Of a stretch of DNA of 64,000 nucleotides, positions 1-64,000 are shown one piece after another. Both the position numbers and the translations under genes were made by a program. The DNA comes from Lachnospiraceae bacterium (GTDB lineage Bacteria; Bacillota; Clostridia; Lachnospirales; Lachnospiraceae). The DNA lies in contig SVFD01000001.1 in the NCBI GenBank assembly GCA_015057025.1, forward strand, positions 1 to 64,000, given 5' to 3'. The stretch's first letter is position 1. Every line of letters starts with the position of its first letter. The notes under the pieces are model-generated. The model was not told the DNA's origin and did not search any database. It saw only the letters and a program-made list of their open reading frames with translations.

Positions 1-255
1 ATGGAGATTATAGCTGCGAATGAGGAAAAATTGAAAGCACAGCAGGTTTCTTATGAGGAGATGTATAAGAGAACCCATCCTGATTACAATGGGGAGAGAA
101 TATTCCGCACAATTTCAGGAGGACAATTATATACAGCGAATGAAATTGATGAGTTGCTTTATAAGGAAATGTTGGAGCGTATGGGCACAACAGAAGAACA
201 AGAGCAGCAGAAACGTGAGGAATGGAGAAAGCAGATGGGCTATCCGGGATATTAG
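1..255 (+). CDS. Small hypothetical protein, possibly 5'-incomplete
   Basis: An 84-residue hydrophilic, charged protein whose ATG coincides with the first base of the window, so the true start may lie upstream. I recognise no domain. The C-terminal third is rich in Glu, Gln, Lys and Arg and is probably helical. It is followed after 21 bases by the next hypothetical gene on the same strand, which suggests co-transcription. No signal peptide or membrane segment is visible. Function unknown. Confidence 0.6.
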   Translation: MEIIAANEEKLKAQQVSYEEMYKRTHPDYNGERIFRTISGGQLYTANEIDELLYKEMLERMGTTEEQEQQKREEWRKQMGYPGY

Positions 256-276
256 GTCAAAGTCAGAAGGGATGAG

Positions 277-846
277 ATGATGGGAATTCAGATTATAGAT
301 TATAACGGAACAAGTCCGTATGCAAAAATAGGTACGACCAATAAAGTACAGCAGACAGGTGGAGATTTCCAAAATACGGTTATGAAATGTACTGGAACAA
401 CTACACAGGAGACTGCGTTATACTCCGATGCTCTTATGTCCTATGCAAGTCCACAGACAGGAGAATCTGCGAATATATATAAGGCAATGAATTATTCAGA
501 AGAGAATCCGTTGTATGTTATCAAGGGGCTGGATGCTGAAGGTAACGAATTCGAGGAGATGGTGGACGCAAGTAAAATTAATCCAAATAATTGTAGTTTT
601 AATGAGTTGATAGTATTGAATGTGGAAACAGGTCATACTTCTCCCAGTGACTATCTGCGTGCAGTAGCGGTTCGGGCAAATGCAGATGCCGACAGTTATT
701 TTGGGAAAGCTGATTACATTGCCTACGCACAGGAGGTAATGGAAGATTATAAAACGCTGGGTAATTGGGATTCTTATCTGGCTATGGATAAGTGGATACA
801 GAACTTGCTGGACTATACAGAGAAGTGTGCGGCGAAACTTCTGTAA
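277..846 (+). CDS. Hypothetical protein, paralogue-like to the gene at 1960
   Basis: A 189-residue soluble protein of unknown function. AGAAGG at 265-270 precedes two in-frame ATGs (277 and 280). Residues around 75-110 contain the order Pro-x-x-Val-x-x-Gly, Glu-x-x-Val, Asn-Pro-x-Asn, Ser/Thr, Glu-Leu, which is also found in the product of 1960-2535, so the two are probably distant paralogues. It lies in a run of same-strand unknowns at the left edge. No signal peptide or membrane helix is visible. Confidence 0.65.
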   Translation: MMGIQIIDYNGTSPYAKIGTTNKVQQTGGDFQNTVMKCTGTTTQETALYSDALMSYASPQTGESANIYKAMNYSEENPLYVIKGLDAEGNEFEEMVDASKINPNNCSFNELIVLNVETGHTSPSDYLRAVAVRANADADSYFGKADYIAYAQEVMEDYKTLGNWDSYLAMDKWIQNLLDYTEKCAAKLL

Positions 847-989
847 GGAAAAAAATCTTATTTTATGGTCGGTTGATGCAAGATATAGTCAATTTGTGCA
901 GTGCGAATGTGTAAATACTTATGCTGGGACGATAGATGTATAAAGATACATAGACAAGATATTTTTAATTTACGGAAAGAGAGAGGGAC

Positions 990-1937
990 ATGGTAAGGAA
1001 CGTAGCAGATATTTATCAGTCAGAGCAGTACAGTATGGCTGCCCAGAAAGTAAAAAGAGCGCAGGGGGCGTTAAATATATTATCAAATTCTGGAAGACAA
1101 GGACAAAGGGATATATTACATATTTCGTATTCTGAGAGAACTTATTCCAAGGAGTCGGTTGTGGCATTATTTGATACTGCATTAAATTTGTCTGCCAGCG
1201 ATTTTTCCTTTTACTTTGACCATTACAATAATATGCCTGCCCTGCTGGATGCCATAAACTTTAGTGAAGGTTTTGTGATGGGTTCCTGTAATCCAGAAAT
1301 GAGAGAACTTGGAGTGTTGTCGTTTAAAATAGGGGGAGTAAGACAGTATATTCCAAACTATGCTATTCCGAAGATAAATGCAGGAACTCTTCCCAATATC
1401 TCGGCTAAGAACAATAAACTGGTATTAAATAACAAAGGATATTATTGCTACACAGCTAAAAATGGGAAAAATTATACTTGGACTGTAAACAATGGACATG
1501 TTGGTTGGGCAAATTCCGAAAGGATGTCAGAGGCTATAGGCGAGAATAGATCAGGTTACAATTATCGATGGGAAATGCATCAGGCAAGTAATCTGATTTC
1601 AAGATTAGCAAAGGGAAGTGGAACTTATGGCTTTTCCAACGAGGAGCAGAAGGAGATACTTGCCGGGTTCGGAATTACTGAGGGGCATTTCACCATAGAT
1701 GCCGGAGCAGGCACCAGACACTATATGTTATTGGAAAATGGTGTCATAATGAATATAGATAAGAGAATTGATTTCATGAACCGTACCGACTGGAAAAAGC
1801 AGGGGTACCAGACAGGGGATGTAATCAATGTGTATGGTAAAGAATGTGTTGTAGATGACGATGGGCATATTCAGGTATCGGCTGAGGATGAGTTTTCAGA
1901 TACAAAGATACAGTATCCGGATGGAAAGACTTTATAA
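990..1937 (+). CDS. Hypothetical protein of 315 residues
   Basis: Start supported by a GAGAGGG ribosome binding site just upstream. I do not recognise the family. The N-terminal third is Ser/Asn-rich and mixed. The middle has Gly/Asn/Lys/Tyr-rich beta-like sequence (around 140-175). The C-terminal 90 residues look like a compact acidic domain ending in DDDGHIQV-like sequence. No clear signal peptide or transmembrane helix. It sits between the two paralogue-like small proteins, and all may form one cassette. A 143-base gap upstream leaves room for its own promoter. Function unknown. Confidence 0.6.
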   Translation: MVRNVADIYQSEQYSMAAQKVKRAQGALNILSNSGRQGQRDILHISYSERTYSKESVVALFDTALNLSASDFSFYFDHYNNMPALLDAINFSEGFVMGSCNPEMRELGVLSFKIGGVRQYIPNYAIPKINAGTLPNISAKNNKLVLNNKGYYCYTAKNGKNYTWTVNNGHVGWANSERMSEAIGENRSGYNYRWEMHQASNLISRLAKGSGTYGFSNEEQKEILAGFGITEGHFTIDAGAGTRHYMLLENGVIMNIDKRIDFMNRTDWKKQGYQTGDVINVYGKECVVDDDGHIQVSAEDEFSDTKIQYPDGKTL

Positions 1938-1959
1938 GAAGTATGGAGGTAAAACAATA

Positions 1960-2535
1960 ATGAGTTTAGGAATAACACAGTCGCCTTGTAGGTTTGATTT
2001 GAAATATAATATGCACTCTGCTACTACAACAAAAACGGAAAATGATAAGACATTTAAAATGGGAACGGCAACAAGAGAGGCAACAGGCAGTGGTGATGGA
2101 AAAAATATTGGTGTAATGGCTATTGGAGGTCAGGCATATTTAGCACAATACTCAGAAAATTCTACTCCATCAAAACCAATTGTTAAAGTTGGTAATTATG
2201 AAGTAAGTGTTAATGATGTTGATCCTGAAAATGCAACGGAAATTGAAATGTTTGCACTGATGTCGCATTTAGACAAAACAGGTCAATCTAAAAATGAAGG
2301 GATGAGCTCTTTCTCAAAGATGCGTTCGTATTCACAGCAGGCAGAGCGCAATGGATTTTGCAATGGTATTGCTGATACTAAGGAAGCTTGGAACAGTAAA
2401 CGCAATTGGACTGAAATTATTGAAAACGCCAGACAAACATATTCTCAATCATTAATACCAGAAGTATATGCGTTAACAAGAAAATGCGATAATTTATTAG
2501 ATGTTATGTATAAGTGGATTGAAGGCATAAAATAG
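1960..2535 (+). CDS. Hypothetical protein, paralogue-like to the gene at 277
   Basis: The frame is open from 1855, but GGAGGT at 1945-1950 points to ATG 1960, giving 191 residues that begin MSLGITQSP. The central segment PIVKVGNYEVSVNDVDPEN aligns by eye with residues 75-110 of the 277-846 product in its Val/Gly/Glu/Asn-Pro-x-Asn spacing. The C-terminal half is helical, Trp/Gln-rich and uncharacterised. It starts 22 bases after the previous gene, consistent with an operon. Function unknown. Confidence 0.6.
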   Translation: MSLGITQSPCRFDLKYNMHSATTTKTENDKTFKMGTATREATGSGDGKNIGVMAIGGQAYLAQYSENSTPSKPIVKVGNYEVSVNDVDPENATEIEMFALMSHLDKTGQSKNEGMSSFSKMRSYSQQAERNGFCNGIADTKEAWNSKRNWTEIIENARQTYSQSLIPEVYALTRKCDNLLDVMYKWIEGIK

Positions 2536-2636
2536 AAAAATAATTTGCAGATATGTTAAGGATTTCTATAATGCTACAATTGAATCACTTTTCCATTAGC
2601 ACATGAAGGATATGAAATAGTTTCTTAATTTGAGTA

Positions 2637-2667
2637 TTGACTCTCTCGTAGCGTGACGGTTTAGGAT
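2637..2667 (+). promoter_or_regulatory. MerR-type promoter with 19-bp spacer
   Basis: TTGACT (2637-2642), 19 bases, TAGGAT (2662-2667), 22 bases before the start of the MerR-family gene. The spacer holds an imperfect dyad (AC..TC.CG...CG.GA..GT). An over-long 19-bp spacer with a dyad is the hallmark of MerR-activated promoters, so autoregulation is likely. Confidence 0.65.
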
Positions 2668-2688
2668 GGAATCGAAAGGAGGAAATCT

Positions 2689-3528
2689 ATGAAGACGGTA
2701 AAAGAAATATCAAAAATAACCGGAATCAGTATCAGGACGTTGCGTTATTATGATGAGATTGGTCTACTGAAACCTGCCAGAGTAACGGAAGCCGGGTATC
2801 GCCTCTATGATGATCAGGAATTAGAAAAATTGCAGGAAATTTTATTCTACAAAGAATTGGAAATTCCGTTATCTGACATCAAGAAGATAATGGAGAATCC
2901 GGAGTATGACAAGCAGAAAGCATTGGCGGTACAGAAATCTCTTTTAGAGCGTAAACGCAATCGTCTAAATGGAATCATTGAGTTGATTGATGATGTAATG
3001 AAAGGAGTAAATACTATGAGTTTTGGTGCGTTTACAGAAGAGGATGTAAAGAAAATTATTGACCACAGTTTGGAATTGCAAAGTCAAGAGTCGCTGAATG
3101 CCATAATAGAGCAATTCGGCAGTCTGGAAAATTATTGTGCTTCTATGGAAGAAAATCTAAAGGATGAGAGCAGGGCTGCGGAGTTGATTAAGATTTATGG
3201 CAGTAAGGATAAAGCTGTAGAGGCGAGCTTGGAAGCTACAGGGAATATGGATGAACTGCAACAGGTGCAATATGATATAGACAACATCTATAAGCAGTTT
3301 GCTATTGCAATGGAGAAACAGGATGCGGATATGGAAACAGAATGTGTAGGGAAACTGGCCGAGAGTTACAAAAAACTCTTACGTGTAGATAATGCCAGAT
3401 ATGTTTTGCTCAAGACCGCAGACGATTATCTTGGTAATGGTGTACTGACAGAAGCGACTGATAAGCAGTATGGACAGGGAGTAACGAAGTACATAGGAGA
3501 AGCGATTAAACGCTACTACGGTGTGTAG
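2689..3528 (+). CDS. MerR-family transcriptional regulator with TipAS-like domain
   Basis: A 279-residue regulator. Residues 1-70 are a MerR winged helix-turn-helix (ISKITGISIRTLRYYDEIGLL, then GYRLY), followed by a dimerisation coiled coil (about 75-110). Residues 140-279 match the all-helical TipAS-type effector domain seen in TipAL/Mta/SkgA proteins, which bind hydrophobic drugs. The start follows AGGAGG with good spacing. The gene appears to control its own MerR-type promoter immediately upstream and ends in a strong terminator, so it is monocistronic. The ligand cannot be told from sequence; multidrug sensing is the usual role. Confidence 0.85.
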   Translation: MKTVKEISKITGISIRTLRYYDEIGLLKPARVTEAGYRLYDDQELEKLQEILFYKELEIPLSDIKKIMENPEYDKQKALAVQKSLLERKRNRLNGIIELIDDVMKGVNTMSFGAFTEEDVKKIIDHSLELQSQESLNAIIEQFGSLENYCASMEENLKDESRAAELIKIYGSKDKAVEASLEATGNMDELQQVQYDIDNIYKQFAIAMEKQDADMETECVGKLAESYKKLLRVDNARYVLLKTADDYLGNGVLTEATDKQYGQGVTKYIGEAIKRYYGV

Positions 3529-3561
3529 AAAGGTGAAAAAGTAAATTAAGAGATCCTAAGG

Positions 3562-3596
3562 AGAGTAATAAACAAAATTGTTTATTGCTCTTTTTA
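3562..3596 (+). terminator. Rho-independent terminator after the MerR gene
   Basis: A 12-bp stem (3562-3573 with 3580-3591, one G-T pair), 6-base loop, followed by TTTTT. Confidence 0.8.
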
Positions 3597-3646
3597 TATT
3601 CCCAAAAGTTGCAATGCGGCATTAAAGTTTTTGTAAAGAAGACAAT

Positions 3647-4693
3647 TTGGTCATAGTACTAGAAGGGGCAGAAATTATGCGGTTGATTTTCCGACATTAT
3701 CTGGAGGGCTACAGTGCCAAAATGATAAGCCAGTACCTAGAGGAGAATGGCATAAAAACTGCTACAGGACAGAATAAGTGGTATGATTCGGTAATCTTTA
3801 AAATGCTCCGTAATGAAAAATACATGGGAGATGCCCTACTGCAGAAAACTTATACGGTAGATTTCATGACCAAGAAAAAGGTTATCAATAAAGGAATTGT
3901 GCCACAGTATTATGTGGAAGATGACCATGAGCCAATCATACCAAAGGAACTGTTTTACCGGGTGCAGGAAGAACTTGCAAGACGGGCATCCATAAATAAA
4001 TCAGCAGTTACACGGAAGAAGAATCAGAAAAGTAAGTTTTCCTCAGAATATGCCCTAACCGGTTTATTGCTCTGCGGAGACTGTGGACAGGAATACAGAA
4101 GAGTTACATGGTCGAGAAATGGCAAAAAGAAGATTGTGTGGCGGTGCAGCAACCGATTGACAAACGGAAACAAGAACTGTAAGAAGTCCGAGACACTGGA
4201 AGAGGGAGCATTGAACAGAGCAGTTATGGAGTCCATAAACAGAATTACCAGAGGTGACGGAGATTTTGTAGGAGCCTTCAGGCAGAACGTCATCCGGGTA
4301 ATCGGAAGCTATGGTGGAGAGCAGGAGCCGGATGAATACGATGAAAAAATCAAAGAAAAGGAAGAAGAGATGGTGGCTCTGATTGCAGAAAATGCAAGGG
4401 TAGGCTCCTACACCGATGAATTCGATGAGAGATACCGCAGGATAGCAGAGGAGATAACGACCTTAAAAGAGGAGCAGATAGAGGCCAGACGGAAGAAAAA
4501 ACTGGCTGACAGTTATGAACAGCGGTTGAAGGATATGGACAGTTTTCTAGAGAAACAGACCTGCCAGATACCGGAATTTGATAATGACCTTGTAAGAAGA
4601 CTAATAGCGAGCATCAAGGTAGTCTCTGCCGAGAAGCTGATTATACAGTTTCAGTCGGGAATCGTCATGGAGCAGGAAATCAGATATGAGTAA
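3647..4693 (+). pseudogene. Large serine recombinase, missing its catalytic domain
   Basis: 348 codons matching the C-terminal part of large serine recombinases. A Recombinase domain (about 5-100, with LEENGI and RNEKYMGDALLQKT) is followed by a zinc ribbon (CGDCG at about 145-150 and RCSN...C at about 172-185) and a coiled coil (about 220-310). The N-terminal resolvase domain carrying the nucleophilic serine is absent. The frame enters at the junction between the two domains, and upstream DNA holds only the MerR gene terminator. It is therefore a 5'-truncated remnant of an integrative element's integrase and cannot catalyse strand exchange. Translation, if any, has no clear ribosome binding site. 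Confidence 0.8.
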
Positions 4694-4772
4694 GCGACAG
4701 GCAGGGATGACAACTGAATAGGGAACGGAATTCCTGCCTGTTAAATAAATCTGTAGAATTTACGGTAAGAAT

Positions 4773-4803
4773 AAAATGCCCGATGGGTTCGGGCGTTTTA
4801 TTG
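4773..4803 (+). terminator. Rho-independent terminator
   Basis: An 11-bp stem (4773-4783 with 4789-4799, one G-T pair), 5-base loop, T-rich tail. It separates the recombinase remnant from the HNH operon. Confidence 0.7.
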
Positions 4804-4841
4804 TTAGCATAAACAAGGCAATGGAATAATTGTAAGTATTA

Positions 4842-4850
4842 TGATATAAT
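4842..4850 (+). promoter_or_regulatory. Extended -10 promoter for the HNH/kinase/AlbA/Argonaute run
   Basis: TGATATAAT (TGn plus a perfect TATAAT) 53 bases before the HNH start. No good -35 at 17 bp, which is acceptable for extended -10 promoters. Confidence 0.5.
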
Positions 4851-4903
4851 TTTTTACATAATAAATGTGTAAAATTAGGAAATAAAATGGATTTTGAGAG
4901 GTT

Positions 4904-5701
4904 ATGATGGGTAAGCAACTAGTAGAGACGCTGACAGATGCAGCAGTTATGGATGCTTCACATATTTCGAGTGCGATAGAATTGGATGGATATTATGGCG
5001 TATATGAAACTATGACGGAGTACCTTAATGAATATATAGATGGATTTTATAAATCAAGTAAAGATAGTCTTTTACACAGATATATAAGAACACATTTAGT
5101 AGATGGATTTTTATATGAAGCTGTAATAGAGAATACACCAGAAGAGTATGTGTTGTGTGAACACAATGAAGCGCTGTTTAATCTTTTTGGATATACATTT
5201 ACAGATGTTGGAGATTTGCCACCAGAATACCCGGAATATGATGAGGAGTATTTTGATGAGTGGAAAGAATTCGCTGAAAAAGTGAATGATTTTTATTGCG
5301 ATAATATCAATGAGCACTGGGCAGAACATGTATTTTATGTCCTTTTTACTAATAAAGATTTTCTGTTTAGATTTAATACAGAAGTTGCAAAAGTAGTTAA
5401 AGAACTGAAAAAAACAGATTATCCGGATATGCTTAAGAGTGACGGTGTAATAAAAAGAAGAAGTTTTCCAGTATGGTTACAAAAAGCTGTAAAAATGCGA
5501 GATAGGAACCGATGTCAGTTATGTGGAAAAGATTTGTCTGGAACCTTTAATTTGTCAGATGAGAATTTCGATCATATGGTGCCATTGGAAGATGGAGGAA
5601 CGAATGATCCTTGTAATATACAATTGACATGTGAGCATTGTAATAAATCTAAGGGTGCAAGAAGCAGAGATTATAAAAATATTATAATTCCTTTTTGGTA
5701 A
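4904..5701 (+). CDS. HNH endonuclease-domain protein
   Basis: A 265-residue protein with an uncharacterised acidic, helical N-terminal part (1-185) and a C-terminal HNH nuclease domain. The domain shows a zinc knuckle C204-x2-C207, catalytic DH at 223-224, an Asn near 238, and C243-x2-C246 followed by NKSKG. All expected HNH residues are present, so DNA cleavage is plausible. Two adjacent ATGs (4904, 4907) follow GAGAGG. It is the first gene of a same-strand run (40 bases to the kinase), which suggests a defence or regulatory operon. The N-terminal part probably recognises the target or partner; I do not recognise it. Confidence 0.8.
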   Translation: MMGKQLVETLTDAAVMDASHISSAIELDGYYGVYETMTEYLNEYIDGFYKSSKDSLLHRYIRTHLVDGFLYEAVIENTPEEYVLCEHNEALFNLFGYTFTDVGDLPPEYPEYDEEYFDEWKEFAEKVNDFYCDNINEHWAEHVFYVLFTNKDFLFRFNTEVAKVVKELKKTDYPDMLKSDGVIKRRSFPVWLQKAVKMRDRNRCQLCGKDLSGTFNLSDENFDHMVPLEDGGTNDPCNIQLTCEHCNKSKGARSRDYKNIIIPFW

Positions 5702-5741
5702 TGTATATGTATGAAAGGGAAATTATCTCGTAGGAGGTGCT

Positions 5742-7241
5742 ATGGTGGAATCAGTAATTAATAAATTATTTGAGTATTACGACACTGTATTTTTTGAGGA
5801 AAAAGTCGAAGTGGATCAGCGTGGATATATGGGGACTCATTATGATGGATTAAATTTAGATTATTATTTGGAGAATTCCGTTCTAGGAATTGATTATTTA
5901 TCCATCGAAGATTATTTTGAAACCGTAGCAAATGTAAAATATGTTGAAACACAAAGTCTTTTCAGTCAATATTCAAACAAAAGCTTGGAAATTAAGCAAA
6001 AAGTAATTGGAGCCGTTTTGACATTAGTTAATAGTTCATCATATCGGAAAGAAATGAAAAAGACTATTATGGACAAGTCCAAGGCTTTCCTAAAGCGATT
6101 TGGGTTGGAATTGGAAGATGCAGCAGGGGTTATACAGATAAAGAATGACTATAAACTGTTTGAAGGAAGTTATTGTGAAATCTTTCTGTTTAATGAACAG
6201 ATTTATAAAAAGCAACTTAAGTCACAGTATAGAACAGAAGAAGCATGGAAGAAAAGGTTTAAATACGAGTATGAGAATATGCTTAGATTAGCCAAATCTC
6301 CATATGTTCTGAAGGTTTTTAATTATGATGAGAATAATGATTCTTATTTAATGGAAAAATGCGACTGTAATGTTTATGATTATTTGGAGAATAATCCGTT
6401 TAAAGATGATAAGTTGATTTTGCAAGTTATTGAAGAGTTATTGTTAGGAATGAAGGATGTTCATGAAGCTGGTATAATACATAGAGATTTGCATTTGGGA
6501 AATATTTTAATTAAAGAGGGACATGTTGTATTGTCTGATTTTGGATTGAGCAAAGATACTATGATAAACCATAGCTTGAAATCGACTTCAACTCCGAAGA
6601 ATTCACATTATTTTATTGATCCCATTGGGTTGCATGATTTTACTGCATTGGATAAGTTGAGTGATATATATTCGATTGGAAAAATAATCGATTATATTAC
6701 CGGCGAAAGTCAGTTGAACAAAAAGTTGTCTTTTGTTATCAGTAAGGCAACAGAGCGTAATAGAGCTAAACGTTATACTACGATGGATGAAATGATTCAG
6801 GATGTAAATAGTTCCGTGAGAGAGATTTCGGAAGAAGAAAAATTTCAGAACATTGAGGTCAATTTACAACATGGAGAGATATCCAAGGATGTAGAAGAAT
6901 TTGTGATGAGGCTCATGAGGCAGGAACAACTTTCAAATTACATCGTAAGAAAACAGCTATATACATTTTGGAAAGTATTAATACAATTCAACGAAATAGA
7001 TCAGTTGGCACTTTTGGGTGAGATAGATAGAACATATTCGGAAGCAACCGGCTATGGACATTTCGAGAATTATGATTTGTTTGCAGGTATAGCGTATAAT
7101 GTTATTAGGAATTCTGCTAATAAGAAAATACAAAGAAAAGCATATAGCATACTGGAAGGATGTGCCAGTTATAGGTATAATGCCAGTGATTATCTCAAAG
7201 AAATTAATATATATTATCCAAACATATTGTCTCAGGAATAG
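5742..7241 (+). CDS. Serine/threonine protein kinase-like protein
   Basis: A 499-residue protein with a eukaryotic-type kinase fold in the middle. A candidate ATP-anchoring Lys is at about 157, the catalytic loop HRDLHLGN spans 247-254, the metal-binding DFG is at 266-268 and DIYSIG at 308-313. HRD, Asn and DFG are intact, so it should be active, although a canonical Gly-rich loop and APE motif are weak. Residues 1-125 and 370-499 are helical and unrecognised. No membrane segment, unlike PknB/PrkC housekeeping kinases. Start supported by AGGAGGT. It lies between the HNH gene and the AlbA gene (21 bases). Cytosolic kinases in such islands are often part of phage defence; that role is inference. 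Confidence 0.8.
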   Translation: MVESVINKLFEYYDTVFFEEKVEVDQRGYMGTHYDGLNLDYYLENSVLGIDYLSIEDYFETVANVKYVETQSLFSQYSNKSLEIKQKVIGAVLTLVNSSSYRKEMKKTIMDKSKAFLKRFGLELEDAAGVIQIKNDYKLFEGSYCEIFLFNEQIYKKQLKSQYRTEEAWKKRFKYEYENMLRLAKSPYVLKVFNYDENNDSYLMEKCDCNVYDYLENNPFKDDKLILQVIEELLLGMKDVHEAGIIHRDLHLGNILIKEGHVVLSDFGLSKDTMINHSLKSTSTPKNSHYFIDPIGLHDFTALDKLSDIYSIGKIIDYITGESQLNKKLSFVISKATERNRAKRYTTMDEMIQDVNSSVREISEEEKFQNIEVNLQHGEISKDVEEFVMRLMRQEQLSNYIVRKQLYTFWKVLIQFNEIDQLALLGEIDRTYSEATGYGHFENYDLFAGIAYNVIRNSANKKIQRKAYSILEGCASYRYNASDYLKEINIYYPNILSQE

Positions 7242-7262
7242 AGAAAAATATAAGGAGAGGTT

Positions 7263-8669
7263 ATGAAATTAGAACAACTGATTGGTGAAGCAACCGAATA
7301 TGACAAAAAAGTAATGCTAGAGGTAAAAAAACCGAAGAGTTGGTTGAAAAGTGTAAGTGCTTTTGCCAATGGTGTTGGTGGTGTGCTTATTTTCGGTATT
7401 GCTGATGATGACTCTGTGGTAGGGATTGATGATGTAAAGAAAACTATGGAAGTTATTAGTGAACAGATAAAGGTAAAAATGGACCCAACTCCAGAAGTTT
7501 TGTTAAAAGCGCATCTTGTAGATGGCAAGGAAATCGTAACTTTGGAAGTATATCGGGGAGAAGAGACACCTTACTATTATGTAGGTGAAGGAAATTATAC
7601 TGCCTATGTCAGAATCGGCAATGAGAGTGTAATGGCCACTGCTACAGATCTGAAGAGACTGGTTTTGAGAGGAAAAAATAGGACATATGACAGTCTTGTT
7701 ACGGATTATAGTTTTGATGATTATTCCTTTTCTAAGTTAAAGGCAGCATATTATAAAAAAACGAAGAAAAGTATGGAAATGAAAGATTTTGAATCGTTTG
7801 GTATTGTTGACAAGAATGGTATGTTAACAAATGCTGGTGCTTTGCTTGCTGATGAATCTCCTATTTATTGCTCAAGACTATTTTGTACCAGATGGAATGG
7901 TTTTGATAAAGCATCAGGAGTTATTGATGCTTTGGATGATGAAGAGTATACAGGAAGCCTTATATTACTCTTGGAAGAAGGCATGAACTTTGCACGCAGA
8001 AATTCGAAGAAAATGTGGAAAAAAGAATCTGATAGACGAGTAGAATATCCGGAGTATCCAGAGAGAAGCATTTTTGAAGGCTTGGTTAATGGATTAGTGC
8101 ATCGTGATTATTTAGATATGGGAAGTGAAGTTCATATTGATATTTTTGATGACCGTTTGGAAATATATTCACCCGGCGGGATGTATGATGGGACACTTAT
8201 TCAGGATAGAGATATTGACAATGTTCCTTCAAAGCGTAGAAATCCAGTAGTTGCAGATATTTTTAGTCGGCTTGATTATATGGAACGAAGGGGTAGTGGT
8301 TTTAAAAAGATCATGCAGGCATATGAAGTGGAACCAAATTATACAGAAGACAAAAAGCCGGTTTTTTATTCAAATGCAACTGAATTCAGAGTTATATTGA
8401 AAAACCTTAATTTTACCGATGAAGTTTTGAATGAAAAAAATGAAGTTTTGGATGAAGTTTTGAATGAAGTTTTGGATTCAGGAAGAACAGAAATGGAAAT
8501 AAAAGTAATAAAAGCAATATTGTCTTCACCAAGGATTAAACAGAAAGAATTAGCTGAACAAGTAGGAATATCTGTAAGTACCATTCAACGAACCATAAAA
8601 AAATTGGTCAAAGAGGGCAAGATAGTTCGTGTGAATGGGAAACGAGATGGCTATTGGAAAGTTTTATAA
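7263..8669 (+). CDS. AlbA_2 (Schlafen-like) domain putative regulator
   Basis: A 468-residue protein of the common bacterial ATP-binding/AlbA regulator type. Residues 1-130 form an AlbA_2 domain (WLKSVSAFANGVGGVLIFGI). Residues 250-360 form a histidine-kinase-like ATPase segment (EGLVNGLVHRDY, SPGGM, MERRGSGFKKI). The C-terminus is a winged helix (QKELAEQVGISVSTIQRTIKKL). A linker at about residues 386-404 consists of (D/N)EVL repeats. Start follows GGAGAGG. The end lies 62 bases before the preferred Argonaute-fusion start, so the two are probably co-transcribed. Usually annotated as a transcriptional regulator or helicase-like protein; the actual target is unknown. Confidence 0.85.
   Translation: MKLEQLIGEATEYDKKVMLEVKKPKSWLKSVSAFANGVGGVLIFGIADDDSVVGIDDVKKTMEVISEQIKVKMDPTPEVLLKAHLVDGKEIVTLEVYRGEETPYYYVGEGNYTAYVRIGNESVMATATDLKRLVLRGKNRTYDSLVTDYSFDDYSFSKLKAAYYKKTKKSMEMKDFESFGIVDKNGMLTNAGALLADESPIYCSRLFCTRWNGFDKASGVIDALDDEEYTGSLILLLEEGMNFARRNSKKMWKKESDRRVEYPEYPERSIFEGLVNGLVHRDYLDMGSEVHIDIFDDRLEIYSPGGMYDGTLIQDRDIDNVPSKRRNPVVADIFSRLDYMERRGSGFKKIMQAYEVEPNYTEDKKPVFYSNATEFRVILKNLNFTDEVLNEKNEVLDEVLNEVLDSGRTEMEIKVIKAILSSPRIKQKELAEQVGISVSTIQRTIKKLVKEGKIVRVNGKRDGYWKVL
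8418..8474 (+). repeat. 12-bp coding tandem repeat (D/N)EVL x4
   Basis: Units (G/A)ATGAAGTTTTG at 8418-8429, 8439-8450, 8451-8462 and 8463-8474, with a 9-base interruption after the first. They encode (D/N)EVL in the linker before the winged helix of the AlbA protein. Identical units invite length change by slippage. Confidence 0.85.
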
Positions 8670-8731
8670 ATTTTAAGTTGGAAGAATGGTTACTAAAAGG
8701 CGATGGATTAGATAGTGTAGAGGTACAGAAC

Positions 8732-11700
8732 ATGGATTATGTATTGGAATTTGACGAATTTGTTAGATCTATTAAACAGAATATGGATACAAAGTTTTCT
8801 ATGTTTTTAGGAGCTGGGGCATCTGTTGAATCAGGAGTACCATCGGCAGGAGAGTGTATCTGGGAATGGAAGCGAGATATATTTATTTCAAAAAATCCAG
8901 TTCTGGCAGAAACGCATAATAACATAAAGTCTGAGCAGGTAAAGCGATCAATTCAGAACTGGTTAGATAATCAGGGTATATATCCACAGCTAAACTCAGA
9001 AGAAGAATATTCAAAATATATTGAGGCAGCGTATAAAATAGCCGATGATAGAAGGAAATATTTCCAACACCTGATAGAAGGAAAATGTCCAAGTTTAGGA
9101 TATCATATTATTGCTTTGCTTGCTGAGAATGAAATTGTGAAGAGTGTTTGGACAACGAATTTTGATGGTTTGATGCTGAAAACAGCTCATTCGTATGGAC
9201 TTGTGCCTATCGAGGTGACATTGGAATCGCAAGATAGAATTTTCCGTAATGATACAGATAAAGAATTATTATGCATAGCTCTACATGGAGATTATAAATA
9301 TGGGCCGTTAAAAAATACGGAAACGGAATTGGACAATCAAAGTGAGGTTTTAGTTAGAGCCTTGACACATGAGATTGAAAAAAGAAATTTTATCGTACTG
9401 GGGTATAGTGGAAGAGATAATTCTGTAATGGACGCTCTAGAAAGAGCTTACATGAAAAAAGGTGCTGGGAGAATATATTGGTGTGGGTATGGAAGGGACA
9501 TTCCGCCTAAAGTGCAACGATTTCTTGAAAAAATTAATCAGTCTGGAAGAAATGCTTTTTATGTTCCAACAGATGGATTTGACAAAACGATGCTGAATAT
9601 TGCACATATGTTTTTTGAAAATGAGGATTTACAAAGAAGGATAGAGGAAATTAAGAAAAACCTTGGTGTAGGAGTAGAGTGTGAGACAACTGCGTTTCAA
9701 CCGTTTGCAGATGATATAAATAAATGTATGGATACAAACTTGTTTCCTATAAAATTTCCTAATCAGTGTTATCAATTTAAAATTATTTATAAAGATGGGG
9801 AGAAACCTTGGGATTATTGCAAGAATTTGCAGCAGTATAATATTATCGCTGTGCCTCACAATGATATGGTATATGCCTGGGGGAATATAAAATCAATTAG
9901 GAGTATGTGTTCGGGACAGTTAGAAGGGAAGATAGAAAGTGCGCCTATTCTTAAAGATGTATTTTTGAATAATAAAACATTTAGAGAAATGTTGCTTAGA
10001 GCATTGGTTACTATTATAGGAAAATATAGTGGATGTGAATATAATAAAAATAAGATATGGAGGAAAAGTGAAAAATTCAGCCAGATGGTTGATGGAAAGA
10101 AGATTATTGCATACAGAGGAATACAATTTTCGCTTTTTTCGGATGGAAAGTACAATTATCTTGCTTTTATACCAGCATATTTTTATGAAAATAAAAAAGA
10201 TGTGAGTAAGGAAGAGCATTTAGAATTTTCAAAAAAATTTATTGAAAATATTTGTCAGAGGCAGGCAAATAAGAATTATTATGGGTATTTAGAAAAATGG
10301 AGAAAAATTATTTTTCGTGAAAATACAACTATATGTGCTATGTATCCGTTTGATTCAGACTCTGGTTTTGAATTTAAAATTGTAAATAAAAGTATGTTGG
10401 TTGGTATGCATTCCAAATATAATGCAAATTTGCCGGATGCTACAAGTGAAAAACGAATACAGATATGTGCAAGAGATTTATTGGATGCTGAATTAAAGTT
10501 TTACAATCCGAGATATGGAACAATGCAAAAGGATTTTCATCCAATGAGAGGTCTGGTGAATCATATGCCTTATGATTATGAAATGAATAATAAGGTATAC
10601 GCATCAACAATCAAATTAGGAATAATATGTCCAGCCAGTGGGCAGGGAAAATTTGAAAGCTTTTTAGATGGATTACATAAGCCACATACGACAAGATATA
10701 ATACGGATTATGTAATTAATTATCCGGGATTTCACAGTGTTTTCGGTGTAGGGCTTGATATTCCGGCAAGAAGTGAATGGTTAGCGTTGGATGATGTGGA
10801 ACTTAAAGAACATGATATATACAAAGCAGCTATTGCATTTGGAAAACAAATAAATAAAAGGATTGAAGAACTAGGACGTAATAGTCAGTTAGATGTTATT
10901 ATGATTTATATTCCAAAGGAATATGAGATACTTACAAGCTATGAAGATGAAGTTACTAGATTTGATTTGCATGATTATGTTAAGGCTTTTGCAGTTCAAA
11001 AACATATATCAACTCAGTTTATTAGAGAAAAGACTTTAGACAGTGAATTAGATTGTCAAATTGCTTGGGCAATATCATTGGCTATTTATGTTAAAGCAGG
11101 GCGAACACCATGGGTTCTTTCAAATCTGCGGACAGATACCGCATTTGCAGGTATAGGTTACAGCGTTAACCATTTTAAAAATGGGGAACAAACATTAATT
11201 GGATGTAGTCATATATATGCGTCAGATGGACAAGGTTTAAGGTATAAGTTAAGCAAGATAAAGGATGTTACCTTTGATGCACAAAAAAATCCATATTTAT
11301 CTGAGAATGAAGCATATCAACTTGGATTGAACATAAAAGAACTATTTTTTTCATCCTTTTCAAGTTTGCCAAAGAGAGTTGTTATACATAAAAGAACTCC
11401 CTTTAAGGAAGAGGAAATCGCAGGTTTGACTAAATGTCTTGGTAGTGCTGGAATAAAAGATATTGATCTAATTGAGATTACTTATGACGAAAACTTTAAA
11501 TGTTTCGAGTATAACAAGTATTTACAAGCGGATCTATTTCCGGTTAAGAGAGGGTGTTGTTTTGCGATTAATGATAATACAGCATACCTTTTTACGCATG
11601 GAATAGCACCGTCGGTTATTTCAAATCGTCGATATTTTCAGGGTGGAACTAATGTGCCAGCACCATTGAAAATTGTAAAGCATTATGGAAATGGCGATTT

Positions 11701-11869
11701 GGCTCAAATAGCATCTGAAATACTAGGATTATCAAAAATGAATTGGAATAGTTTTGGATTATATTCAAAATTACCATGTACAATTCAGTCCTCTAATGCA
11801 ATAGCAAAGGTAGGATGGTTATTGCCACAATATGAAGGAATGATTTATGAATATAGAAATTTTATGTGA
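8732..11869 (+). CDS. Single-chain SIR2-APAZ-PIWI short prokaryotic Argonaute
   Basis: The frame is open from TTG 8654, but AGAGG at 8719-8723 favours ATG 8732 (1045 residues). Residues 1-300 are a SIR2 domain (GAGAS 27-31, TTNFDG near 141-146, LHGD with His185, GYSGRDN near 224). A region at about 320-590 fits the APAZ domain. Residues 625-1045 are MID-PIWI: Lys751, Gln762 and Lys788 fit the 5'-phosphate pocket, then PWVL, FAGIGYS, VVIHK and LPCTI. The first catalytic Asp is Gly (FAGIGYS) and the Asp after VVIHK is missing, so it should not slice. Known relatives (SPARSA) use guide-directed recognition to trigger NAD+ depletion and abortive infection. Here both subunits are one chain, a form already reported in other bacteria. 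Confidence 0.88.
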   Translation: MDYVLEFDEFVRSIKQNMDTKFSMFLGAGASVESGVPSAGECIWEWKRDIFISKNPVLAETHNNIKSEQVKRSIQNWLDNQGIYPQLNSEEEYSKYIEAAYKIADDRRKYFQHLIEGKCPSLGYHIIALLAENEIVKSVWTTNFDGLMLKTAHSYGLVPIEVTLESQDRIFRNDTDKELLCIALHGDYKYGPLKNTETELDNQSEVLVRALTHEIEKRNFIVLGYSGRDNSVMDALERAYMKKGAGRIYWCGYGRDIPPKVQRFLEKINQSGRNAFYVPTDGFDKTMLNIAHMFFENEDLQRRIEEIKKNLGVGVECETTAFQPFADDINKCMDTNLFPIKFPNQCYQFKIIYKDGEKPWDYCKNLQQYNIIAVPHNDMVYAWGNIKSIRSMCSGQLEGKIESAPILKDVFLNNKTFREMLLRALVTIIGKYSGCEYNKNKIWRKSEKFSQMVDGKKIIAYRGIQFSLFSDGKYNYLAFIPAYFYENKKDVSKEEHLEFSKKFIENICQRQANKNYYGYLEKWRKIIFRENTTICAMYPFDSDSGFEFKIVNKSMLVGMHSKYNANLPDATSEKRIQICARDLLDAELKFYNPRYGTMQKDFHPMRGLVNHMPYDYEMNNKVYASTIKLGIICPASGQGKFESFLDGLHKPHTTRYNTDYVINYPGFHSVFGVGLDIPARSEWLALDDVELKEHDIYKAAIAFGKQINKRIEELGRNSQLDVIMIYIPKEYEILTSYEDEVTRFDLHDYVKAFAVQKHISTQFIREKTLDSELDCQIAWAISLAIYVKAGRTPWVLSNLRTDTAFAGIGYSVNHFKNGEQTLIGCSHIYASDGQGLRYKLSKIKDVTFDAQKNPYLSENEAYQLGLNIKELFFSSFSSLPKRVVIHKRTPFKEEEIAGLTKCLGSAGIKDIDLIEITYDENFKCFEYNKYLQADLFPVKRGCCFAINDNTAYLFTHGIAPSVISNRRYFQGGTNVPAPLKIVKHYGNGDLAQIASEILGLSKMNWNSFGLYSKLPCTIQSSNAIAKVGWLLPQYEGMIYEYRNFM

Positions 11870-11895
11870 TTATGAATTTTCTAAAAGAAATGAGT

Positions 11896-11938
11896 AGAAT
11901 AAAGCCTCCAAGTCTATAGGATTTGGAGGCTTTATTCT
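11896..11938 (+). terminator. Perfect 16-bp hairpin after the Argonaute gene
   Basis: Arms 11896-11911 and 11923-11938, 11-base loop. The core AAGCCTCCAAG...ATTTGGAGG recurs at the left end of both ~340-bp repeat copies (18685 and 24929). The T-run is poor, so termination may be weak; a repeat-derived structure is also possible. Confidence 0.6.
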
Positions 11939-12036
11939 GCCTATATTTGTTATTCAATATAAAATTGTTACATGAATTTGTGTGGTGTAATATCTGTAGA
12001 TATGTTAATAATAGTAGTAGATTGGAGGAATTGAAA

Positions 12037-12375
12037 ATGGAAAACAAAATATGGAAACAGGTCAGTCAGTTTTTGAACAAGCTCCGTTGTGAAAATGTAA
12101 CGAGGAATACAGCAGTCGAAATCCTTGGATATAAGGAAACACAACAAGAAGTGGAGAAGATGCACGAAGAATGTGAAAAAATAATACACAGTCTTCCCCA
12201 AAAAGAACAACAAATACTTTTAGAGTGGATGTCAAAACTAGAGGATATGAACTCTCTAGAAGGACAGAAAGCATATTGCCAGGGATATGTAGATTGTATT
12301 CTTCTGTTAAGTGGTCTAGGGCTTTTGCGTCAGGATATATCTCCAGAAGAATTTATGAAACAAATAGAACGATAA
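12037..12375 (+). CDS. Small hypothetical helical protein
   Basis: The frame is open from 11923, but GGAGG before ATG 12037 defines a 112-residue product beginning MENKIWKQV. Residues 1-75 are amphipathic helix with many Glu/Lys. Residues 76-112 contain a moderately hydrophobic helix (GYVDCILLLSGLGLL). It resembles small accessory proteins found beside XRE regulators in Clostridia mobile regions, but I cannot name a family. It is monocistronic, bounded by a 17-bp perfect terminator. Function unknown. Confidence 0.65.
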   Translation: MENKIWKQVSQFLNKLRCENVTRNTAVEILGYKETQQEVEKMHEECEKIIHSLPQKEQQILLEWMSKLEDMNSLEGQKAYCQGYVDCILLLSGLGLLRQDISPEEFMKQIER

Positions 12376-12420
12376 AAAGGCTCATTTTTGCAGGAGATTC
12401 CAGTGCAAAAATGAGCCTTT
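12376..12420 (+). terminator. Strong hairpin terminator, 17-bp perfect stem
   Basis: Arms 12376-12392 and 12404-12420 with an 11-base loop. The A-run on the left and T-run on the right make it able to stop transcription from both sides, including the convergent XRE gene. Confidence 0.8.
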
Positions 12421-12471
12421 GAAATTTAAGAAAAAGTAATGACAGTTTTATAAGAATACCATACTTTACAA

Positions 12472-12816
12472 TTATTCTGATTCTAAAGATGTTTTACCCA
12501 TAGATAGTACTGCTTCTGTGGTGGCAAGGATCACATGAAGTTGTTCTTCGTTGCAACGTGTCAGCAGACGTTCAATTTGTTGATATTTACTATCGGTCAG
12601 ATTATTATTTGGATAGATTACGGTATCCGCTGACAAGTTGAAGTAGCGTATAACTTTTTCAAATACTTCGTAGCTAGGATTATTACGAAAACGCTCAAGG
12701 TCTTTGAGATATGGCAGAGAAATATCCAGTATTTCAGCTAACTCTGCCTGTGTAAGTTTTTTGTCCATGCGTGCATTTTTCAATACTATGCCAAACTGTT
12801 TGGGATGAAGAGTCAT
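12472..12816 (-). CDS. XRE-family helix-turn-helix regulator
   Basis: 114 residues from the ATG at 12816, chosen because the minus strand carries AGGAGGTGAT immediately before it; the frame extends upstream to 12852 without ribosome-binding support. Residues 6-65 are a Cro/CI-type HTH (LTQAELAEILDISLPYLKDLERFRNNPS). The rest is helical and probably dimerises. It is divergent from the XRE/radical SAM operon across about 285 bases, so it may repress one or both directions. Its target is unknown. Confidence 0.85.
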   Translation of the reverse strand: MTLHPKQFGIVLKNARMDKKLTQAELAEILDISLPYLKDLERFRNNPSYEVFEKVIRYFNLSADTVIYPNNNLTDSKYQQIERLLTRCNEEQLHVILATTEAVLSMGKTSLESE

Positions 12817-12983
12817 AATATCACCTCCTATAAGTATGTTAGTACCATACATTGAGAAAGTAAAAATGGCGAGATGATACTTTGTAGGTATGGTGTGACA
12901 CTACTTGTAAAAAATATTTACTTATAGAGAGAAAGTGCAAATATCAGAATGGGTAAATGCGTGGAGTAAAGGAGATAGAAATT

Positions 12984-13075
12984 ATGAAAACACCGTAATG
13001 AGATTTAATATGCTCAGTAGTATTTTGAGAAAGTATGGTAGAGCCATATTGTGCCATAAACCAAAAGGTTTATAA
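12984..13075 (+). other. Two tiny coupled reading frames, probably vestigial
   Basis: A good GGAGATAG site precedes a 4-codon frame (MKTP, 12984-12998) whose stop overlaps the ATG of a 25-codon frame at 12998 (ends 13075). The second frame ends over the -10 of the next promoter. It looks like the eroded start of an older gene; a leader peptide is the alternative. Confidence 0.25.
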
Positions 13076-13076
13076 T
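13049..13076 (+). promoter_or_regulatory. Promoter of the XRE/radical SAM operon
   Basis: TTGTGC (13049-13054), 16 bases, perfect TATAAT (13071-13076), 25 bases before the XRE start. It serves the whole operon through 18619 if no internal promoter exists. Confidence 0.55.
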
Positions 13077-13101
13077 TAAAATATACTGATGGAGGTGATT
13101 C

Positions 13102-13326
13102 ATGACAACATCAGATATGATAAGACAATTATGTGAGGAACTAAATATTAGTTTAGCAGAACTAAGTAGACGAATTGGTCAGTCACCACAGAATTTTAAT
13201 AAAAAGTTAAAACGTGATACAGTTTCTTCCGAGGAAATGATAGCTATTGCTGAAACTTTGGATGTTGGTTATGAACAGGCTTTTATATTTCCGGATGGTG
13301 AAAAGATCAAAATAAGTAACAAATGA
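13102..13326 (+). CDS. Small XRE-family regulator heading the radical SAM operon
   Basis: A 74-residue Cro/CI-type HTH protein (MIRQLCEELNISLAELSRRI, then QSPQNFNKKL), almost nothing but the DNA-binding domain. Start follows GGAGGTGATTC. It is the first gene of a seven-gene operon; the radical SAM gene starts 36 bases later. A dedicated repressor encoded first fits a tightly controlled, possibly toxic or stress-induced pathway. Operator unknown; the divergent region 12817-13101 is where to look. Confidence 0.85.
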   Translation: MTTSDMIRQLCEELNISLAELSRRIGQSPQNFNKKLKRDTVSSEEMIAIAETLDVGYEQAFIFPDGEKIKISNK

Positions 13327-13362
13327 AGAAAATATGCTGAGAAACAGAAGGGAGAGAATAAA

Positions 13363-14514
13363 ATGTCTCATTGCAATAAAAAAATGCTGTCATTTTTTTT
13401 GACGACAAGATGTAATTTATGTTGTCGCTATTGCTATAATGCAAAAGAGCGTAATGCTGTTGAGGAAAAGACTCTTCCCTTTGAAATTGCAAAAGCAGGA
13501 ATCGATTGGTATTTTGAAGAAAATGATAGTCGGCATATAAGATTTTATGGACCAGGCGAACCTACACAAGAGTTTAATCAACTTAAAAAAATTACAGAAT
13601 ACGCAAGGTCTCATCCAAACGGAGGAAATCAAGTTACGGTTGAAATCCAAACAAATGGTGTTTTTACCGAGGAAATTCGTGATTGGGCATTGGATAATTT
13701 CAATATTATGTGGATGTCGTTTGATGGAATGAAGGATGTACAATCATTTAATCGTCCATTAAATCCACTTTATAATGATTTGTTCAATAATCGATCATCT
13801 GCTGATGTATTAGAAGATAATGTACGGTGGTTAATTAGAAATAAAGGTAGTCGAAATTTGATGGTTGGTGCCAGAGTTACTATTACAGATATTAATATAG
13901 ATAGACAATGTGAAATGGTAGACTATTTTTATGACCTTGGTATCCGTTATGTATGGACAAATCCTCTTTTTTATAGTGTTGGGAAAATGCCTGTATGTGA
14001 AGATGAACAGAAAAAACTTTCATACCACTTTAATATGGATTTATACCTTGATAATTATATTAAAGCTTACAAATATGCCAAATCAAAAGGTGTTTTTTGG
14101 GGGAGTTTTCTTACAATAAATTTTGATGGTGAATCTTGTTATCATTGTCGCTGTTGTACTCCTACAAGCGCTCCACATTTAACGCCTGATGGTTATATTT
14201 CTGCTTGTGATATGGTGGTTTTAGGTGCAGAGCCATATCATATGAGTCCATTTATTGTTGGGAGGTGGAATCCTCAAACTCAGATTTTTGATTTGTATGA
14301 AAATAAAATTAAAGATTTGAATAATAGATGCTCAACTACGATGAAACATTGTACATATTGTGAAGTCAAGTATCATTGTGGAGGGTATTGTTTAGGTGAA
14401 ACAGTAAATGAAACAGGAAAACTTGACGGTCAAAATCTTATAAAGTGTGCTGCTGTTCGGAGACTTTATAAAGAGTTGGGTTCGTGTGATCCATATCCTT
14501 ATTTACATCCATAA
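13363..14514 (+). CDS. Radical SAM enzyme with SPASM-type C-terminus
   Basis: A 383-residue radical SAM protein. The [4Fe-4S] motif CX3CX2C is C17, C21 and C24, and YGPGEP (around 63-68) is the GGE-like SAM-binding motif. Residues about 255-375 hold many cysteines in a SPASM-like pattern (YHCRCC, TPDGYISACD, CTYC, YHCGGYC, IKCA) for auxiliary clusters. Relatives modify peptides or proteins (sulfatase maturases, RiPP enzymes). The neighbours (deiminase, SDR, SET) also fit modification of a peptide or protein, but no obvious precursor peptide is encoded nearby. Substrate unknown. Confidence 0.85.
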   Translation: MSHCNKKMLSFFLTTRCNLCCRYCYNAKERNAVEEKTLPFEIAKAGIDWYFEENDSRHIRFYGPGEPTQEFNQLKKITEYARSHPNGGNQVTVEIQTNGVFTEEIRDWALDNFNIMWMSFDGMKDVQSFNRPLNPLYNDLFNNRSSADVLEDNVRWLIRNKGSRNLMVGARVTITDINIDRQCEMVDYFYDLGIRYVWTNPLFYSVGKMPVCEDEQKKLSYHFNMDLYLDNYIKAYKYAKSKGVFWGSFLTINFDGESCYHCRCCTPTSAPHLTPDGYISACDMVVLGAEPYHMSPFIVGRWNPQTQIFDLYENKIKDLNNRCSTTMKHCTYCEVKYHCGGYCLGETVNETGKLDGQNLIKCAAVRRLYKELGSCDPYPYLHP

Positions 14515-14551
14515 TTTGTAAAAGTTTATAAAAATGGAGGTGGTGTATTTC

Positions 14552-15751
14552 ATGAATTACGAAGATATGACGAAAGATGAGCTAATTGCATATATTGAAG
14601 AGATAAAAGCAAAAAGAGCCTTTACATATGAAGATCAAATGAAACTGGTAATTCTTGACAATTCTCCATTTACTGTTTGGGCAAGCGATAGAAATTGCAT
14701 TATTAAATTGTGGATGGGACAGTGCGAAGTCTTGTACGGATTTAGTAGCGAAGAAGTAATTGGGAGAGACTTTGTTGATTTGTTTGTTGCAGAAGATGAA
14801 AAAGTAGCTGCTCGTAGAGACCAGATAGATATTATCGATAATGAAGCGATTTTTCATAATATTGCGAATGATATTGGTAAAAATGGTAATACATTGCAGT
14901 TGGTAACTAATTGTCGACGTATTAAAGACCCAGTATCTGGAGAATACTGGAATGCAGAGATGGGGCTTGTTATTGATTACCTTGAACAAGAAAAGAATCG
15001 TTTAAAATTAATTGTGACTGAAAGTCAAAGAATTAAATCATGTGTAACTCAATTTATTGAAGATACGAATCAGGTAAAAGAACGTTTTTTAAACCGTAAA
15101 CGCTCAATAAATGAAGCAATACGGGGATGTGAACAAAAAGCTACGGCGCTCAGAAGAAGGACAGAATTTAAAAAGAAAATATCTAATATTCGGACAAGTT
15201 TAATTGAGCTTTCTCAAAAAATGGATGATGTATATGATGTGCATATGTCTAAAATGCAATCTTGTGCGTCATATGATAGCTGTGAAGAGATACGTCAGTC
15301 GTTTTTTAAAGAGTATGCAACTATTTCAGAGGCGCTAGAGGATATGGCTTTAGATGTATTTGATATATCCTGTGATTATGATATTGAGCAAAATCTTGTT
15401 TCTGATAAAGATAATATGATGAAGGAAATAGCTTTTCGATTTCGATCACTTTCTGAGTTATCCCATAATATTATTCGTGAAGTAGAAAAAGAAATGCTTG
15501 ATTATAAAGATCATGTTACGGCAAATCCAGATTCTGAAACAGGTCCTTTTAAATTATTTATGGATATAAAGCAAAATATCAATCAACTTAAAGAGGAAGT
15601 AGAAAAATGTGAGGATGAAATATCATTGAAAATATTAAGTGCTACTAGTAAATTGGAACTACATACACTTAAATCACAAATTGAAACTAAATTGGGACTT
15701 TTGCGTCAACAAATATTGGAAGTAGAAAATAGGCTTAAGGGGGAAGTGTAA
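14552..15751 (+). CDS. PAS-domain protein with long coiled coil
   Basis: Start at ATG 14552 because GGAGGTGG lies at 14536-14543; an in-frame ATG at 14534 overlaps that site. The 399-residue product has a short N-terminal helix, a PAS domain (about 35-145, with NSPFTVWASDRN, GFSSEEVIGRDFVDLF, ADE-like turn) and then about 250 residues of largely coiled-coil helix. No kinase, GGDEF or methyl-accepting output is present. It therefore looks like a sensor/scaffold that transmits a signal by oligomerisation. The next gene starts 2 bases later and encodes a small membrane protein, a likely partner. Confidence 0.8.
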   Translation: MNYEDMTKDELIAYIEEIKAKRAFTYEDQMKLVILDNSPFTVWASDRNCIIKLWMGQCEVLYGFSSEEVIGRDFVDLFVAEDEKVAARRDQIDIIDNEAIFHNIANDIGKNGNTLQLVTNCRRIKDPVSGEYWNAEMGLVIDYLEQEKNRLKLIVTESQRIKSCVTQFIEDTNQVKERFLNRKRSINEAIRGCEQKATALRRRTEFKKKISNIRTSLIELSQKMDDVYDVHMSKMQSCASYDSCEEIRQSFFKEYATISEALEDMALDVFDISCDYDIEQNLVSDKDNMMKEIAFRFRSLSELSHNIIREVEKEMLDYKDHVTANPDSETGPFKLFMDIKQNINQLKEEVEKCEDEISLKILSATSKLELHTLKSQIETKLGLLRQQILEVENRLKGEV

Positions 15752-15753
15752 TA

Positions 15754-16140
15754 ATGTATAAGAAAATTTTTGTTCCTCTCATGTTGATTAATAATAATGT
15801 ATACACTTTTGTAAGTGGTATCTTTATTTCGCTTTCGATTAATATTTTTACGAGTTTATGTTTTGAAAAAAGCAAATTATATAATAGTTGGTTCATGTAT
15901 CTAGCATCACTTGTATTTTTGGTGGCAAGTGCGTTGTGTATGTATCTTGCAACAAAGCTGAGTAAATTTCAAAATTATATTATTGAAAAGCGAGTTATGG
16001 ATTACGAAAAGAAAAAATCTATTGTATTGGATGCAACAAAAAAAGTACATACCAAATGGGTAGTGACATATATTTGTACAGTTCTTATGGTTATTGTTGG
16101 TATTTTGTTACTTGTTTTCAATTTTGTTGCAGAAAAATAA
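15754..16140 (+). CDS. Small membrane protein, three predicted helices
   Basis: A 128-residue protein with hydrophobic segments at about 15-35, 48-70 and 101-123. A basic stretch (YEKKKSIVLDATKK) lies between the last two, suggesting a cytosolic loop. It starts 2 bases after the PAS-coiled coil gene and shares its operon. I recognise no family. It might anchor the PAS protein at the membrane or form a pore; both are speculation. Confidence 0.7.
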   Translation: MYKKIFVPLMLINNNVYTFVSGIFISLSINIFTSLCFEKSKLYNSWFMYLASLVFLVASALCMYLATKLSKFQNYIIEKRVMDYEKKKSIVLDATKKVHTKWVVTYICTVLMVIVGILLLVFNFVAEK

Positions 16141-16159
16141 AAATTACTAGGGAGGTATT

Positions 16160-17023
16160 ATGATGAAAAATGCATTAGTTACAGGTGTTTCATGGACGAC
16201 AGGAATTGGTTTTGCTATTTCCAAGCAACTTATAGAGGACGGTTTTTTTGTATACGCGGTTTATCATAGTGAGGATTCAACTGCTAAAGAGTTTTATGAA
16301 CAAAATCCTAATAATATCAAATTTTTACAGTGTGATCTTTCAAAGAGGGAGTCATTGAAATCTCTCATTAGTTATTTTACGGATTCTGATATTAAGTTAG
16401 ATGCAGTCATTAATAATGCAGGTGCATTTAGTGGTGAAGAAGATATTAACAATTATAATTTTGAGACATGGGATCGTGTTTTTGCGGTTAATGTCACGGC
16501 ACCACTCATTCTTTCTGTTGGACTTAAAAAGCAGTTGAAGAGGAATGGAGTTATTATTAACATGGTTAGTACAGATGGAATGAAAGGTTCATTTTCAAGC
16601 ATGGCATATGCTGCCAGTAAAGCGGCACTAATTAATTTGACAGATAGCTTGGCAATTAATTTTGGATATGATGATAAAAAAATCCGTGTAACTGCGATAT
16701 GTCCTGGTTGGGTTAAGTCTTTTGATGAAGCAGATCCATCGTCTTCCGAGATGGTACCTTTTATTTCTAGGAGTACAGGTTCTGAACTATGTCCTTTAGG
16801 AAGATTTGCAGAAACTTTTGAGATTGCTAATGTGGTTAGTTTTTTGGTTTCAGATAAAGCAAGTTTTATCTCTGGTGGAGTTGTGCCGGTTCATGGGGGA
16901 TATAATGGAGTCGCTTTTGACATGTATGTAGAGTCGGGAAGACCTTTTGAAGGATATCATCCAGAGGAAGCGATTAAGGCTCAAATGCAGAAATTGGAAA
17001 TAGCTAATGAATGCACAAAATAA
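16160..17023 (+). CDS. Short-chain dehydrogenase/reductase (SDR)
   Basis: A 287-residue classical SDR. The Rossmann motif TGVSWTTGIG (8-17) carries extra residues relative to TGxxxGxG. NNAG is present (about 89-92), the catalytic Tyr-x3-Lys is YAASK, the catalytic Ser is in NMVSTDG, and the PGWV motif follows. The C-terminal extension after about 250 is longer than in FabG-type enzymes. Start follows GGAGGT, with two adjacent ATGs. The gene overlaps the next one by 17 bases, so translation is coupled. It probably reduces or oxidises an intermediate of the operon's product; substrate unknown. Confidence 0.85.
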   Translation: MMKNALVTGVSWTTGIGFAISKQLIEDGFFVYAVYHSEDSTAKEFYEQNPNNIKFLQCDLSKRESLKSLISYFTDSDIKLDAVINNAGAFSGEEDINNYNFETWDRVFAVNVTAPLILSVGLKKQLKRNGVIINMVSTDGMKGSFSSMAYAASKAALINLTDSLAINFGYDDKKIRVTAICPGWVKSFDEADPSSSEMVPFISRSTGSELCPLGRFAETFEIANVVSFLVSDKASFISGGVVPVHGGYNGVAFDMYVESGRPFEGYHPEEAIKAQMQKLEIANECTK

Positions 17024-18092
17024 AATGAGAAACGGACAGATAGGTGAATTTGAGCGGCATTACGGCACAATTGTAATGTTTCCTTGTAGAAATGATATTT
17101 GGAGAGACGATGCTGTACACATACAAAAGTATATACTGGATTTAGTTTCAATTATTTCGAGATATGAACCAGTATTTCTTTTTTGTAAAAAACAAATAAG
17201 GAAAAAAATAAAGGATATACCTGAAAAAGTCACAATCATAGAGGCCGAATATGATGATATATGGGCAAGAGATGTCGGGCCAACTTTTGTGCGTTATAAT
17301 GGAATGGTTGAATGCATTGATTGGAAGTTTAACGCTTGGGGCGGAAAAAAGGAAGGAGCCTATTTTCCGTGGAATGCTGATGATAATTTTGCTTCGGTAG
17401 TTTCCGATTACTTTGGTGTACCGTGTAATAGAGTTGATATTGTTCTTGAAGGTGGAGGAGTTGTTTCAGATGGAAATGGTACACTTTTCACTACAAGAAG
17501 TGTTTTGCTTAATCGAAATCGTAATCCTTTTAAGAAGAAAGAATTTTTAGAGGAAGAAATATTAAAAGCAACTCATGATAAAAGGATTATTTGGATTGAT
17601 CAGGGACTGGCGTATGATGAAACAAATGGTCATATAGACAATTTAATATCTTTTGTTAATCAAAACGAACTCTGTTTAGCGTGGACGGAAGATAATAAAA
17701 ATCCAAATTATCGTCGTATAAAGAAAGCTTTTGATATCATATCTAGTATAACTAATTGTGATGGAAATAAATACAAAATTCACTTGATTCCTCTTCCGCC
17801 AATACAGTATATGAATGAGAAAGAATCGAGTGGCTTATGGATACATCCAGATGCATTGCCAAGAAATGCTGGAGATGTCTTACCGGCCTCGTATATTAAT
17901 TATTATATAATTAATAATGCGGTTTTAATTCCTGCATTCGGTTGTGACACTGATGAAGTGGTAAAGACCATGTTTGAAAATATATTTCCGGAACGAGATG
18001 TGATTCAAGTATATAGCCGTGAGCCACTATTAGGTGGTGGTGGCATACATTGCTTATTGCATGAAGTTCCATTGATGGAGAATATTAAATGA
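17007..18092 (+). CDS. Agmatine deiminase / bacterial peptidylarginine deiminase-family enzyme
   Basis: A 361-residue guanidine-modifying enzyme of the agmatine deiminase (PAD_porph) family. Catalytic residues are intact: Asp89 in WARDVGPT, EGGG (148-151), His209/Asp211 in DETNGHIDN and nucleophilic Cys349 in GGGGIHC. The family hydrolyses agmatine to N-carbamoylputrescine or acts on peptidyl-arginine. Here there is no putrescine carbamoyltransferase, carbamate kinase or antiporter (the usual agmatine operon). The genes beside it are an SDR and a SET methyltransferase, so a different guanidine substrate, perhaps a protein or peptide, is plausible. The start overlaps the SDR gene and the end overlaps the SET gene by 4 bases. 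Confidence 0.85.
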   Translation: MNAQNKMRNGQIGEFERHYGTIVMFPCRNDIWRDDAVHIQKYILDLVSIISRYEPVFLFCKKQIRKKIKDIPEKVTIIEAEYDDIWARDVGPTFVRYNGMVECIDWKFNAWGGKKEGAYFPWNADDNFASVVSDYFGVPCNRVDIVLEGGGVVSDGNGTLFTTRSVLLNRNRNPFKKKEFLEEEILKATHDKRIIWIDQGLAYDETNGHIDNLISFVNQNELCLAWTEDNKNPNYRRIKKAFDIISSITNCDGNKYKIHLIPLPPIQYMNEKESSGLWIHPDALPRNAGDVLPASYINYYIINNAVLIPAFGCDTDEVVKTMFENIFPERDVIQVYSREPLLGGGGIHCLLHEVPLMENIK

Positions 18093-18619
18093 AATCTATT
18101 ATAAGTAGCAAAGTAGAAGTTCGCAATAGCGTAATTAATAAATGTGGGATGTTCGCAAAAGAAAATATAAAAAAAGGAGAAATTGTCTATATAAAAGGAG
18201 GACATATATTATCTAGAGAAGAGTTATTCTCATCATCTGTCATTAATAGTTATTTGCCGATTTCAGATGACTTTTATATTGGAGCAGTTTTGCCAGAAGA
18301 AGAAGCTTATATTAAATTGTATAATAATCATTCATGTGATCCAAATTGCGGAATGCATGGAGAGATAACATTTGTTGCTATCAAAGATATTAAAGCTGGT
18401 GAAGAACTCACGGTTGATTACGCTTTTATAGACAACGAAGATTATTCTTTTGAGTGTCATTGTGGTAGTCCAATGTGTAGACATACTGTTACAGGATTTG
18501 ATTGGAAAATAAAATCTTTACAAGAGAAGTACTATCCGTATTTTGCACAATATTTAAAGGATAAGATTGATTTACAAAATGGTATTATAAATCCCAGTGG
18601 AGAAGCGCTTGAGGGTTGA
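18089..18619 (+). CDS. SET-domain methyltransferase
   Basis: A 176-residue, nearly minimal SET domain. It shows an N-terminal beta core (SVINKCGMFAKENIKKGEIV), the SAM/knot motif NHSCDPNCGM (around 88-97), GEELTVDYAF (about 110-119) with the catalytic Tyr, and a cysteine cluster CHCGSPMC that fits a post-SET zinc site. SET enzymes methylate protein lysines, most often in eukaryotes; bacterial copies are scattered. It is the last gene of the operon (ATG overlaps the deiminase stop). Together with the radical SAM and deiminase it suggests successive modification of one protein or peptide. Horizontal origin likely. Confidence 0.85.
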   Translation: MKSIISSKVEVRNSVINKCGMFAKENIKKGEIVYIKGGHILSREELFSSSVINSYLPISDDFYIGAVLPEEEAYIKLYNNHSCDPNCGMHGEITFVAIKDIKAGEELTVDYAFIDNEDYSFECHCGSPMCRHTVTGFDWKIKSLQEKYYPYFAQYLKDKIDLQNGIINPSGEALEG

Positions 18620-18676
18620 TAGCTTATTGTAAACAGTGAAGGTAAGAAATGCTGAGAGTATGATTTATGAATAGGT

Positions 18677-19020
18677 AAATGGCCGGAATCAAGCCTCCAA
18701 GTCCCCAAAAGATTTGGAGGTTTGATTCTGCCCATTTTTAGAGGAAAGTAATTTCCGAAACAAACAATCTATGGTACAATATCCTAGAAGTTATCAACGG
18801 ATAAGTGGACCATAGAGAAAGAGCAGAACAAATCACACGCAGGTCAGTCAGACCTGTATCTCAAAAGCAAATCTAATCTTTTTCTATGGCAGGTGCAAAG
18901 TGATGCATCATGCTTTATTTTTGCAGGTCCGATAGGGGACTGTTGCATCATTTTAGAACCCAAACTTGACGAATAAGTCATGGGATGTGCATCTTTATTG
19001 CGCACTCATGGCATGTGGAG
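18677..19020 (+). repeat. Dispersed non-coding repeat, copy A (~344 bp)
   Basis: Nearly identical to 24921-25263. The left end is an imperfect hairpin (18685-18700 with 18714-18729) that can terminate the SET operon. TGGTACAAT at 18772-18780 resembles an extended -10. An outer stem 18810-18821/18878-18889 (12 bp, one mismatch) encloses a hairpin CAGGTC/GACCTG (18840-18845/18851-18856). The right end holds a conserved GGTCCGATAGGGG block and a CATGGGATG...CATGGCATG fold-back. The inner hairpin sequence differs from copy B but pairing is kept. Probably a structured RNA or mobilisation site (oriT-like). Confidence 0.75.
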
Positions 19021-19164
19021 TGTGTAATAATGATGCAGTATTGTGGAAAAGAGAAGAAAAAGTAGGGTTTGACCACAAGATGTTGTGGTTTGAGGGCAAA
19101 AATTAGACCAAAAAATGGCTAGTTTTTGCCCGATTTTTTTGCCCGTTTTTAAAGTGACAACAGG

Positions 19165-19356
19165 ATGAAGCCGACTGACATCTGGACGAATCATCCCAAT
19201 CCGAAATTCTTGCCGATGTGTCATAACGGAGATTCGTGTCATGTGGAAGCTCCAAGAGGAAGCAAGACCGGGACACAGGGATTAAAAAGTGCCAGAGAAA
19301 GAAGTGTGATACCGCAGAAACTGTGTGAGCATATCGTAGACATTTGCGAAGCGTAG
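19165..19356 (+). pseudogene. C-terminal remnant resembling a phage-type DNA cytosine methyltransferase
   Basis: 63 codons beginning MKPTDIWTN, then PMCHNG, CHVEAPRGSKTGTQG and RSVIPQKLCEHIVDIC. From memory this matches the last ~60 residues of phage/mobile-element Dcm-like DNA methylases; the catalytic and SAM motifs are absent. The upstream 120 bases show no continuation in any frame, so it is a truncated fragment next to repeat copy A. Family assignment is moderate. Confidence 0.5.
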
Positions 19357-19374
19357 TAGAGAAGGAGGATGAGA

Positions 19375-19779
19375 GTGGCGAGCGAAGGAAAAGTAAGGAA
19401 GGAATTTTATATTGAGGAAGATTTGCTGGAGCAGGTGGATGGATTACTGAAACAGGCAGATGTGAAATCAAGAAATGAATTTTTGAATCAGGCATTGAAA
19501 TTTCATATCGGCTATCTGACATCAGAGAAAATTGAAAACTATATGCTTTCCACTATCTCCTCAGTGATGAATTCCACAGTGAAGGATAGCGAGAACAGAA
19601 TGGTTTGTGCGATGTATAAGCTGGCAATAGAAACCTCTAAGCTGTCTCATGTGATTGCGTACAGTCATGGAGTGGATGAAGAGGCATTAAAAAAGTTACA
19701 GGCAAAGTATACGGATGAAGTGAAAAGAATTAATGGTGCTGTGAGGTTTGAAGATGCATATCTGTATCAGAATCAATAA
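19375..19779 (+). CDS. Ribbon-helix-helix domain protein
   Basis: GGAGG at 19364-19368 abuts an ATG at 19369 and is correctly spaced for GTG 19375, which I take as the start (134 residues). Residues 5-45 match a ribbon-helix-helix DNA-binding fold (KVRKEFYIEEDLLEQVDGLL, SRNEFLNQALKFHI). The rest is helical. Such proteins accompany relaxases and plasmid-type maintenance genes, and a relaxase fragment lies 2 kb downstream, so it may be an accessory mobilisation or regulatory protein. Confidence 0.75.
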   Translation: MASEGKVRKEFYIEEDLLEQVDGLLKQADVKSRNEFLNQALKFHIGYLTSEKIENYMLSTISSVMNSTVKDSENRMVCAMYKLAIETSKLSHVIAYSHGVDEEALKKLQAKYTDEVKRINGAVRFEDAYLYQNQ

Positions 19780-19836
19780 AAAAGATGCATTATTCTATAA
19801 TATGTACTACAATAAACTGGAAAGGTGGTAGATGGT

Positions 19837-20640
19837 ATGGGATATAAAAAATGCTTAGTTATTTTCATAGATATTTTAGGTAGTCAAGACAGAACTGATT
19901 ATGATGAACTACTCAAGATTAATAGAACATTTCATATGCAGTTGGAAAGAAATCAGATACAGGATAAAGCTGGTACTGTGTATCGAAGAAAAATATATAC
20001 ATTTTCTGATTGTGCATACATAATTTATGATTATAAAGATGGTGTCGACGAAAACAAAAAAGACCTTGGAAACTTAATGAATGTTGCAATGTATAATACA
20101 GAAACAGTAATTAATGCTTTTTTGTCGAATGGATTTATTTGCAGAGGTGGAATTGCTTATGGCGATGTGTATTATGAGGAAGAGAGAAGTTTGTTTTTTG
20201 GATCAGCAATTAATAGAGCATATCAGATAGAAAATAAAGAGGCCATATATCCCCGGATTGTTGTTGATGATTATGTGGCTGAAGAAGTTATAGAATATAA
20301 TAATCGTTTATTGATTACAAACTGGCAGAATGCTGAGATGATAAAGCAGATTAATGGTATGATTGTCAAAAAGGATACTGATGGAAAATATATAATGCAT
20401 TACCTTAATCGAATGCAACAGGGGCATGATTATTTGTTCTTTAAGAATGAACAAGAATTGCTTAATGAACTGATACAAAAGCAAATTAATGAACAAGATG
20501 CTAAATTGACAAAGAATCAAGAGGATAAAAGAGCAAAGTCTATTATTGAGAAATACAAATGGCTCGAAAAATATTTAGGAGAATCAGTACCGATAGAAGA
20601 TAGTGGTATGATTACATGTCAATATGAAATTTGGGGATAG
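19837..20640 (+). CDS. Class III nucleotidyl-cyclase-like protein
   Basis: AAGGTGG at 19822-19828 selects ATG 19837 over the upstream GTG (267 residues). The N-terminal half fits the adenylate/guanylate cyclase fold: FIDILG with Asp12 as first metal ligand, TFSDCAYI with the second Asp, then RGGIAYGDVYY and FGSAINRAYQIE. The metal aspartates are intact. The remaining 100 residues are helical. Similar stand-alone cyclases (PycC) start Pycsar anti-phage systems, but the usual Pycsar effectors (TIR or membrane proteins) are absent here. The neighbour 36 bases downstream is DUF3800. Cyclase activity is inference. Confidence 0.65.
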   Translation: MGYKKCLVIFIDILGSQDRTDYDELLKINRTFHMQLERNQIQDKAGTVYRRKIYTFSDCAYIIYDYKDGVDENKKDLGNLMNVAMYNTETVINAFLSNGFICRGGIAYGDVYYEEERSLFFGSAINRAYQIENKEAIYPRIVVDDYVAEEVIEYNNRLLITNWQNAEMIKQINGMIVKKDTDGKYIMHYLNRMQQGHDYLFFKNEQELLNELIQKQINEQDAKLTKNQEDKRAKSIIEKYKWLEKYLGESVPIEDSGMITCQYEIWG

Positions 20641-20676
20641 TAGATGTCTTGAAGCAAAGAGGAGGGACGAGAGATA

Positions 20677-21771
20677 ATGTTAGCACTTTATTTCGATGAA
20701 AGTGGTAATACAGGAACAAATTATCTTGATGTTAAGCAACCATATTTTGTATATGGTGGTTGGTTAATTGAGAAAGAGAAGGAAAATGAAATATGTGAAA
20801 GTGTAGAGCGTATATTTTGTGGTTCAAGAGCAAAAGAACTTAAATCGAAAAAAGGTCTCAAATATGAAAGAGTAAAAGAATTATTCAACATACTAATATT
20901 TAAATTTAATGCAGTTCCTGTTTTTGGAGTAGCGGATAAAAGGTATATGGTGGCTGCTAAAATAATAGAAACCTTTTTTGACCATTGGTATAATCCCAAT
21001 GTGAATGGATATTTAACATACAGAACAGGGTTAAAAAAGGCGTTGGCAGATAGCGTTTCAAAAGATGACAGTCTTCTAGTTGCATTTAGTAAAATAATAC
21101 ATAATGGAACAATAGAGTTAGAGGAAATGAGAAGTATAAAAGTAGCGCTTTCAAATCATTTCAAAAATGAAAACCTTTTGGATGTTCAGCGTACAATATC
21201 TGATTTATCGGATGAAAATCTACAAGAAATGATAAAAGAATTTGAAGATGTTTCTAAGAATGGCAGTGAAAAAAGATGGCTAACATTGGTCGAACCGATA
21301 TTGATAGATAGGATTTTAAATATCGATATATATGCAAGAATTATTAATAAACAAGTGAATTTATATGTTGATGAACTATGGGGATATCAAAATGTTTTTG
21401 AAGAATTGAGAGATATTCTTAATAAAGAAACGATAATTACAAATGTTAAATTTGTAAAACAGTGCAAGTCAGATGAGAGTTTGCTTATTCAGGCAGCAGA
21501 TTTATTATGTGGATTTGTTTTTAATACATTGATGGAAATTGAAGTGTTAATGAAAAATGAAACTGTTAATACAATATGGCAAGATTTTATTATTATTAAC
21601 GAAACGTTCAAAAAAAATAATATAAAGGTATGGGATTATTATGCACATAGCGATTTTGAATATGAAATTTTAGGTTTAGGAGGGTATGAAGGACCTAAGA
21701 GAAAAGTGGACTGTAATAAAATAATTAGAAGAGATTTTTCTAAAGCACTTAAAGGAGAAATAGATGCCTAA
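20677..21771 (+). CDS. DUF3800-family protein
   Basis: A 364-residue protein with the DUF3800 signature: YFDESGNTG at the N-terminus, LYVDELWG in the middle and SDESLLIQAADLLCGFV at about 265-280. The acidic residues are arranged as in RNase H-like nucleases, so a nuclease role is often proposed for the family but unproven here. Start follows GGAGGGAC. It is cotranscribed with the cyclase-like gene. The 3' end overlaps the relaxase fragment start (ATG 21764), which implies it was captured inside a mobile element. Confidence 0.8.
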   Translation: MLALYFDESGNTGTNYLDVKQPYFVYGGWLIEKEKENEICESVERIFCGSRAKELKSKKGLKYERVKELFNILIFKFNAVPVFGVADKRYMVAAKIIETFFDHWYNPNVNGYLTYRTGLKKALADSVSKDDSLLVAFSKIIHNGTIELEEMRSIKVALSNHFKNENLLDVQRTISDLSDENLQEMIKEFEDVSKNGSEKRWLTLVEPILIDRILNIDIYARIINKQVNLYVDELWGYQNVFEELRDILNKETIITNVKFVKQCKSDESLLIQAADLLCGFVFNTLMEIEVLMKNETVNTIWQDFIIINETFKKNNIKVWDYYAHSDFEYEILGLGGYEGPKRKVDCNKIIRRDFSKALKGEIDA

Positions 21772-21982
21772 GTTAATTTTACGTTGCAACTATCTCAAGA
21801 ATGCCCCTCCTTCACATCTTGCCAATTACATGAATTATATGAGCACCCGTGAAGGTGTGGGTAAGATAGATAACACCTGCGGTTTGCTTCCGGCTACGGT
21901 TAAGCAAAAGGAACTGATAGAAGATATCCTGTCAAAGATAGAAGATGCAGACCGCATGCATGCATCCGCAATTGATTTCTAG
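21764..21982 (+). pseudogene. MobP-type relaxase, N-terminal fragment
   Basis: 72 codons. The first ~64 (MPKLILRCNYLKNAPPSHL, then NYMNYMSTREGV and LPATVKQKELIEDIL) match the N-terminus of MobP3-like relaxases of Clostridia integrative mobilisable elements. The homology stops at DADRMH, where the sequence switches into a TatD-family fragment in another frame, so the catalytic core is mostly lost. Marks a decayed mobilisable element. Confidence 0.75.
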
Positions 21983-22520
21983 CGGCTATGATGATATGAG
22001 ACTGTTTAAAGCATTATTTGAAAGAAGTCACAATATTGGCGAAGTGGGTTTGGACTTTAGTAAAGAATATATTCAGACCAAAGAAACACAAATACATGCA
22101 TTTCGTGATATTGTCAAGCTGTGTGAGCAGTGTGGAGAAAAAGTGGTTTCTGTTCATTCTCTTAAGTCAGCCAATACAGTTATTGAAATTTTGAGAGAAT
22201 ACAAAACACAAAGAAGTAATAAATATATCTTTCATTGGTTTACAGGCACGATACCACAACTGGAAAAAGCAATAGAATTAGGATGCTATTTTTCGATTAA
22301 TTCAAGTATGTTAAAAACAAAATCAGGATTAGAGGTAATAAATGCGGTACCTGTTGACCGCATGTTGTTGGAAACAGATGCACCATTTACATTTAAAGTT
22401 CAGCACATTGAAGAAATAGAAAAAGAGCTAAAGAGACTGGTATTAAAGATATCAGAGATAGTAAAAACGGACATGACAGATGTATTTTACGAAAATTTCA
22501 GAGAAGTGTTTAGGTATTAA
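21945..22520 (+). pseudogene. TatD-family nuclease, N-truncated, QatD-like
   Basis: 191 codons; TatD homology begins at CMHPQLI (from about 21957). It shows GEVGLDFS (first Glu ligand), VVSVHSLKSANTVI (His), FHWFTG (His) and LLETDAPF (Asp). The N-terminal HxH metal-binding strand is missing, so it is inactive as it stands. Sequence style fits QatD of the QatABCD anti-phage system; qatA, qatB and qatC are not in the window. Fused by recombination to the relaxase fragment. Confidence 0.65.
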
Positions 22521-22631
22521 TAGATGCTGAGAAGTAAGCAGGATGAGAAAAGTTACACAATTACTGCCGGAGCATGAAGTTATTGTGGAAAACATAAGTA
22601 ATTATGAATATATCTAATAAGGAAAATTTGG

Positions 22632-22660
22632 TTGAGAAAAAGAAGCAAACGCTGTATACT
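22632..22660 (+). promoter_or_regulatory. Promoter of the MazF-like gene
   Basis: TTGAGA (22632-22637), 17 bases, TATACT (22655-22660), 34 bases before the start codon. Confidence 0.65.
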
Positions 22661-22694
22661 ATTATAAGATAACCGAAGAAAAGGGAGACAGAAG

Positions 22695-23309
22695 ATGCGG
22701 TTTAGTGATATAAAAGTAGGATACATTTATAATGTGATTTTTGATCCGGTCCGAGATTGTGAATTTGATGGTAAGCATTTGGCAGTAGTATTAAAGAGAA
22801 ATACTGATAAAGCAACATTTATTGTTATGCCACTTACGAGTGCACCTAATGGAGTCGGTGTGAATAAAATAAAATTAAGAGCGATGAATAGTTTGCCATC
22901 ATCGTTAAAAACTAATGATACATACGCAGTATACAATCAGGTTAGAACAGTTAATGCTGATAGATTTATTGCTTTAAAAGAAGGCAGTACAGTAAAGGAA
23001 TGTCCGATGGAAAAGTATATTTTCCATAAACTATTATTTTTAGGTCTCCGAGAGATGGTATATAGTATCCCGCAAGATGAAAGGATTGAAATCTTAAAGT
23101 CTGCTTATGAAGCTGAGTTAATCTCAAAGGCAAAAGATATGGCTTATCAAATTGTAAAATTAAGGAAAGAGGAAATTCCCGATAAAAAGCAAATTGATGA
23201 ATTTTTAGTACAGATTAACGAAACAATAAAAGGTGTAACATATTCTTTGGATAAGCAGCTTGTTAAGGATGGCATTGATGCGATTTTTAATGAGGCAAAA
23301 AATTTGTAA
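22695..23309 (+). CDS. MazF/PemK-like toxin-domain protein
   Basis: A 204-residue protein. Residues 1-110 fit a MazF/PemK barrel (VGYIYNVIFDP, GKHLAVVLKRN, FIVMPLTSAPNG, TYAVYNQVRTVNADRF), the fold of mRNA-cleaving toxins. Residues 115-204 are a helical extension not found in minimal MazF. Own promoter, GGGAGA ribosome binding site. No protein antitoxin gene precedes it. Directly downstream is a promoter-driven structured repeat RNA, reminiscent of type III toxin-antitoxin loci (ToxN/CptN are also MazF-like), though in those the RNA normally lies upstream of the toxin. RNase activity and RNA neutralisation are hypotheses. Confidence 0.7.
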   Translation: MRFSDIKVGYIYNVIFDPVRDCEFDGKHLAVVLKRNTDKATFIVMPLTSAPNGVGVNKIKLRAMNSLPSSLKTNDTYAVYNQVRTVNADRFIALKEGSTVKECPMEKYIFHKLLFLGLREMVYSIPQDERIEILKSAYEAELISKAKDMAYQIVKLRKEEIPDKKQIDEFLVQINETIKGVTYSLDKQLVKDGIDAIFNEAKNL

Positions 23310-23315
23310 TTTTTC

Positions 23316-23344
23316 TTGTATCTTTGAAAGGGATATGTTATAAT
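23316..23344 (+). promoter_or_regulatory. Promoter of the repeat RNA
   Basis: TTGTAT (23316-23321), exactly 17 bases, perfect TATAAT (23339-23344). Starts 6 bases after the MazF-like stop codon, so the RNA is an independent transcription unit. Confidence 0.75.
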
Positions 23345-23350
23345 CTAATC

Positions 23351-23491
23351 AAGAAAAGAGCGAGGTGCTCTGCTTAAGAATTTAGGGTATAGACTCCCAA
23401 CTAAGAAGAATAGAGTTAACAGCTCTACAAAAATGATTTTTAGGGTATAGATTCCCAACCAAGAAGAAGCAGGTCGTAAGACCTGCTTTTT
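23351..23491 (+). ncRNA. Structured small RNA with two 30-nt units at 58-nt period
   Basis: Hairpin 1: 23357-23361/23367-23371. Unit 1: 23381-23410. Hairpin 2: 23411-23416/23422-23427. Unit 2: 23439-23468, two differences from unit 1. Final hairpin 23469-23475/23480-23486 followed by TTTTT is a textbook terminator. Each unit has GGG and CCC that can pair over an 8-base loop and ends in AAGAAGAA. No open frame of note. It could be a type III antitoxin-like RNA for the upstream toxin, or an unrelated regulatory RNA. About 140 nt. Confidence 0.7.
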
Positions 23492-23539
23492 GCATAGGAA
23501 CGTAAGATGGAAAACATATACTAAAAGGAGATGCGCAAT

Positions 23540-23782
23540 ATGCCGGAATGGATTTTTTTAATATTTGTTGCCATTCGTGAGGAAGAACAGAAGAGTTCGG
23601 ATGTCACCAAAGAAATCTAGAAATTAGTGAAAGAGAATCCGGCAATTAATGCTAATGAAATAGCAGAGATGCTGAGTGTGAAAGCTGAGGAAGTACGTTA
23701 CCGTATCAAATTGATGAAGAAATTAGGAGAGATTACAAGAAGAGGTGCTACAAAAGCTGGTGAATGGGAAGTAATTAAGTAA
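23540..23782 (+). pseudogene. Winged-helix C-terminal fragment with in-frame amber stop
   Basis: Reading from ATG 23540, 26 codons run to a TAG at 23618-23620, then the same frame continues 53 codons to TAA 23780-23782. The second part is a clear winged helix (LVKENPAINANEIAEMLSV, VRYRIKLMKKLGEITRRG, GEWEVI) of the type ending AlbA_2/Schlafen-like regulators. A single nonsense change plus loss of the N-terminal domains explains it. Confidence 0.65.
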
Positions 23783-23890
23783 AATTGATAAGTGAAACAA
23801 ATGGGATATACATGGTATAGCTGAAAATGTTCTGTTTTTATTTAGATTAATTGGCAATGTTTTGTCTTGGTATATAAGGAGAACAATTTT

Positions 23891-24883
23891 ATGAAACAAA
23901 AGATTTTTTTGCAAGCAGCTCTTGAGGAAATGGGAATTTATTCTTATGACGAGTATCAAGAAAAGATAAAAATATGGGAAGATTTTGAGAATAGAGTATT
24001 TAGAGGTGGACAGGAAAAGATAGATACTTTAAGGGACTTGGTTGTAAATTATTATGAGAGTTATCAGTACAATCAGTTAAGTGGACAGTATATTTCGGTT
24101 AATCCACGAGCGTGTCATAGTGATCTTATTGATAATTATATGTGTTTATTTCCTAAAAGAGCATTGATTGAAACGAGCGCATTATTGTCTTATATTGACA
24201 TGACACCACACAATGGTGAAAGTTATGATTTGCCACCCAATGATTTTATGAAGCAATATTTTCGATTTGAGAGCCTGATACAACATAATATTGCTTTTCT
24301 CTACCCTATAGATACGCATGAAGAAATTAGTAAATTAGACGGTACGATATTTGATTCGGCTTCAATAATACCTTTAAAAAATGTTGCAGATGTATCACAA
24401 AATGGAAACTTAACTAGAATACTTCAACAACCTGATATGTTCTATATGGCATTTCCATGGCTATATAACGCAAGGACAGAGGACTTTATTGAATTATGTG
24501 ATAAATATCCAGTTGAATTTGATTGTCTTGCAAATGCAGTAGAAAAAATTGCAAAAGCAAGTAATGGGCAATCAGATCTACAAACGGATGTATTAAAGGA
24601 GCTAAAAGATGCTTTAATAAATCTTCAAATATCTTTTGAGAAAAAAAAAGCAGTTCTTAAAGCAAAAGGCATTACGACAGTAGTTGGAATTGCTCTTACA
24701 TGTGTTCCATTTGCAGTTTCAAATTATTTTGATAATTTTGACCCTTCAATGCTACAGACAATTTTGGGAAGTGCATCCATTTTAGGAAGTAAGGATATAT
24801 TAGAAGACTTCTTTTCTTTAAAAAAGGAGGGGAATGTTAATCCGTATTGGGTAATTTGGAGATGGAAACAAACATTATTATAA
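23891..24883 (+). CDS. Hypothetical protein with one hydrophobic segment
   Basis: AAGGAGAA before ATG 23891 fixes the start (330 residues), not the TTG 24 bases upstream. Residues 1-225 look soluble and mixed helix, with no motif I recognise. A hydrophobic stretch lies at about residues 265-285 (GITTVVGIALTCVPFAV), preceded by a Lys-rich helix, so the protein may be tail-anchored or membrane-associated. AT-rich and isolated between a pseudogene and repeat copy B, it is probably a mobile cargo gene. Function unknown; a toxin or abortive-infection role would be pure speculation. Confidence 0.65.
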   Translation: MKQKIFLQAALEEMGIYSYDEYQEKIKIWEDFENRVFRGGQEKIDTLRDLVVNYYESYQYNQLSGQYISVNPRACHSDLIDNYMCLFPKRALIETSALLSYIDMTPHNGESYDLPPNDFMKQYFRFESLIQHNIAFLYPIDTHEEISKLDGTIFDSASIIPLKNVADVSQNGNLTRILQQPDMFYMAFPWLYNARTEDFIELCDKYPVEFDCLANAVEKIAKASNGQSDLQTDVLKELKDALINLQISFEKKKAVLKAKGITTVVGIALTCVPFAVSNYFDNFDPSMLQTILGSASILGSKDILEDFFSLKKEGNVNPYWVIWRWKQTLL

Positions 24884-24920
24884 ATTATATTTTACATAGA
24901 TATTAATGTATTAAATTACA

Positions 24921-25263
24921 AAATGGCCGGAATCAAGCCTCCAAGTCCCCCAAAGATTTGGAGGTTTTCTTCTGCCCATTTTTAAAGGAAAGGAATTTCC
25001 GAAATAAAAAATCTATGGTACAATATCAAGGATAGTATGAAGGGATTCAGTACCATAGAGAAAGAGCAGAAACAAATCACTCATAAGCCAGCCCGGCTTA
25101 TATCTCAAAAACAAATCGAATCTTTTTCTATGGCAGGTGCAAAGTGGTGCATCATGCTTAATTTTGCAGGTCCGATAGGGGACTGTTGCATCATTTTAGA
25201 CCCTAGACTTAACGAATAAGTCATGGGATGTGCATCTTTATTGCGCACTCATGGCATGTGGAG
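24921..25263 (+). repeat. Dispersed non-coding repeat, copy B (~343 bp)
   Basis: Second copy of the element at 18677-19020. The outer stem 25053-25064/25122-25133 is identical in sequence to copy A. The inner hairpin here is ATAAGCC/GGCTTAT (25083-25089/25095-25101) instead of CAGGTC/GACCTG, with loop AGCCC, i.e. a compensatory replacement. A hairpin GACTTA/TAAGTC (25206-25222) precedes the conserved CATGGGATG fold-back. It fills most of the 459-base gap before the next gene. Single-base indels relative to copy A make coding unlikely. Confidence 0.75.
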
Positions 25264-25342
25264 ACCGTAGTTTTGCTTGTGAAGGAACGATAACCCGAAA
25301 AAGCAATATTGAGAATAATTTTAACATTGGATTTTACCATAC

Positions 25343-26125
25343 TTGGATGAAATAGGTGAATATATATCAGAGGATGAAATTGTGAAATCAATTTATACGG
25401 TAAATGCGTGCGATTATGATCAAATTGTTTTATATAAATCAGGAGAGTTTAATTGTAAGTATAAAACAAATTTAAGTGGAAAATTGAAGCAAGTAGAGAA
25501 GCAAGAACTTCCAGATACAATAAAGAAAAGTTTCTTGGATTCAAAGTATGGCACATACGAAACTATAGAGGATATTATCTTATATAGAGTGTTTGGAAAA
25601 TATATTGGAAGGAATACAGGAAAAGAATATGGTTCTCAAATGTTGGGATCATATGCTACAACAGAGTTTTCAGAGTCCATTATAGATGTAAAGAATAGAC
25701 TGGCCCTTCTCCCACAGTGGAAAAATACTAAGATGTATGAGGTTAAATTCTGTTTGCCAAAAGGAAATGTTATAAACGTTGGAATGGCCGCACCCCAGCC
25801 TTTGGATAAGAAAACTTTTGCAGGTGGTGCTGAGCAGATTATATTGCCTGAAGTAAGCAAAGAGGAAATGAATAAATGGGTGTTAGGTTATCGGCGTATA
25901 GGTGCAAGACAATTAACAAAGGTTCCTTCATATCCGTTTACTTCTGTTGAGGAAGTTGTTGACAGCATGAATCTATATTCGAACTTTTGTCCTGAGTGCC
26001 AATGTTTGAATATACATAAAATACAAAATAATGAGAAGAAACAGTACACTTTTGTTGGTTCTAAAGGCGGGATATATACAATGCAATATATGTGTTTAAA
26101 TCCTCTGTGTGGATATATGTGGTAA
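25343..26125 (+). CDS. Hypothetical protein with C-terminal cysteine pairs, possibly 5'-truncated
   Basis: An open frame of 260 codons from a TTG at 25343 with no convincing ribosome binding site, starting 80 bases after repeat copy B, so its 5' end may have been removed. I recognise no family. The N-terminal part is acidic. Residues about 150-165 (FAGGAEQIILPE) resemble a tail-end beta motif. The C-terminus carries CPECQC and CLNPLCGYMW, a likely zinc-ribbon pair. Role unknown; a zinc-stabilised nucleic-acid-binding tail is possible. Confidence 0.55.
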   Translation: MDEIGEYISEDEIVKSIYTVNACDYDQIVLYKSGEFNCKYKTNLSGKLKQVEKQELPDTIKKSFLDSKYGTYETIEDIILYRVFGKYIGRNTGKEYGSQMLGSYATTEFSESIIDVKNRLALLPQWKNTKMYEVKFCLPKGNVINVGMAAPQPLDKKTFAGGAEQIILPEVSKEEMNKWVLGYRRIGARQLTKVPSYPFTSVEEVVDSMNLYSNFCPECQCLNIHKIQNNEKKQYTFVGSKGGIYTMQYMCLNPLCGYMW

Positions 26126-26196
26126 ATTGATTAGAAGTATCGTAATTTTATTTAATGGGAAGAAAACTGTAATTTATACGAAAGGAGTTGCAGGAT

Positions 26197-27051
26197 ATGA
26201 ACAATTTAATCAGTTATCATCCATTAACATCAACACCTTTCAAACGCAAAACCTCTTATATCGAATTATCCCCTTGCAAAGAAATGCATCCATATATCCG
26301 ATGCTATTGGGGGACAGAAAGCCCCATGATGCGAAGTAAAAACGATGCGGCGACGGAATTAGTAATTCCTGATACCTGTGTGGACATTATTTATGATATA
26401 GATTACACAAATAATACAGTAACCGGTGGATTCTGCGGAATAAATGATTGCAGTTTTCATACAGATAACAACGAAACTATAGGACATATAATATCAACAT
26501 TTGCTATTCGTTTCTATGGGTGGGGAGCATATGCATTTGCGGATGATTCTATGAAATCAACCCTAAATGGATACTTCAATGTTGGTTCAAGATTTGAATG
26601 GTTGGACAAGATAATTCGCCCCCAATTGTTAGAATTAAAAACGTTACAGGAAAAGGTTTCTTTTGTAGAGAAGTTATTGATTGAAAGGCTATCCAATGTG
26701 AAGGAGAATACAGTTGTTAACGATACGATACAGAATATTTTGATACATAGAGGTTCTTTAGATGTATCAAGTTTAGCAAAGGATTCTTTTATAAGTACCA
26801 GACAGTTGGAACGGTTGTTTCATGAATATGTAGGTGTTACACCTAAGAAGTTAAGTAATTTGGTGCGGTATCAATTTTTATGGAGAGATATTTTGTGTGA
26901 GCTCGATTTTGAAGTATTGAGTGCGGTTTATAAATATGGATATACTGATCAATCGCATTTGTTGCGGGAATTTAAAAGATATCATTCTGTGGATATACAT
27001 ACGGCTAAGGCTATTGCATTCAATCATGTCGGAAATATACAAGTTATTTAA
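26197..27051 (+). CDS. AraC-family transcriptional regulator
   Basis: GGAG at 26184-26187 points to ATG 26197 (284 residues); the frame opens 9 bases earlier at a TTG. Residues 1-170 are a DUF6597-like/AraC N-terminal sensor domain (HPYIRCYWG, TELVIPDTCVDIIYD). Residues 185-275 carry two HTHs (VSSLAKDSFISTRQLERLF and VLSAVYKYGYTDQSHLLREF). Such regulators control metabolic or stress genes; here the two downstream genes (DUF3795, TfoX-like) may be targets or an operon. Confidence 0.85.
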   Translation: MNNLISYHPLTSTPFKRKTSYIELSPCKEMHPYIRCYWGTESPMMRSKNDAATELVIPDTCVDIIYDIDYTNNTVTGGFCGINDCSFHTDNNETIGHIISTFAIRFYGWGAYAFADDSMKSTLNGYFNVGSRFEWLDKIIRPQLLELKTLQEKVSFVEKLLIERLSNVKENTVVNDTIQNILIHRGSLDVSSLAKDSFISTRQLERLFHEYVGVTPKKLSNLVRYQFLWRDILCELDFEVLSAVYKYGYTDQSHLLREFKRYHSVDIHTAKAIAFNHVGNIQVI

Positions 27052-27106
27052 AACAAATTATAGTATAGTATTTTCAAATTCTGATGAGCCGAAAGGATGA
27101 GAAACA

Positions 27107-27391
27107 ATGAGAGAAAATACTAGTGTTTGTGGTATAGAATGTAGTGAGTGCTATTGCTATGACAAAATGTGTAATGGGTGCAATGCATGTGAAGGAAAAG
27201 TTTTTTATGCACCGGAAGGGAAAGCCTGTCCGATTTATGATTGTGTTAGAAATAGTAAAGGTATGCAAAATTGCGGGAAATGTGATGAAGTACCTTGCAA
27301 GATATGGTTTGATACCAGAGATCCAAAGTTTTCAGACGAAGAATTCAACGAAAATGTAGCTATTAGAGTACAGTCATTGAAAAAGGAATAG
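27107..27391 (+). CDS. DUF3795-like cysteine-rich protein
   Basis: A 94-residue protein with a CGIECSECYCY start, CNGCNAC, ACPIYDCV and CGKCDEVPC, a cysteine pattern typical of DUF3795 small metal-binding proteins. About 13 cysteines suggest two zinc or iron-sulfur sites. Start follows AAGGATGAG. It lies between an AraC regulator and a TfoX-like gene, 8 bases before the latter. Molecular role unknown. Confidence 0.8.
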   Translation: MRENTSVCGIECSECYCYDKMCNGCNACEGKVFYAPEGKACPIYDCVRNSKGMQNCGKCDEVPCKIWFDTRDPKFSDEEFNENVAIRVQSLKKE

Positions 27392-27399
27392 AGGTACTT

Positions 27400-27729
27400 A
27401 TGTCAAAAAATAAAGAACTTGCAGATTATATAATGGACCAACTATCTGATTTGGGAGATATACGAAATATTCCAATGATGGGTGGATATATTTTTTATTA
27501 TAAAGAACGGATATTTGGTGGGATTTATGGTAATGGTTTTCTTGTAAAGATTACTGAGACCAGTAAAAAATATATGCCTGATAGTGAACCGGAGCCATCA
27601 TATGAAGGTGCAAAACCTATGTTACCGGTAACCATTTTGGATGATAGAGTAGCGTTACAGAAGATGGTGGAAGAAATGTATCCGGAATTACCGGAAAGAA
27701 AACCTAAAAAGAAAAAGTATAATGGGTAG
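27400..27729 (+). CDS. TfoX/Sxy N-terminal-domain protein
   Basis: A 109-residue stand-alone TfoX-N domain (IPMMGGYIFYYKERIFGGIY, then FLVKIT, YEGAKPM, and a C-terminal helix). In Gammaproteobacteria the full TfoX/Sxy controls competence; single-domain homologues in Firmicutes are uncharacterised and usually follow AraC or DUF3795-type genes. It is terminated by a hairpin just downstream. No competence role should be assumed. Confidence 0.8.
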   Translation: MSKNKELADYIMDQLSDLGDIRNIPMMGGYIFYYKERIFGGIYGNGFLVKITETSKKYMPDSEPEPSYEGAKPMLPVTILDDRVALQKMVEEMYPELPERKPKKKKYNG

Positions 27730-27733
27730 TAGG

Positions 27734-27771
27734 TCACTCAGTTTACGATGGCGTAAATTGGGTGATTTTTT
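27734..27771 (+). terminator. Rho-independent terminator after the TfoX-like gene
   Basis: A 13-bp stem (27734-27746 with 27753-27765, two G-T pairs), 6-base loop, then TTTTTT. Confidence 0.8.
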
Positions 27772-27905
27772 ATTTACAAAGCAAAATACACATCAAAGTG
27801 AGAATAATTCGGATATAAATGCTATGTATATATTTTTTGCGGAAGGCGATATGCTTATTATGGATGGAGTATAGAAGTAGGGTGGAAATAAATAAAAGAA
27901 AAATA

Positions 27906-27956
27906 GAACAAACGTTCTGTAAATATATTTACAACAAACAAATGTTCTGATATAAT
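27906..27956 (+). promoter_or_regulatory. Promoter with two LexA-like boxes
   Basis: GAAC-AAAC-GTTC (27906-27917) fits the Gram-positive LexA/DinR box GAACN4GTTC exactly. A second, AAAC-AAAT-GTTC (27936-27947), has one mismatch and lies in the spacer of TTTACA (27928-27933)-N17-TATAAT (27951-27956). Such placement would block RNA polymerase, so the membrane protein at 28015 may be induced by DNA damage. The 27772-27905 stretch before it holds no gene I can support. Confidence 0.6.
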
Positions 27957-28014
27957 AATATTAATAATCGCAACTACAACTGGATATGGGATATGATTTG
28001 AGAGGAGTGTTAAT

Positions 28015-28737
28015 ATGAATTATGAATTGTTTGTTGAAAAGGTAATAGTGCCATACAATAGTTGTTTCTGGGGCTTTTTTTCGATAGTTATTTTTTCTTT
28101 TGTTTTTGTGGGCATTATCCTATATTTAAAAAAGAAGAGCGAAGATGATAAAAGATGGTATAAGTATATTTTCGTTTTGAAGAAAAAAGTGATAGAAATG
28201 CTTATTTTATTATTTATGTTTTGGATATTAATAATTTTCTTAAATGATGCATTTTCAATAGATTTAATTGTTTTATTGGATCTCTCTCAATATTGGAAAA
28301 TTATATTTAGTATATGGATAATAAAATGTTTTTTTTCAGGGAAAAAATTATATGAGGCACTTAATTTTTTTGAGTTTTTAAGAAAAGTTAGAGATGGGGA
28401 ATATCGACATACATCACCTGAAAATATTATGATAAGTGAGATGGAGAGATATAACTCAAATTACACATTACAAGTAGAAAGGTTGGGAATATTAAAAAGT
28501 TTGGCACCAATTTCTTTATTGCCTTTAATAGTTGGATATGTATTAGAAGGAAAGAATATTGTGGTAGATTGGAATTGGTATACAGTTGCTTTGTTTTCAA
28601 TTTTGTTTATATATTTCTATAATGTCTGGAAATGTTATTCTAACATGAAATTTTGGAAAATAAGGGCAGGGGAAGTTCAAACACAATTAAGAGATATGCA
28701 ATTTGAAAAAGAATACGCAAAGGATAGCTTTTTATAA
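28015..28737 (+). CDS. Hypothetical integral membrane protein, possibly SOS-induced
   Basis: A 240-residue, very AT-rich gene product with hydrophobic segments at about 18-38, 60-80, 85-105, 158-178 and 185-208 and cytosolic-looking charged loops (EDDKRWYK, the region at 120-150). No signal peptide or recognised domain. Start follows GAGAGGAG. Monocistronic, preceded by a promoter overlapped by LexA-like boxes. Damage-inducible small membrane proteins are often cell-division inhibitors, toxins or phage-exclusion factors; which applies here cannot be said. Confidence 0.7.
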   Translation: MNYELFVEKVIVPYNSCFWGFFSIVIFSFVFVGIILYLKKKSEDDKRWYKYIFVLKKKVIEMLILLFMFWILIIFLNDAFSIDLIVLLDLSQYWKIIFSIWIIKCFFSGKKLYEALNFFEFLRKVRDGEYRHTSPENIMISEMERYNSNYTLQVERLGILKSLAPISLLPLIVGYVLEGKNIVVDWNWYTVALFSILFIYFYNVWKCYSNMKFWKIRAGEVQTQLRDMQFEKEYAKDSFL

Positions 28738-28846
28738 GTTAAGCAAATGTATTATGACTTAATATGTGTATTTTGGGCTGGGTATGTATTTGCTCAGGGT
28801 GAGAATGGAATTAGGAATAAATTTGAGCAATAAATAAAAAAACTCA

Positions 28847-28869
28847 CCCCACGGCAATCTGCCGTGGGG
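28847..28869 (-). terminator. Terminator of the toxin-antitoxin operon
   Basis: A 9-bp GC-rich stem CCCCACGGC/GCCGTGGGG (28847-28855/28861-28869). On the minus strand it is followed by GAGTTTTTTT, so it mainly ends the yoeB-like transcript. Confidence 0.75.
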
Positions 28870-28875
28870 CTCTTC

Positions 28876-29169
28876 CTAAATACCTTCGTAATGTGTCCAC
28901 ATACGAATAATTTTAATTGTACCTTGATATTGCTTTCCATTTTCAGAGCAAGGCGTTTCATCAACCTGATATACAAGGCGATGCTGGATATTAATTCTTC
29001 GTGACAGAATGCCATCTAATTTGCCTACCAGCTTTTCATATCGTGGCGGATTTTGATAAGGATTCTCGCGAATTAAATCAACCAGTGTTTTTGCTTTTTT
29101 AGAAATGTTTGCAGTTTTTAGGTTCTCAAGGTCTTTTAATGCTTGCTTGGTAAAAACAATCCTATACAT
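28876..29169 (-). CDS. yoeB: YoeB/Txe-family mRNA-interferase toxin
   Basis: A 97-residue RelE-superfamily toxin. The conserved block KLDGILSRRINIQHRLVYQV matches YoeB, with catalytic Glu45, Arg64 and His93 corresponding to Glu46, Arg65 and His83 of the E. coli enzyme. It is longer than YoeB because of a hydrophilic insert at about 70-85. YoeB cleaves mRNA in the ribosomal A site. The gene immediately follows its antitoxin (stop and start adjacent), the standard antitoxin-first order. Active-site residues are intact, so the toxin should be functional. Confidence 0.88.
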   Translation of the reverse strand: MYRIVFTKQALKDLENLKTANISKKAKTLVDLIRENPYQNPPRYEKLVGKLDGILSRRINIQHRLVYQVDETPCSENGKQYQGTIKIIRMWTHYEGI

Positions 29170-29418
29170 CTACCATTCTACCATTTCCTCCGGAGTACAG
29201 TCCTCAATAGATTCTTTTGCACCCTCTAAAATAGATTGTGTCATATTGGGAATCGAATCTAAATATAATGTTTCCTGTATTGCACTCCAATCATCTTCGG
29301 ATATGAGTACTGCATTCGCTTTTTTTCCCACAATTAATGCAGGTTCGTGGTACAAGCTGACAGACTCTACCAAATTATAGAGGTCCTTTCTTGCATTTGT
29401 GATATTAATTGTCGACAT
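29170..29418 (-). CDS. yefM: Phd/YefM-family antitoxin
   Basis: An 82-residue antitoxin: the N-terminal ITNARKDLYNLVESV and VGKKANAVLISEDDWSAIQ form the Phd/YefM DNA-binding fold, and the acidic C-terminus would wrap the toxin. The minus strand has GGGAG before its ATG at 29418. It neutralises the adjacent YoeB-like toxin and should repress the operon, probably at the CGTACG palindromes in the promoter about 190 bases upstream. Confidence 0.87.
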   Translation of the reverse strand: MSTINITNARKDLYNLVESVSLYHEPALIVGKKANAVLISEDDWSAIQETLYLDSIPNMTQSILEGAKESIEDCTPEEMVEW

Positions 29419-29606
29419 AAAAATCTCCCTCGTTTCATAAGTTCATTTGTTATTGCTTTTGTAAATTTGTTTTCTTTTGCATTTCTTTTGTTAATTTTCT
29501 CGTCCATTCTTATTTGCATATCTCTACTTTTTCTGTCTTTAGTAATAAATCTTTTGTATTGTTGTCCTTTGGTTTCATTGAATGACGAGATTTATATGTC
29601 AGTTAC

Positions 29607-29635
29607 ATTATAGCGTACGCTTTTACGTACGTCAA
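29607..29635 (-). promoter_or_regulatory. yefM-yoeB promoter with paired palindromic operators
   Basis: On the minus strand TTGACG (29635-29630), 17 bases, TATAAT (29612-29607). Two 8-bp palindromes, GCGTACGC (29613-29620) and ACGTACGT (29625-29632), sit in the spacer and over the -35, 12 bp centre to centre. E. coli YefM also binds paired GTAC-core palindromes. The leader between promoter and yefM (about 185 nt) contains only short frames. Confidence 0.65.
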
Positions 29636-29762
29636 GTGCTATGTTATATTATATGCAAATTCTTTACAAATATAACACAGTATCATTCATAAGATACTAT
29701 AGAATCCTTTTATTTTACATCCTTTCATGATAAAATATAAAAAACTAAGCGAATAATATAAA

Positions 29763-29879
29763 ATGGTCGGTACTTATCAGTACGACGGCTCGCTTGCGCT
29801 TGGCAATCTTATGAATGCAGCAGAGCCGGCGAAGGCACCTGCACCAAGAAAAGAAGATTACGTTTATTATGTGAGATAA
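29763..29879 (+). other. Short open frame, possible gene remnant
   Basis: 38 codons starting MVGTYQYDGSLALGNLM and ending in a Lys/Pro-rich then aromatic tail. Its GC content and codon use look like the chromosomal genes to the right rather than the AT-rich island. No ribosome binding site. It may be the 3' remnant of a chromosomal gene cut at the island's edge. The rest of 29419-29926 holds the toxin-antitoxin leader and promoter and nothing else I can support. Confidence 0.25.
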
Positions 29880-29926
29880 TTTAGATTAAAGTTTTATCAT
29901 ATAAAAATTTCCAAGGAGGTTCCCCT

Positions 29927-30478
29927 ATGAATAGAACAAACTTCGGCCCCAAGCCTTTTATGTACCCGATGCCGGTGCTTATTGTCGGCACCTATGATGA
30001 GAATGGTGTGCCTAATGCCATGAATGCGGCTTGGGGAACCATTACGGATATGAATGAAATTACTATCAGCATGTCTCCCCATAAAACCACAGAGAATCTT
30101 GCTAAGACAGGTGCTTTTACAGTAAGCATTGCAACGGAAGACACCGTGATTCCTTGCGACTATGTCGGCGTGGAATCTGCAAGCAAGGTGCCCGATAAAT
30201 TTGCTAAAGCAGGTTTTCATGCAACTAAGAGCGAGTATGTGAATGCACCTTTGATTGATGAGCTGCCTATGGCTTTGGAATGTAAGGTAAAAAGATACGA
30301 GGACGAAATTCTGGTAGGTGAAATTGTGAATGTCTGTGCCGATGAGAGTATTTTGACAGATGGAAAGATTGATCCAAAGAAATTAAAACCTATTGCATAT
30401 GATCCGGTGAACCACACCTATGTAGGACTGGGTGAAGTTGTCGGCAAGGCATTTCAGGATGGCTTGAAATTGAAATAA
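29927..30478 (+). CDS. Flavin reductase family / FMN-binding protein
   Basis: A 183-residue protein of the flavin reductase-like (FMN-binding split barrel) family: PMPVLIVGTYDENGVPNAMNAAWGTI, ITISMSPHKTTENL, GAFTVSIAT and a C-terminal VGLGEVVGKAF. Relatives bind FMN and reduce flavins with NAD(P)H or act as oxygen or radical scavenging proteins in anaerobes. Start follows AAGGAGG. It is the first clearly chromosomal-type gene after the island. Physiological partner unknown. Confidence 0.85.
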   Translation: MNRTNFGPKPFMYPMPVLIVGTYDENGVPNAMNAAWGTITDMNEITISMSPHKTTENLAKTGAFTVSIATEDTVIPCDYVGVESASKVPDKFAKAGFHATKSEYVNAPLIDELPMALECKVKRYEDEILVGEIVNVCADESILTDGKIDPKKLKPIAYDPVNHTYVGLGEVVGKAFQDGLKLK

Positions 30479-30504
30479 TTAAAATATTATGAAGGAGCAT
30501 AAAT

Positions 30505-31101
30505 ATGGAAAGTTACTCAATGGCATATGATGAACTGATGGCCATATTAATGGTGTTAGGTTCTTTTGGATTTTCTCTGACAGTAATTATTGCAACGTTT
30601 GCTGTTTTTGCACTTGGTTTTTTGGCGTTGTTTATAGCAAGTCGTATACCATATTGTAAGCTGGCAAAGAAGGTAGGGATTCCCAACAGATGGTTGCTTT
30701 GGATTCCCATTGGCGAGATGTATATCCGTTTGCAGTTGTCAAAGAGGGAATATAGTTTATTTGGATTTATAAAATTAAAAGAGCGTAAGAACATATTCTG
30801 GTTTTATTTGATTTTTAATTTGATAATGATATTTATAGGAGGAGGGTTAAGCGTCATTTTGATTTTATCGTCCATTCTTCCTTTGATAGGTATGTTTATT
30901 ATTTTGGCAATACAACTTTTATGGTTGATTTATTATACTGTAAACAGCATTATTGGTTGGAGAGTCAACTATGATATTCTGATGACTTACGGAATGCAGA
31001 AGCATGCAATGTGGGCATCCGTTGTAAATTGCTTTGTTCCTTGTTTGATGATTGTATTTTCATATATTATCATGGACAAAGAGCCGGATTATAGCGTATA
31101 A
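30505..31101 (+). CDS. Hypothetical multi-span membrane protein
   Basis: 198 residues with hydrophobic helices at about 15-48 (long, perhaps one helix plus re-entrant), 95-115, 118-145 and 170-190. A basic, amphipathic central loop (about 50-90, GIPNRWLLWIPIGEMYIRLQ) resembles small DUF-type membrane proteins with a GIP-W pattern. Starts 26 bases after the flavin reductase gene, so probably co-transcribed, and ends in a GC-rich terminator. Function unknown. Confidence 0.7.
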   Translation: MESYSMAYDELMAILMVLGSFGFSLTVIIATFAVFALGFLALFIASRIPYCKLAKKVGIPNRWLLWIPIGEMYIRLQLSKREYSLFGFIKLKERKNIFWFYLIFNLIMIFIGGGLSVILILSSILPLIGMFIILAIQLLWLIYYTVNSIIGWRVNYDILMTYGMQKHAMWASVVNCFVPCLMIVFSYIIMDKEPDYSV

Positions 31102-31121
31102 ACTATAATGAAAGAATCAAT

Positions 31122-31167
31122 ACCGCCGCGCTCAGTCGGATTTTATCTGCTGAATGCGGCGGTTTTT
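31122..31167 (+). terminator. Rho-independent terminator
   Basis: Outer stem ACCGCCGC/GCGGCGGT (31122-31129/31156-31163) with a further partly paired inner stem, followed by TTTTT. Confidence 0.8.
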
Positions 31168-31291
31168 CTGTAGTAAATATGTATATTATAAAAATTAATA
31201 TAAGAAAAATGAACCTTTATCACAATAATGAAAATATATAAGTGAAGGGCAACGGAAAAGTCCTTTGATGGCGTCAACGAAGGAGAAAAAA

Positions 31292-31810
31292 ATGAATTCG
31301 GTTATGTTAGAAAAGTACATAAATGAATACGGAAAGGAACTCTATTCTTTTTGTGTATATCTTACAAGGAGCAGACAATATGCTGATGATTTATATCAGG
31401 ATACCTTTCTTGTGGCAATTGAAAAGGATGAGTTGGATGAAGACCGGAACCCTAAGTCCTATCTTATTTCTATTGCAGTGAATCTCTGGAATAACCAAAA
31501 GAGGAAGTACATGTGGCGAAATAAGAAAGCGGCTATTGTATATTATCAGGAAGAAAATCTGGAGCAGCTTGCCGAAGATAAGGAGACAGCAGAAGAGCAA
31601 CTTATTAAAAAAGATGAAATTGAAATGGTGAGAAGACTTGTTGACGGTCTCCCGGAAAAAATGCGAATTGTAATTCTTATGTATTATATGCAGGATATGT
31701 CTGTTGAGGAAATAGCCAAAACGTTAAAAATACCTGCAGGTACAGTAAAAAGCAGAATGCATCAGGCAAAAGCCAGATTGAAAGAAGGGATGGTGGAATA
31801 TGAAAGATAA
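31292..31810 (+). CDS. ECF-type RNA polymerase sigma factor
   Basis: AAGGAG places the start at ATG 31292 (172 residues), though the frame opens at 31265. Region 2 spans about 8-75 (ELYSFCVYLTRSRQYADDLYQDTFL, KSYLISIAVNLWNNQ); region 4 spans about 110-165 (LPEKMRIVILMYYMQDMSVEE, GTVKSRMHQAKARL). Extracytoplasmic-function type. The next gene overlaps it by 11 bases and encodes its likely membrane anti-sigma factor. The trigger is unknown; such pairs usually sense envelope stress. Confidence 0.88.
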   Translation: MNSVMLEKYINEYGKELYSFCVYLTRSRQYADDLYQDTFLVAIEKDELDEDRNPKSYLISIAVNLWNNQKRKYMWRNKKAAIVYYQEENLEQLAEDKETAEEQLIKKDEIEMVRRLVDGLPEKMRIVILMYYMQDMSVEEIAKTLKIPAGTVKSRMHQAKARLKEGMVEYER

Positions 31811-32654
31811 TATGGACCACTTACTAAAAAAAGCATTTCCTGCCGATATGGAAGCGAGCGCAGAGTTAAATGCAGATATACTTGCTAAGGCAGGGCAAAG
31901 TCGTAAAAAGACAAAAAAGGCAGGGTTTACTTTAGCAGGTGCGGCGGCTATCATATTGGCAGTTTTATGTGTTACACCTGTTGGAGTCTATGCGACAAAT
32001 TTAATTATTGATAAAGTATTTGTTACTGAACACACTATTTCTGTCGGAAATCCGGAATATGTAGTTGATGAGGATATTTATAATCATAGTGAGGAAGTTG
32101 AAGTTTCCGATTTGGGCTATGAAGAAGGCGATGAAAGTGTAAATTGGTTAACAAAGAGAGTGAATGTAGTAAACGGTTATGCGACCAATACCTATTACAC
32201 TTATGCGGATTATGCTACTGCATTGCTGGACGCCAAGTTAGACAATTGGTTTAATAAGACATACGAGAATGCGGAGTCTGTAACCTATGTTATAACGGAA
32301 ACTTCGGATACCGTAACCTATGATGTAACAGTATGGTATCCTTACGGAGATGGAACATTTCATTTCTCAGAATCTATTATGACCGGGAATGTTGCAGAGG
32401 ATATGGCATACAGCCTTTCGCTAAGAAATACCGGAAATAAAAGGGACTACATTTCTCCAATCTCCGATATAGAATTCACTTTGGTTGACGAGATAACCGA
32501 GGATGAAGACGGCGAACGGGTAAGAACTTATGTAGTGATTGCATACGACGAATATCATGGTTATATATGTTTCGAGGATTTAACAGAAGACGAAATCCAC
32601 GAAATATTAGACACGGTTGTGATACCATCTGATGGGGAAGAAACAGAATCATAG
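31800..32654 (+). CDS. Membrane anti-sigma-like protein (DUF4179 type)
   Basis: 284 residues: a cytosolic N-terminus of about 40 residues that should bind the sigma factor, one transmembrane helix (about 42-62, FTLAGAAAIILAVLCVTPVGV), and a long extracytoplasmic acidic/Tyr/Thr-rich domain. Overlaps the ECF sigma gene, a common arrangement for sigma/anti-sigma pairs. No zinc-binding HxxxCxxC motif is visible in the N-terminus, so it is not a classical ZAS anti-sigma. Ends in a bidirectional terminator. Confidence 0.75.
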   Translation: MKDNMDHLLKKAFPADMEASAELNADILAKAGQSRKKTKKAGFTLAGAAAIILAVLCVTPVGVYATNLIIDKVFVTEHTISVGNPEYVVDEDIYNHSEEVEVSDLGYEEGDESVNWLTKRVNVVNGYATNTYYTYADYATALLDAKLDNWFNKTYENAESVTYVITETSDTVTYDVTVWYPYGDGTFHFSESIMTGNVAEDMAYSLSLRNTGNKRDYISPISDIEFTLVDEITEDEDGERVRTYVVIAYDEYHGYICFEDLTEDEIHEILDTVVIPSDGEETES

Positions 32655-32655
32655 C

Positions 32656-32690
32656 AAAAATCCTTCCGATTATTGGTCGGAAGGATTTTT
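32656..32690 (+). terminator. Bidirectional terminator
   Basis: A 14-bp stem (32656-32669/32677-32690) with A-run and T-run built into the ends. It separates the convergent anti-sigma and DUF937-like genes. Confidence 0.85.
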
Positions 32691-32696
32691 TATGTA

Positions 32697-33398
32697 CTAT
32701 TTTAAAAGACTTTTTAAGATGTCACCTACCAACTCTCCGGTGCTACTATCAGAAGCGGTTTTCTTTTTTGTACTAGAAGTAGTCTTCTTTTTAGTGCTCC
32801 CAGAGGAAGACTTTTTGGTAGTGGATTTTTTGGTTTTATTGCTTGAAGAGCTTTTTTTGGCGGTAGACTTCTTTTTGGTGGATTCTTTAGAAGAATCTTT
32901 ATCTGTTAATAATCCGGTTAAAATACTTCCGACGTCAACATTTTCTAACAATACGCCTACTAAATCGCCTACAGCTTCTTTTTTATCTTCTTTTTCGGTC
33001 TGTTGTCCTAAAAGGCTTAAAAGCAGGGGGGCAGCAGCGGAAAGAATAGAAAGAACATCTGCTTTTTCAACACCGGCCTCTTCTGCGATTTCGTCCACCT
33101 TATCTTCTTCTTTAGAACCTAAAAGATGACCGATAATTTTGGCGCCGTCTTCCATATCAACATTGCCTAAAAATTTAGACAAATTACTGGTGTCATCTTT
33201 GGCATGATCCGAAAGTGCGGAAGCAAAACCTTTGCTTGATTTCTTTCCTTTTGCCTGGTCATTTGCGCCATCAAGTAATGCAGGAAGTGCTTTAGCCAAT
33301 ACTTTGGATACATCGCTTCCGGAGGAACCGGTACGTTCGCTGACACCGTCAACGCTGTCGGAACTTAACAAAGTTCCTGCAAGTTTCATTAAATCCAT
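32697..33398 (-). CDS. DUF937-like protein with low-complexity Lys/Ser/Thr linker
   Basis: 233 residues. Residues 1-145 resemble DUF937 proteins: paired helical repeats with HLLGSKEEDKVDEIAEEAG and ILSAAAPLLLSLLGQQ. Residues 165-215 are a disordered stretch of alternating Lys, Ser and Thr. The last 20 residues (STGELVGDILKSLLK) form a final helix like the N-terminal ones. The basic linker could bind nucleic acid or cell-wall polymers, but no function is known for the family. Minus-strand AGGAGAG precedes the ATG at 33398. Confidence 0.75.
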   Translation of the reverse strand: MDLMKLAGTLLSSDSVDGVSERTGSSGSDVSKVLAKALPALLDGANDQAKGKKSSKGFASALSDHAKDDTSNLSKFLGNVDMEDGAKIIGHLLGSKEEDKVDEIAEEAGVEKADVLSILSAAAPLLLSLLGQQTEKEDKKEAVGDLVGVLLENVDVGSILTGLLTDKDSSKESTKKKSTAKKSSSSNKTKKSTTKKSSSGSTKKKTTSSTKKKTASDSSTGELVGDILKSLLK

Positions 33399-33570
33399 TT
33401 ATAACTCTCCTCTTATGAAAAATAATTTTTTGCCGATAAAATAATTATCGGACAATTGGTTTTATAAGTCAAGGCAAGGAAGAAATTTAGTTCAATGTCT
33501 TGTTTTATATTAAATTATAAGTATAATTAAAAACAGTTGTTGTAAACACACATTAGGAGGAAATTTAATA

Positions 33571-34440
33571 ATGGCAGAACCAAAGAAAAAGAAAAAAATC
33601 GTGGACGCTGAGAGCGGTAAAGAAGTAAAAGCAGGTTCACGTAAGAAAAAAGCTGCAGCACCTGTAGGTAATGCAACAGGTTTCCGTATCGGAGCAATTG
33701 CATTGTGGGTAGTAGCACTTGTATTTGAAGTATTGGCGTATTTAGTGTTAATTGGCAAGATTAACTTAAACTTTATGCCCAGTTTATGGCAGATTATTGC
33801 ATTTTTAGTTTTAGACTTAATTTGCGTAATCGTAGGTTCACAGTTCTGGAAGAAGGCGAACCACATTAAGCCTGCCAGTGAAAAGAACAAAGCGTTGTTC
33901 TGGCTGTGGAACAACATGGGACTTATTGTTTGTGCAGTATGCTTTATCCCTTTTGTAATCCTTGCATTAACGAATAAGGAAGCTGATAAGAAGACTAAGG
34001 TTATTGCAACGGTTGTAGCAATCATTGCTCTTTTAATCGGTGGAGTGGCAAGCTACGACTTCAATCCTGTTTCTGCAGAAGAACAGCAGGCAGCTATGGA
34101 AGCAATCAGTGATAACGTATACTGGAGCCCTTTCGGTAAGGTATATCATACACATGAAGATTGTTCATCTCTAAACCAGAGTGATCAATTAACTGTTGGT
34201 TCTGTTGAACAGGCAATTGCAGCAAACCGTACCCGTTTGTGTTCGTTCTGTGCTAAGAGAGATGAAATCACAGGCGTTACCACAGACGGTAAGGATGTTA
34301 GTGATGTTGAATTAGACGAAGAGGTTGAGGAAGACCTTGATGTAGAAGAAGATATTGAAACAGAAGAAGACGTTGATGCAGAAGAGGAAGATGTAGTTGA
34401 AGAAGATGTTGTAGAGGAAGACATCGTTGAAGAAGAATAG
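33571..34440 (+). CDS. Membrane protein with Ada-like cysteine motif and acidic tail
   Basis: 289 residues: a Lys-rich N-terminus, four hydrophobic helices (about 37-60, 68-88, 107-128, 138-156), then a domain with GKVYHTHEDCSSL and RLCSFC. The Y-H-x4-C ... C-x2-C spacing resembles the small Ada-type metal-binding motif often seen in surface proteins. The last 45 residues are almost only Glu, Asp and Val repeats. Start follows AGGAGG. Probably a constitutive envelope protein; function unknown. Confidence 0.7.
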   Translation: MAEPKKKKKIVDAESGKEVKAGSRKKKAAAPVGNATGFRIGAIALWVVALVFEVLAYLVLIGKINLNFMPSLWQIIAFLVLDLICVIVGSQFWKKANHIKPASEKNKALFWLWNNMGLIVCAVCFIPFVILALTNKEADKKTKVIATVVAIIALLIGGVASYDFNPVSAEEQQAAMEAISDNVYWSPFGKVYHTHEDCSSLNQSDQLTVGSVEQAIAANRTRLCSFCAKRDEITGVTTDGKDVSDVELDEEVEEDLDVEEDIETEEDVDAEEEDVVEEDVVEEDIVEEE

Positions 34441-34464
34441 TTCTTATAAATAATAATCTAAAAA

Positions 34465-34500
34465 TATACCACAGTCAGTTTGGCTGTGGTATACTTTTTT
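34465..34500 (+). terminator. Rho-independent terminator
   Basis: A 13-bp stem (34465-34477/34481-34493, one G-T) and a T-run at 34495-34500. Confidence 0.8.
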
Positions 34501-34555
34501 ATAAGTATAATACATGTAAAGTATTAAAATAAAAATCACCAAGAGGCACATATTC

Positions 34556-35767
34556 ATGAAATTAATTCCTATTCCGAAAGAAAAATACGATGAATATAAA
34601 TTAACTTTAATGTTTGACTGTTATAAGTGGGATCCACAGTATTTAGACAATAATACGGTAGCACCATATGCATTGGTCATTACACAGGAAGAGCATAAAG
34701 AGTTGGTACAGTATATTGAAAAGCTGGATAAAGAAACCACGGCGGCAGAGGAATATTTGAATCAGCATCAGGAGTTAATCAAACCCTTAGCCCTACCAAA
34801 AAGAATACGCAGAGAAATTCATAAAATAACCAATTATGAGCCGGATAAACATGTGCGTCTGAAACGATATGATTTTCATCCCACCATAGAAGGGAAATGG
34901 GCAGTAAGTGAAGTAAACAGCGATGTGCCGGGAGGCTATGCGGAAGGGTCTTTTATGCCCAAGCTGGCGTTGGAAACAATTGACGGAGAAGATAAGTATT
35001 GGTGCATGAACTTCGGAGAAAATCTGGTGGCTGCCATTTGTAGTAAAGTAAGAGCCGGTGGACGTATCATGTTAGTGCACTGTACTTCCTACAGTGATGA
35101 CAGACAGGTCATGCAATTTCTTGGCGACCGTCTGAAAGAAAAAGGCTTTGAAGTAATTTACGGAGCAGCAGACCATGTAAAATTTGAGAATGGCAAAGCT
35201 TACAGTACACTTGACGGTAACGAAGGCGTGTTGGACATGGTGTATCGGTATACACCCTTAGAGTGGATGATAGAGATGCGTCGAAAATACTACAAAGACT
35301 ATTATGGTTCTACGGTTCCTACCTGTAATCATCCCATAGCCATGTATGCCCAAACCAAGCGTTTTCCTCTTGTTTGGGATGAACTTGAAAAGAACGGAAT
35401 CAGTATGGCAACCTGGAGAGAACTCCTTCCGGAAACTTTGGAAGTCAAAGATGCCAAAGGAAAAGAAGGCTATATATACAAACCGGCCTGTGGGCGTGTA
35501 GGAGATGGTATATCCATAAAAGAGGCCTGTGTAGATGATGAATACAAAAAAATACTTAAGGATGTTAAATGGCATCCTAAGAAATATCTTGCACAGAAGA
35601 AATTTATTGCCAAGCCGCTTGAAACAGAAGAAGGAGAGCAGTTTCATGTATGCTTGGGATGTTATACCGTAGACGGAAAGCATGCAGGATATTATGCCAG
35701 AATCAGTAAATCTTTACGTATAGATTCCAACGCGGCAGATACGCCGGTGTTAATTGAGAAAGCGTGA
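34556..35767 (+). CDS. Glutathionylspermidine synthase-like ATP-grasp ligase
   Basis: 403 residues of the glutathionylspermidine synthase family (pre-ATP-grasp plus ATP-grasp). RYDFHPTIEGKWAVSEVNSD with DVPGG (about 100-125) is the family core, and YKPACGRVGDGISIKE (about 300-317) fits an ATP-binding Gly-rich loop. The E. coli enzyme also carries an amidase domain; this one does not. The homospermidine synthase two genes on suggests the ligase attaches a polyamine (homospermidine) to an acid. The gene overlaps the next by 4 bases. Substrates are inferred. Confidence 0.8.
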   Translation: MKLIPIPKEKYDEYKLTLMFDCYKWDPQYLDNNTVAPYALVITQEEHKELVQYIEKLDKETTAAEEYLNQHQELIKPLALPKRIRREIHKITNYEPDKHVRLKRYDFHPTIEGKWAVSEVNSDVPGGYAEGSFMPKLALETIDGEDKYWCMNFGENLVAAICSKVRAGGRIMLVHCTSYSDDRQVMQFLGDRLKEKGFEVIYGAADHVKFENGKAYSTLDGNEGVLDMVYRYTPLEWMIEMRRKYYKDYYGSTVPTCNHPIAMYAQTKRFPLVWDELEKNGISMATWRELLPETLEVKDAKGKEGYIYKPACGRVGDGISIKEACVDDEYKKILKDVKWHPKKYLAQKKFIAKPLETEEGEQFHVCLGCYTVDGKHAGYYARISKSLRIDSNAADTPVLIEKA

Positions 35768-36426
35768 ATATAATGACAGATAAAGAAATATATCGTATAT
35801 GGGCTCCGTTAGGAAAGAAATGGACGGAATGGGTGCGTCCTGTACCGTTTGTGGAAATTCATGAATATTCAAAACAGTATATTGTAACTCCCTTTGAGAT
35901 GCCGGCAACAGATTTTTCGAATGAAATATATGCGGATGCAGCATTAATTGTAGATTTACCGGGAGCAGAGAGCGTGGAGTGGGGAATTGCGTTAGCCAAG
36001 CAAGGGTATCGTCCCATCCCTCTTTTTAACGGAACCATTGAGCAAACCGGAGCGAGAACGACGGTGGATAATCAGTCTGTAGGTGTTGCCCTGATTCAGG
36101 GAGCACAAGAACTTTTAAAGACGGATATTCCGGAAGATGCATTGCCGGTATTTTTGTTGGATTCCAATCGATTGCACAGACATCGCATAGATGTATCTGT
36201 CTTTGATAACAGCTGGGACATTTATGCTCATGATATGCCGTCGCCGCAGTTTTTTGGGAATAACGGTATTCATAAAATCGTAGTAATTAGTGATTTTATA
36301 GGGAATGATTTAAAGAAGATTTTGTACGGATACCAGAAAAAGAAAATGGAAATATATCGCATGAAGGTATATGATGAACCGAAAAAAATCAGAATTCATA
36401 AACCTTTTGATTTAGACAGCGAGTAA
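35764..36426 (+). CDS. Hypothetical protein in the polyamine cluster
   Basis: 220 residues from GTG 35764 (overlapping the ligase stop) or ATG 35773. Soluble, with no motif I recognise. Segments such as YADAALIVDLPGAESVEWGIALAKQGYRPIPLF look like an alpha/beta domain, and DNQSVGVALIQGAQELL is a helix. Position between an ATP-grasp ligase and homospermidine synthase, with overlapping or short junctions, suggests it takes part in the same polyamine-conjugate pathway. Possibly an accessory or regulatory subunit. Confidence 0.7.
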   Translation: MNIMTDKEIYRIWAPLGKKWTEWVRPVPFVEIHEYSKQYIVTPFEMPATDFSNEIYADAALIVDLPGAESVEWGIALAKQGYRPIPLFNGTIEQTGARTTVDNQSVGVALIQGAQELLKTDIPEDALPVFLLDSNRLHRHRIDVSVFDNSWDIYAHDMPSPQFFGNNGIHKIVVISDFIGNDLKKILYGYQKKKMEIYRMKVYDEPKKIRIHKPFDLDSE

Positions 36427-36439
36427 AGAGGAAGTAAAA

Positions 36440-37924
36440 GTGATTAAATTTGAGGGTCGAATTCTCCAATTCGGATTTGGTGCAGTTGGAAAAAGTTTTT
36501 ATGAAAAAATTCAAAAAGAAATTCGTTTTGACGAGAACAATTATTATGTTATAACAGGAAATCCGTCGGAGTTTGATGCATATATCAATTTAGGCGGAAT
36601 TGCTCCTAATTTTTTGGTAAAAGAAATCACAAAAGAAAATTATGCAGATGTATTCGGTGAATATTTACAGGAAGGCGATTTGTTGATTGATTTTGCGGAT
36701 ATGGTAGGTACTAAGGATTTCTGTGATTGGTGTGCAGGGAATAACATTATGTATCTAAATACCGGCGAAGCAGATTGGCCCAATCATTGGTACAGTATTT
36801 TTGGCGCCAATGAGTTAAAGCATGAATTAATACAAAAGTATTCCGGGACTGCAACAAACCGCTATCCGATTGTGATACATCACGGCAATAATCCGGGACT
36901 GGTATCGCATTTTGTAAAAGCTGCCATTGAATATGTAGTAAGAACGCAATTTAAAAAAGACAAGATATTAAAAGAATTGATAAAGACAGGAAAATTTAAT
37001 GAAGCCGCAAGGATTTTAGGCGTGAGAATGATTCATGTCAATGATATTGATTCTCAGGAAGTAAAAGAAGAATACAGCAATGATAAACTTTGCAGTACCT
37101 GGTGTATGGAGTCTTTTTGGTTTGAAATGCTGAGCGAAGCAACGATTCATATCGGGACTCATGAGAAGGTTGATTACGCTGACGAATGTAACTATGTAAA
37201 TCGTGAAAAAGGCTATTTGGAATTTAAGAAAATTGCGGCAGAAAGAAAGTGCAGGACTTATTATCCGGGAGGAGGTTTTGACGGATACCTGGTGCCTCAC
37301 GAAGAAATTGTATCCATAGCTAAGAATTTAGAGGTGAAAGAAGGAGATAAGGTTGTATACCGACCTACGGTTATGTTTGTGTATCTGCCCTGCCCTCATG
37401 CCAGAAACTACATTGAGCATGCTAAGGTAAATGAGTATCCTGTGCCTGATCCTGATAAGCCCCAGGATTGTGAAGATGAGAATTCAATCAACATTATTCA
37501 CGGATACATTTATCCGGAAAAATATGAATTGGTGTATCAGGAAAAAATAGAATCCGGTACAGAATTTGTGGGCATTCTTCTTTTGGGCGACAATTTTAAT
37601 CCGGTGTGGGTAGGAAACCGGATTGAGCCATCCTTTTTATATAAAAATAAAAAAGATTCCTATTGGCAAACGCCTACAATAACACCTGTAGCCATGTCAG
37701 CGTTGGCAGCGGTATGCTGGATGATAAAAAATAAGAATAAAGGCGGTATCTATTTTCCGGATGATATACCGGAGTATAATCAGATTATAAAAACAGCAGA
37801 AAAATATATTTCAAAAACAATTTATCATACTTTTACAAAGGAGGAAATTGAGAAAAGTATGGGTGTTGATTTTGATAATATACAGGCGAAGGATATCTTT
37901 CTTTGGAAAGAGGATAAGGTTTAA
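36440..37924 (+). CDS. Homospermidine synthase-like dehydrogenase
   Basis: 494 residues from GTG 36440 after AGAGGAAG. A Rossmann motif FGFGAVGKS lies at 12-20. HHGNNPGLVSHFVKAAIEY (about 153-171) is characteristic of bacterial homospermidine synthases, as is PGGGFDGYLVPHEE around 277-290. The enzyme makes sym-homospermidine from putrescine or spermidine with NAD+. Length is near the family's ~470-480. Saccharopine dehydrogenase-like carboxynorspermidine synthase is the main alternative. Third gene of a polyamine cluster with the ATP-grasp ligase. Confidence 0.75.
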   Translation: MIKFEGRILQFGFGAVGKSFYEKIQKEIRFDENNYYVITGNPSEFDAYINLGGIAPNFLVKEITKENYADVFGEYLQEGDLLIDFADMVGTKDFCDWCAGNNIMYLNTGEADWPNHWYSIFGANELKHELIQKYSGTATNRYPIVIHHGNNPGLVSHFVKAAIEYVVRTQFKKDKILKELIKTGKFNEAARILGVRMIHVNDIDSQEVKEEYSNDKLCSTWCMESFWFEMLSEATIHIGTHEKVDYADECNYVNREKGYLEFKKIAAERKCRTYYPGGGFDGYLVPHEEIVSIAKNLEVKEGDKVVYRPTVMFVYLPCPHARNYIEHAKVNEYPVPDPDKPQDCEDENSINIIHGYIYPEKYELVYQEKIESGTEFVGILLLGDNFNPVWVGNRIEPSFLYKNKKDSYWQTPTITPVAMSALAAVCWMIKNKNKGGIYFPDDIPEYNQIIKTAEKYISKTIYHTFTKEEIEKSMGVDFDNIQAKDIFLWKEDKV

Positions 37925-38034
37925 GATTAGGCAATTGTGCGTGGATAAGAGATGCGTTATGTGTTGAGAGATTTTATTGCGTATTTTTACCATAGATGTT
38001 ATAATCCGATTAATTTACAAAAGGAGGAATTTTT

Positions 38035-38712
38035 ATGGGGTGGATAATCGGTATAGGCTTTGTTGTTATTTTGATTTTGTTAATTGTAATAGCGGTATTT
38101 ATAATTACTACATATAATCAGCTGGTGAAGGCAAGAAATAAAGTAAAAAATTCTTTTGCACAGATTGATGCACAGTTGCAAAGAAGATTTGATTTATTAC
38201 CGAATTTGGAAGAAACAGTAGAACGTTTTGCTTCTCATGAAAAAAAGATACTTCAAAATGTTGCGGCAGCAAGAAGCGGCTATATGAGTACGAATGTAGC
38301 AAAAGAAAAACTTGCAATGAACAATCAGTTAACTTCAACGCTGAAATCATTATTTGTATTATCTGAGCATTATCCGGAATTAAAAGCAAATACAAATTTT
38401 GTGAAGTTGCAGGAAGAACTTTCTGAAACGGAAGATAAGGTTACATTTGCAAGACAGTTTTATAACGATGCGGTTACCATTTATAATAATAAATTACAGA
38501 TGTTTCCGGCAAACATGGTTGCAGGTATGTTTGGCTTTCATGAAGAAGAACTGTTTAATGTTGTAGAGGAAGTAAGAGAAGCCCCGCAATTATTCGATGA
38601 TAACGATTTGACGGATGAAGAAAGAGAAAGATATCCTTTGAAGTGTCCTCATTGCATGGGAGTGCTTGACGGCACAAGGAATTGTCCGTACTGCGGTGCA
38701 AGAGTGGTATAG
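38035..38712 (+). CDS. lemA: LemA-family protein with C-terminal zinc ribbon
   Basis: 225 residues: an N-terminal transmembrane helix (4-28), then the LemA helical domain (QLVKARNKVKNSFAQIDAQLQ, RRFDLLPNLEETVERFASHE, ATFARQFYND-like, and MVAGMFGF). After the LemA domain a 35-residue tail carries a zinc ribbon (CPHCMGVLDGTRNCPYCG). LemA proteins usually lack such a tail. The same tail ends the Gly-rich protein at 51884-52504. Start follows AAGGAGG. A DUF2207 gene, its common partner, is convergent just downstream. Confidence 0.87.
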   Translation: MGWIIGIGFVVILILLIVIAVFIITTYNQLVKARNKVKNSFAQIDAQLQRRFDLLPNLEETVERFASHEKKILQNVAAARSGYMSTNVAKEKLAMNNQLTSTLKSLFVLSEHYPELKANTNFVKLQEELSETEDKVTFARQFYNDAVTIYNNKLQMFPANMVAGMFGFHEEELFNVVEEVREAPQLFDDNDLTDEERERYPLKCPHCMGVLDGTRNCPYCGARVV

Positions 38713-38731
38713 AAGTTAAGTAATAAAAAAG

Positions 38732-38762
38732 GAGCGCTATGTGAATGCATAACGCTCTTTTT
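38732..38762 (+). terminator. Terminator after lemA
   Basis: Stem 38732-38741/38748-38757 (one mismatch) then TTTTTT; A-run on the left also suits the convergent DUF2207 gene. Confidence 0.7.
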
Positions 38763-38807
38763 TGATGTCGTATTAATATAGTTATTCTGATACAGAGAGC
38801 TCCGGTT

Positions 38808-40994
38808 TTAGTGTCCTCCGCCACCGCCACCGCCGCCGCGGCCGCCACCGCCATATCCGAAACTGCCGCCACCGCCGCCGTATCCGCCACCGCCGGAACG
38901 GGCAGTGTAGGAAGCTGTACGGGTTGCTGAGCGGAAGGAACGTCCGGATGTATGATGAAAACTTCTGGAACGGTAGCAGGGATTGCTCAGCATTTCACTT
39001 GATGATACTTCCGGACAGTTGATGCTGATTGCTTTTATAATCTTTTCGGATAAACCAAAAGCAGTTGCATAAACCAAATATTTTTCCCAAATAGGTAGTT
39101 CAATATAGGTTCGTTCGTGAATCAAAGTATCACTGTTTAAGAATTTATATAATCCACGCCATTTAGCATATTCATCTTCACCAAACTGAGTAAGTAAAAT
39201 ATAATCGCGGGATTGTTTCTTTAACCAAAGAGCGCTGATAATAAATGCCCCACCAAGAATGAAGTAAGAACCATAAGCCAAATCCATTCTTGTTTGATAA
39301 GAAATCAAATTGAATAAAGTGATTAAAATAATTCCGCATACCATGAAAAAGGTGGAGGTGCCGGCAAGCTTTTTCTTGGGTTGTGTGTAATCCGCTTTCT
39401 GGAAGTAACCGTCCTTAACACCGATGTTTACAATAGAACGATCCATATTTCGCACAAAAGTATCGGTATTGGAATAGTCTTTAGATACGCGGTACTGGAA
39501 TGTACTCATGGATATTGTATCGCCGGCTGTATGACGAATCAACAAATTATAATAATATTCTTCACAGGGGGTAAGCGGTTCGTATTGAGTATCGTTTGCT
39601 GTCTGTACTTCGGGCGTTACAGCTTCTGCACCTGCACTTGCAACGGATGATGCCCCGTAAAACATATCATTGGTATTTACCGTACTGTTCATGGTTGTTT
39701 GAACAGGTGTGGGTGCGGGACGTTTTTTAATTGTAATCTGAACATCGTTATTACAGGTCTGTTCTGAAAGCTCAATATATTTTTTGCGCGCCAGACTTAA
39801 AAGAATGGCCGAGTATACTCCGGAATCATCTTTAGGCGTTTTATGCTTACTGAATACCAGGGCTGATGCAAATTTGGGATCCAAGTCATCCGGAATGTCC
39901 CGGTAGTAGTCCATGGCAACAGTAGGCTGATAAATCTTGTGTTTTTTCTTCATTAACCATTTTGCGGTAAATGCGTAAATCAAAATAAGTATTGATATAA
40001 TAACAGATGCAATAAGAGCCAAAATTTTAAGGAATGTAAAAGCTATGGCTGAGTTTGTGTATTCGGTCTGTTCATCAATAATTTCCTGTAAAACATTATC
40101 GGAGGTATACCAGTTATCGGGAGTATATTCCGAAAAAGCATGCTTGTCTTCGCCGAAGGTAACCATATCAAACTCTATGTACTCATTGTGCGGTCTGAAT
40201 TTCAAATCGCTTTTATCCAAATCAATTAAAAAAGTATGATAGCCGGGATTTGCGGTACCGGACTCTTCTACAGGGAAACAATAGTTGTTGGTTCCATAGG
40301 TAGAGTACACGTAATTTCCGGAAGCCGGCATCTTTTCATCGGGAATCAGTATTTCGGCATGGTAGGACTCTAAATGGTTAACGGATTCACCGGAGTAGAG
40401 TGAAATAAATAAATCGGTACAATCATTATATTTAAAGGTTGCATTGTACATTTCATATTCAATTTCAAAAACTACTTCTTCACGATATAAATTATCTACA
40501 TAAAAGAGCAGACACTCATATTGTCTTTCATATTCATCATAGGGGCCTTCGCTGTGATACCATTTGCCGGGACCAAGTTCTTTATTGGTATTTACGTAGT
40601 CTTCGTCTTCCCAGTACAGACGGGGGCTTTCTTCCCAAACAACTTCTGTACCATCGTCAAGAATTTGGGTTACGGAATTGATTTTATAATAAATCGGTCG
40701 TCCGTCAATATTGTCTTCGGGCAGGTCTCGCCATAATTCCCAAATGCCGTAACCTTTGAAAGCGGCGTGTACGTCAAAGGTTAAGCGTTCCGTAATAACA
40801 ATTTTGCCTTCGCTGTCCGGTTCATCCACTACAACCGCGCGATAATCTATATCTGTTATTCTGGCGTAATCAAAGGCGCTGTCAGCTGTTTCAATGGCCT
40901 CCGTAAGTCTTGTAACCCAGCAGGGGGAGGTCCAGATACCGAGTATGAATAACCAAAGTGCAATTTTAATAATAGAAGTTGTTTTATTTTGCAT
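38808..40994 (-). CDS. DUF2207-family membrane protein with Gly-rich tail
   Basis: 728 residues: a signal-anchor at 8-26, a large extracytoplasmic beta-rich domain (about 35-300: EGKIVITERLTFDVHAAFKGYGIWELWRDL-like), a membrane helix (about 320-345), a cytosolic segment, two further helices (about 555-600) and a C-terminal Ser/Arg then Gly/Tyr-rich tail ending in GGGGGGGGH. This is the DUF2207 plan. Such proteins are often encoded beside LemA, as here, and may act together in the envelope; the mechanism is unknown. Confidence 0.85.
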   Translation of the reverse strand: MQNKTTSIIKIALWLFILGIWTSPCWVTRLTEAIETADSAFDYARITDIDYRAVVVDEPDSEGKIVITERLTFDVHAAFKGYGIWELWRDLPEDNIDGRPIYYKINSVTQILDDGTEVVWEESPRLYWEDEDYVNTNKELGPGKWYHSEGPYDEYERQYECLLFYVDNLYREEVVFEIEYEMYNATFKYNDCTDLFISLYSGESVNHLESYHAEILIPDEKMPASGNYVYSTYGTNNYCFPVEESGTANPGYHTFLIDLDKSDLKFRPHNEYIEFDMVTFGEDKHAFSEYTPDNWYTSDNVLQEIIDEQTEYTNSAIAFTFLKILALIASVIISILILIYAFTAKWLMKKKHKIYQPTVAMDYYRDIPDDLDPKFASALVFSKHKTPKDDSGVYSAILLSLARKKYIELSEQTCNNDVQITIKKRPAPTPVQTTMNSTVNTNDMFYGASSVASAGAEAVTPEVQTANDTQYEPLTPCEEYYYNLLIRHTAGDTISMSTFQYRVSKDYSNTDTFVRNMDRSIVNIGVKDGYFQKADYTQPKKKLAGTSTFFMVCGIILITLFNLISYQTRMDLAYGSYFILGGAFIISALWLKKQSRDYILLTQFGEDEYAKWRGLYKFLNSDTLIHERTYIELPIWEKYLVYATAFGLSEKIIKAISINCPEVSSSEMLSNPCYRSRSFHHTSGRSFRSATRTASYTARSGGGGYGGGGGSFGYGGGGRGGGGGGGGH

Positions 40995-41174
40995 TTTTAT
41001 CCTTCCTTTTAAAATTGTAAAAGTGTGTGTATTCAGTATATTAAAAAAAGTAAAAGGTGTAAAGGGTCAGAATCTTTTTTATACTATTAAAATAAATATC
41101 TTTTCAAATGAAAAAACTATGTTAAAATAGACAAAGAAAACGTCGGTGTTATACAGAAGAGAGGAATGCATATT

Positions 41175-41639
41175 ATGGAAGAATATAGTAATGCCAACAC
41201 AATAGACAGAGAATTTAACTGTTTTGAGGAACTGCCGCAGGGAAACGTGCAGGCGATACAATTGCCGAATGCCGTTACGGATAAAATAGCCACTATGGTT
41301 ACAATCAGTGCCGTAATATGGTTATTCATAGCTATTTATCAAATTATGGTAGGATTTGTATTTTTGATTTTTGGCGTGGGAATAGCAACTATTGGCTGTG
41401 GCGGTTGGAATATTTATGCATGTATCAATAACTTTAAACATGCAAGCTATGTCAGAAACTGTAGTAATGTAGCACAGGGTAGGGCAATTGTGGCTTCGTA
41501 TGACAAGGCGCTGACTTCCAATATTATATTTTTGTTTGTAAATCTTTTCTTGGGCGGAGGTCTTGGCGTTGCCGGTGTTATTTTTGATTTAATATTGAGG
41601 TCTTATGTGCTTAAGCATAGAAGTGCTTTAGGAGCGTAA
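41175..41639 (+). CDS. Small membrane protein
   Basis: GAGG at 41161-41164 suits ATG 41175 (154 residues) better than the ATG at 41166. Hydrophobic segments at about 40-62, 66-88 and 115-140. The N-terminal 35 residues are acidic and soluble. No recognised domain. It is divergent from the DUF2207 gene, with a 180-base shared intergenic region, and lies before pckA. Function unknown. Confidence 0.7.
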   Translation: MEEYSNANTIDREFNCFEELPQGNVQAIQLPNAVTDKIATMVTISAVIWLFIAIYQIMVGFVFLIFGVGIATIGCGGWNIYACINNFKHASYVRNCSNVAQGRAIVASYDKALTSNIIFLFVNLFLGGGLGVAGVIFDLILRSYVLKHRSALGA

Positions 41640-41704
41640 GGAAAGGTAAAGGATTATTTTACATAAATAGCATTAAAAAACACCAAATCTTTTCAATTAT
41701 AATA

Positions 41705-41777
41705 TTGACGAGCACCTTAATTATCTAGTATAATTACCACGGATTACTACAACTTGTCTAAGCAAGTCGTTAGTAAC
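41705..41777 (+). promoter_or_regulatory. pckA promoter and leader hairpin
   Basis: TTGACG (41705-41710), 18 bases, TATAAT (41729-41734). The leader begins with a hairpin whose arms are about 41743-41756 and 41763-41777 (roughly 11-12 pairs with a bulge). A stable 5' hairpin may lengthen mRNA life for this highly expressed gene. Confidence 0.6.
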
Positions 41778-41814
41778 CCATAAACAAAAAATAAAAGGAA
41801 AGAGGTTTAATCAG

Positions 41815-43419
41815 ATGGCAAACATTAATTTGGAAAAGCATGGTATTACCGGTAGCACTGAAATCGTATACAATCCTTCTTATGAATTATTGTTCGAAGA
41901 AGAAACCAAAGAAGGTTTAACAGGCTACGAAATCGGACAGGAAAGCGAACTTGGCGCTGTTAACGTTATGACAGGTATCTATACAGGACGTTCTCCTAAA
42001 GATAAGTATATCGTTATGGACGAAAATTCTAAGGACACTGTATGGTGGACAAGCGATGAATATAAGAACGACAATCATCCTATTTCTGAAGAAGTATGGG
42101 CAACTCTTAAGGAAACAGCTCAGAAGCAGCTTTCTAACAAGAGATTATTCGTAGTTGACGCATTCTGCGGTGCTAACGTTGACACAAGAATGGCTATCCG
42201 TTTCATTATGGAAGTAGCTTGGCAGGCACACTTTGTAAAGAATATGTTCATCCAGCCTTCAGCTGAAGAACTTGAAAACTTTGAGCCTGACTTCGTTGTT
42301 TATACAGCTTCTAAGGCTAAGGTTGAAAACTACAAGGAATTAGGCCTTAACTCTGAAACAGCTGTTGCATTTAACATCTCAAGCAGAGAACAGGTTATTC
42401 TTAACACATGGTACGGCGGTGAAATGAAGAAGGGTATGTTCTCTATGATGAACTACTACTTACCTCTTAAGGGTATTGCTTCTATGCACTGCTCAGCAAA
42501 CACAGATATGAACGGTGAAAACACAGCTATCTTCTTCGGTCTTTCAGGAACAGGTAAGACAACATTGTCTACAGATCCTAAGAGACTCTTAATCGGTGAT
42601 GATGAGCACGGTTGGGATGACAACGGTGTATTCAACTTCGAAGGTGGTTGCTATGCTAAGGTTATTAACCTTGATAAAGATTCTGAACCCGACATCTACA
42701 ACGCAATCAAGAGAAATGCTCTTCTTGAAAACGTTACATTAGATGCAAACGGAAAGATTGATTTTAACGATAAGAGCGTTACCGAAAATACTCGTGTATC
42801 TTATCCTATCGATCACATTGATAATATTGTACGTCCCGTATCAGCAGCTCCTGCAGCTAAGAACGTAATCTTCTTGTCAGCAGACGCATTCGGCGTACTT
42901 CCTCCCGTATCTATCTTGACACCGGAGCAGACAAAGTACTACTTCTTATCAGGCTTTACAGCAAAGCTTGCAGGTACAGAGCGTGGTATTACAGAACCTA
43001 CACCTACCTTCTCAGCTTGCTTCGGCCAGGCATTCTTAGAGTTACATCCTACAAAGTACGGTGAAGAACTCGTTAAGAAGATGGAAGCTAACGGTTCAAA
43101 GGCATACTTGGTTAACACAGGATGGAACGGTACAGGAAAGCGTATCTCTATTAAGGATACCCGTGGTATCATCGATGCAATCCTTGACGGTTCTATCGAA
43201 AAGGCTGAAACAAAGAATATTCCTATCTTCAACTTTGCAGTTCCTACAGAACTTCCCGGTGTTGATACAGGTATTCTTGATCCTCGTGATACATACGCAG
43301 ATGCTTCTGAATGGGAAGTAAAAGCAAAAGATCTTGCTTCTCGTTTCAATAAGAACTTTGCTAAGTATGAAGGAAATGAAGCTGGTAAGGCATTAGTAAG
43401 TGCTGGTCCTCAGTTATAA
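41815..43419 (+). CDS. pckA: Phosphoenolpyruvate carboxykinase (ATP)
   Basis: 534 residues, normal length for the ATP-type enzyme. Signatures: TGRSPKDKY near the N-terminus, a Walker-type kinase loop [11 protein letters not shown] (about 243-253), IGDDEHGWD and FEGGCYAK, and [11 protein letters not shown]. It interconverts oxaloacetate and PEP; in anaerobic fermenters it often runs in the carboxylating direction, making ATP on the way to succinate. Codon use is strongly biased to a few codons (AAG, CTT, ACA), unlike neighbours, indicating high expression. Own promoter and terminator. Confidence 0.97.
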
Positions 43420-43438
43420 TTCATAGCTTGATAAAATC

Positions 43439-43473
43439 AAACCTCTCTTGGATTTCTCCAAGAGAGGTTTTTT
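43439..43473 (+). terminator. pckA terminator
   Basis: A 14-bp perfect stem (43439-43452/43457-43470) with 4-base loop and T-run. Confidence 0.9.
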
Positions 43474-43571
43474 ATATTCTATAAATAACAATTTAAAAAT
43501 ATATAACAAAAGATATGTAAAAAAAGAAAAAATCTCTTTAATAAATAAGAATATAAACTTACACATATAAG

Positions 43572-43601
43572 TTGTTATAAAACATGAAATTATGATATAC
43601 T
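43572..43601 (+). promoter_or_regulatory. Promoter of the purine permease
   Basis: TTGTTA (43572-43577), 18 bases, TATACT (43596-43601). The leader to 43638 shows no purine riboswitch core. Confidence 0.45.
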
Positions 43602-43638
43602 GTTTAAGAAAATATGTGCATCCTATGGGGAGACAACT

Positions 43639-45045
43639 ATGTTAAAAAAATACTTTGATTTTGATGGATATAAAACGAATTATAAAACTGAGATATTAGC
43701 AGGACTTACCACATTTATTACACTGGCGTACATCCTGATTCTGAATCCGCAGATTCTGTCAGATCCATATGTCATTATGGGCGATGGAGATATGGCGGTC
43801 AAAGTATATAACGGAGTGTTTATCGGAACCTGTCTGGGTGCTTTTATAGGAACGTTTCTTTGTGCAATCTATGCAAAAGTGCCTTTTGCACAGGCGCCCG
43901 GTATGGGATTGAATGCTTTTTTTGCATATACTGTAGTTTTGGGACTGGGATATAGTTATCAGGAGGCACTGGTAATTGTATTTATATCAGGTCTTTTGTT
44001 TATTTTTATTACGGTGGTTGGCTTACGTGAAGCAATCATCCGGGCGATACCTCAATGTATTAAAAGTGCAATTACCCCCGGTATCGGACTTTTTATTACG
44101 ATTATCGGTTTGAAAAATGCCGGTCTTGTAGTGGGAAATGAATCTACTTTAGTTGCCATGCTTAATTTTGCGGCATGGAGAGAAGAAGGAGTAACACCGG
44201 AACAGATTAATGCTATAATGGGGGGCATCGTTGCATTAATTGGTCTTGTGGTGATTGCAGTTCTTGCATATAAAAAAGTAACGGCGTCTATTTTGATTGG
44301 CATTATTACTGCCACGATGGTGGGAATTCCTTTGGGTGTTACCCAATTATCAAATTTCACATTTAATTTGGGTGGCCAGATTAAGGATTTTGCGGAAGTA
44401 TCTTTGTTTAAACTGGATTTTGCGAGTTTATTTGGTGGAGAAAATTTGATGGAGACTATTTTTACGGTAGTGATGCTGGTAATCAGTTTCTCGCTGGTAA
44501 ATATGTTTGACTCTATCGGAACCTTGTTTGGAGCAGCAAAACAGGCCGGGATGGTAGATAAAAACGGTGAAGTACACCGTATGAAAGAAGCATTATTATG
44601 TGATGCGGTTTCTACAGCGGCAGGAGCGTTGGTAGGTACTTCTACGGTTACAACAATGGTGGAATCAAGTGCCGGCGTTGGCGCGGGCGGAAGAACCGGG
44701 ATGACCAGCCTTACCACATCATTGATGTTTTTGGCAGCGATTCTTTTAGCTCCCTTTGTTGCTATTGTGCCTTCGGCGGCAACCGCACCTGCATTAATTT
44801 TTGTCGGTATCAGTATGTTATCCAATATAAAAGACGTGGATTTTACAGATATGAGTAATGCGTTGCCGGCATTTTGTACCGTGATTTTTATGCCTTTTAC
44901 CTATTCCATTGCCAACGGTATTGCAATGGGACTTATTACCTTCTGCCTGATAAAAGCATTATTGGGCAAGTTTAAAGAAATCAAACCGTTAACTTTGATT
45001 GTAGCGATTGTTTTTGTACTGCGGTACGCTTTTATGGCAATGTAA
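43639..45045 (+). CDS. NCS2-family purine permease (AzgA/PbuG type)
   Basis: 468 residues with about 12-14 hydrophobic helices. YFDFDGYKTNYKTEILAGLTTFITLAYI, AQAPGMGLNAFFAY and MFDSIGTLFG with GTSTVTTMVESSAG are hallmarks of the AzgA/PbuG branch of NCS2 (adenine, guanine or hypoxanthine importers using proton symport). Likely monocistronic with its own promoter, although the ABC exporter starts 18 bases downstream and may share the transcript. Which purine is carried cannot be read from sequence. Confidence 0.9.
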   Translation: MLKKYFDFDGYKTNYKTEILAGLTTFITLAYILILNPQILSDPYVIMGDGDMAVKVYNGVFIGTCLGAFIGTFLCAIYAKVPFAQAPGMGLNAFFAYTVVLGLGYSYQEALVIVFISGLLFIFITVVGLREAIIRAIPQCIKSAITPGIGLFITIIGLKNAGLVVGNESTLVAMLNFAAWREEGVTPEQINAIMGGIVALIGLVVIAVLAYKKVTASILIGIITATMVGIPLGVTQLSNFTFNLGGQIKDFAEVSLFKLDFASLFGGENLMETIFTVVMLVISFSLVNMFDSIGTLFGAAKQAGMVDKNGEVHRMKEALLCDAVSTAAGALVGTSTVTTMVESSAGVGAGGRTGMTSLTTSLMFLAAILLAPFVAIVPSAATAPALIFVGISMLSNIKDVDFTDMSNALPAFCTVIFMPFTYSIANGIAMGLITFCLIKALLGKFKEIKPLTLIVAIVFVLRYAFMAM

Positions 45046-45063
45046 TAGAGGAGGATACATAAG

Positions 45064-46884
45064 ATGGCACCCGGAGGCGGAAGAGGGGGAAGATTCCTTA
45101 CGGAAGAAGAGAAGGCAAATGCACCTAAAGTTACATTGCCTTTATTAAAAAGAATATTTTCATATTTGACACCATATTGGAAGCAAATGTCGATTGTACT
45201 GGTGTGCATACTGGCGTCTTCGGCATTGACGTTGCTTCCGTCGGTATTAACCGGTCGTATTATTGACGAAGGTTTAATCGGACAAGATATGAAGAAGCTT
45301 GTGACCCTGATTTTGATATCTCTCGGGGTGACGTTAGGCGGTAATCTGATTCGTGTGGCAGAAAGCTATTTAAATAATTGGATAGCCCAGCATATTACAT
45401 ATGATATGCGGAACAAGATGTACAGACATCTGCAACGCATGTCACAGGGCTTTTTTACTTCTAATAATCAGGGTGATATTATTACGCGAATGACCGGAGA
45501 TATTTCCGGCGTGGAGCGTGTAATTACCAGTACCTTCAGTTCTATTTTATCGAATAGTATTACACTTGTTGTAGCAGTGATATTGATGTATCGTGAAAAC
45601 TGGATTCTTGCAACCATTGGTGTTTTGATTATTCCGCTGTTTGCAATTCCTACCCGTATGGCCGGAAAGACGCGCTGGACTTTAACAAGAGAGGCTCAGG
45701 AATGTAATGATGAAATCAACGGAATTCTTAATGAAACCTTGTCTGTTAGCGGACAGTTGCTGGTGAAGTTGTTCGGTCGTGAAGATTATGAGTATGGTAA
45801 ATATGAAAATGCCAACCATCGTATGATTCGTTTGAATATCCGTGAGGGTATGGCAGGCCGTTGGTTTATGGTAGTGATTAATACTTTTTCCAGTGTTGGC
45901 CCCATGCTTCTTTATCTTGTGGGTGGCATTTTGATTATGAAGTATGATTCGACGCTTACCGTCGGTGATATTTCCGTAATGGTAGCCTTGCTGGGCAAAA
46001 TGTACGGTCCTGTGAATTCACTTTTGAATATTCAGGTAGAGTGGATTCGTTCCATGGCACTGTTTACCCGTATCTTTGAATACTTTGATATGCCGGTTGA
46101 AATTCAGAATGCACCGGATGCCATTACCCCTGAGGAAGCTAATGGTAATATTGAATTTAAGCATGTCGGTTTTGGATATGAACCGGAACGTAAGATTCTT
46201 AAAGATATTAATTTTACACTGGAGAAAGGTAAAAGCATTGCCATTGTCGGCCCTTCCGGTTCGGGTAAAAGTACCATTATCAATATGATTCCCCGTCTGT
46301 ATGATGTACAGGAAGGTGAAGTTACCTTTGACGGAGTGGATGTACGTAAGCTGGATTTGCATTTCTTACGTGAGAATATTGGTATTGTAAGTCAGGAGAC
46401 TTATCTTTTCAACGGAACCATTCGTGACAATCTTTTGTATGCGAAACCCGATGCAACCGAAGATGAATTGATTGAAGCTTGTAAAAAAGCAAATATCTAT
46501 GAATTTATTGAGAAGCAGGAAAAGGGTCTGGATACAAAAGTTGGTAACCGGGGACTTAAATTATCCGGTGGTGAAAAACAGCGCATCTCTATTGCGAGAG
46601 TTCTTCTAAAAGATCCGGTATTGTTTATTTTTGATGAGGCAACTGCGTCTTTGGATTCCATTTCCGAAAGTAAAATCCAAGAAGCAATCAATCCGATTAT
46701 TAAGTCTAAAACAAGTATTTTGATTGCGCATCGACTGTCAACAATTCTTGCAGCAGATGAAATTCTTGTAGTAAAAGATGGTGTTATTGCAGAACGTGGT
46801 GTCCATCAGGAACTTGTGGATGACGGCGGAATTTATACAGAATTATATGAGACACAGTTTGGTAAGGCATTCGATGCGGATTAG
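45064..46884 (+). CDS. ABC exporter, fused permease and ATPase
   Basis: 606 residues: a Gly/Arg-rich N-terminal segment, six membrane helices (about 40-320), then the nucleotide-binding domain with Walker A GPSGSGKST (about 398-406), signature LSGGEKQR (about 502-509), Walker B VLFIFDEATASLD and the H-loop IAHRLST. A half-transporter of the MsbA/LmrA/BmrA-like type that dimerises. Substrate unknown; a lipid, drug or peptide is typical. Start follows AGAGGAGG. Confidence 0.92.
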   Translation: MAPGGGRGGRFLTEEEKANAPKVTLPLLKRIFSYLTPYWKQMSIVLVCILASSALTLLPSVLTGRIIDEGLIGQDMKKLVTLILISLGVTLGGNLIRVAESYLNNWIAQHITYDMRNKMYRHLQRMSQGFFTSNNQGDIITRMTGDISGVERVITSTFSSILSNSITLVVAVILMYRENWILATIGVLIIPLFAIPTRMAGKTRWTLTREAQECNDEINGILNETLSVSGQLLVKLFGREDYEYGKYENANHRMIRLNIREGMAGRWFMVVINTFSSVGPMLLYLVGGILIMKYDSTLTVGDISVMVALLGKMYGPVNSLLNIQVEWIRSMALFTRIFEYFDMPVEIQNAPDAITPEEANGNIEFKHVGFGYEPERKILKDINFTLEKGKSIAIVGPSGSGKSTIINMIPRLYDVQEGEVTFDGVDVRKLDLHFLRENIGIVSQETYLFNGTIRDNLLYAKPDATEDELIEACKKANIYEFIEKQEKGLDTKVGNRGLKLSGGEKQRISIARVLLKDPVLFIFDEATASLDSISESKIQEAINPIIKSKTSILIAHRLSTILAADEILVVKDGVIAERGVHQELVDDGGIYTELYETQFGKAFDAD

Positions 46885-46901
46885 CAGAAAGGGGTATTAG
46901 A

Positions 46902-47927
46902 ATGAAAGCATTATTTATTGGCGGAACAGGGATTATCAGCACTGCAATTGTAAAACGTCTGGTAAATGAGTTAAATTGGGAAGTTTGGATGATTAACAGA
47001 GGAAATCGTAACTCTGTGGTTCCGGAAGGTGTGCATCAGATTATTGCCGATATGAATGATGAGGCTGATGTGGCAGGTAAAATTAAAGATTTATCCTTTG
47101 ATACAGTGTGTGAATTTATTGGTTTTCACGTGGAGCAGGTTGAGCGTGATTACCGCCTGTTTAAGGATAAAACAAGACAGTATATTTATATCAGTTCTGC
47201 GTCTGCTTATCATAAGCCGGCGGCTTCTTATATAATTACAGAAGGAACAACTCTTGCCAATCCTTATTGGCAGTATTCCAGAGATAAAATTGCCTGCGAA
47301 GAATTTTTGATGAAGAAGTATCGAGAAGAAGGTTTTCCGGTAACTATTGTGCGTCCCAGTCATACTTATGACGAACGTAACATCCCTTTGGGGGTTCACG
47401 GTAAAAATGGTTTTTGGCAGGTAATAAAAAGAATGCAGGCAGGTAAGCCTGTGATTATTCAGGGCGATGGAAGTTCGCTTTGGACTGCAACTTTTAACAA
47501 GGACTTTGCAATTGGTTTTACGGGGCTTATGGGTAATCGCCATGCCATTGGTGAGGCCTTCCATATTACGGGAGATGAAGCCCTGACGTGGAATCAGATT
47601 TATGCTACGATTGCGGATGCTTTGGGTGTAGAGTTAAAGCCTTACTATGTATCTTCCGATTTTCTTGCGGCGACGGGTGATAAGTACGGATATGATTTTA
47701 CAGGAAGTTTGATTGGTGATAAGTCGGTTTCCGTAGTGTTTGACAACAGTAAGTTAAAAAGAGCGGTGCCTGATATGAAGACCACGGTCCGTTTTGACCA
47801 GGGAGTAAGAATTGCATTGGATTATATTATGGCCCATCCTGAAGAATGTCAGAAGGAAGATCCGGAATTTGATGCATGGTGCGATAAGGTAATAGAGACT
47901 TTGGAAGAGGCCAAAAGAAAGCTCTGA
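46902..47927 (+). CDS. NAD-dependent epimerase/dehydratase family protein
   Basis: 341 residues, extended-SDR type. The N-terminal nucleotide motif is GGTGIIS (8-14). YISSASAYHKP (about 97-107) carries the Ser region, and the Tyr-x3-Lys is YSRDK (about 125-129). RPSHTYDERNIPLGVHG and ITGDEALTWNQIY are seen in NAD-epimerase-like proteins of unknown substrate. Starts 17 bases after the ABC exporter with AAAGGGG upstream, so possibly co-transcribed. Substrate most likely a nucleotide sugar or related compound. Confidence 0.85.
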   Translation: MKALFIGGTGIISTAIVKRLVNELNWEVWMINRGNRNSVVPEGVHQIIADMNDEADVAGKIKDLSFDTVCEFIGFHVEQVERDYRLFKDKTRQYIYISSASAYHKPAASYIITEGTTLANPYWQYSRDKIACEEFLMKKYREEGFPVTIVRPSHTYDERNIPLGVHGKNGFWQVIKRMQAGKPVIIQGDGSSLWTATFNKDFAIGFTGLMGNRHAIGEAFHITGDEALTWNQIYATIADALGVELKPYYVSSDFLAATGDKYGYDFTGSLIGDKSVSVVFDNSKLKRAVPDMKTTVRFDQGVRIALDYIMAHPEECQKEDPEFDAWCDKVIETLEEAKRKL

Positions 47928-48000
47928 CTATAAAAGAATCAATATGAATTCTGCAAGAATAAGATTTTATCAGGATATGTAATAAAGGAAGATATTCAGT

Positions 48001-48282
48001 ATGGAGCAAATTGAGAGAATCCGGCATATGGAAGAGTTATTGGATGAAACCGAAAAAGTTGTCCAAGACTTATCTGTTGCGATTGAGCGTTATGAAAAGA
48101 TAAAAGATAAAATAAATGAACTGGTATCTTACTATGAAAGTCCGTTGTGGATGGAAGATTATAGGGATGATGAAAAAGGAAAACTTCCCAAAAATTTGAA
48201 AAGGGGAGTTCTTTCCGAGGATGCAGTTTACAATCTTCTATCAGAGCTAAAAAATATAGAGGATAAAATAGGGATAATTTAA
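48001..48282 (+). CDS. DUF4298-like small protein
   Basis: 93 residues, helical, beginning MEQIERIRHMEELLDETEKV and containing YYESPLWMEDYRDDEKG with KLPKNLKRGVLSEDAVYNLL, the conserved pattern of DUF4298. Start follows AAGGAAG. Soluble, no catalytic motif; function unknown. A strong terminator follows immediately. Confidence 0.8.
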   Translation: MEQIERIRHMEELLDETEKVVQDLSVAIERYEKIKDKINELVSYYESPLWMEDYRDDEKGKLPKNLKRGVLSEDAVYNLLSELKNIEDKIGII

Positions 48283-48286
48283 CATA

Positions 48287-48324
48287 AAATTTCCCGGTGT
48301 TTTTTAAACATCGGGAAATTTTTG
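48287..48324 (+). terminator. Rho-independent terminator
   Basis: A 15-bp stem (48287-48301/48307-48321, one G-T) and a T-run. Confidence 0.85.
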
Positions 48325-48399
48325 TTTTCATATTTTAAAAATCACAAGGAGACTAAAAAAGACATATGATAAATATATCGTAAAAAAAGCAGGTTTTTT

Positions 48400-49551
48400 A
48401 TGAATTATTTTTCTAATATAAATACGTATCTTTCTTATGCAGTGACACGCTTAACAACATCCAATTATAACGAGATAGATGCTCTTGTTTTTTCACAGTT
48501 ATCTTACTATCCTTTTGAGCAAATTATTTCTGATTTTGAACGATGTCAAATCTCAGTACCGGAATTTGCCAATTTGGTTATGCATCAGCAAGACTTTTCA
48601 AATCTTTATTCTCAAGATAAACAAATTTTTATAAGTAAATTGGCGCAAAGCAAAAGATATGCCAATTGTATTATCAGACATATGCGTGCCGAAAAAGAGG
48701 AAAATATCCAATGGGCCGCTTTTACGGTGGATATTAATTCCGCAGGGACTGCGGTAATTGCCATGCGGGGTACAGACGGAACCACAATAGGGTGGGCAGA
48801 AAATTTTCGTTTGGCTTATCAGGTAATAGGTACGGGTGCCCAGTTGGAGTCTTTTCGTTATCTTAAAAACATAACTGCAAAGAGAATTTATTTGACTGGG
48901 CATTCCAAGGGTGGCAGTAATGTATGTTCTGCTTATGTAATGTCCAATGCTTATATCAGAGATAAAATTGTAAGAATTGATAATTTTGACGGGCCGGGAG
49001 TAAATCCTGAATTTGCGGCAAATTATGCGGACGGGTATGAGGAATTAGAGAGTAAATTAAATAATTTTTATCCTGGGGACAGTATTATCGGACAGCTTTT
49101 ACAAGATAATCCGGGAAAAAGCTTTTATATACAAACTAAGGTGCGTGATGTATATGCGCATAAACCTATATCAGGGCAACATGATCCGTTTGCATTTCTT
49201 GTGAAGGGAGATCAATTTTTAAAAACGAAACAGACAGAACTATCAAAAGGTATCAATGATATCGTAGACGGCTTGGTCAACAAAACTACTAATATTCAAA
49301 GATATTATCTGATACAATTTGTTCAGCGGATAGGAATTCCGGCACTGATATCGGGAGATGAGGGCGGGGCGGTAGCTGCTGTTGCCCATTTTGTGTGCGG
49401 AGTAATTCAAACGCCTCCGGAAGAGAAGAAGATATTATTTCAAGTAATTTGTTCTTTTATAAAAAATTTAATTAGGCAGGGAAAGGAATGGATTGCACAA
49501 CATTGGCCGAAAGGATATAATAAAAGCAATGTAATACAAGCAACTATATAA
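48400..49551 (+). CDS. DUF2974 (Mbeg1-like) alpha/beta-hydrolase
   Basis: 383 residues. YNEIDALVFSQLSYYPFE at the N-terminus, MRGTDGTTIGWAENFRLAY (about 125-143) and the nucleophile elbow GHSKGGSN with Ser169 match the DUF2974/Mbeg1 lipase-like family. The Asp and His of the triad would lie in DNFDGPG and after VRDVYAHKPI or GQHDPF. No signal peptide, so likely intracellular. Substrate unknown; esterase or lipase activity is expected. Confidence 0.8.
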   Translation: MNYFSNINTYLSYAVTRLTTSNYNEIDALVFSQLSYYPFEQIISDFERCQISVPEFANLVMHQQDFSNLYSQDKQIFISKLAQSKRYANCIIRHMRAEKEENIQWAAFTVDINSAGTAVIAMRGTDGTTIGWAENFRLAYQVIGTGAQLESFRYLKNITAKRIYLTGHSKGGSNVCSAYVMSNAYIRDKIVRIDNFDGPGVNPEFAANYADGYEELESKLNNFYPGDSIIGQLLQDNPGKSFYIQTKVRDVYAHKPISGQHDPFAFLVKGDQFLKTKQTELSKGINDIVDGLVNKTTNIQRYYLIQFVQRIGIPALISGDEGGAVAAVAHFVCGVIQTPPEEKKILFQVICSFIKNLIRQGKEWIAQHWPKGYNKSNVIQATI

Positions 49552-49586
49552 TGGATTTTTAATTAAGAGAATAAAAGGAGTACGGA

Positions 49587-50186
49587 ATGAAAAATAAATC
49601 ATCTCAGAGTGCAGGCGGCAAAAAGGGTCTGGCTAAAATTATTACGACGATTATAGCTGTCATTATTGTGGGAATTGCATCCCTTTTGGGGTTCGGAGAT
49701 AATAATGAAGGAATAGGAAGCCAAGTTGAATCCTCTGAAAGAATTGAAGCAGAAAGTGATGTCAACCTGCAAACAGGTGACAATGAATACTCGGAAGACG
49801 AGAGTATATTGCAGGAAGAAAGTGAAGTAATTGCTGAAGAAAAATCCGGGAATGAAGTAACTGAAGAAGTGTCGGAAGAAATATCGGAAGAGGTATCGGA
49901 ACCGGAAATTACCGTGGCTGAAATTACATTTCGAAACGATAACTTATTAGACCAGCACTATGAAAAACATGGTATAGAAATGGGTTTTGCTTCTGCAGAA
50001 GAATATGAATTGGCTGCCTATAAAGTAATTATAAATCCGGATGCCTTGCATAAAATAGAAGCGGAAGATGGGGATGATGTATATTATGTGGAAGAAACCA
50101 ATGAGTTTGTGGTAGTATCACAGGATGGTTATATCAGAACATATTTTAATCCCAGTGCGGGAATTGACTATTATAACAGGCAATAG
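49587..50186 (+). CDS. Membrane-anchored protein with a BECR-nuclease-like C-terminal domain
   Basis: 199 residues: a basic start, one membrane helix (about 15-36), a long Glu/Ser-rich spacer (about 45-112), and a compact domain (about 115-199) with DQHYEKHGIEMG, SAEEYELAA, and VYYVEETNEFVVVSQDGYIRTYF. That end resembles small RNase-type domains of the Barnase-EndoU-ColicinE5-RelE class found at the C-terminus of toxins, but I rely on memory only. It could equally be a surface structural domain. Start follows AAGGAG. Confidence 0.5.
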   Translation: MKNKSSQSAGGKKGLAKIITTIIAVIIVGIASLLGFGDNNEGIGSQVESSERIEAESDVNLQTGDNEYSEDESILQEESEVIAEEKSGNEVTEEVSEEISEEVSEPEITVAEITFRNDNLLDQHYEKHGIEMGFASAEEYELAAYKVIINPDALHKIEAEDGDDVYYVEETNEFVVVSQDGYIRTYFNPSAGIDYYNRQ

Positions 50187-50191
50187 TTGGC

Positions 50192-51718
50192 ATGGCTGCA
50201 GTAATATACGATTTGGAGTTAGAAATGTTAGAAAACAGTATTTATCATAAAATTAAGAAGTGTATTTTAAAATTCGGAAAACTTCCGGAGGATTTTGTCG
50301 CAGAAGAAAAAACCTATAAAGAAAATGAACTTCGTTTTGCACCGGGAGCCTTAGAAGGTATTTTCGGACATCATATGTCAGATGAAGTAAAAGAATGTGA
50401 TTTTGCGCAGATAATAAAAGATTATCTTTCTATGAAGCCCGAGGAAGCCTTGCAGATATTTGAACAAGAGCAGGTAAAAAATTATAAGGTTGCAAGTATT
50501 CGCCAATCTTTACAAAACAGCATTTACGAGCATCGTGAGGATTATGATGCAGAAAAATTGGCGGGTCTGGCAGTTTGTTTTACAGAATACGGAACGAAAA
50601 CCGAGACCGTAAAACTGGGGTTAAGTCTTTTGGCTTTATTTCATGTGGCAGATAAGCCGGGTATATGTGAAATGATAGCCACTTTGGGCTATTGTGAAGA
50701 ATTTACAGATTATGTTATTATGAACAGCCGCAATTGGGCTGAGGATAGGCAACAGGAATTATATTTCGAACTGGCAAAGAAGTTAAAAGGCTGGGGTAAA
50801 ATTAATGCAGTAGAAATGATGCAGGCCGATACCGAAGAGAAGAAAAAATGGCTTCTCTGTCATGGCTGTAAAAATGATGTTATGTATGCGTATCTTGGTT
50901 ATGAATGTGCCATGAAATGTGACCTTTATGAACGCCTTCAAAAAGGTAATTTTTCAGATGAGGAATTTCAGGGGGCATCTGATATTATGTCAGGCTTGCT
51001 GGATGAAGGCCCTTGTGAGGGTATGTCAGCCTTAGAGCATCCGATAGAACTGACATTACTTTATCTTGAGGAATGTAAAAAGCATAATTGGGATGCAGAG
51101 CAGGTGGCGCTGCTTACAGATATAGCAACATATTTTAGAGGAAGTAAAATAGAGAATTCTCCGTCGATAGAACCAAAGGTAAAAGAGGTGTTGGGGCTTT
51201 TAGATATTCATACATATATCGTAGAGAATATTGAAAAGAATACCCATGAGTGCATGCGCATTGCGAAAATGTATGATATTGATATGTCACAGCATTTGAT
51301 TCGCCTGATGAAAATGGATTTTGCGAAATATTATAATTTCTGCTATTATCTGTTTACAAATCATCAGTCTGTGGATGAATTCCTTACTTTGTGTGACAGG
51401 GAAATTGCATATGAACAGTACCCCAATAAAATGGGTGATGATTTAGGTCTTGGTCCGGTACAGGGTGGAATTAAATTAGACTTGATTGTACAGCATTTGG
51501 ACAAACATTTCGGTAAAGGCCGCGAGATGATAAAGGTGTGTATTCAGTCTCCTATCACCCGTTGGCGTAATATGGCGGCCAAAGCCATGTTTGGTTGGGT
51601 AAGAGAGTCCGGTCTGTCTTTAAAGGATATTGATGCCAAGCTTTATGCAGAAGTAGAAAGAGTGCATGCAATAGAGTGTAGTGAGCAGACCAAGGGAATG
51701 TGGGAGAAACTTTTATAG
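50192..51718 (+). CDS. Hypothetical helical-repeat protein
   Basis: 508 residues, almost entirely helical and soluble, with recurrent 30-40-residue helical pairs that suggest a HEAT/TPR-like solenoid. No catalytic motif recognised. Starts 5 bases after the membrane-anchored protein, so co-transcribed, although the ribosome binding site is weak. Similar proteins are common in Lachnospiraceae without known function. A scaffold role is likely. Confidence 0.7.
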   Translation: MAAVIYDLELEMLENSIYHKIKKCILKFGKLPEDFVAEEKTYKENELRFAPGALEGIFGHHMSDEVKECDFAQIIKDYLSMKPEEALQIFEQEQVKNYKVASIRQSLQNSIYEHREDYDAEKLAGLAVCFTEYGTKTETVKLGLSLLALFHVADKPGICEMIATLGYCEEFTDYVIMNSRNWAEDRQQELYFELAKKLKGWGKINAVEMMQADTEEKKKWLLCHGCKNDVMYAYLGYECAMKCDLYERLQKGNFSDEEFQGASDIMSGLLDEGPCEGMSALEHPIELTLLYLEECKKHNWDAEQVALLTDIATYFRGSKIENSPSIEPKVKEVLGLLDIHTYIVENIEKNTHECMRIAKMYDIDMSQHLIRLMKMDFAKYYNFCYYLFTNHQSVDEFLTLCDREIAYEQYPNKMGDDLGLGPVQGGIKLDLIVQHLDKHFGKGREMIKVCIQSPITRWRNMAAKAMFGWVRESGLSLKDIDAKLYAEVERVHAIECSEQTKGMWEKLL

Positions 51719-51883
51719 CAGAATGGATGATGTATTTGGTGAGGAAGCATGTAAGATTCTAAATATTCGTCAATATGGAGGTATAAAGGTTATATAAAAG
51801 ATACTACACAATATTTTATTTTTATGATAAAATATTATGCAGAAAAAAGATTATTGAGTAGTAAGAATGAGGAGAGAATTAAA

Positions 51884-52504
51884 ATGGCTTTTAAGAATAG
51901 TTCCCGCAAGGGCGGATTTGGCGGAAAAGGCTTTGGTAAGAGCGCAGGTGATGCATTTGCTTCAGGAATGGGTTCTGTGGGAGGATTCCGACATACTCCT
52001 CAACCTAAAATTTCTCATTTTGCCTCTAATATGTCTACACCGCCGCGACATTTAAGAAATCAATATAATTCTCAGGTAAATACTGCGTCCAATATAGTAG
52101 GCAATGTAACCAGAAGCCTTCTTACAAATAACAGATACAGCCGTAACAGCAGTTTTGGTAATGCCATGGGTAATGCTTTGGGCGGTGCCATTGGTTCTGC
52201 CATTGTTATGGCGGTTGGAAATAAAATCCAGCAGAGTCAGCAGGAATATGCGGACAAGAAAGAGGCTGAAGCCTTAGCAGCACAGCAGGCAGCAGAGGCA
52301 GCTGAGCAGGCTAAGAGAGAAGCTGCATTCCATGCCATGAATAAAAACATGCCTAATTATGACGAAAAGGCAGCTGTTCACATGATGAACGGAACCGGCT
52401 TGACAGAAGAGGAGAAAAAGAGATATCCGTTGAAATGTCCTCATTGTTTGGGTGTGCCTGACGGTACGAGATACTGCCAGTATTGTGGCGGAAAACTGGT
52501 ATAG
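51884..52504 (+). CDS. Gly-rich protein with zinc-ribbon tail shared with LemA
   Basis: GGAGAG before ATG 51884 sets the start (206 residues). Residues 1-60 are Gly/Phe/Arg-rich, 60-110 Asn/Ser-rich with GNAMGNALGGAIGSAIVMAVG, a possible hydrophobic/glycine-zipper segment, then an Ala/Glu/Gln coiled coil (about 110-150). The last 34 residues (LTEEEKKRYPLKCPHCLGV and RYCQYCGGKL) match the tail of the LemA protein at 38035 almost residue for residue. The module probably binds zinc and a common partner. Confidence 0.75.
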   Translation: MAFKNSSRKGGFGGKGFGKSAGDAFASGMGSVGGFRHTPQPKISHFASNMSTPPRHLRNQYNSQVNTASNIVGNVTRSLLTNNRYSRNSSFGNAMGNALGGAIGSAIVMAVGNKIQQSQQEYADKKEAEALAAQQAAEAAEQAKREAAFHAMNKNMPNYDEKAAVHMMNGTGLTEEEKKRYPLKCPHCLGVPDGTRYCQYCGGKLV

Positions 52505-52521
52505 AAAATTTAAATAAATTA

Positions 52522-52555
52522 AGGCGTTGTGATGATATATCACAACGTCTTTTTT
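52522..52555 (+). terminator. Rho-independent terminator
   Basis: A 12-bp stem (52522-52533/52539-52550, one G-T) and TTTTT. Confidence 0.85.
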
Positions 52556-52703
52556 ACTTAGAGATTTACATTAGACAGGATAAAGTCTGCTAACGCAAAA
52601 ATAGTCGTAAACTAATGTATTTTTCCTTCTTTCCTTCGACAAACACTGCAAAATGAAACTGTTATACTTATGACAAATTTGGACATGCAGGAGGATATGG
52701 AAG

Positions 52704-53942
52704 ATGGGTTTGAACAAACAGGAGGAAGCAAAACTGCTACCTGCATATGGAAGAAAGCGTATATTACTTTTAGCGGATGCGTATAGGGAGTTATCCTATT
52801 CTTTTCGGATTATGGAAGAGGAGTCTCCGACGGGAGTTATGGACCGCAGGGAATTGGTTTTTCAAAAGGCACTACGTGATAATCGTAAAATTATGGAGCA
52901 ACGTTTGCAGGAAATGGCAACGTATATGGAGGAACTGGCAGAGGAAAGTTTGTCTTACAGTGAGCCAAATGCCAGAAAGGTGCGTATTTTAAAAAATGGC
53001 TTGGCGAAGCATGGGATTTTATTAAAAGAAATTTATCTGATACGAAGAAAAGGTGCCATGCAGTTTGTATTGACCATGCGGGGGCAGCGTAATGCAGACT
53101 ATACAACAGATGATATAGCGGAAGTTTTAACGGAGATGTTCGGGTTTCCTTTGGTGTCGGCGAAAGAAAATCTGTTTTTTGTAGCTTACGAATATGATAC
53201 GTATATATATGAGTGTAAGGGAAGATTTGAATTTCAAACAGGGATTGCATCTGCAACCAAGGAAAACGAAGCAGTGTCCGGAGATAATTATCTTGTATAT
53301 AGTGTTTCCGGCACGAAAAAAGTATGTATGATTTCAGATGGTGCAGGTTCGGGAGAAGAAGCATGCAGGGATAGTGAACGTGTTTTGGAATTGGCAGAAA
53401 AATATATGGATACCGGATTTGCCATGACGGAAGTTACAGATATGGTAAACAGTTTGTTTGTGGCGCACGGAAGAGAACAGAATATGCCTACCTTGGATGC
53501 ATGTATTGTGGATTTGGCAGAGGGGACGATTTTTTTTCGTAAATATGGCGCTTGTGACAGTTTTATCAGACGAAAAGAAAGTATTGAGCGGATAAAAAAT
53601 ACAGGATATCCCTTGGGTTTTTCTGTGCGGGAAGCAAAAGAAGAGAAAGGGGAGGATTTCTCTTTTGAGCTGTTAAATGATATGGGTTGTAATAACGATA
53701 AAGAAGAATGTGTTTATGAATTAAATGAAAACGACTGTCTTTTAATGGTAACTGACGGAGTATTAGAGTGTTTCGGGGATGAAAAATCGTTGTTGAAGAC
53801 ATTTGCTTCAATGGAAATAAAAGACCCGGAAGAGGCTGCCAATTATTTGATGCAGTGTACAATCCGCAGATGTGGCGGACATATTCGTGATGATATGACA
53901 ATTATGGTGGGTAAACTGTCCTCTGCAAAGGCACGTACTTGA
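52704..53942 (+). CDS. SpoIIE-type PP2C phosphatase without the membrane domain
   Basis: 412 residues. The N-terminal 190 correspond to the soluble regulatory region of SpoIIE. Residues 200-412 form the PP2C domain (SGDNYLVYSV, MISDGAGSGEEACRDSERVLELAE, CIVDLAEGTIFFRKYGACDSFI, LLMVTDGVLE, RDDMTIMVGKL), with metal aspartates present. B. subtilis SpoIIE is about 830 residues with ten membrane helices; none is present here. The order SpoIIE-like/tilS/hpt/ftsH matches B. subtilis (where yabS/yabT intervene), so it is the orthologue by position. It should dephosphorylate a SpoIIAA-like anti-anti-sigma factor. Confidence 0.85.
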   Translation: MGLNKQEEAKLLPAYGRKRILLLADAYRELSYSFRIMEEESPTGVMDRRELVFQKALRDNRKIMEQRLQEMATYMEELAEESLSYSEPNARKVRILKNGLAKHGILLKEIYLIRRKGAMQFVLTMRGQRNADYTTDDIAEVLTEMFGFPLVSAKENLFFVAYEYDTYIYECKGRFEFQTGIASATKENEAVSGDNYLVYSVSGTKKVCMISDGAGSGEEACRDSERVLELAEKYMDTGFAMTEVTDMVNSLFVAHGREQNMPTLDACIVDLAEGTIFFRKYGACDSFIRRKESIERIKNTGYPLGFSVREAKEEKGEDFSFELLNDMGCNNDKEECVYELNENDCLLMVTDGVLECFGDEKSLLKTFASMEIKDPEEAANYLMQCTIRRCGGHIRDDMTIMVGKLSSAKART

Positions 53943-53973
53943 ATTTTTCACAAATTTTAGATATATTTAGAAC

Positions 53974-55389
53974 ATGATTACAAAAGTTTCCAATTATATG
54001 AAAAAAAATCATATGGTAAAAACAGGAGACACTTTGGTTGTAGGTGTTTCAGGAGGGGCGGACTCAGTCTGCCTTCTTTCTGTGTTGTTACATTTGCGTG
54101 AAGAATTTAATATTAAACTGATTTGTGCCCATGTAAATCATATGCTCAGGGAAACAGCCGTAAGAGATGAAGAATATGTACAAAGTTTATGTGATAAATG
54201 GAATATTCCCTGTCATGTCAAAAGAGTTGATGTGGCTGAATTTGCCGGGATGAAAAAGATTTCCTTTGAAGAAGCGGGAAGAGAAGTCAGATATGCATTT
54301 TTTAAGGAACTGAAAGAGACGTACGGGGCAGATAAAATTGCAGTGGCACATAATAAAGGTGACTGTGCGGAAACCATACTTTTTCATCTTTTCAGAGGAA
54401 GCCATTTAAAAGGGTTAGGCGGTATCAGCCCCGTAAACGGCGATATAATCAGGCCTTTGTTGGATGTAGAAAGAACAGAGATTGAAGCTTATTTGGTTTC
54501 TCGAAATATAGCATGGCAAAATGATGAAACTAATGAAACGGTCGATTATACAAGAAATTATATTCGTCACGAGATTCTTACTGCGGCAGATAAAATGCAT
54601 CCCGGAGTGGTTGAGAGAATCGCAGATACTGCATTTGGTTTGCAGCAGGTAGAGGACTATATGAAATCTCAAACGCAAGAGGCTTTTGAGAGGTGTTGCC
54701 GGCCACAGGACGACGGCATTTTTGTAAACGACGTAAAATTACGCAAAGAGCACCCGGCGATTATCTCAAGGTTACTGTATTTTGTGTTAGAGAAAGAAAG
54801 TAAATCAGCCAAAGATTTGGGGAAAGTGCATGTCCGGGAAGTGACAGAACTGTTTAGTCTGCAAGCAGGCAGAAAAATTTCGCTTCCGGGAAATGTATAT
54901 GCATATCGCACGGCTGAGGGGATTTTGGTTCGTAAAGAGGATTGTACAGAAGATGCAAAATCAGAAGTAACTACAACAATTTCTCTGTTAAGCAAAGCAG
55001 ATTTGAATGGCGGAAAAGAGGTTACATTTGAGTTGGATGGTCTGGGTTATATTTCTGCAAAACTGTTATCAGACTGCGATTTAAAAAATATTCCGCAAAA
55101 AACATATACGAAATGGTTTGATTATGATAAAATAACTAGATGTGTCGTATTCCGCAAAAGAATAGAAGGCGATTATCTGGTGATTAATGATAAAGGTAGT
55201 CGCAAAAAGCTGAAGGAATATTTTATACAGGAAAAAATACCGGCATATAAAAGGGATGAAGTCTGGGTTCTTGCAGATGATAATCATATCATGTGGGTGC
55301 CGGGCTACCGAATCAGCAGTTTTTATAAGGTGTCGGAGAAAACAGAGCGGGTTCTGGAACTTACCATAGGAGGAAAAGAAAATGGATAA
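53974..55389 (+). CDS. tilS: tRNA(Ile)-lysidine synthase
   Basis: 471 residues, usual TilS length. The PP-loop SGGADSVCLL (about 26-35), AHVNHMLRETAVRDEEYV and NKGDCAETILFHLFRGSHLKGLGGI are TilS signatures; the C-terminal substrate-binding domains include ISLPGNVYAYR. The enzyme converts C34 of tRNA-Ile(CAU) to lysidine with ATP, essential for AUA decoding. Its 3' end overlaps hpt by 8 bases. Confidence 0.96.
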   Translation: MITKVSNYMKKNHMVKTGDTLVVGVSGGADSVCLLSVLLHLREEFNIKLICAHVNHMLRETAVRDEEYVQSLCDKWNIPCHVKRVDVAEFAGMKKISFEEAGREVRYAFFKELKETYGADKIAVAHNKGDCAETILFHLFRGSHLKGLGGISPVNGDIIRPLLDVERTEIEAYLVSRNIAWQNDETNETVDYTRNYIRHEILTAADKMHPGVVERIADTAFGLQQVEDYMKSQTQEAFERCCRPQDDGIFVNDVKLRKEHPAIISRLLYFVLEKESKSAKDLGKVHVREVTELFSLQAGRKISLPGNVYAYRTAEGILVRKEDCTEDAKSEVTTTISLLSKADLNGGKEVTFELDGLGYISAKLLSDCDLKNIPQKTYTKWFDYDKITRCVVFRKRIEGDYLVINDKGSRKKLKEYFIQEKIPAYKRDEVWVLADDNHIMWVPGYRISSFYKVSEKTERVLELTIGGKENG

Positions 55390-55903
55390 TATCAGGGTTT
55401 TAATTCCGGAAGAAGAAGTTGATAAGAAAATTCGTGAAATGGCAGCAGAAATCAGTAAGAAGTATGAAGGAAAAACCTTGCATTTGGTTTGCGTTTTGCG
55501 CGGAGGCGTATTTTTTATGTGTGAACTTGCAAAGCGTCTTACGGTGCCTGTAACTCTTGATTTCATGTCGGTTTCCAGCTATGGTGACGGAACTGAGTCC
55601 AGTGGTCAGATTAAGATTGTCAAGGATTTGGATGACTCTATTGAAGGAAAAGACGTGCTTGTTGTAGAAGATATTATTGATTCGGGAAGAACCTTAAGCA
55701 AACTTATGGAGCTTCTTGAAAGCCGCAAGCCTGAAAGTCTTGCCCTTTGCACACTGTTGGATAAACCGGAGCGAAGAGTGGTTGAAGTGGATGTAGATTA
55801 TACCGGTTTTCAGATTCCGGATTTGTTCGTGGTTGGTTATGGATTGGATTGCGCGCAGCAACATCGCAATTATCCCTATGTCGGTGTGGTTGAAAATGAA
55901 TAA
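55382..55903 (+). CDS. hpt: Hypoxanthine phosphoribosyltransferase
   Basis: 173 residues, type I PRTase. The PRPP-binding loop VLVVEDIIDSGRTL (about 92-105) and VCVLRGGVFFMCELAKRL, plus the C-terminal PDLFVVGYGLD, are diagnostic. It salvages hypoxanthine or guanine to IMP/GMP. Overlaps tilS and precedes ftsH in the conserved Firmicutes order. AGGAGG lies inside the tilS end. Confidence 0.96.
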   Translation: MDNIRVLIPEEEVDKKIREMAAEISKKYEGKTLHLVCVLRGGVFFMCELAKRLTVPVTLDFMSVSSYGDGTESSGQIKIVKDLDDSIEGKDVLVVEDIIDSGRTLSKLMELLESRKPESLALCTLLDKPERRVVEVDVDYTGFQIPDLFVVGYGLDCAQQHRNYPYVGVVENE

Positions 55904-55958
55904 AGGCATATGTTTTAGTATGCTTAATATATAGAATGTACAGATAGGAGATATGTAA

Positions 55959-57803
55959 GTGAATAAAGAAAGAAGAGCGGGAGTGGGTCCTATATTCTTT
56001 TTGATCGTCATATTGCTTTTGATTGCACTATGGATTGGAACTATGGATTTTAGAAGCTACTCTTTTACCAGAGGTGATTTGGAGACTGCTGTTGAAAAAG
56101 GCGAGATAGAGTCCGTAATCATCGAACAGACAAAAGAATCCGATGGTGGTAAGATACAGGTGGTTACCACTACCGGAGCAACCAGAACATTAAATGTAAC
56201 AGATGTTAAAGCTATGGAGTCATATCTGAGAGCAAACGGATTAGACCCTGTAGTAGGTGAGGTACCCCAGGATAATTGGTTTTTGACTTATATGTTGCCT
56301 CCCCTTATTATTCTTTGCATTTGTGCATTTTTCTTTGTAATGTTTATGAATGCCCAAAGTGAAGCTGCCGGCGGCAGTAAAATGATGAACTTCGGTAAAA
56401 GCCGTGCCAGAATGGCAAAAGATACAAAGACAACATTGAAGGATGTTGCCGGGTTAAAAGAAGAAAAAGATGATTTAGAAGAAATCATTAAGTTTTTAAA
56501 AGACCCTACTGCATTTACGAAAGTGGGTGCGAGAATACCTAAGGGCGTGCTGCTTGAGGGACCTCCGGGAACAGGTAAAACTTTGCTGGCAAAAGCAATA
56601 GCAGGTGAGGCTGGTGTGCCTTTTTACAGTATTTCGGGTTCTGATTTTGTGGAAATGTTTGTTGGTGTAGGTGCATCCCGCGTAAGAGATTTGTTTGAAG
56701 AAGCCAAGGCTTCAAAACCTTGTATTGTTTTTATTGATGAAATTGATGCGGTGGCAAGACGCAGAGGTACCGGTATGGGCGGTGGCCATGATGAGCGTGA
56801 GCAGACCTTGAACCAGCTGCTTGTTGAAATGGATGGTTTCGGTGAAAACAGCGGAATTATTGTGCTTGCCGCAACCAATCGTGTAGATATTCTGGATCCT
56901 GCGATTCTTCGTCCCGGACGTTTTGACCGTAAGATTATGGTTGGCAGACCTGATGTGGGAGGCCGCGAAGAAATTCTTAATGTTCATGCGAAAAACAAGC
57001 CTCTCGGTGATGATGTGGATTTAAAGAAGATTGCTCAGACGACTGCAGGCTTTACCGGTGCTGATTTAGAGAATCTTTTAAACGAGGCTGCAATTCTGGC
57101 AGCGAAGGAGGATCGTGCTTTTATTAAAGATGAAGATATTACCAAGGCCTTCTTGAAGGTAGGTATCGGTACAGAGAAGAAGAGTAAGATTGTTTCCGAT
57201 AAGGAAAAGAAGATTACTGCTTACCACGAATCCGGTCATGCAATTCTGTTCCATGTATTGCCGGATATGGATCCGGTTTATACCATTTCCATTATTCCAA
57301 CCGGCGTCAGTGCGGCAGGTTATACTATGCCTCTGCCTGAGAAGGATGACATGTTTCATACCAAGGGTCAGATGAAACAGCACATTATGGTTTCACTTGG
57401 TGGTCGCATTGCAGAAGAGTTGATTTTTGATGATATTACAACAGGAGCATCCAGCGACATTCAGAAAGCTACCAGAGTTGCCCGTGAAATGGTTACCCGT
57501 TATGGTATGTCAAACTTAGGTGTTATCAATTATGACAGCGACGGCGACGAAGTATTTATCGGTCGTGATTTGGCACAGACCAGACCGTACAGCGAGCGAA
57601 TTGCCGGTGAAATTGATATGGAAGTAAAATCTATTATCGACGAGTGTTATGCAAAGGCAAAAGAAATTATTACGGAGCACATGGACATTCTCCATGCATC
57701 TTCAGAATTGTTGCTGGAGAAAGAACGTGTGACAAGAGAAGAATTTGAAGCTTTGTTTGAAAACCGTGGCAAGAAAGATGATATAATTGTTGAAAGTATT
57801 TAG
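55959..57803 (+). CDS. ftsH: ATP-dependent zinc metalloprotease FtsH
   Basis: 614 residues from GTG 55959 after AGGAG. N-terminal helix at 12-28, extracytoplasmic domain to about 105, second helix (about 110-130), then AAA with Walker [30 protein letters not shown], Walker [10 protein letters not shown] and the second region RPGRFDRKI. The zinc protease motif HESGH and the distant Asp region follow. It degrades membrane and regulatory proteins as a hexamer. Last gene of the spoIIE-like/tilS/hpt/ftsH block. Confidence 0.97.
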
Positions 57804-57852
57804 GATAGCAAGGAATAAGATTCAAACAAATAAAATAATATAAACTGATTTG

Positions 57853-57886
57853 GAGTCGCTGTATGTAGAATATAGCGGCTCTTTTT
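57853..57886 (+). terminator. ftsH terminator
   Basis: A 12-bp stem (57853-57864/57870-57881, G-T pairs) followed by TTTTT. Confidence 0.75.
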
Positions 57887-57942
57887 GTGCAATTTTACTA
57901 AAAACACCTGTAAGTTTTTGTAATGTTTGTGAATTACGTGGA

Positions 57943-57971
57943 TTGCGCAAAGAGGGGTCCTCTGCTATACT
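57943..57971 (+). promoter_or_regulatory. Promoter of a small RNA
   Basis: TTGCGC (57943-57948), exactly 17 bases, TATACT (57966-57971), in the 380-base gap after ftsH. Confidence 0.55.
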
Positions 57972-57977
57972 TCTAGA

Positions 57978-58072
57978 TGTAACCCCCCCAATACATTATA
58001 GTTTTTTGCTATACCCCATAAGAGAAATACCTTCTCTAAAAAGGACAGTTCATTTATGAATTGTCTTTTTTT
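57978..58072 (+). ncRNA. Candidate C-rich small regulatory RNA
   Basis: Begins just after a sigma-A promoter. The expected transcript (about 95 nt) has a 5' run of seven Cs, a hairpin 57997-58001/58009-58013, a CCCC loop-out, a second hairpin 58021-58026/58032-58037, and a 9-10-bp terminator 58044-58053/58056-58065 with a T-run. Unpaired C-runs are typical of Firmicutes small RNAs that pair with G-rich ribosome binding sites. No coding frame with a ribosome binding site. Confidence 0.5.
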
Positions 58073-58186
58073 CTTTGTGTAGGAAGGAATAACTGCGGTG
58101 CTTGACTAAATATTAATAATTTTATATTATCAATATATAAAAACTATATCTGAAATGTAGAAAAACTTGAAGAGGGGGTACTTGAA

Positions 58187-58390
58187 ATGTATGAAATTTT
58201 CGAAATCGCAGTGGTTGCTATGATTGCTGTTTTAGGTTTGTTTATGGCTTTGTTTCCTAAACTTGCGACGAAGAAGAGTGAAAGAGAAATTGAATATGCG
58301 GTAAAGGATACGAGAAAAAGAGGAATTATATTAACTGTAGTGGGCATTATTTGTGCGATTGTGGTTGCCGTTTTAAATTTTATGCGTTGA
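58187..58390 (+). CDS. Small membrane protein, two helices
   Basis: 67 residues after GAGGGGG. Helices at about 5-24 and 46-65, joined by a charged loop (ATKKSEREIEYAVKDTRKRG). No family recognised. It may be a small stress or regulatory membrane protein. Bounded on the right by a terminator that also serves the convergent XRE gene. Confidence 0.65.
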   Translation: MYEIFEIAVVAMIAVLGLFMALFPKLATKKSEREIEYAVKDTRKRGIILTVVGIICAIVVAVLNFMR

Positions 58391-58450
58391 TTTTTCTGCA
58401 ACGAATGTTGCTATGATAATAATACATATATAATAGCAGGCAAAATATGA

Positions 58451-58498
58451 AATACCACCTGGCATAAGAATAAAAAGATTCTGTGCCGGTGGTATTTT
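58451..58498. terminator. Bidirectional terminator
   Basis: Stem 58451-58464/58484-58497 with one mismatch or bulge, an inner AGA/TCT pairing, and A/T runs on both sides, between convergent genes. Confidence 0.75.
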
Positions 58499-58803
58499 TA
58501 TGCGTTCATGCTGTTGATTAATTGTAATAAAATGCTACGTTGTTCTTCGTTAAGTTTAGACCATTGTGTTAATAATTGTTGTTGAACAGGAGTCAATGCT
58601 ACGGGTTCGCTGTCACTAAAAAATTGTGATAGTGTAATACCAAATGTATTGCAAAGCACTTCCAAAGTAGGAATACTTGGTATGGTATTGCGATGATATA
58701 TATTGGCAATCGTGGATGTGGCTAATCCTGATTCTTTTACAAGTCGGTATTCACTCCAACCACGCTCTTTTGCAAGTTCTTTGATTTTATTTGTAACATT
58801 CAT
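58498..58803 (-). CDS. XRE-family helix-turn-helix regulator
   Basis: 101 residues from the ATG at 58803, chosen because AGAGGTGATT lies just before it on the minus strand; the frame reaches back to 58854 without support. Residues 3-60 are a Cro/CI-type HTH (IKELAKERGWSEYRLVKESG, then STIANIYHRNTIPSIPTLE). The C-terminal 40 residues are helical (LTPVQQQLLTQWSKLNEEQ). A chromosomal regulator of this shape is common in Lachnospiraceae. Divergent from the diguanylate cyclase gene, which it may control. Confidence 0.85.
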   Translation of the reverse strand: MNVTNKIKELAKERGWSEYRLVKESGLATSTIANIYHRNTIPSIPTLEVLCNTFGITLSQFFSDSEPVALTPVQQQLLTQWSKLNEEQRSILLQLINSMNA

Positions 58804-58946
58804 AATATTATAATCACCTCTGAGAGATATTTTATAACCCAAAAGAATACACAAACAGAACTTAGTTAAGTTGCAAAAACACTCTCAATATAGTATTATA
58901 TGAATGTGTAAAAGAGATTATTATATATGTAAACGGGGATATAAAA

Positions 58947-60890
58947 ATGTCTGAGTGTAAAAGGGGAAATAATATGCCGAATATTAAAAGTATGATTGTT
59001 CGATATATGCAAACCGTGACTCTTATTATGGTCGCGGTTATTTTGATGGTTGCTGCCATTGCTCAAATATTTAGTGCCCAAAATTATGCGAAAGACAGTG
59101 CGGCAGATGTGTTTGTCCAAATTAAGCAAATTATGCTGGAGAATCAGACTGAATTAGTTGCAACCCAAACGAATTATAAGCAGACCTGCATTCATAACGC
59201 AGAGGCAATTGCTTTTATGGTGGAGGAAAACCCGGCTATATTAGAAGATTTAGAGGAGATGAAGAAGATTGCCGATTTTATGGAAGTGGATGAAATACAT
59301 TTCTTTGATAAAAGCGGTCGCATTTATACAGGAACCCATCCGGAATATTATGGACTGACAATGGATTCGGGCGAGCAGATTGGTTTTTTTAAGCCTTTAC
59401 TGACAGATAAAAGTTTAACTTTGGTACAGGATATTACCCCAAATACTGCCGAAAGCAAACCAATGCAGTATTCTGCACTTTGGAGTGAGCATGAAGAATT
59501 TATTGTGCAGGTTGGTATGGAACCTTTGAATGTGATGAAAGTAACAGAAAAAAATGAGCTTTCATATATTTTCTCGTTGTTACGTGTTAATACGGGAGTC
59601 AGCTTGTATGCAATTGATATTGCAACCGGTGAAATTATGGGTTCAACCACTTCGGAAGATGTGGGGAAAAATTGTGCGGAAATCGGCTTTGATTTGAATG
59701 AACTGTTGTCCAGGGGAAAGGGTTTTCATACTTACGTAAAGGGTGTTAATTCATTTTGTGTGTTTACACAGGAAGGTGATAACTTAATCGGACGTGTGGT
59801 GACGGCAGATACCTTGTATCACAATATATGGATAAATATGTTTACCCTTGCCGTATGTTTGATTTTAGTCTCGGTTATTTTGATTATTGCGGTGACACGT
59901 TATATCAATAAGCATATTATTCAAGGTATTTATGAGATTAACGGGAAGTTATGTTCCATTGCAGAAGGTAATCTGGATGAAACCGTTGATGTGCAAAATT
60001 GTTTAGAGTTTGCTGAATTGAGTAAACATTCCAATGAAATGATTAAGTCGTTGCTTGCAGGAACCGGAAAAATTTCCTATGTTTTGAATAAAACGGATGT
60101 TCCGATCGGTGTATACGAATATAGTAAAAAGATGACAAAGGTTCGTTATACGGACCATGTTCCCCGCATTCTTTCTTTTGGTAAAAGTAAAACGGAAGAA
60201 TTGTGCGGAGATTATAAAAAGTTTGCCGCATTTATCGATGAACTCCGCCAAAATCCTCTTGAAGATGAAGAAGATGTTTATTGTCTGAAAGGCAAGCAGG
60301 TTTCCTACATCCGTTTAGAGGAGCTTACCAACAATAATGATGTTTTTGGTATAGTCATAGATATAACCGAAGAAATTAATAAGCGCAAATTAATTGAAGA
60401 AGAGCGTGATACCGATCTTTTAACAGGCTTATATAACCGCCGCGGATTGGAAAATCAATTATCGGAATTATTTGAAGAGCCGGATAAAATCGGGCACGGA
60501 GCCATGGTTATGGTGGATGCGGATTGTTTAAAAGAAATCAATGATCGCTATGGTCATGATAAAGGTGATATTTATCTTTGTAAAATTGCCGGTGTATTAA
60601 GCTCTTTCGGCCCGAATAGTTGTATTATTGCAAGACAGGGCGGAGATGAGTTTGTTATGTTCCTGTATCAGTATGACAACATAGAAGAATTAGAAAATAC
60701 GGTCAAAACGTTAAGCTTTATCCAGGATAACAGTATTGCACATTTGGGAGAGAATATCAGCGTGCCCTTGAGGTTTTCATACGGATATTGTCTTACAGAC
60801 GGAAAAAGCAATTATGAAGAGCTTCTGAAAGTAGCCGATGAACAAATGTATAAAAATAAAAGAAGCCGTAAGGCTGCCGGCAAAGCGTAA
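58947..60890 (+). CDS. Membrane diguanylate cyclase (dCache-PAS-GGDEF)
   Basis: 647 residues; ATG 58947 and ATG 58974 both have GGGGA upstream, the second equally well placed. Helix at about 20-42, an extracytoplasmic Cache-like sensor (about 45-290), second helix (about 294-318), HAMP-like linker, a divergent PAS (about 370-470) and GGDEF (about 485-640) with RQGGDEFV. The active-site motif is intact. The RxxD product-inhibition site normally five residues upstream is absent (PNSC there). It should make c-di-GMP in response to an external ligand. Confidence 0.88.
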   Translation: MSECKRGNNMPNIKSMIVRYMQTVTLIMVAVILMVAAIAQIFSAQNYAKDSAADVFVQIKQIMLENQTELVATQTNYKQTCIHNAEAIAFMVEENPAILEDLEEMKKIADFMEVDEIHFFDKSGRIYTGTHPEYYGLTMDSGEQIGFFKPLLTDKSLTLVQDITPNTAESKPMQYSALWSEHEEFIVQVGMEPLNVMKVTEKNELSYIFSLLRVNTGVSLYAIDIATGEIMGSTTSEDVGKNCAEIGFDLNELLSRGKGFHTYVKGVNSFCVFTQEGDNLIGRVVTADTLYHNIWINMFTLAVCLILVSVILIIAVTRYINKHIIQGIYEINGKLCSIAEGNLDETVDVQNCLEFAELSKHSNEMIKSLLAGTGKISYVLNKTDVPIGVYEYSKKMTKVRYTDHVPRILSFGKSKTEELCGDYKKFAAFIDELRQNPLEDEEDVYCLKGKQVSYIRLEELTNNNDVFGIVIDITEEINKRKLIEEERDTDLLTGLYNRRGLENQLSELFEEPDKIGHGAMVMVDADCLKEINDRYGHDKGDIYLCKIAGVLSSFGPNSCIIARQGGDEFVMFLYQYDNIEELENTVKTLSFIQDNSIAHLGENISVPLRFSYGYCLTDGKSNYEELLKVADEQMYKNKRSRKAAGKA

Positions 60891-60903
60891 GTAAGGAATT
60901 TTA

Positions 60904-60968
60904 TACCCTATATTGCCTTTGCAATAAACACTTGCGAACCCCCTTGAAATATAATAAAATATAGGGTA
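60904..60968 (+). promoter_or_regulatory. 11-bp perfect inverted repeat before the amylase gene
   Basis: TACCCTATATT (60904-60914) and AATATAGGGTA (60958-60968), 43 bases apart, ending 18 bases before the start codon. It could be a leader hairpin near the ribosome binding site or two half-sites of an operator. Confidence 0.4.
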
Positions 60969-60985
60969 AAGTGAGGTATTTTGTA

Positions 60986-63331
60986 ATGAATATAGATCAT
61001 TGTTTTGAACTGGAAAAATCATGTCATTATATATCATCGATGCGTCCCCTTTTAAATAAGAGGGCTCTCTTTTCCGATACCACGGCTGACTATCTTTCTC
61101 CTGTTGAACCTAAGGTGGGGGATGAGGTTACGATTCGATTCCGTTCGGCACGTAATAATATTGATGTGGTGAACCTTGTAATAAAGGGCGAAAGCTATGA
61201 TATGGAGAAAGTGTCACAGGATGAAACCTTTGACTTTTATGAGTGTCGGATAAAAGTTGGCGAAGAAGAGTTACAGTATTATTTCGAGATTAAAGTCGGA
61301 AAACTTTGTTGCTTTTATAACATGCGCGGAGTAACCAGAGATATTCAGGATTATTATAACTTCCGCATTATTCCCGGATTTTCCACTCCTGAGTGGGCAA
61401 AGGGTGCGGTTATGTATCAGATTTACGTGGACCGCTTCTATAACGGTGATCCCACCAATGATGTAGAAACCAGAGAATACATGTATTTAGGCGATTATTC
61501 ACAGAAGGTTGTGGATTGGAATAAATATCCTGCACAAATGGGCGTTCGTGAATTTTACGGTGGCGATTTACAGGGTGTTCTTGATAAAATGGATTACCTT
61601 GAAGGTCTCGGCATTGATGTTATTTACTTTAACCCGCTTTTTGTATCGCCTTCTAACCATAAATATGATATTCAGGATTATGATTATATTGATCCCCATA
61701 TCGGTAGAATTGTAGATGATGAGGGTGAGTTGTTAAACGAAGGCCAGAGAGAAAATCATATGGCTACCAAATATATTAACCGTGTGGCGAATAAGAAGAA
61801 TCTGGAAGCAAGTAATGCTTTGTTTGCGGAGGTTGTGGAAGAAGCACATAAGCGCGGCATGAAGGTTATTCTTGATGGAGTATTCAATCACTGCGGTTCT
61901 TTTAATAAATGGTTGGATAAAGAACGTATTTATGAGAATCAGAAGGGCTATGAAAAGGGAGCTTACGTAGACAGAGGAAGTGTTTACCATGATTACTTCC
62001 GTTTCCATAATGAAGAAGGTCCTTGGCCTTATAATAATACCTATGATGGTTGGTGGGGACATGATACTTTACCCAAGTTAAATTATGAAGCTTCACAGGA
62101 ATTATATGATTATATTCTCCATATCGGGCGTAAGTGGGTTTCAGCACCTTATAATGCGGACGGCTGGAGATTAGATGTGGCTGCGGATTTAGGTCATTCA
62201 CCGGAATTTAATCATAAGTTCTGGGAAGATTTCCGAAAGGAAGTACGTAAAGCAAACCCTAATGCTATTGTACTTGCGGAGCACTATGGTTCACCCAGAG
62301 CATGGTTAAACGGTAAGGAATGGGATACGGTTATGAACTATGATGCATTTATGGAGCCTTTGACATGGTTTTTGACCGGTATGCAGAAGCATAGCGATGA
62401 TTATCGCGAAGACTTACTGGGTAACGCAGACAGTTTCTGGGGGGCAATGGCGCATCACGGAACGAATTTTACAACTCCGTCCTTACAGATTTCCATGAAC
62501 GAGTTGAGTAATCATGATCATTCAAGATTTTTAACAAGAACCAATCATAAGGTTGGCCGTATGCATACATTAGGTTGTCAGGCTGCAAACGAGGGCGTGA
62601 ATAAGGCTGTTCTCCGAGAAGCTGTTGTGGTTCAGATGACCTGGCCCGGAGCTCCTACCATTTATTATGGTGATGAAGCCGGAGTCTGTGGCTTTACGGA
62701 TCCGGACAATAGAAGAACTTATCCTTGGGGCAATGAAGACCATGAGTTAATTAACTTCCATAAGGAAATTATTAAGGTTCACAAAACAAATAAAGAGATT
62801 CTGACAGGTTCTCTGATGAATCTGGGTGCAGATTATAATTACATTGCTTATGCAAGAACTTTAGCTGGCGAGCAGATTGTTGTACTGGTAAATAACAACT
62901 ATAATGAAATAACCAAAGAAGTAAGTGTTTGGGAAGCGGGAGTGCCTAAAGAGTATAAAATGCAACGATTGATTTTTACTTATGCGGATGGATTTACCAC
63001 TTCTGAGTTTGAATATGATGTGATTGATGGTAAAGTAAAAGTTACGCTTCCGCCCACTTCGGCCATTGTATTAAAGGCAGTGAAGAATAAGGTTTCTGTT
63101 GAAGAATCTAAAGATTCGGTAATCAGTGAGAGTGATTCTGAGATGACGGAAATTGATGCAGAAGCAGTGGAAAAAGTTGCTTCTGAAGCGGATTCGGAAT
63201 TTGCCAAGACGGAAGATGTGAAGCAGGATGCTTGGGATGTGGCGACCAGTATTTATGGCAAAAACGAGGAAATAAAAGCTGAAGATAAGAAAGCTGATGA
63301 GGGCAAAAAGAAACGTTTCCCCTTCTTTTAA
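60986..63331 (+). CDS. Alpha-amylase-family glycoside hydrolase (GH13, neopullulanase-like)
   Basis: GTGAGG at 60971 is the ribosome binding site for ATG 60986 (781 residues). N-terminal beta domain (about 30-130) like the CBM34 of neopullulanase/cyclomaltodextrinase; then the TIM barrel with DGVFNHCG, nucleophile Asp397 (GWRLDVAAD), acid/base Glu432 (LAEHYG) and Asp511 (SNHDHSRF). All three are present. The C-terminal 70 residues are acidic/Lys-rich and end KKKRFPFF. No signal peptide, so cytosolic degradation of imported maltodextrins or glycogen is likely. Confidence 0.92.
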   Translation: MNIDHCFELEKSCHYISSMRPLLNKRALFSDTTADYLSPVEPKVGDEVTIRFRSARNNIDVVNLVIKGESYDMEKVSQDETFDFYECRIKVGEEELQYYFEIKVGKLCCFYNMRGVTRDIQDYYNFRIIPGFSTPEWAKGAVMYQIYVDRFYNGDPTNDVETREYMYLGDYSQKVVDWNKYPAQMGVREFYGGDLQGVLDKMDYLEGLGIDVIYFNPLFVSPSNHKYDIQDYDYIDPHIGRIVDDEGELLNEGQRENHMATKYINRVANKKNLEASNALFAEVVEEAHKRGMKVILDGVFNHCGSFNKWLDKERIYENQKGYEKGAYVDRGSVYHDYFRFHNEEGPWPYNNTYDGWWGHDTLPKLNYEASQELYDYILHIGRKWVSAPYNADGWRLDVAADLGHSPEFNHKFWEDFRKEVRKANPNAIVLAEHYGSPRAWLNGKEWDTVMNYDAFMEPLTWFLTGMQKHSDDYREDLLGNADSFWGAMAHHGTNFTTPSLQISMNELSNHDHSRFLTRTNHKVGRMHTLGCQAANEGVNKAVLREAVVVQMTWPGAPTIYYGDEAGVCGFTDPDNRRTYPWGNEDHELINFHKEIIKVHKTNKEILTGSLMNLGADYNYIAYARTLAGEQIVVLVNNNYNEITKEVSVWEAGVPKEYKMQRLIFTYADGFTTSEFEYDVIDGKVKVTLPPTSAIVLKAVKNKVSVEESKDSVISESDSEMTEIDAEAVEKVASEADSEFAKTEDVKQDAWDVATSIYGKNEEIKAEDKKADEGKKKRFPFF

Positions 63332-63380
63332 GGGAACGAATCGCACTTAAGAAGGCGCGATAGAAACCGGGGGTTTTGAA

Positions 63381-64000
63381 ATGATTACAAAACAAGTCAT
63401 TCAGACATGTATAGATGAATTGAAAGATTTAACCAAAGTGGACTTTTGTGTTATAGATGTGCAGGGTGTTATGATGGCAAGTACTTTTAATAAAAACAGC
63501 CTCGACATTACACACATGAAGAGTTTTTTTGATTCACCTGCCGACAGCCAAATTATCGGAGGCAATTACCTCTTTAAGGTAAAGGAAGACGGTGAAGTCG
63601 TTTACGTTTTAATTTCGAGAGGAAGCCAGTCTGATGGCTATATTTTCGGTAAAATTGCGGTAAATGAACTGCAGCATTTATTAGTGGCATATAAAGAACA
63701 ATATGATCATACTAATTTTATGCAGAATCTGATTTTGGATAATTTATTGTTGGTAGATATTTATAATCGTGCCAAGAAACTGGGAATTCCTGCTCAGGCA
63801 AGAAGAATTGTATTTTTGGTGGAAGTGCCGGAGGATAAGAGTCGGGAGGCACAGGAAATTATTCATTCTGCTTTCGCCGGAAAAATGGATGACTACGTAA
63901 CAGCGGTTGATGAGAAAAATGTTATTCTGGTGCATACTTTGGAAGCCGATGAAGAATATGCCGATATGGAACAATTGGCAAGAATGCTTCTTGAGATTAT
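63381..64000 (+). CDS. CdaR-like sugar-diacid regulator, cut by the window end
   Basis: The first 206 residues after GGGGG. ITKQVIQTCIDELKDLTKVDFCVIDVQGVMMAST matches the N-terminal diacid recognition domain of CdaR/PucR-type regulators, and YIFGKIAVNELQHLLVAYKEQ leads into the middle GGDEF-like domain (QARRIVFLVEVPE). The C-terminal HTH should follow outside the window. CdaR in E. coli activates glucarate use; here the neighbour is an amylase-family enzyme, so the regulon is unknown. Confidence 0.75.
   Translation, partial: MITKQVIQTCIDELKDLTKVDFCVIDVQGVMMASTFNKNSLDITHMKSFFDSPADSQIIGGNYLFKVKEDGEVVYVLISRGSQSDGYIFGKIAVNELQHLLVAYKEQYDHTNFMQNLILDNLLLVDIYNRAKKLGIPAQARRIVFLVEVPEDKSREAQEIIHSAFAGKMDDYVTAVDEKNVILVHTLEADEEYADMEQLARMLLEI

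What the first reader, a model, noticed from the sequence alone, without database searches (positions are those of the whole stretch)
22695..23491. MazF-like toxin followed by a promoter-driven two-unit structured RNA
A 58-nt-period RNA with two near-identical 30-nt units, three hairpins, a TTGTAT-N17-TATAAT promoter and a perfect terminator begins 6 bases after a MazF/PemK-like gene that has no protein antitoxin. Type III toxin-antitoxin loci pair MazF-fold toxins with tandem-repeat RNAs, but with the RNA upstream and shorter units. This may be a variant class with reversed order. The RNA could also belong to the DUF3800 gene nearby; structured RNA motifs near DUF3800 genes have been reported.
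Basis: partly seen in the sequence, partly recalled or inferred. Interest (0 to 1): 0.75.

Follow-up and report, generated by a model that had tools for sequence, protein, structure and literature searches.

The report
Phage-shared small RNA beside toxin gene
Next to a gene for a probable RNA-cutting toxin lies a small RNA gene of a family not yet catalogued, which also occurs in phages and beside two other defence-type genes, so it may be an RNA antidote shared between bacteria and their viruses, although that role is inferred and untested.

Summary
A MazF/PemK-fold gene (22695-23309) with its own promoter is followed by an autonomous RNA gene (promoter 23316-23344, RNA about 23351-23491). 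The RNA has two 58-nt units (hairpin A + hairpin B GGGTATAGANTCCC + AACNAAGAAGAA) and a terminator. It matches no Rfam family. It is under strong selection: among three genomes it changes about 5-10 times more slowly than third codon positions of the toxin gene, whose dN/dS is 0.15-0.20. Toxin and RNA move together. In one relative the toxin is deleted and the RNA kept.

RNA homologues occur (i) in phage contigs (tRNA regions, lysis modules, late operons) and (ii) in three other bacterial loci: one after a CptN type III toxin, one after an AAA-RloB operon, one orphan. So it is not specific to this toxin, and the DUF3800 link fails. Skipping-rope RNA shows the same position, just 3' of RNase genes (PBECR, Csm6, CptN).

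Best reading: a new phage/mobile-element sRNA family that travels with RNase toxins and probably buffers them as antidote or decoy. It resembles type III antitoxins in logic but fails the defining gene order. Neutralisation is untested. The RNA gene is near certain; the antidote role is about 0.4.

The parts
22632..22660 (+). promoter-like site of the toxin gene, TTGAGA-N17-TATACT
   Evidence: consensus scan, 10 of 12 matches; conserved in L023 and L024 (alignment); consensus match only, such matches are as frequent in shuffles
22695..23309 (+). PemK/MazF-like toxin gene, 204 aa, with a C-terminal helical extension of about 95 residues
   Evidence: Pfam PF02452 E=4e-7; dN/dS 0.15-0.20 against L023 and L024; no NCBIfam or PADLOC family
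23316..23344 (+). promoter of the RNA gene, TTGTAT-N17-TATAAT with TG before the -10
   Evidence: sequence; the 61-nt spacer/promoter is identical in L023 and has 1 difference in L024
23351..23491 (+). small RNA gene, two 58-nt units plus terminator
   Evidence: folding z=-3.45; conserved in L022, L023, L024; no Rfam match; 5' end inferred from the promoter
23357..23371 (+). hairpin A of unit 1 (A-GAGC-GAGGT-GCTC-T)
   Evidence: fold; pair changes A-U/U-A and C-G/U-A/U-G across family members
23381..23410 (+). conserved 30-nt unit 1 with hairpin B (GGGTATAGACTCCC, 23385-23398) and tail AACTAAGAAGAA
   Evidence: direct repeat; model R1 47 bits (training member)
23411..23427 (+). hairpin A of unit 2 (TAGAG-TTAACAG-CTCTA)
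   Evidence: fold; same hairpin in L003, L055, L060, L063, L064
23439..23468 (+). conserved 30-nt unit 2 with hairpin B (GGGTATAGATTCCC, 23443-23456)
   Evidence: direct repeat, 93%; model R1 55 bits, R2 86 bits; training member
23464..23491 (+). intrinsic terminator AAGCAGGTC-GTAA-GACCTGCTTTTT
   Evidence: inverted repeat and fold

Best explanation
The locus is a two-gene mobile module: a MazF-fold RNase toxin gene and, directly 3' of it, an autonomous small RNA gene of a new family shared with phages. Shown by computation: the RNA is a discrete gene with its own promoter and terminator, built of one or two 58-nt two-hairpin units, under strong selection, and relatives lie beside other RNase or RNase-like defence genes and in phages. 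Inferred: the RNA acts in trans as an antidote or decoy that binds and restrains RNase toxins (here PemK). The cell makes it from a strong promoter to keep the toxin harmless, and phage copies blunt host RNase defences. It works like a type III antitoxin but is not a member of that class by gene order.
For: No protein antitoxin is conserved with the toxin; toxin and RNA move together to a different neighbourhood (L024, directly after a rumA-like gene). RNA is kept when the toxin is deleted (L022), the direction expected of an antidote. RNA 1-2% diverged against 10-18% at third codon positions (Fisher p=7e-4, 1e-4, 2e-3). Family members lie on the same strand just 3' of CptN (NCBIfam CptIN E=1e-45) and of AAA_21-RloB. 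Phage copies occur near tRNAs, skipping-rope RNA or lysis genes. Repeated units plus terminator resemble the RCd22 RNA antitoxin of AbiF (PMC12373285). No antisense pairing with the toxin mRNA, so an RNA-protein mode is favoured over type I.
Against: The core sequence is the same beside three unrelated proteins (PemK and CptN share no detectable similarity), which is odd for a protein-specific antitoxin. The CptN partner has a probable antitoxin RNA and terminator upstream (inferred from sequence). Five other CptN-type loci and three other RloB loci lack the RNA. G082 has the RNA with no toxin recognised within about 9 kb. Only four independent cellular contexts were found and the class 'RNase defence gene' was defined after seeing them. 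The MazF catalytic Arg appears replaced by Lys-His in the toxin (my reading of the motif, untested), so toxicity itself is unproven.
Confidence: 0.4

Rival explanations
1. The RNA is a phage/mobile-element small RNA whose target is a conserved host or phage factor unrelated to PemK. It sits beside the toxin only because both are cargo of accessory islands.
For: Core GGGTATNNAATCCCAACNAAG is near-invariant across unrelated contexts; most members are in phage contigs with ordinary neighbours (endolysin, recombinase, baseplate-type gene); orphan copy in G082; RNA kept after toxin loss in L022; a single near-constant sequence suggests one conserved partner.
Against: Three of four independent cellular loci lie directly 3', same strand, of RNase or RNase-like defence genes; toxin and RNA stay together in three genomes and move as one block.
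Confidence: 0.35
2. The toxin is a free-standing or type II-like MazF whose antitoxin is elsewhere, and the RNA is an RNase-resistant or regulatory 3' element of no antidote function.
For: Type II MazF/PemK are the commonest members of the fold (established knowledge); the toxin has its own promoter-like site; skipping-rope RNA shows the same 3' position after several unrelated RNase genes, which could be a general 3' role.
Against: The RNA has its own strong promoter and a conserved 5' end at hairpin A, also in the orphan L003; no conserved protein antitoxin ORF; phage copies are not attached to RNase genes.
Confidence: 0.17
3. Type I-like system: the RNA pairs with the toxin mRNA and blocks translation.
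For: Neighbouring RNA and toxin genes with separate promoters.
Against: Same strand, not antisense; predicted duplex with the start region no better than shuffles (204 of 300 at least as good) nor with the whole mRNA (172 of 200); the RNA core is conserved across loci with unrelated mRNAs.
Confidence: 0.04

Closest known systems
Type III toxin-antitoxin systems ToxIN, CptIN, TenpIN
   Same: MazF-fold RNase gene next to a repeated, terminator-ended RNA, no protein antitoxin; one family member (L055) lies beside a real CptN
   Different: RNA downstream with its own promoter instead of upstream in one operon; 1-2 units of 58 nt with two separate hairpins; RNA family shared with phages and other RNase genes; not in Rfam
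AbiF with RNA antitoxin RCd22 (abiF RNA, RF03085)
   Same: two hairpin motifs plus terminator, own promoter, phage-borne in Clostridia; RNA neutralises the toxin in trans by binding it (PMC12373285)
   Different: RNA upstream of a HEPN toxin; different sequence and structure (RF03085 found in phiC2, but not in the window RNA)
skipping-rope RNA (RF02924)
   Different: different sequence and structure; no function established in the sources held here
DUF3800-associated RNA motifs
   Same: a DUF3800 gene (20677-21771) lies in the window
   Different: not next to the RNA and absent beside the module in L022, L023, L024; no Rfam match

Membership tests
Type III toxin-antitoxin | toxin is a MazF/Kid-fold endoribonuclease | tested here: met
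   Pfam PemK_toxin E=4e-7; fold model too poor to add (pLDDT 49.7); activity untested
Type III toxin-antitoxin | RNA lies directly upstream of the toxin, same operon, terminator between them | tested here: not met
   RNA is downstream with its own promoter; no tandem repeat between 22650 and the toxin
Type III toxin-antitoxin | antitoxin RNA made of tandem repeats | tested here: inconclusive
   two 58-nt units in the window, L022 and L023, one unit in L024
Type III toxin-antitoxin | toxin belongs to the ToxN, CptN or TenpN family | tested here: not met
   no NCBIfam hit; no similarity to CptN of L055
Type III toxin-antitoxin | RNA neutralises the toxin by direct binding; toxin processes the RNA | not testable with these tools
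   needs bench work
Type II MazEF/PemIK | small protein antitoxin gene adjacent, usually upstream | tested here: not met
   no conserved small ORF beside the toxin in window, L023, L024
Type I toxin-antitoxin | antisense pairing of RNA with toxin mRNA | tested here: not met
   no better than shuffles
abiF RNA (RF03085) | match to the covariance model | tested here: not met
   not among matches up to E=10 in 23290-23540; the same library detects it in phiC2
DUF3800-associated RNA | RNA adjacent to a DUF3800 gene across loci | tested here: not met
   no DUF3800 gene beside the module in L022-L024
any Rfam 15 family | match at gathering score | tested here: not met
   window 0 matches; nothing credible at E up to 10

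The most novel reading that the evidence does not exclude
A class of small structured RNAs (this family and skipping-rope RNA) forms general RNA antidotes or decoys against RNase toxins. Bacteria keep them 3' of RNase genes (PemK, CptN, RloB, PBECR, Csm6), and phages carry them among tRNA and lysis genes as counter-defence.
Probability: 0.2. Interest if true: 0.88.

Novelty: new variant of a known kind. Interest (0 to 1): 0.62.

Why it matters
RNA antitoxins that bind their toxin are known in only a few families, with the RNA upstream. A phage-shared RNA placed 3' of several unrelated RNase genes would widen that class. It would also offer a simple explanation for some unexplained phage RNAs near tRNA genes: carried antidotes to host RNase defences. 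The idea is directly testable with a two-plasmid toxicity assay.

Tried and rejected
DUF3800 partner: not conserved beside the module. abiF RNA: different. Type I antisense: no better than shuffles. Protein antitoxin: none conserved. Known Rfam family: none. Fold of the toxin: pLDDT 49.7 with three sequences, so no fold search was run. Plasmid and phage records: no relatives of the toxin and no credible RNA hit by blastn. Relatives of the toxin or of CptN in viral contigs: none. L070 and L071 hits judged chance: L071 lies in an elongation-factor coding gene, L070 lacks the core. L036, L037, L038, L042, L045 pattern hits judged coding or chance. L056 hit judged chance. A second pattern built on hairpin A alone gave 6 viral contigs, of which 4 (3 distinct loci) carry hairpin B within 25 nt and 2 do not: the two motifs belong together.

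Full report
WHAT IS THERE. The reported features are real. ORF 22695-23309 (204 aa) matches Pfam PemK_toxin (E=4e-7) and has its own promoter-like site at 22632-22660. Six bases after its stop codon begins TTGTAT-N17-TATAAT (23316-23344). The RNA that follows contains hairpin A1 (23357-23371), hairpin B1 GGGTATAGACTCCC (23385-23398), hairpin A2 (23411-23427), hairpin B2 (23443-23456) and an intrinsic terminator (23464-23491). The repeat is thus a 58-nt composite unit, present twice: hairpin A, an A/T-rich linker, hairpin B, tail AACNAAGAAGAA. Rfam has no match in the window, and nothing credible at E up to 10 in this stretch.

THE MODULE IS UNDER SELECTION AND MOVES. An exact pattern of the unit found three other genomes: L023 (Clostridium porci), L024 (a Butyrivibrio MAG) and L022 (Lachnospiraceae UBA7086). 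L023 and L024 carry toxin plus RNA. The toxins are 92% and 90% identical to the window's, with dN/dS 0.15-0.20. The RNA differs at 2/145, 2/87 and 1/87 positions in the three pairwise comparisons, against 21, 36 and 23 of 204 third codon positions (Fisher p 7e-4, 1e-4, 2e-3). The RNA is therefore more constrained than near-neutral sites of the gene next to it. L024 matches the window only over the toxin-RNA block (plus a separate 97-bp match at rumA) and lies after a rumA-like methyltransferase gene, while L023 shares the upstream TatD neighbourhood. Downstream similarity ends shortly after the terminator in all. L024 has one unit, as after an exact deletion between the repeats. L022 has lost nearly the whole toxin reading frame but keeps promoter, two units and terminator (3/145 differences).

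THE RNA FAMILY IS WIDER THAN THE TOXIN. A 45-position model (R1) and a 60-position two-hairpin model (R2) were searched over 397 family genomes (R1) and 351 class genomes (R2). With the blastn hit, three further credible cellular copies appeared. (a) G082/L003: one unit with its own promoter-like sequence and terminator, between an amylase-type gene and a MarR gene, no toxin recognised in 19 kb. (b) G131/L055: one unit about 125 nt downstream of a CptN toxin gene (NCBIfam CptIN, E=1e-45). An RNA-like stretch with a terminator lies upstream of cptN, and a skipping-rope RNA (RF02924) lies between cptN and the new RNA; all sit within a prophage-like tail region. (c) G978/L069: one unit plus terminator about 90 nt downstream of an AAA_21-RloB operon (PF13304 2e-16, PF13707 1.1e-41). 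The L055 hit was weak with R1 (E=0.003 per genome) and was accepted because hairpin A, linker length, hairpin B, tail and terminator all match. It was then used in R2, so its R2 score is not independent. The L003 unit was also in both training sets.

PHAGE COPIES. Patterns on hairpin B found the core in IMG/VR contigs: L031, L032, L039, L044, L048 (after a small gene upstream of terminase- or tail-type genes), L060/L061 (22 nt after a LysM endolysin-type gene, with terminator), L063 and L064 (between tyrosine recombinase and endolysin), and L025, L026, L027-L030, L062 (non-coding regions with tRNAs and/or skipping-rope RNA). L060, L063 and L064 were found on hairpin B alone and proved to have hairpin A at the right place. 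The reverse search, on hairpin A alone, returned 6 contigs, 4 of them (3 distinct loci) with hairpin B within 25 nt. Across 19 distinct aligned members hairpin A keeps pairing through changes such as A-U to U-A (0 of 500 shuffles reach the covariation score). That alignment was fitted to the structure, so this is supportive only. Hairpin B is nearly invariant and says nothing about pairing. The core's invariance is partly built in by the search patterns.

WHICH MECHANISM. Three of four independent cellular contexts place the RNA directly 3', same strand, of a gene for an RNase toxin or RNase-like defence protein. The pairing with PemK survives in three genomes, the module has no protein antitoxin, and the RNA outlives the toxin in L022. 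That is what an antidote would do, and C. difficile RCd22 is a tested precedent for a two-motif RNA with a terminator that neutralises a toxin in trans (PMC12373285). Against a toxin-specific antitoxin: the core is the same beside unrelated proteins, the CptN partner already has a probable antitoxin RNA, five other CptN-type loci and three other RloB loci lack the RNA, and one cellular copy is orphan. Antisense action on the toxin mRNA is not supported. I therefore favour a trans-acting antidote or decoy RNA that accompanies RNase toxins rather than a dedicated PemK antitoxin, at 0.4. A cargo RNA with an unrelated conserved target is almost as likely (0.35). All functional steps are inferred.

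A PARALLEL CASE. Because skipping-rope RNA sat next to the new RNA, I looked at its own neighbours in 40 family genomes. Of 12 distinct loci, six follow a small PBECR2/3 RNase gene by 30-60 nt, one follows a phage minor-capsid protein with a C-terminal PBECR domain (two tandem copies of the RNA), one follows Csm6, one follows an SH3-domain protein, and three have no clear partner. With L055 (CptN) this is the same '3' of an RNase gene' rule. I found no paper in the held library that states it, but most subscription papers are not held.

MEMBERSHIP. It works in outline like a type III system but fails two tested defining features (RNA upstream in the operon; toxin of the ToxN/CptN/TenpN families). 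It should be called a candidate RNA-toxin module with a new RNA family, not a type III TA.

Noticed in passing
L075, L076, L079, L080/L087, L082, L083, L085, L086, L055/L058: Skipping-rope RNA (RF02924) lies 19-93 nt downstream, same strand, of RNase genes: PBECR2/3 (six loci plus one capsid-PBECR fusion with two tandem RNAs), Csm6, CptN. A candidate RNA partner or antidote of these RNases.
   Followed up: partly
L088:1040-1158: Fusobacteriales-1 RNA (RF02920) lies directly upstream of a CptN-like gene in Clostridioides phage pCD1602_4, so this Rfam 'cis-regulatory' family may be a CptI-type antitoxin.
   Followed up: no
window 19011-19107; L024:592-688; L022:5048-6496: The window holds a stretch matching the 3' end and downstream flank of the rumA-like gene of L024 (95% over 97 bp); in L022 and L024 the module lies beside rumA-like genes, suggesting an integration hot spot.
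   Followed up: partly
window 18677-19020 and 24920-25265; L023:2661-3010: A roughly 345-bp sequence occurs on both sides of the region, each copy 84-87% identical to one copy in L023; possibly an element border.
   Followed up: no
window 21764-22520: TatD-family gene split into two overlapping frames, so probably a pseudogene; L023 has a shortened copy.
   Followed up: no
L022:4635-4703: Toxin reading frame almost entirely deleted between short similar stretches (GCGGTTT/GCGATTT) while the RNA gene is intact.
   Followed up: yes
window 23867-24883: 338-aa protein of no Pfam family with a weak PADLOC hit (E2, 8e-4), downstream of the RNA; not conserved with the module.
   Followed up: no
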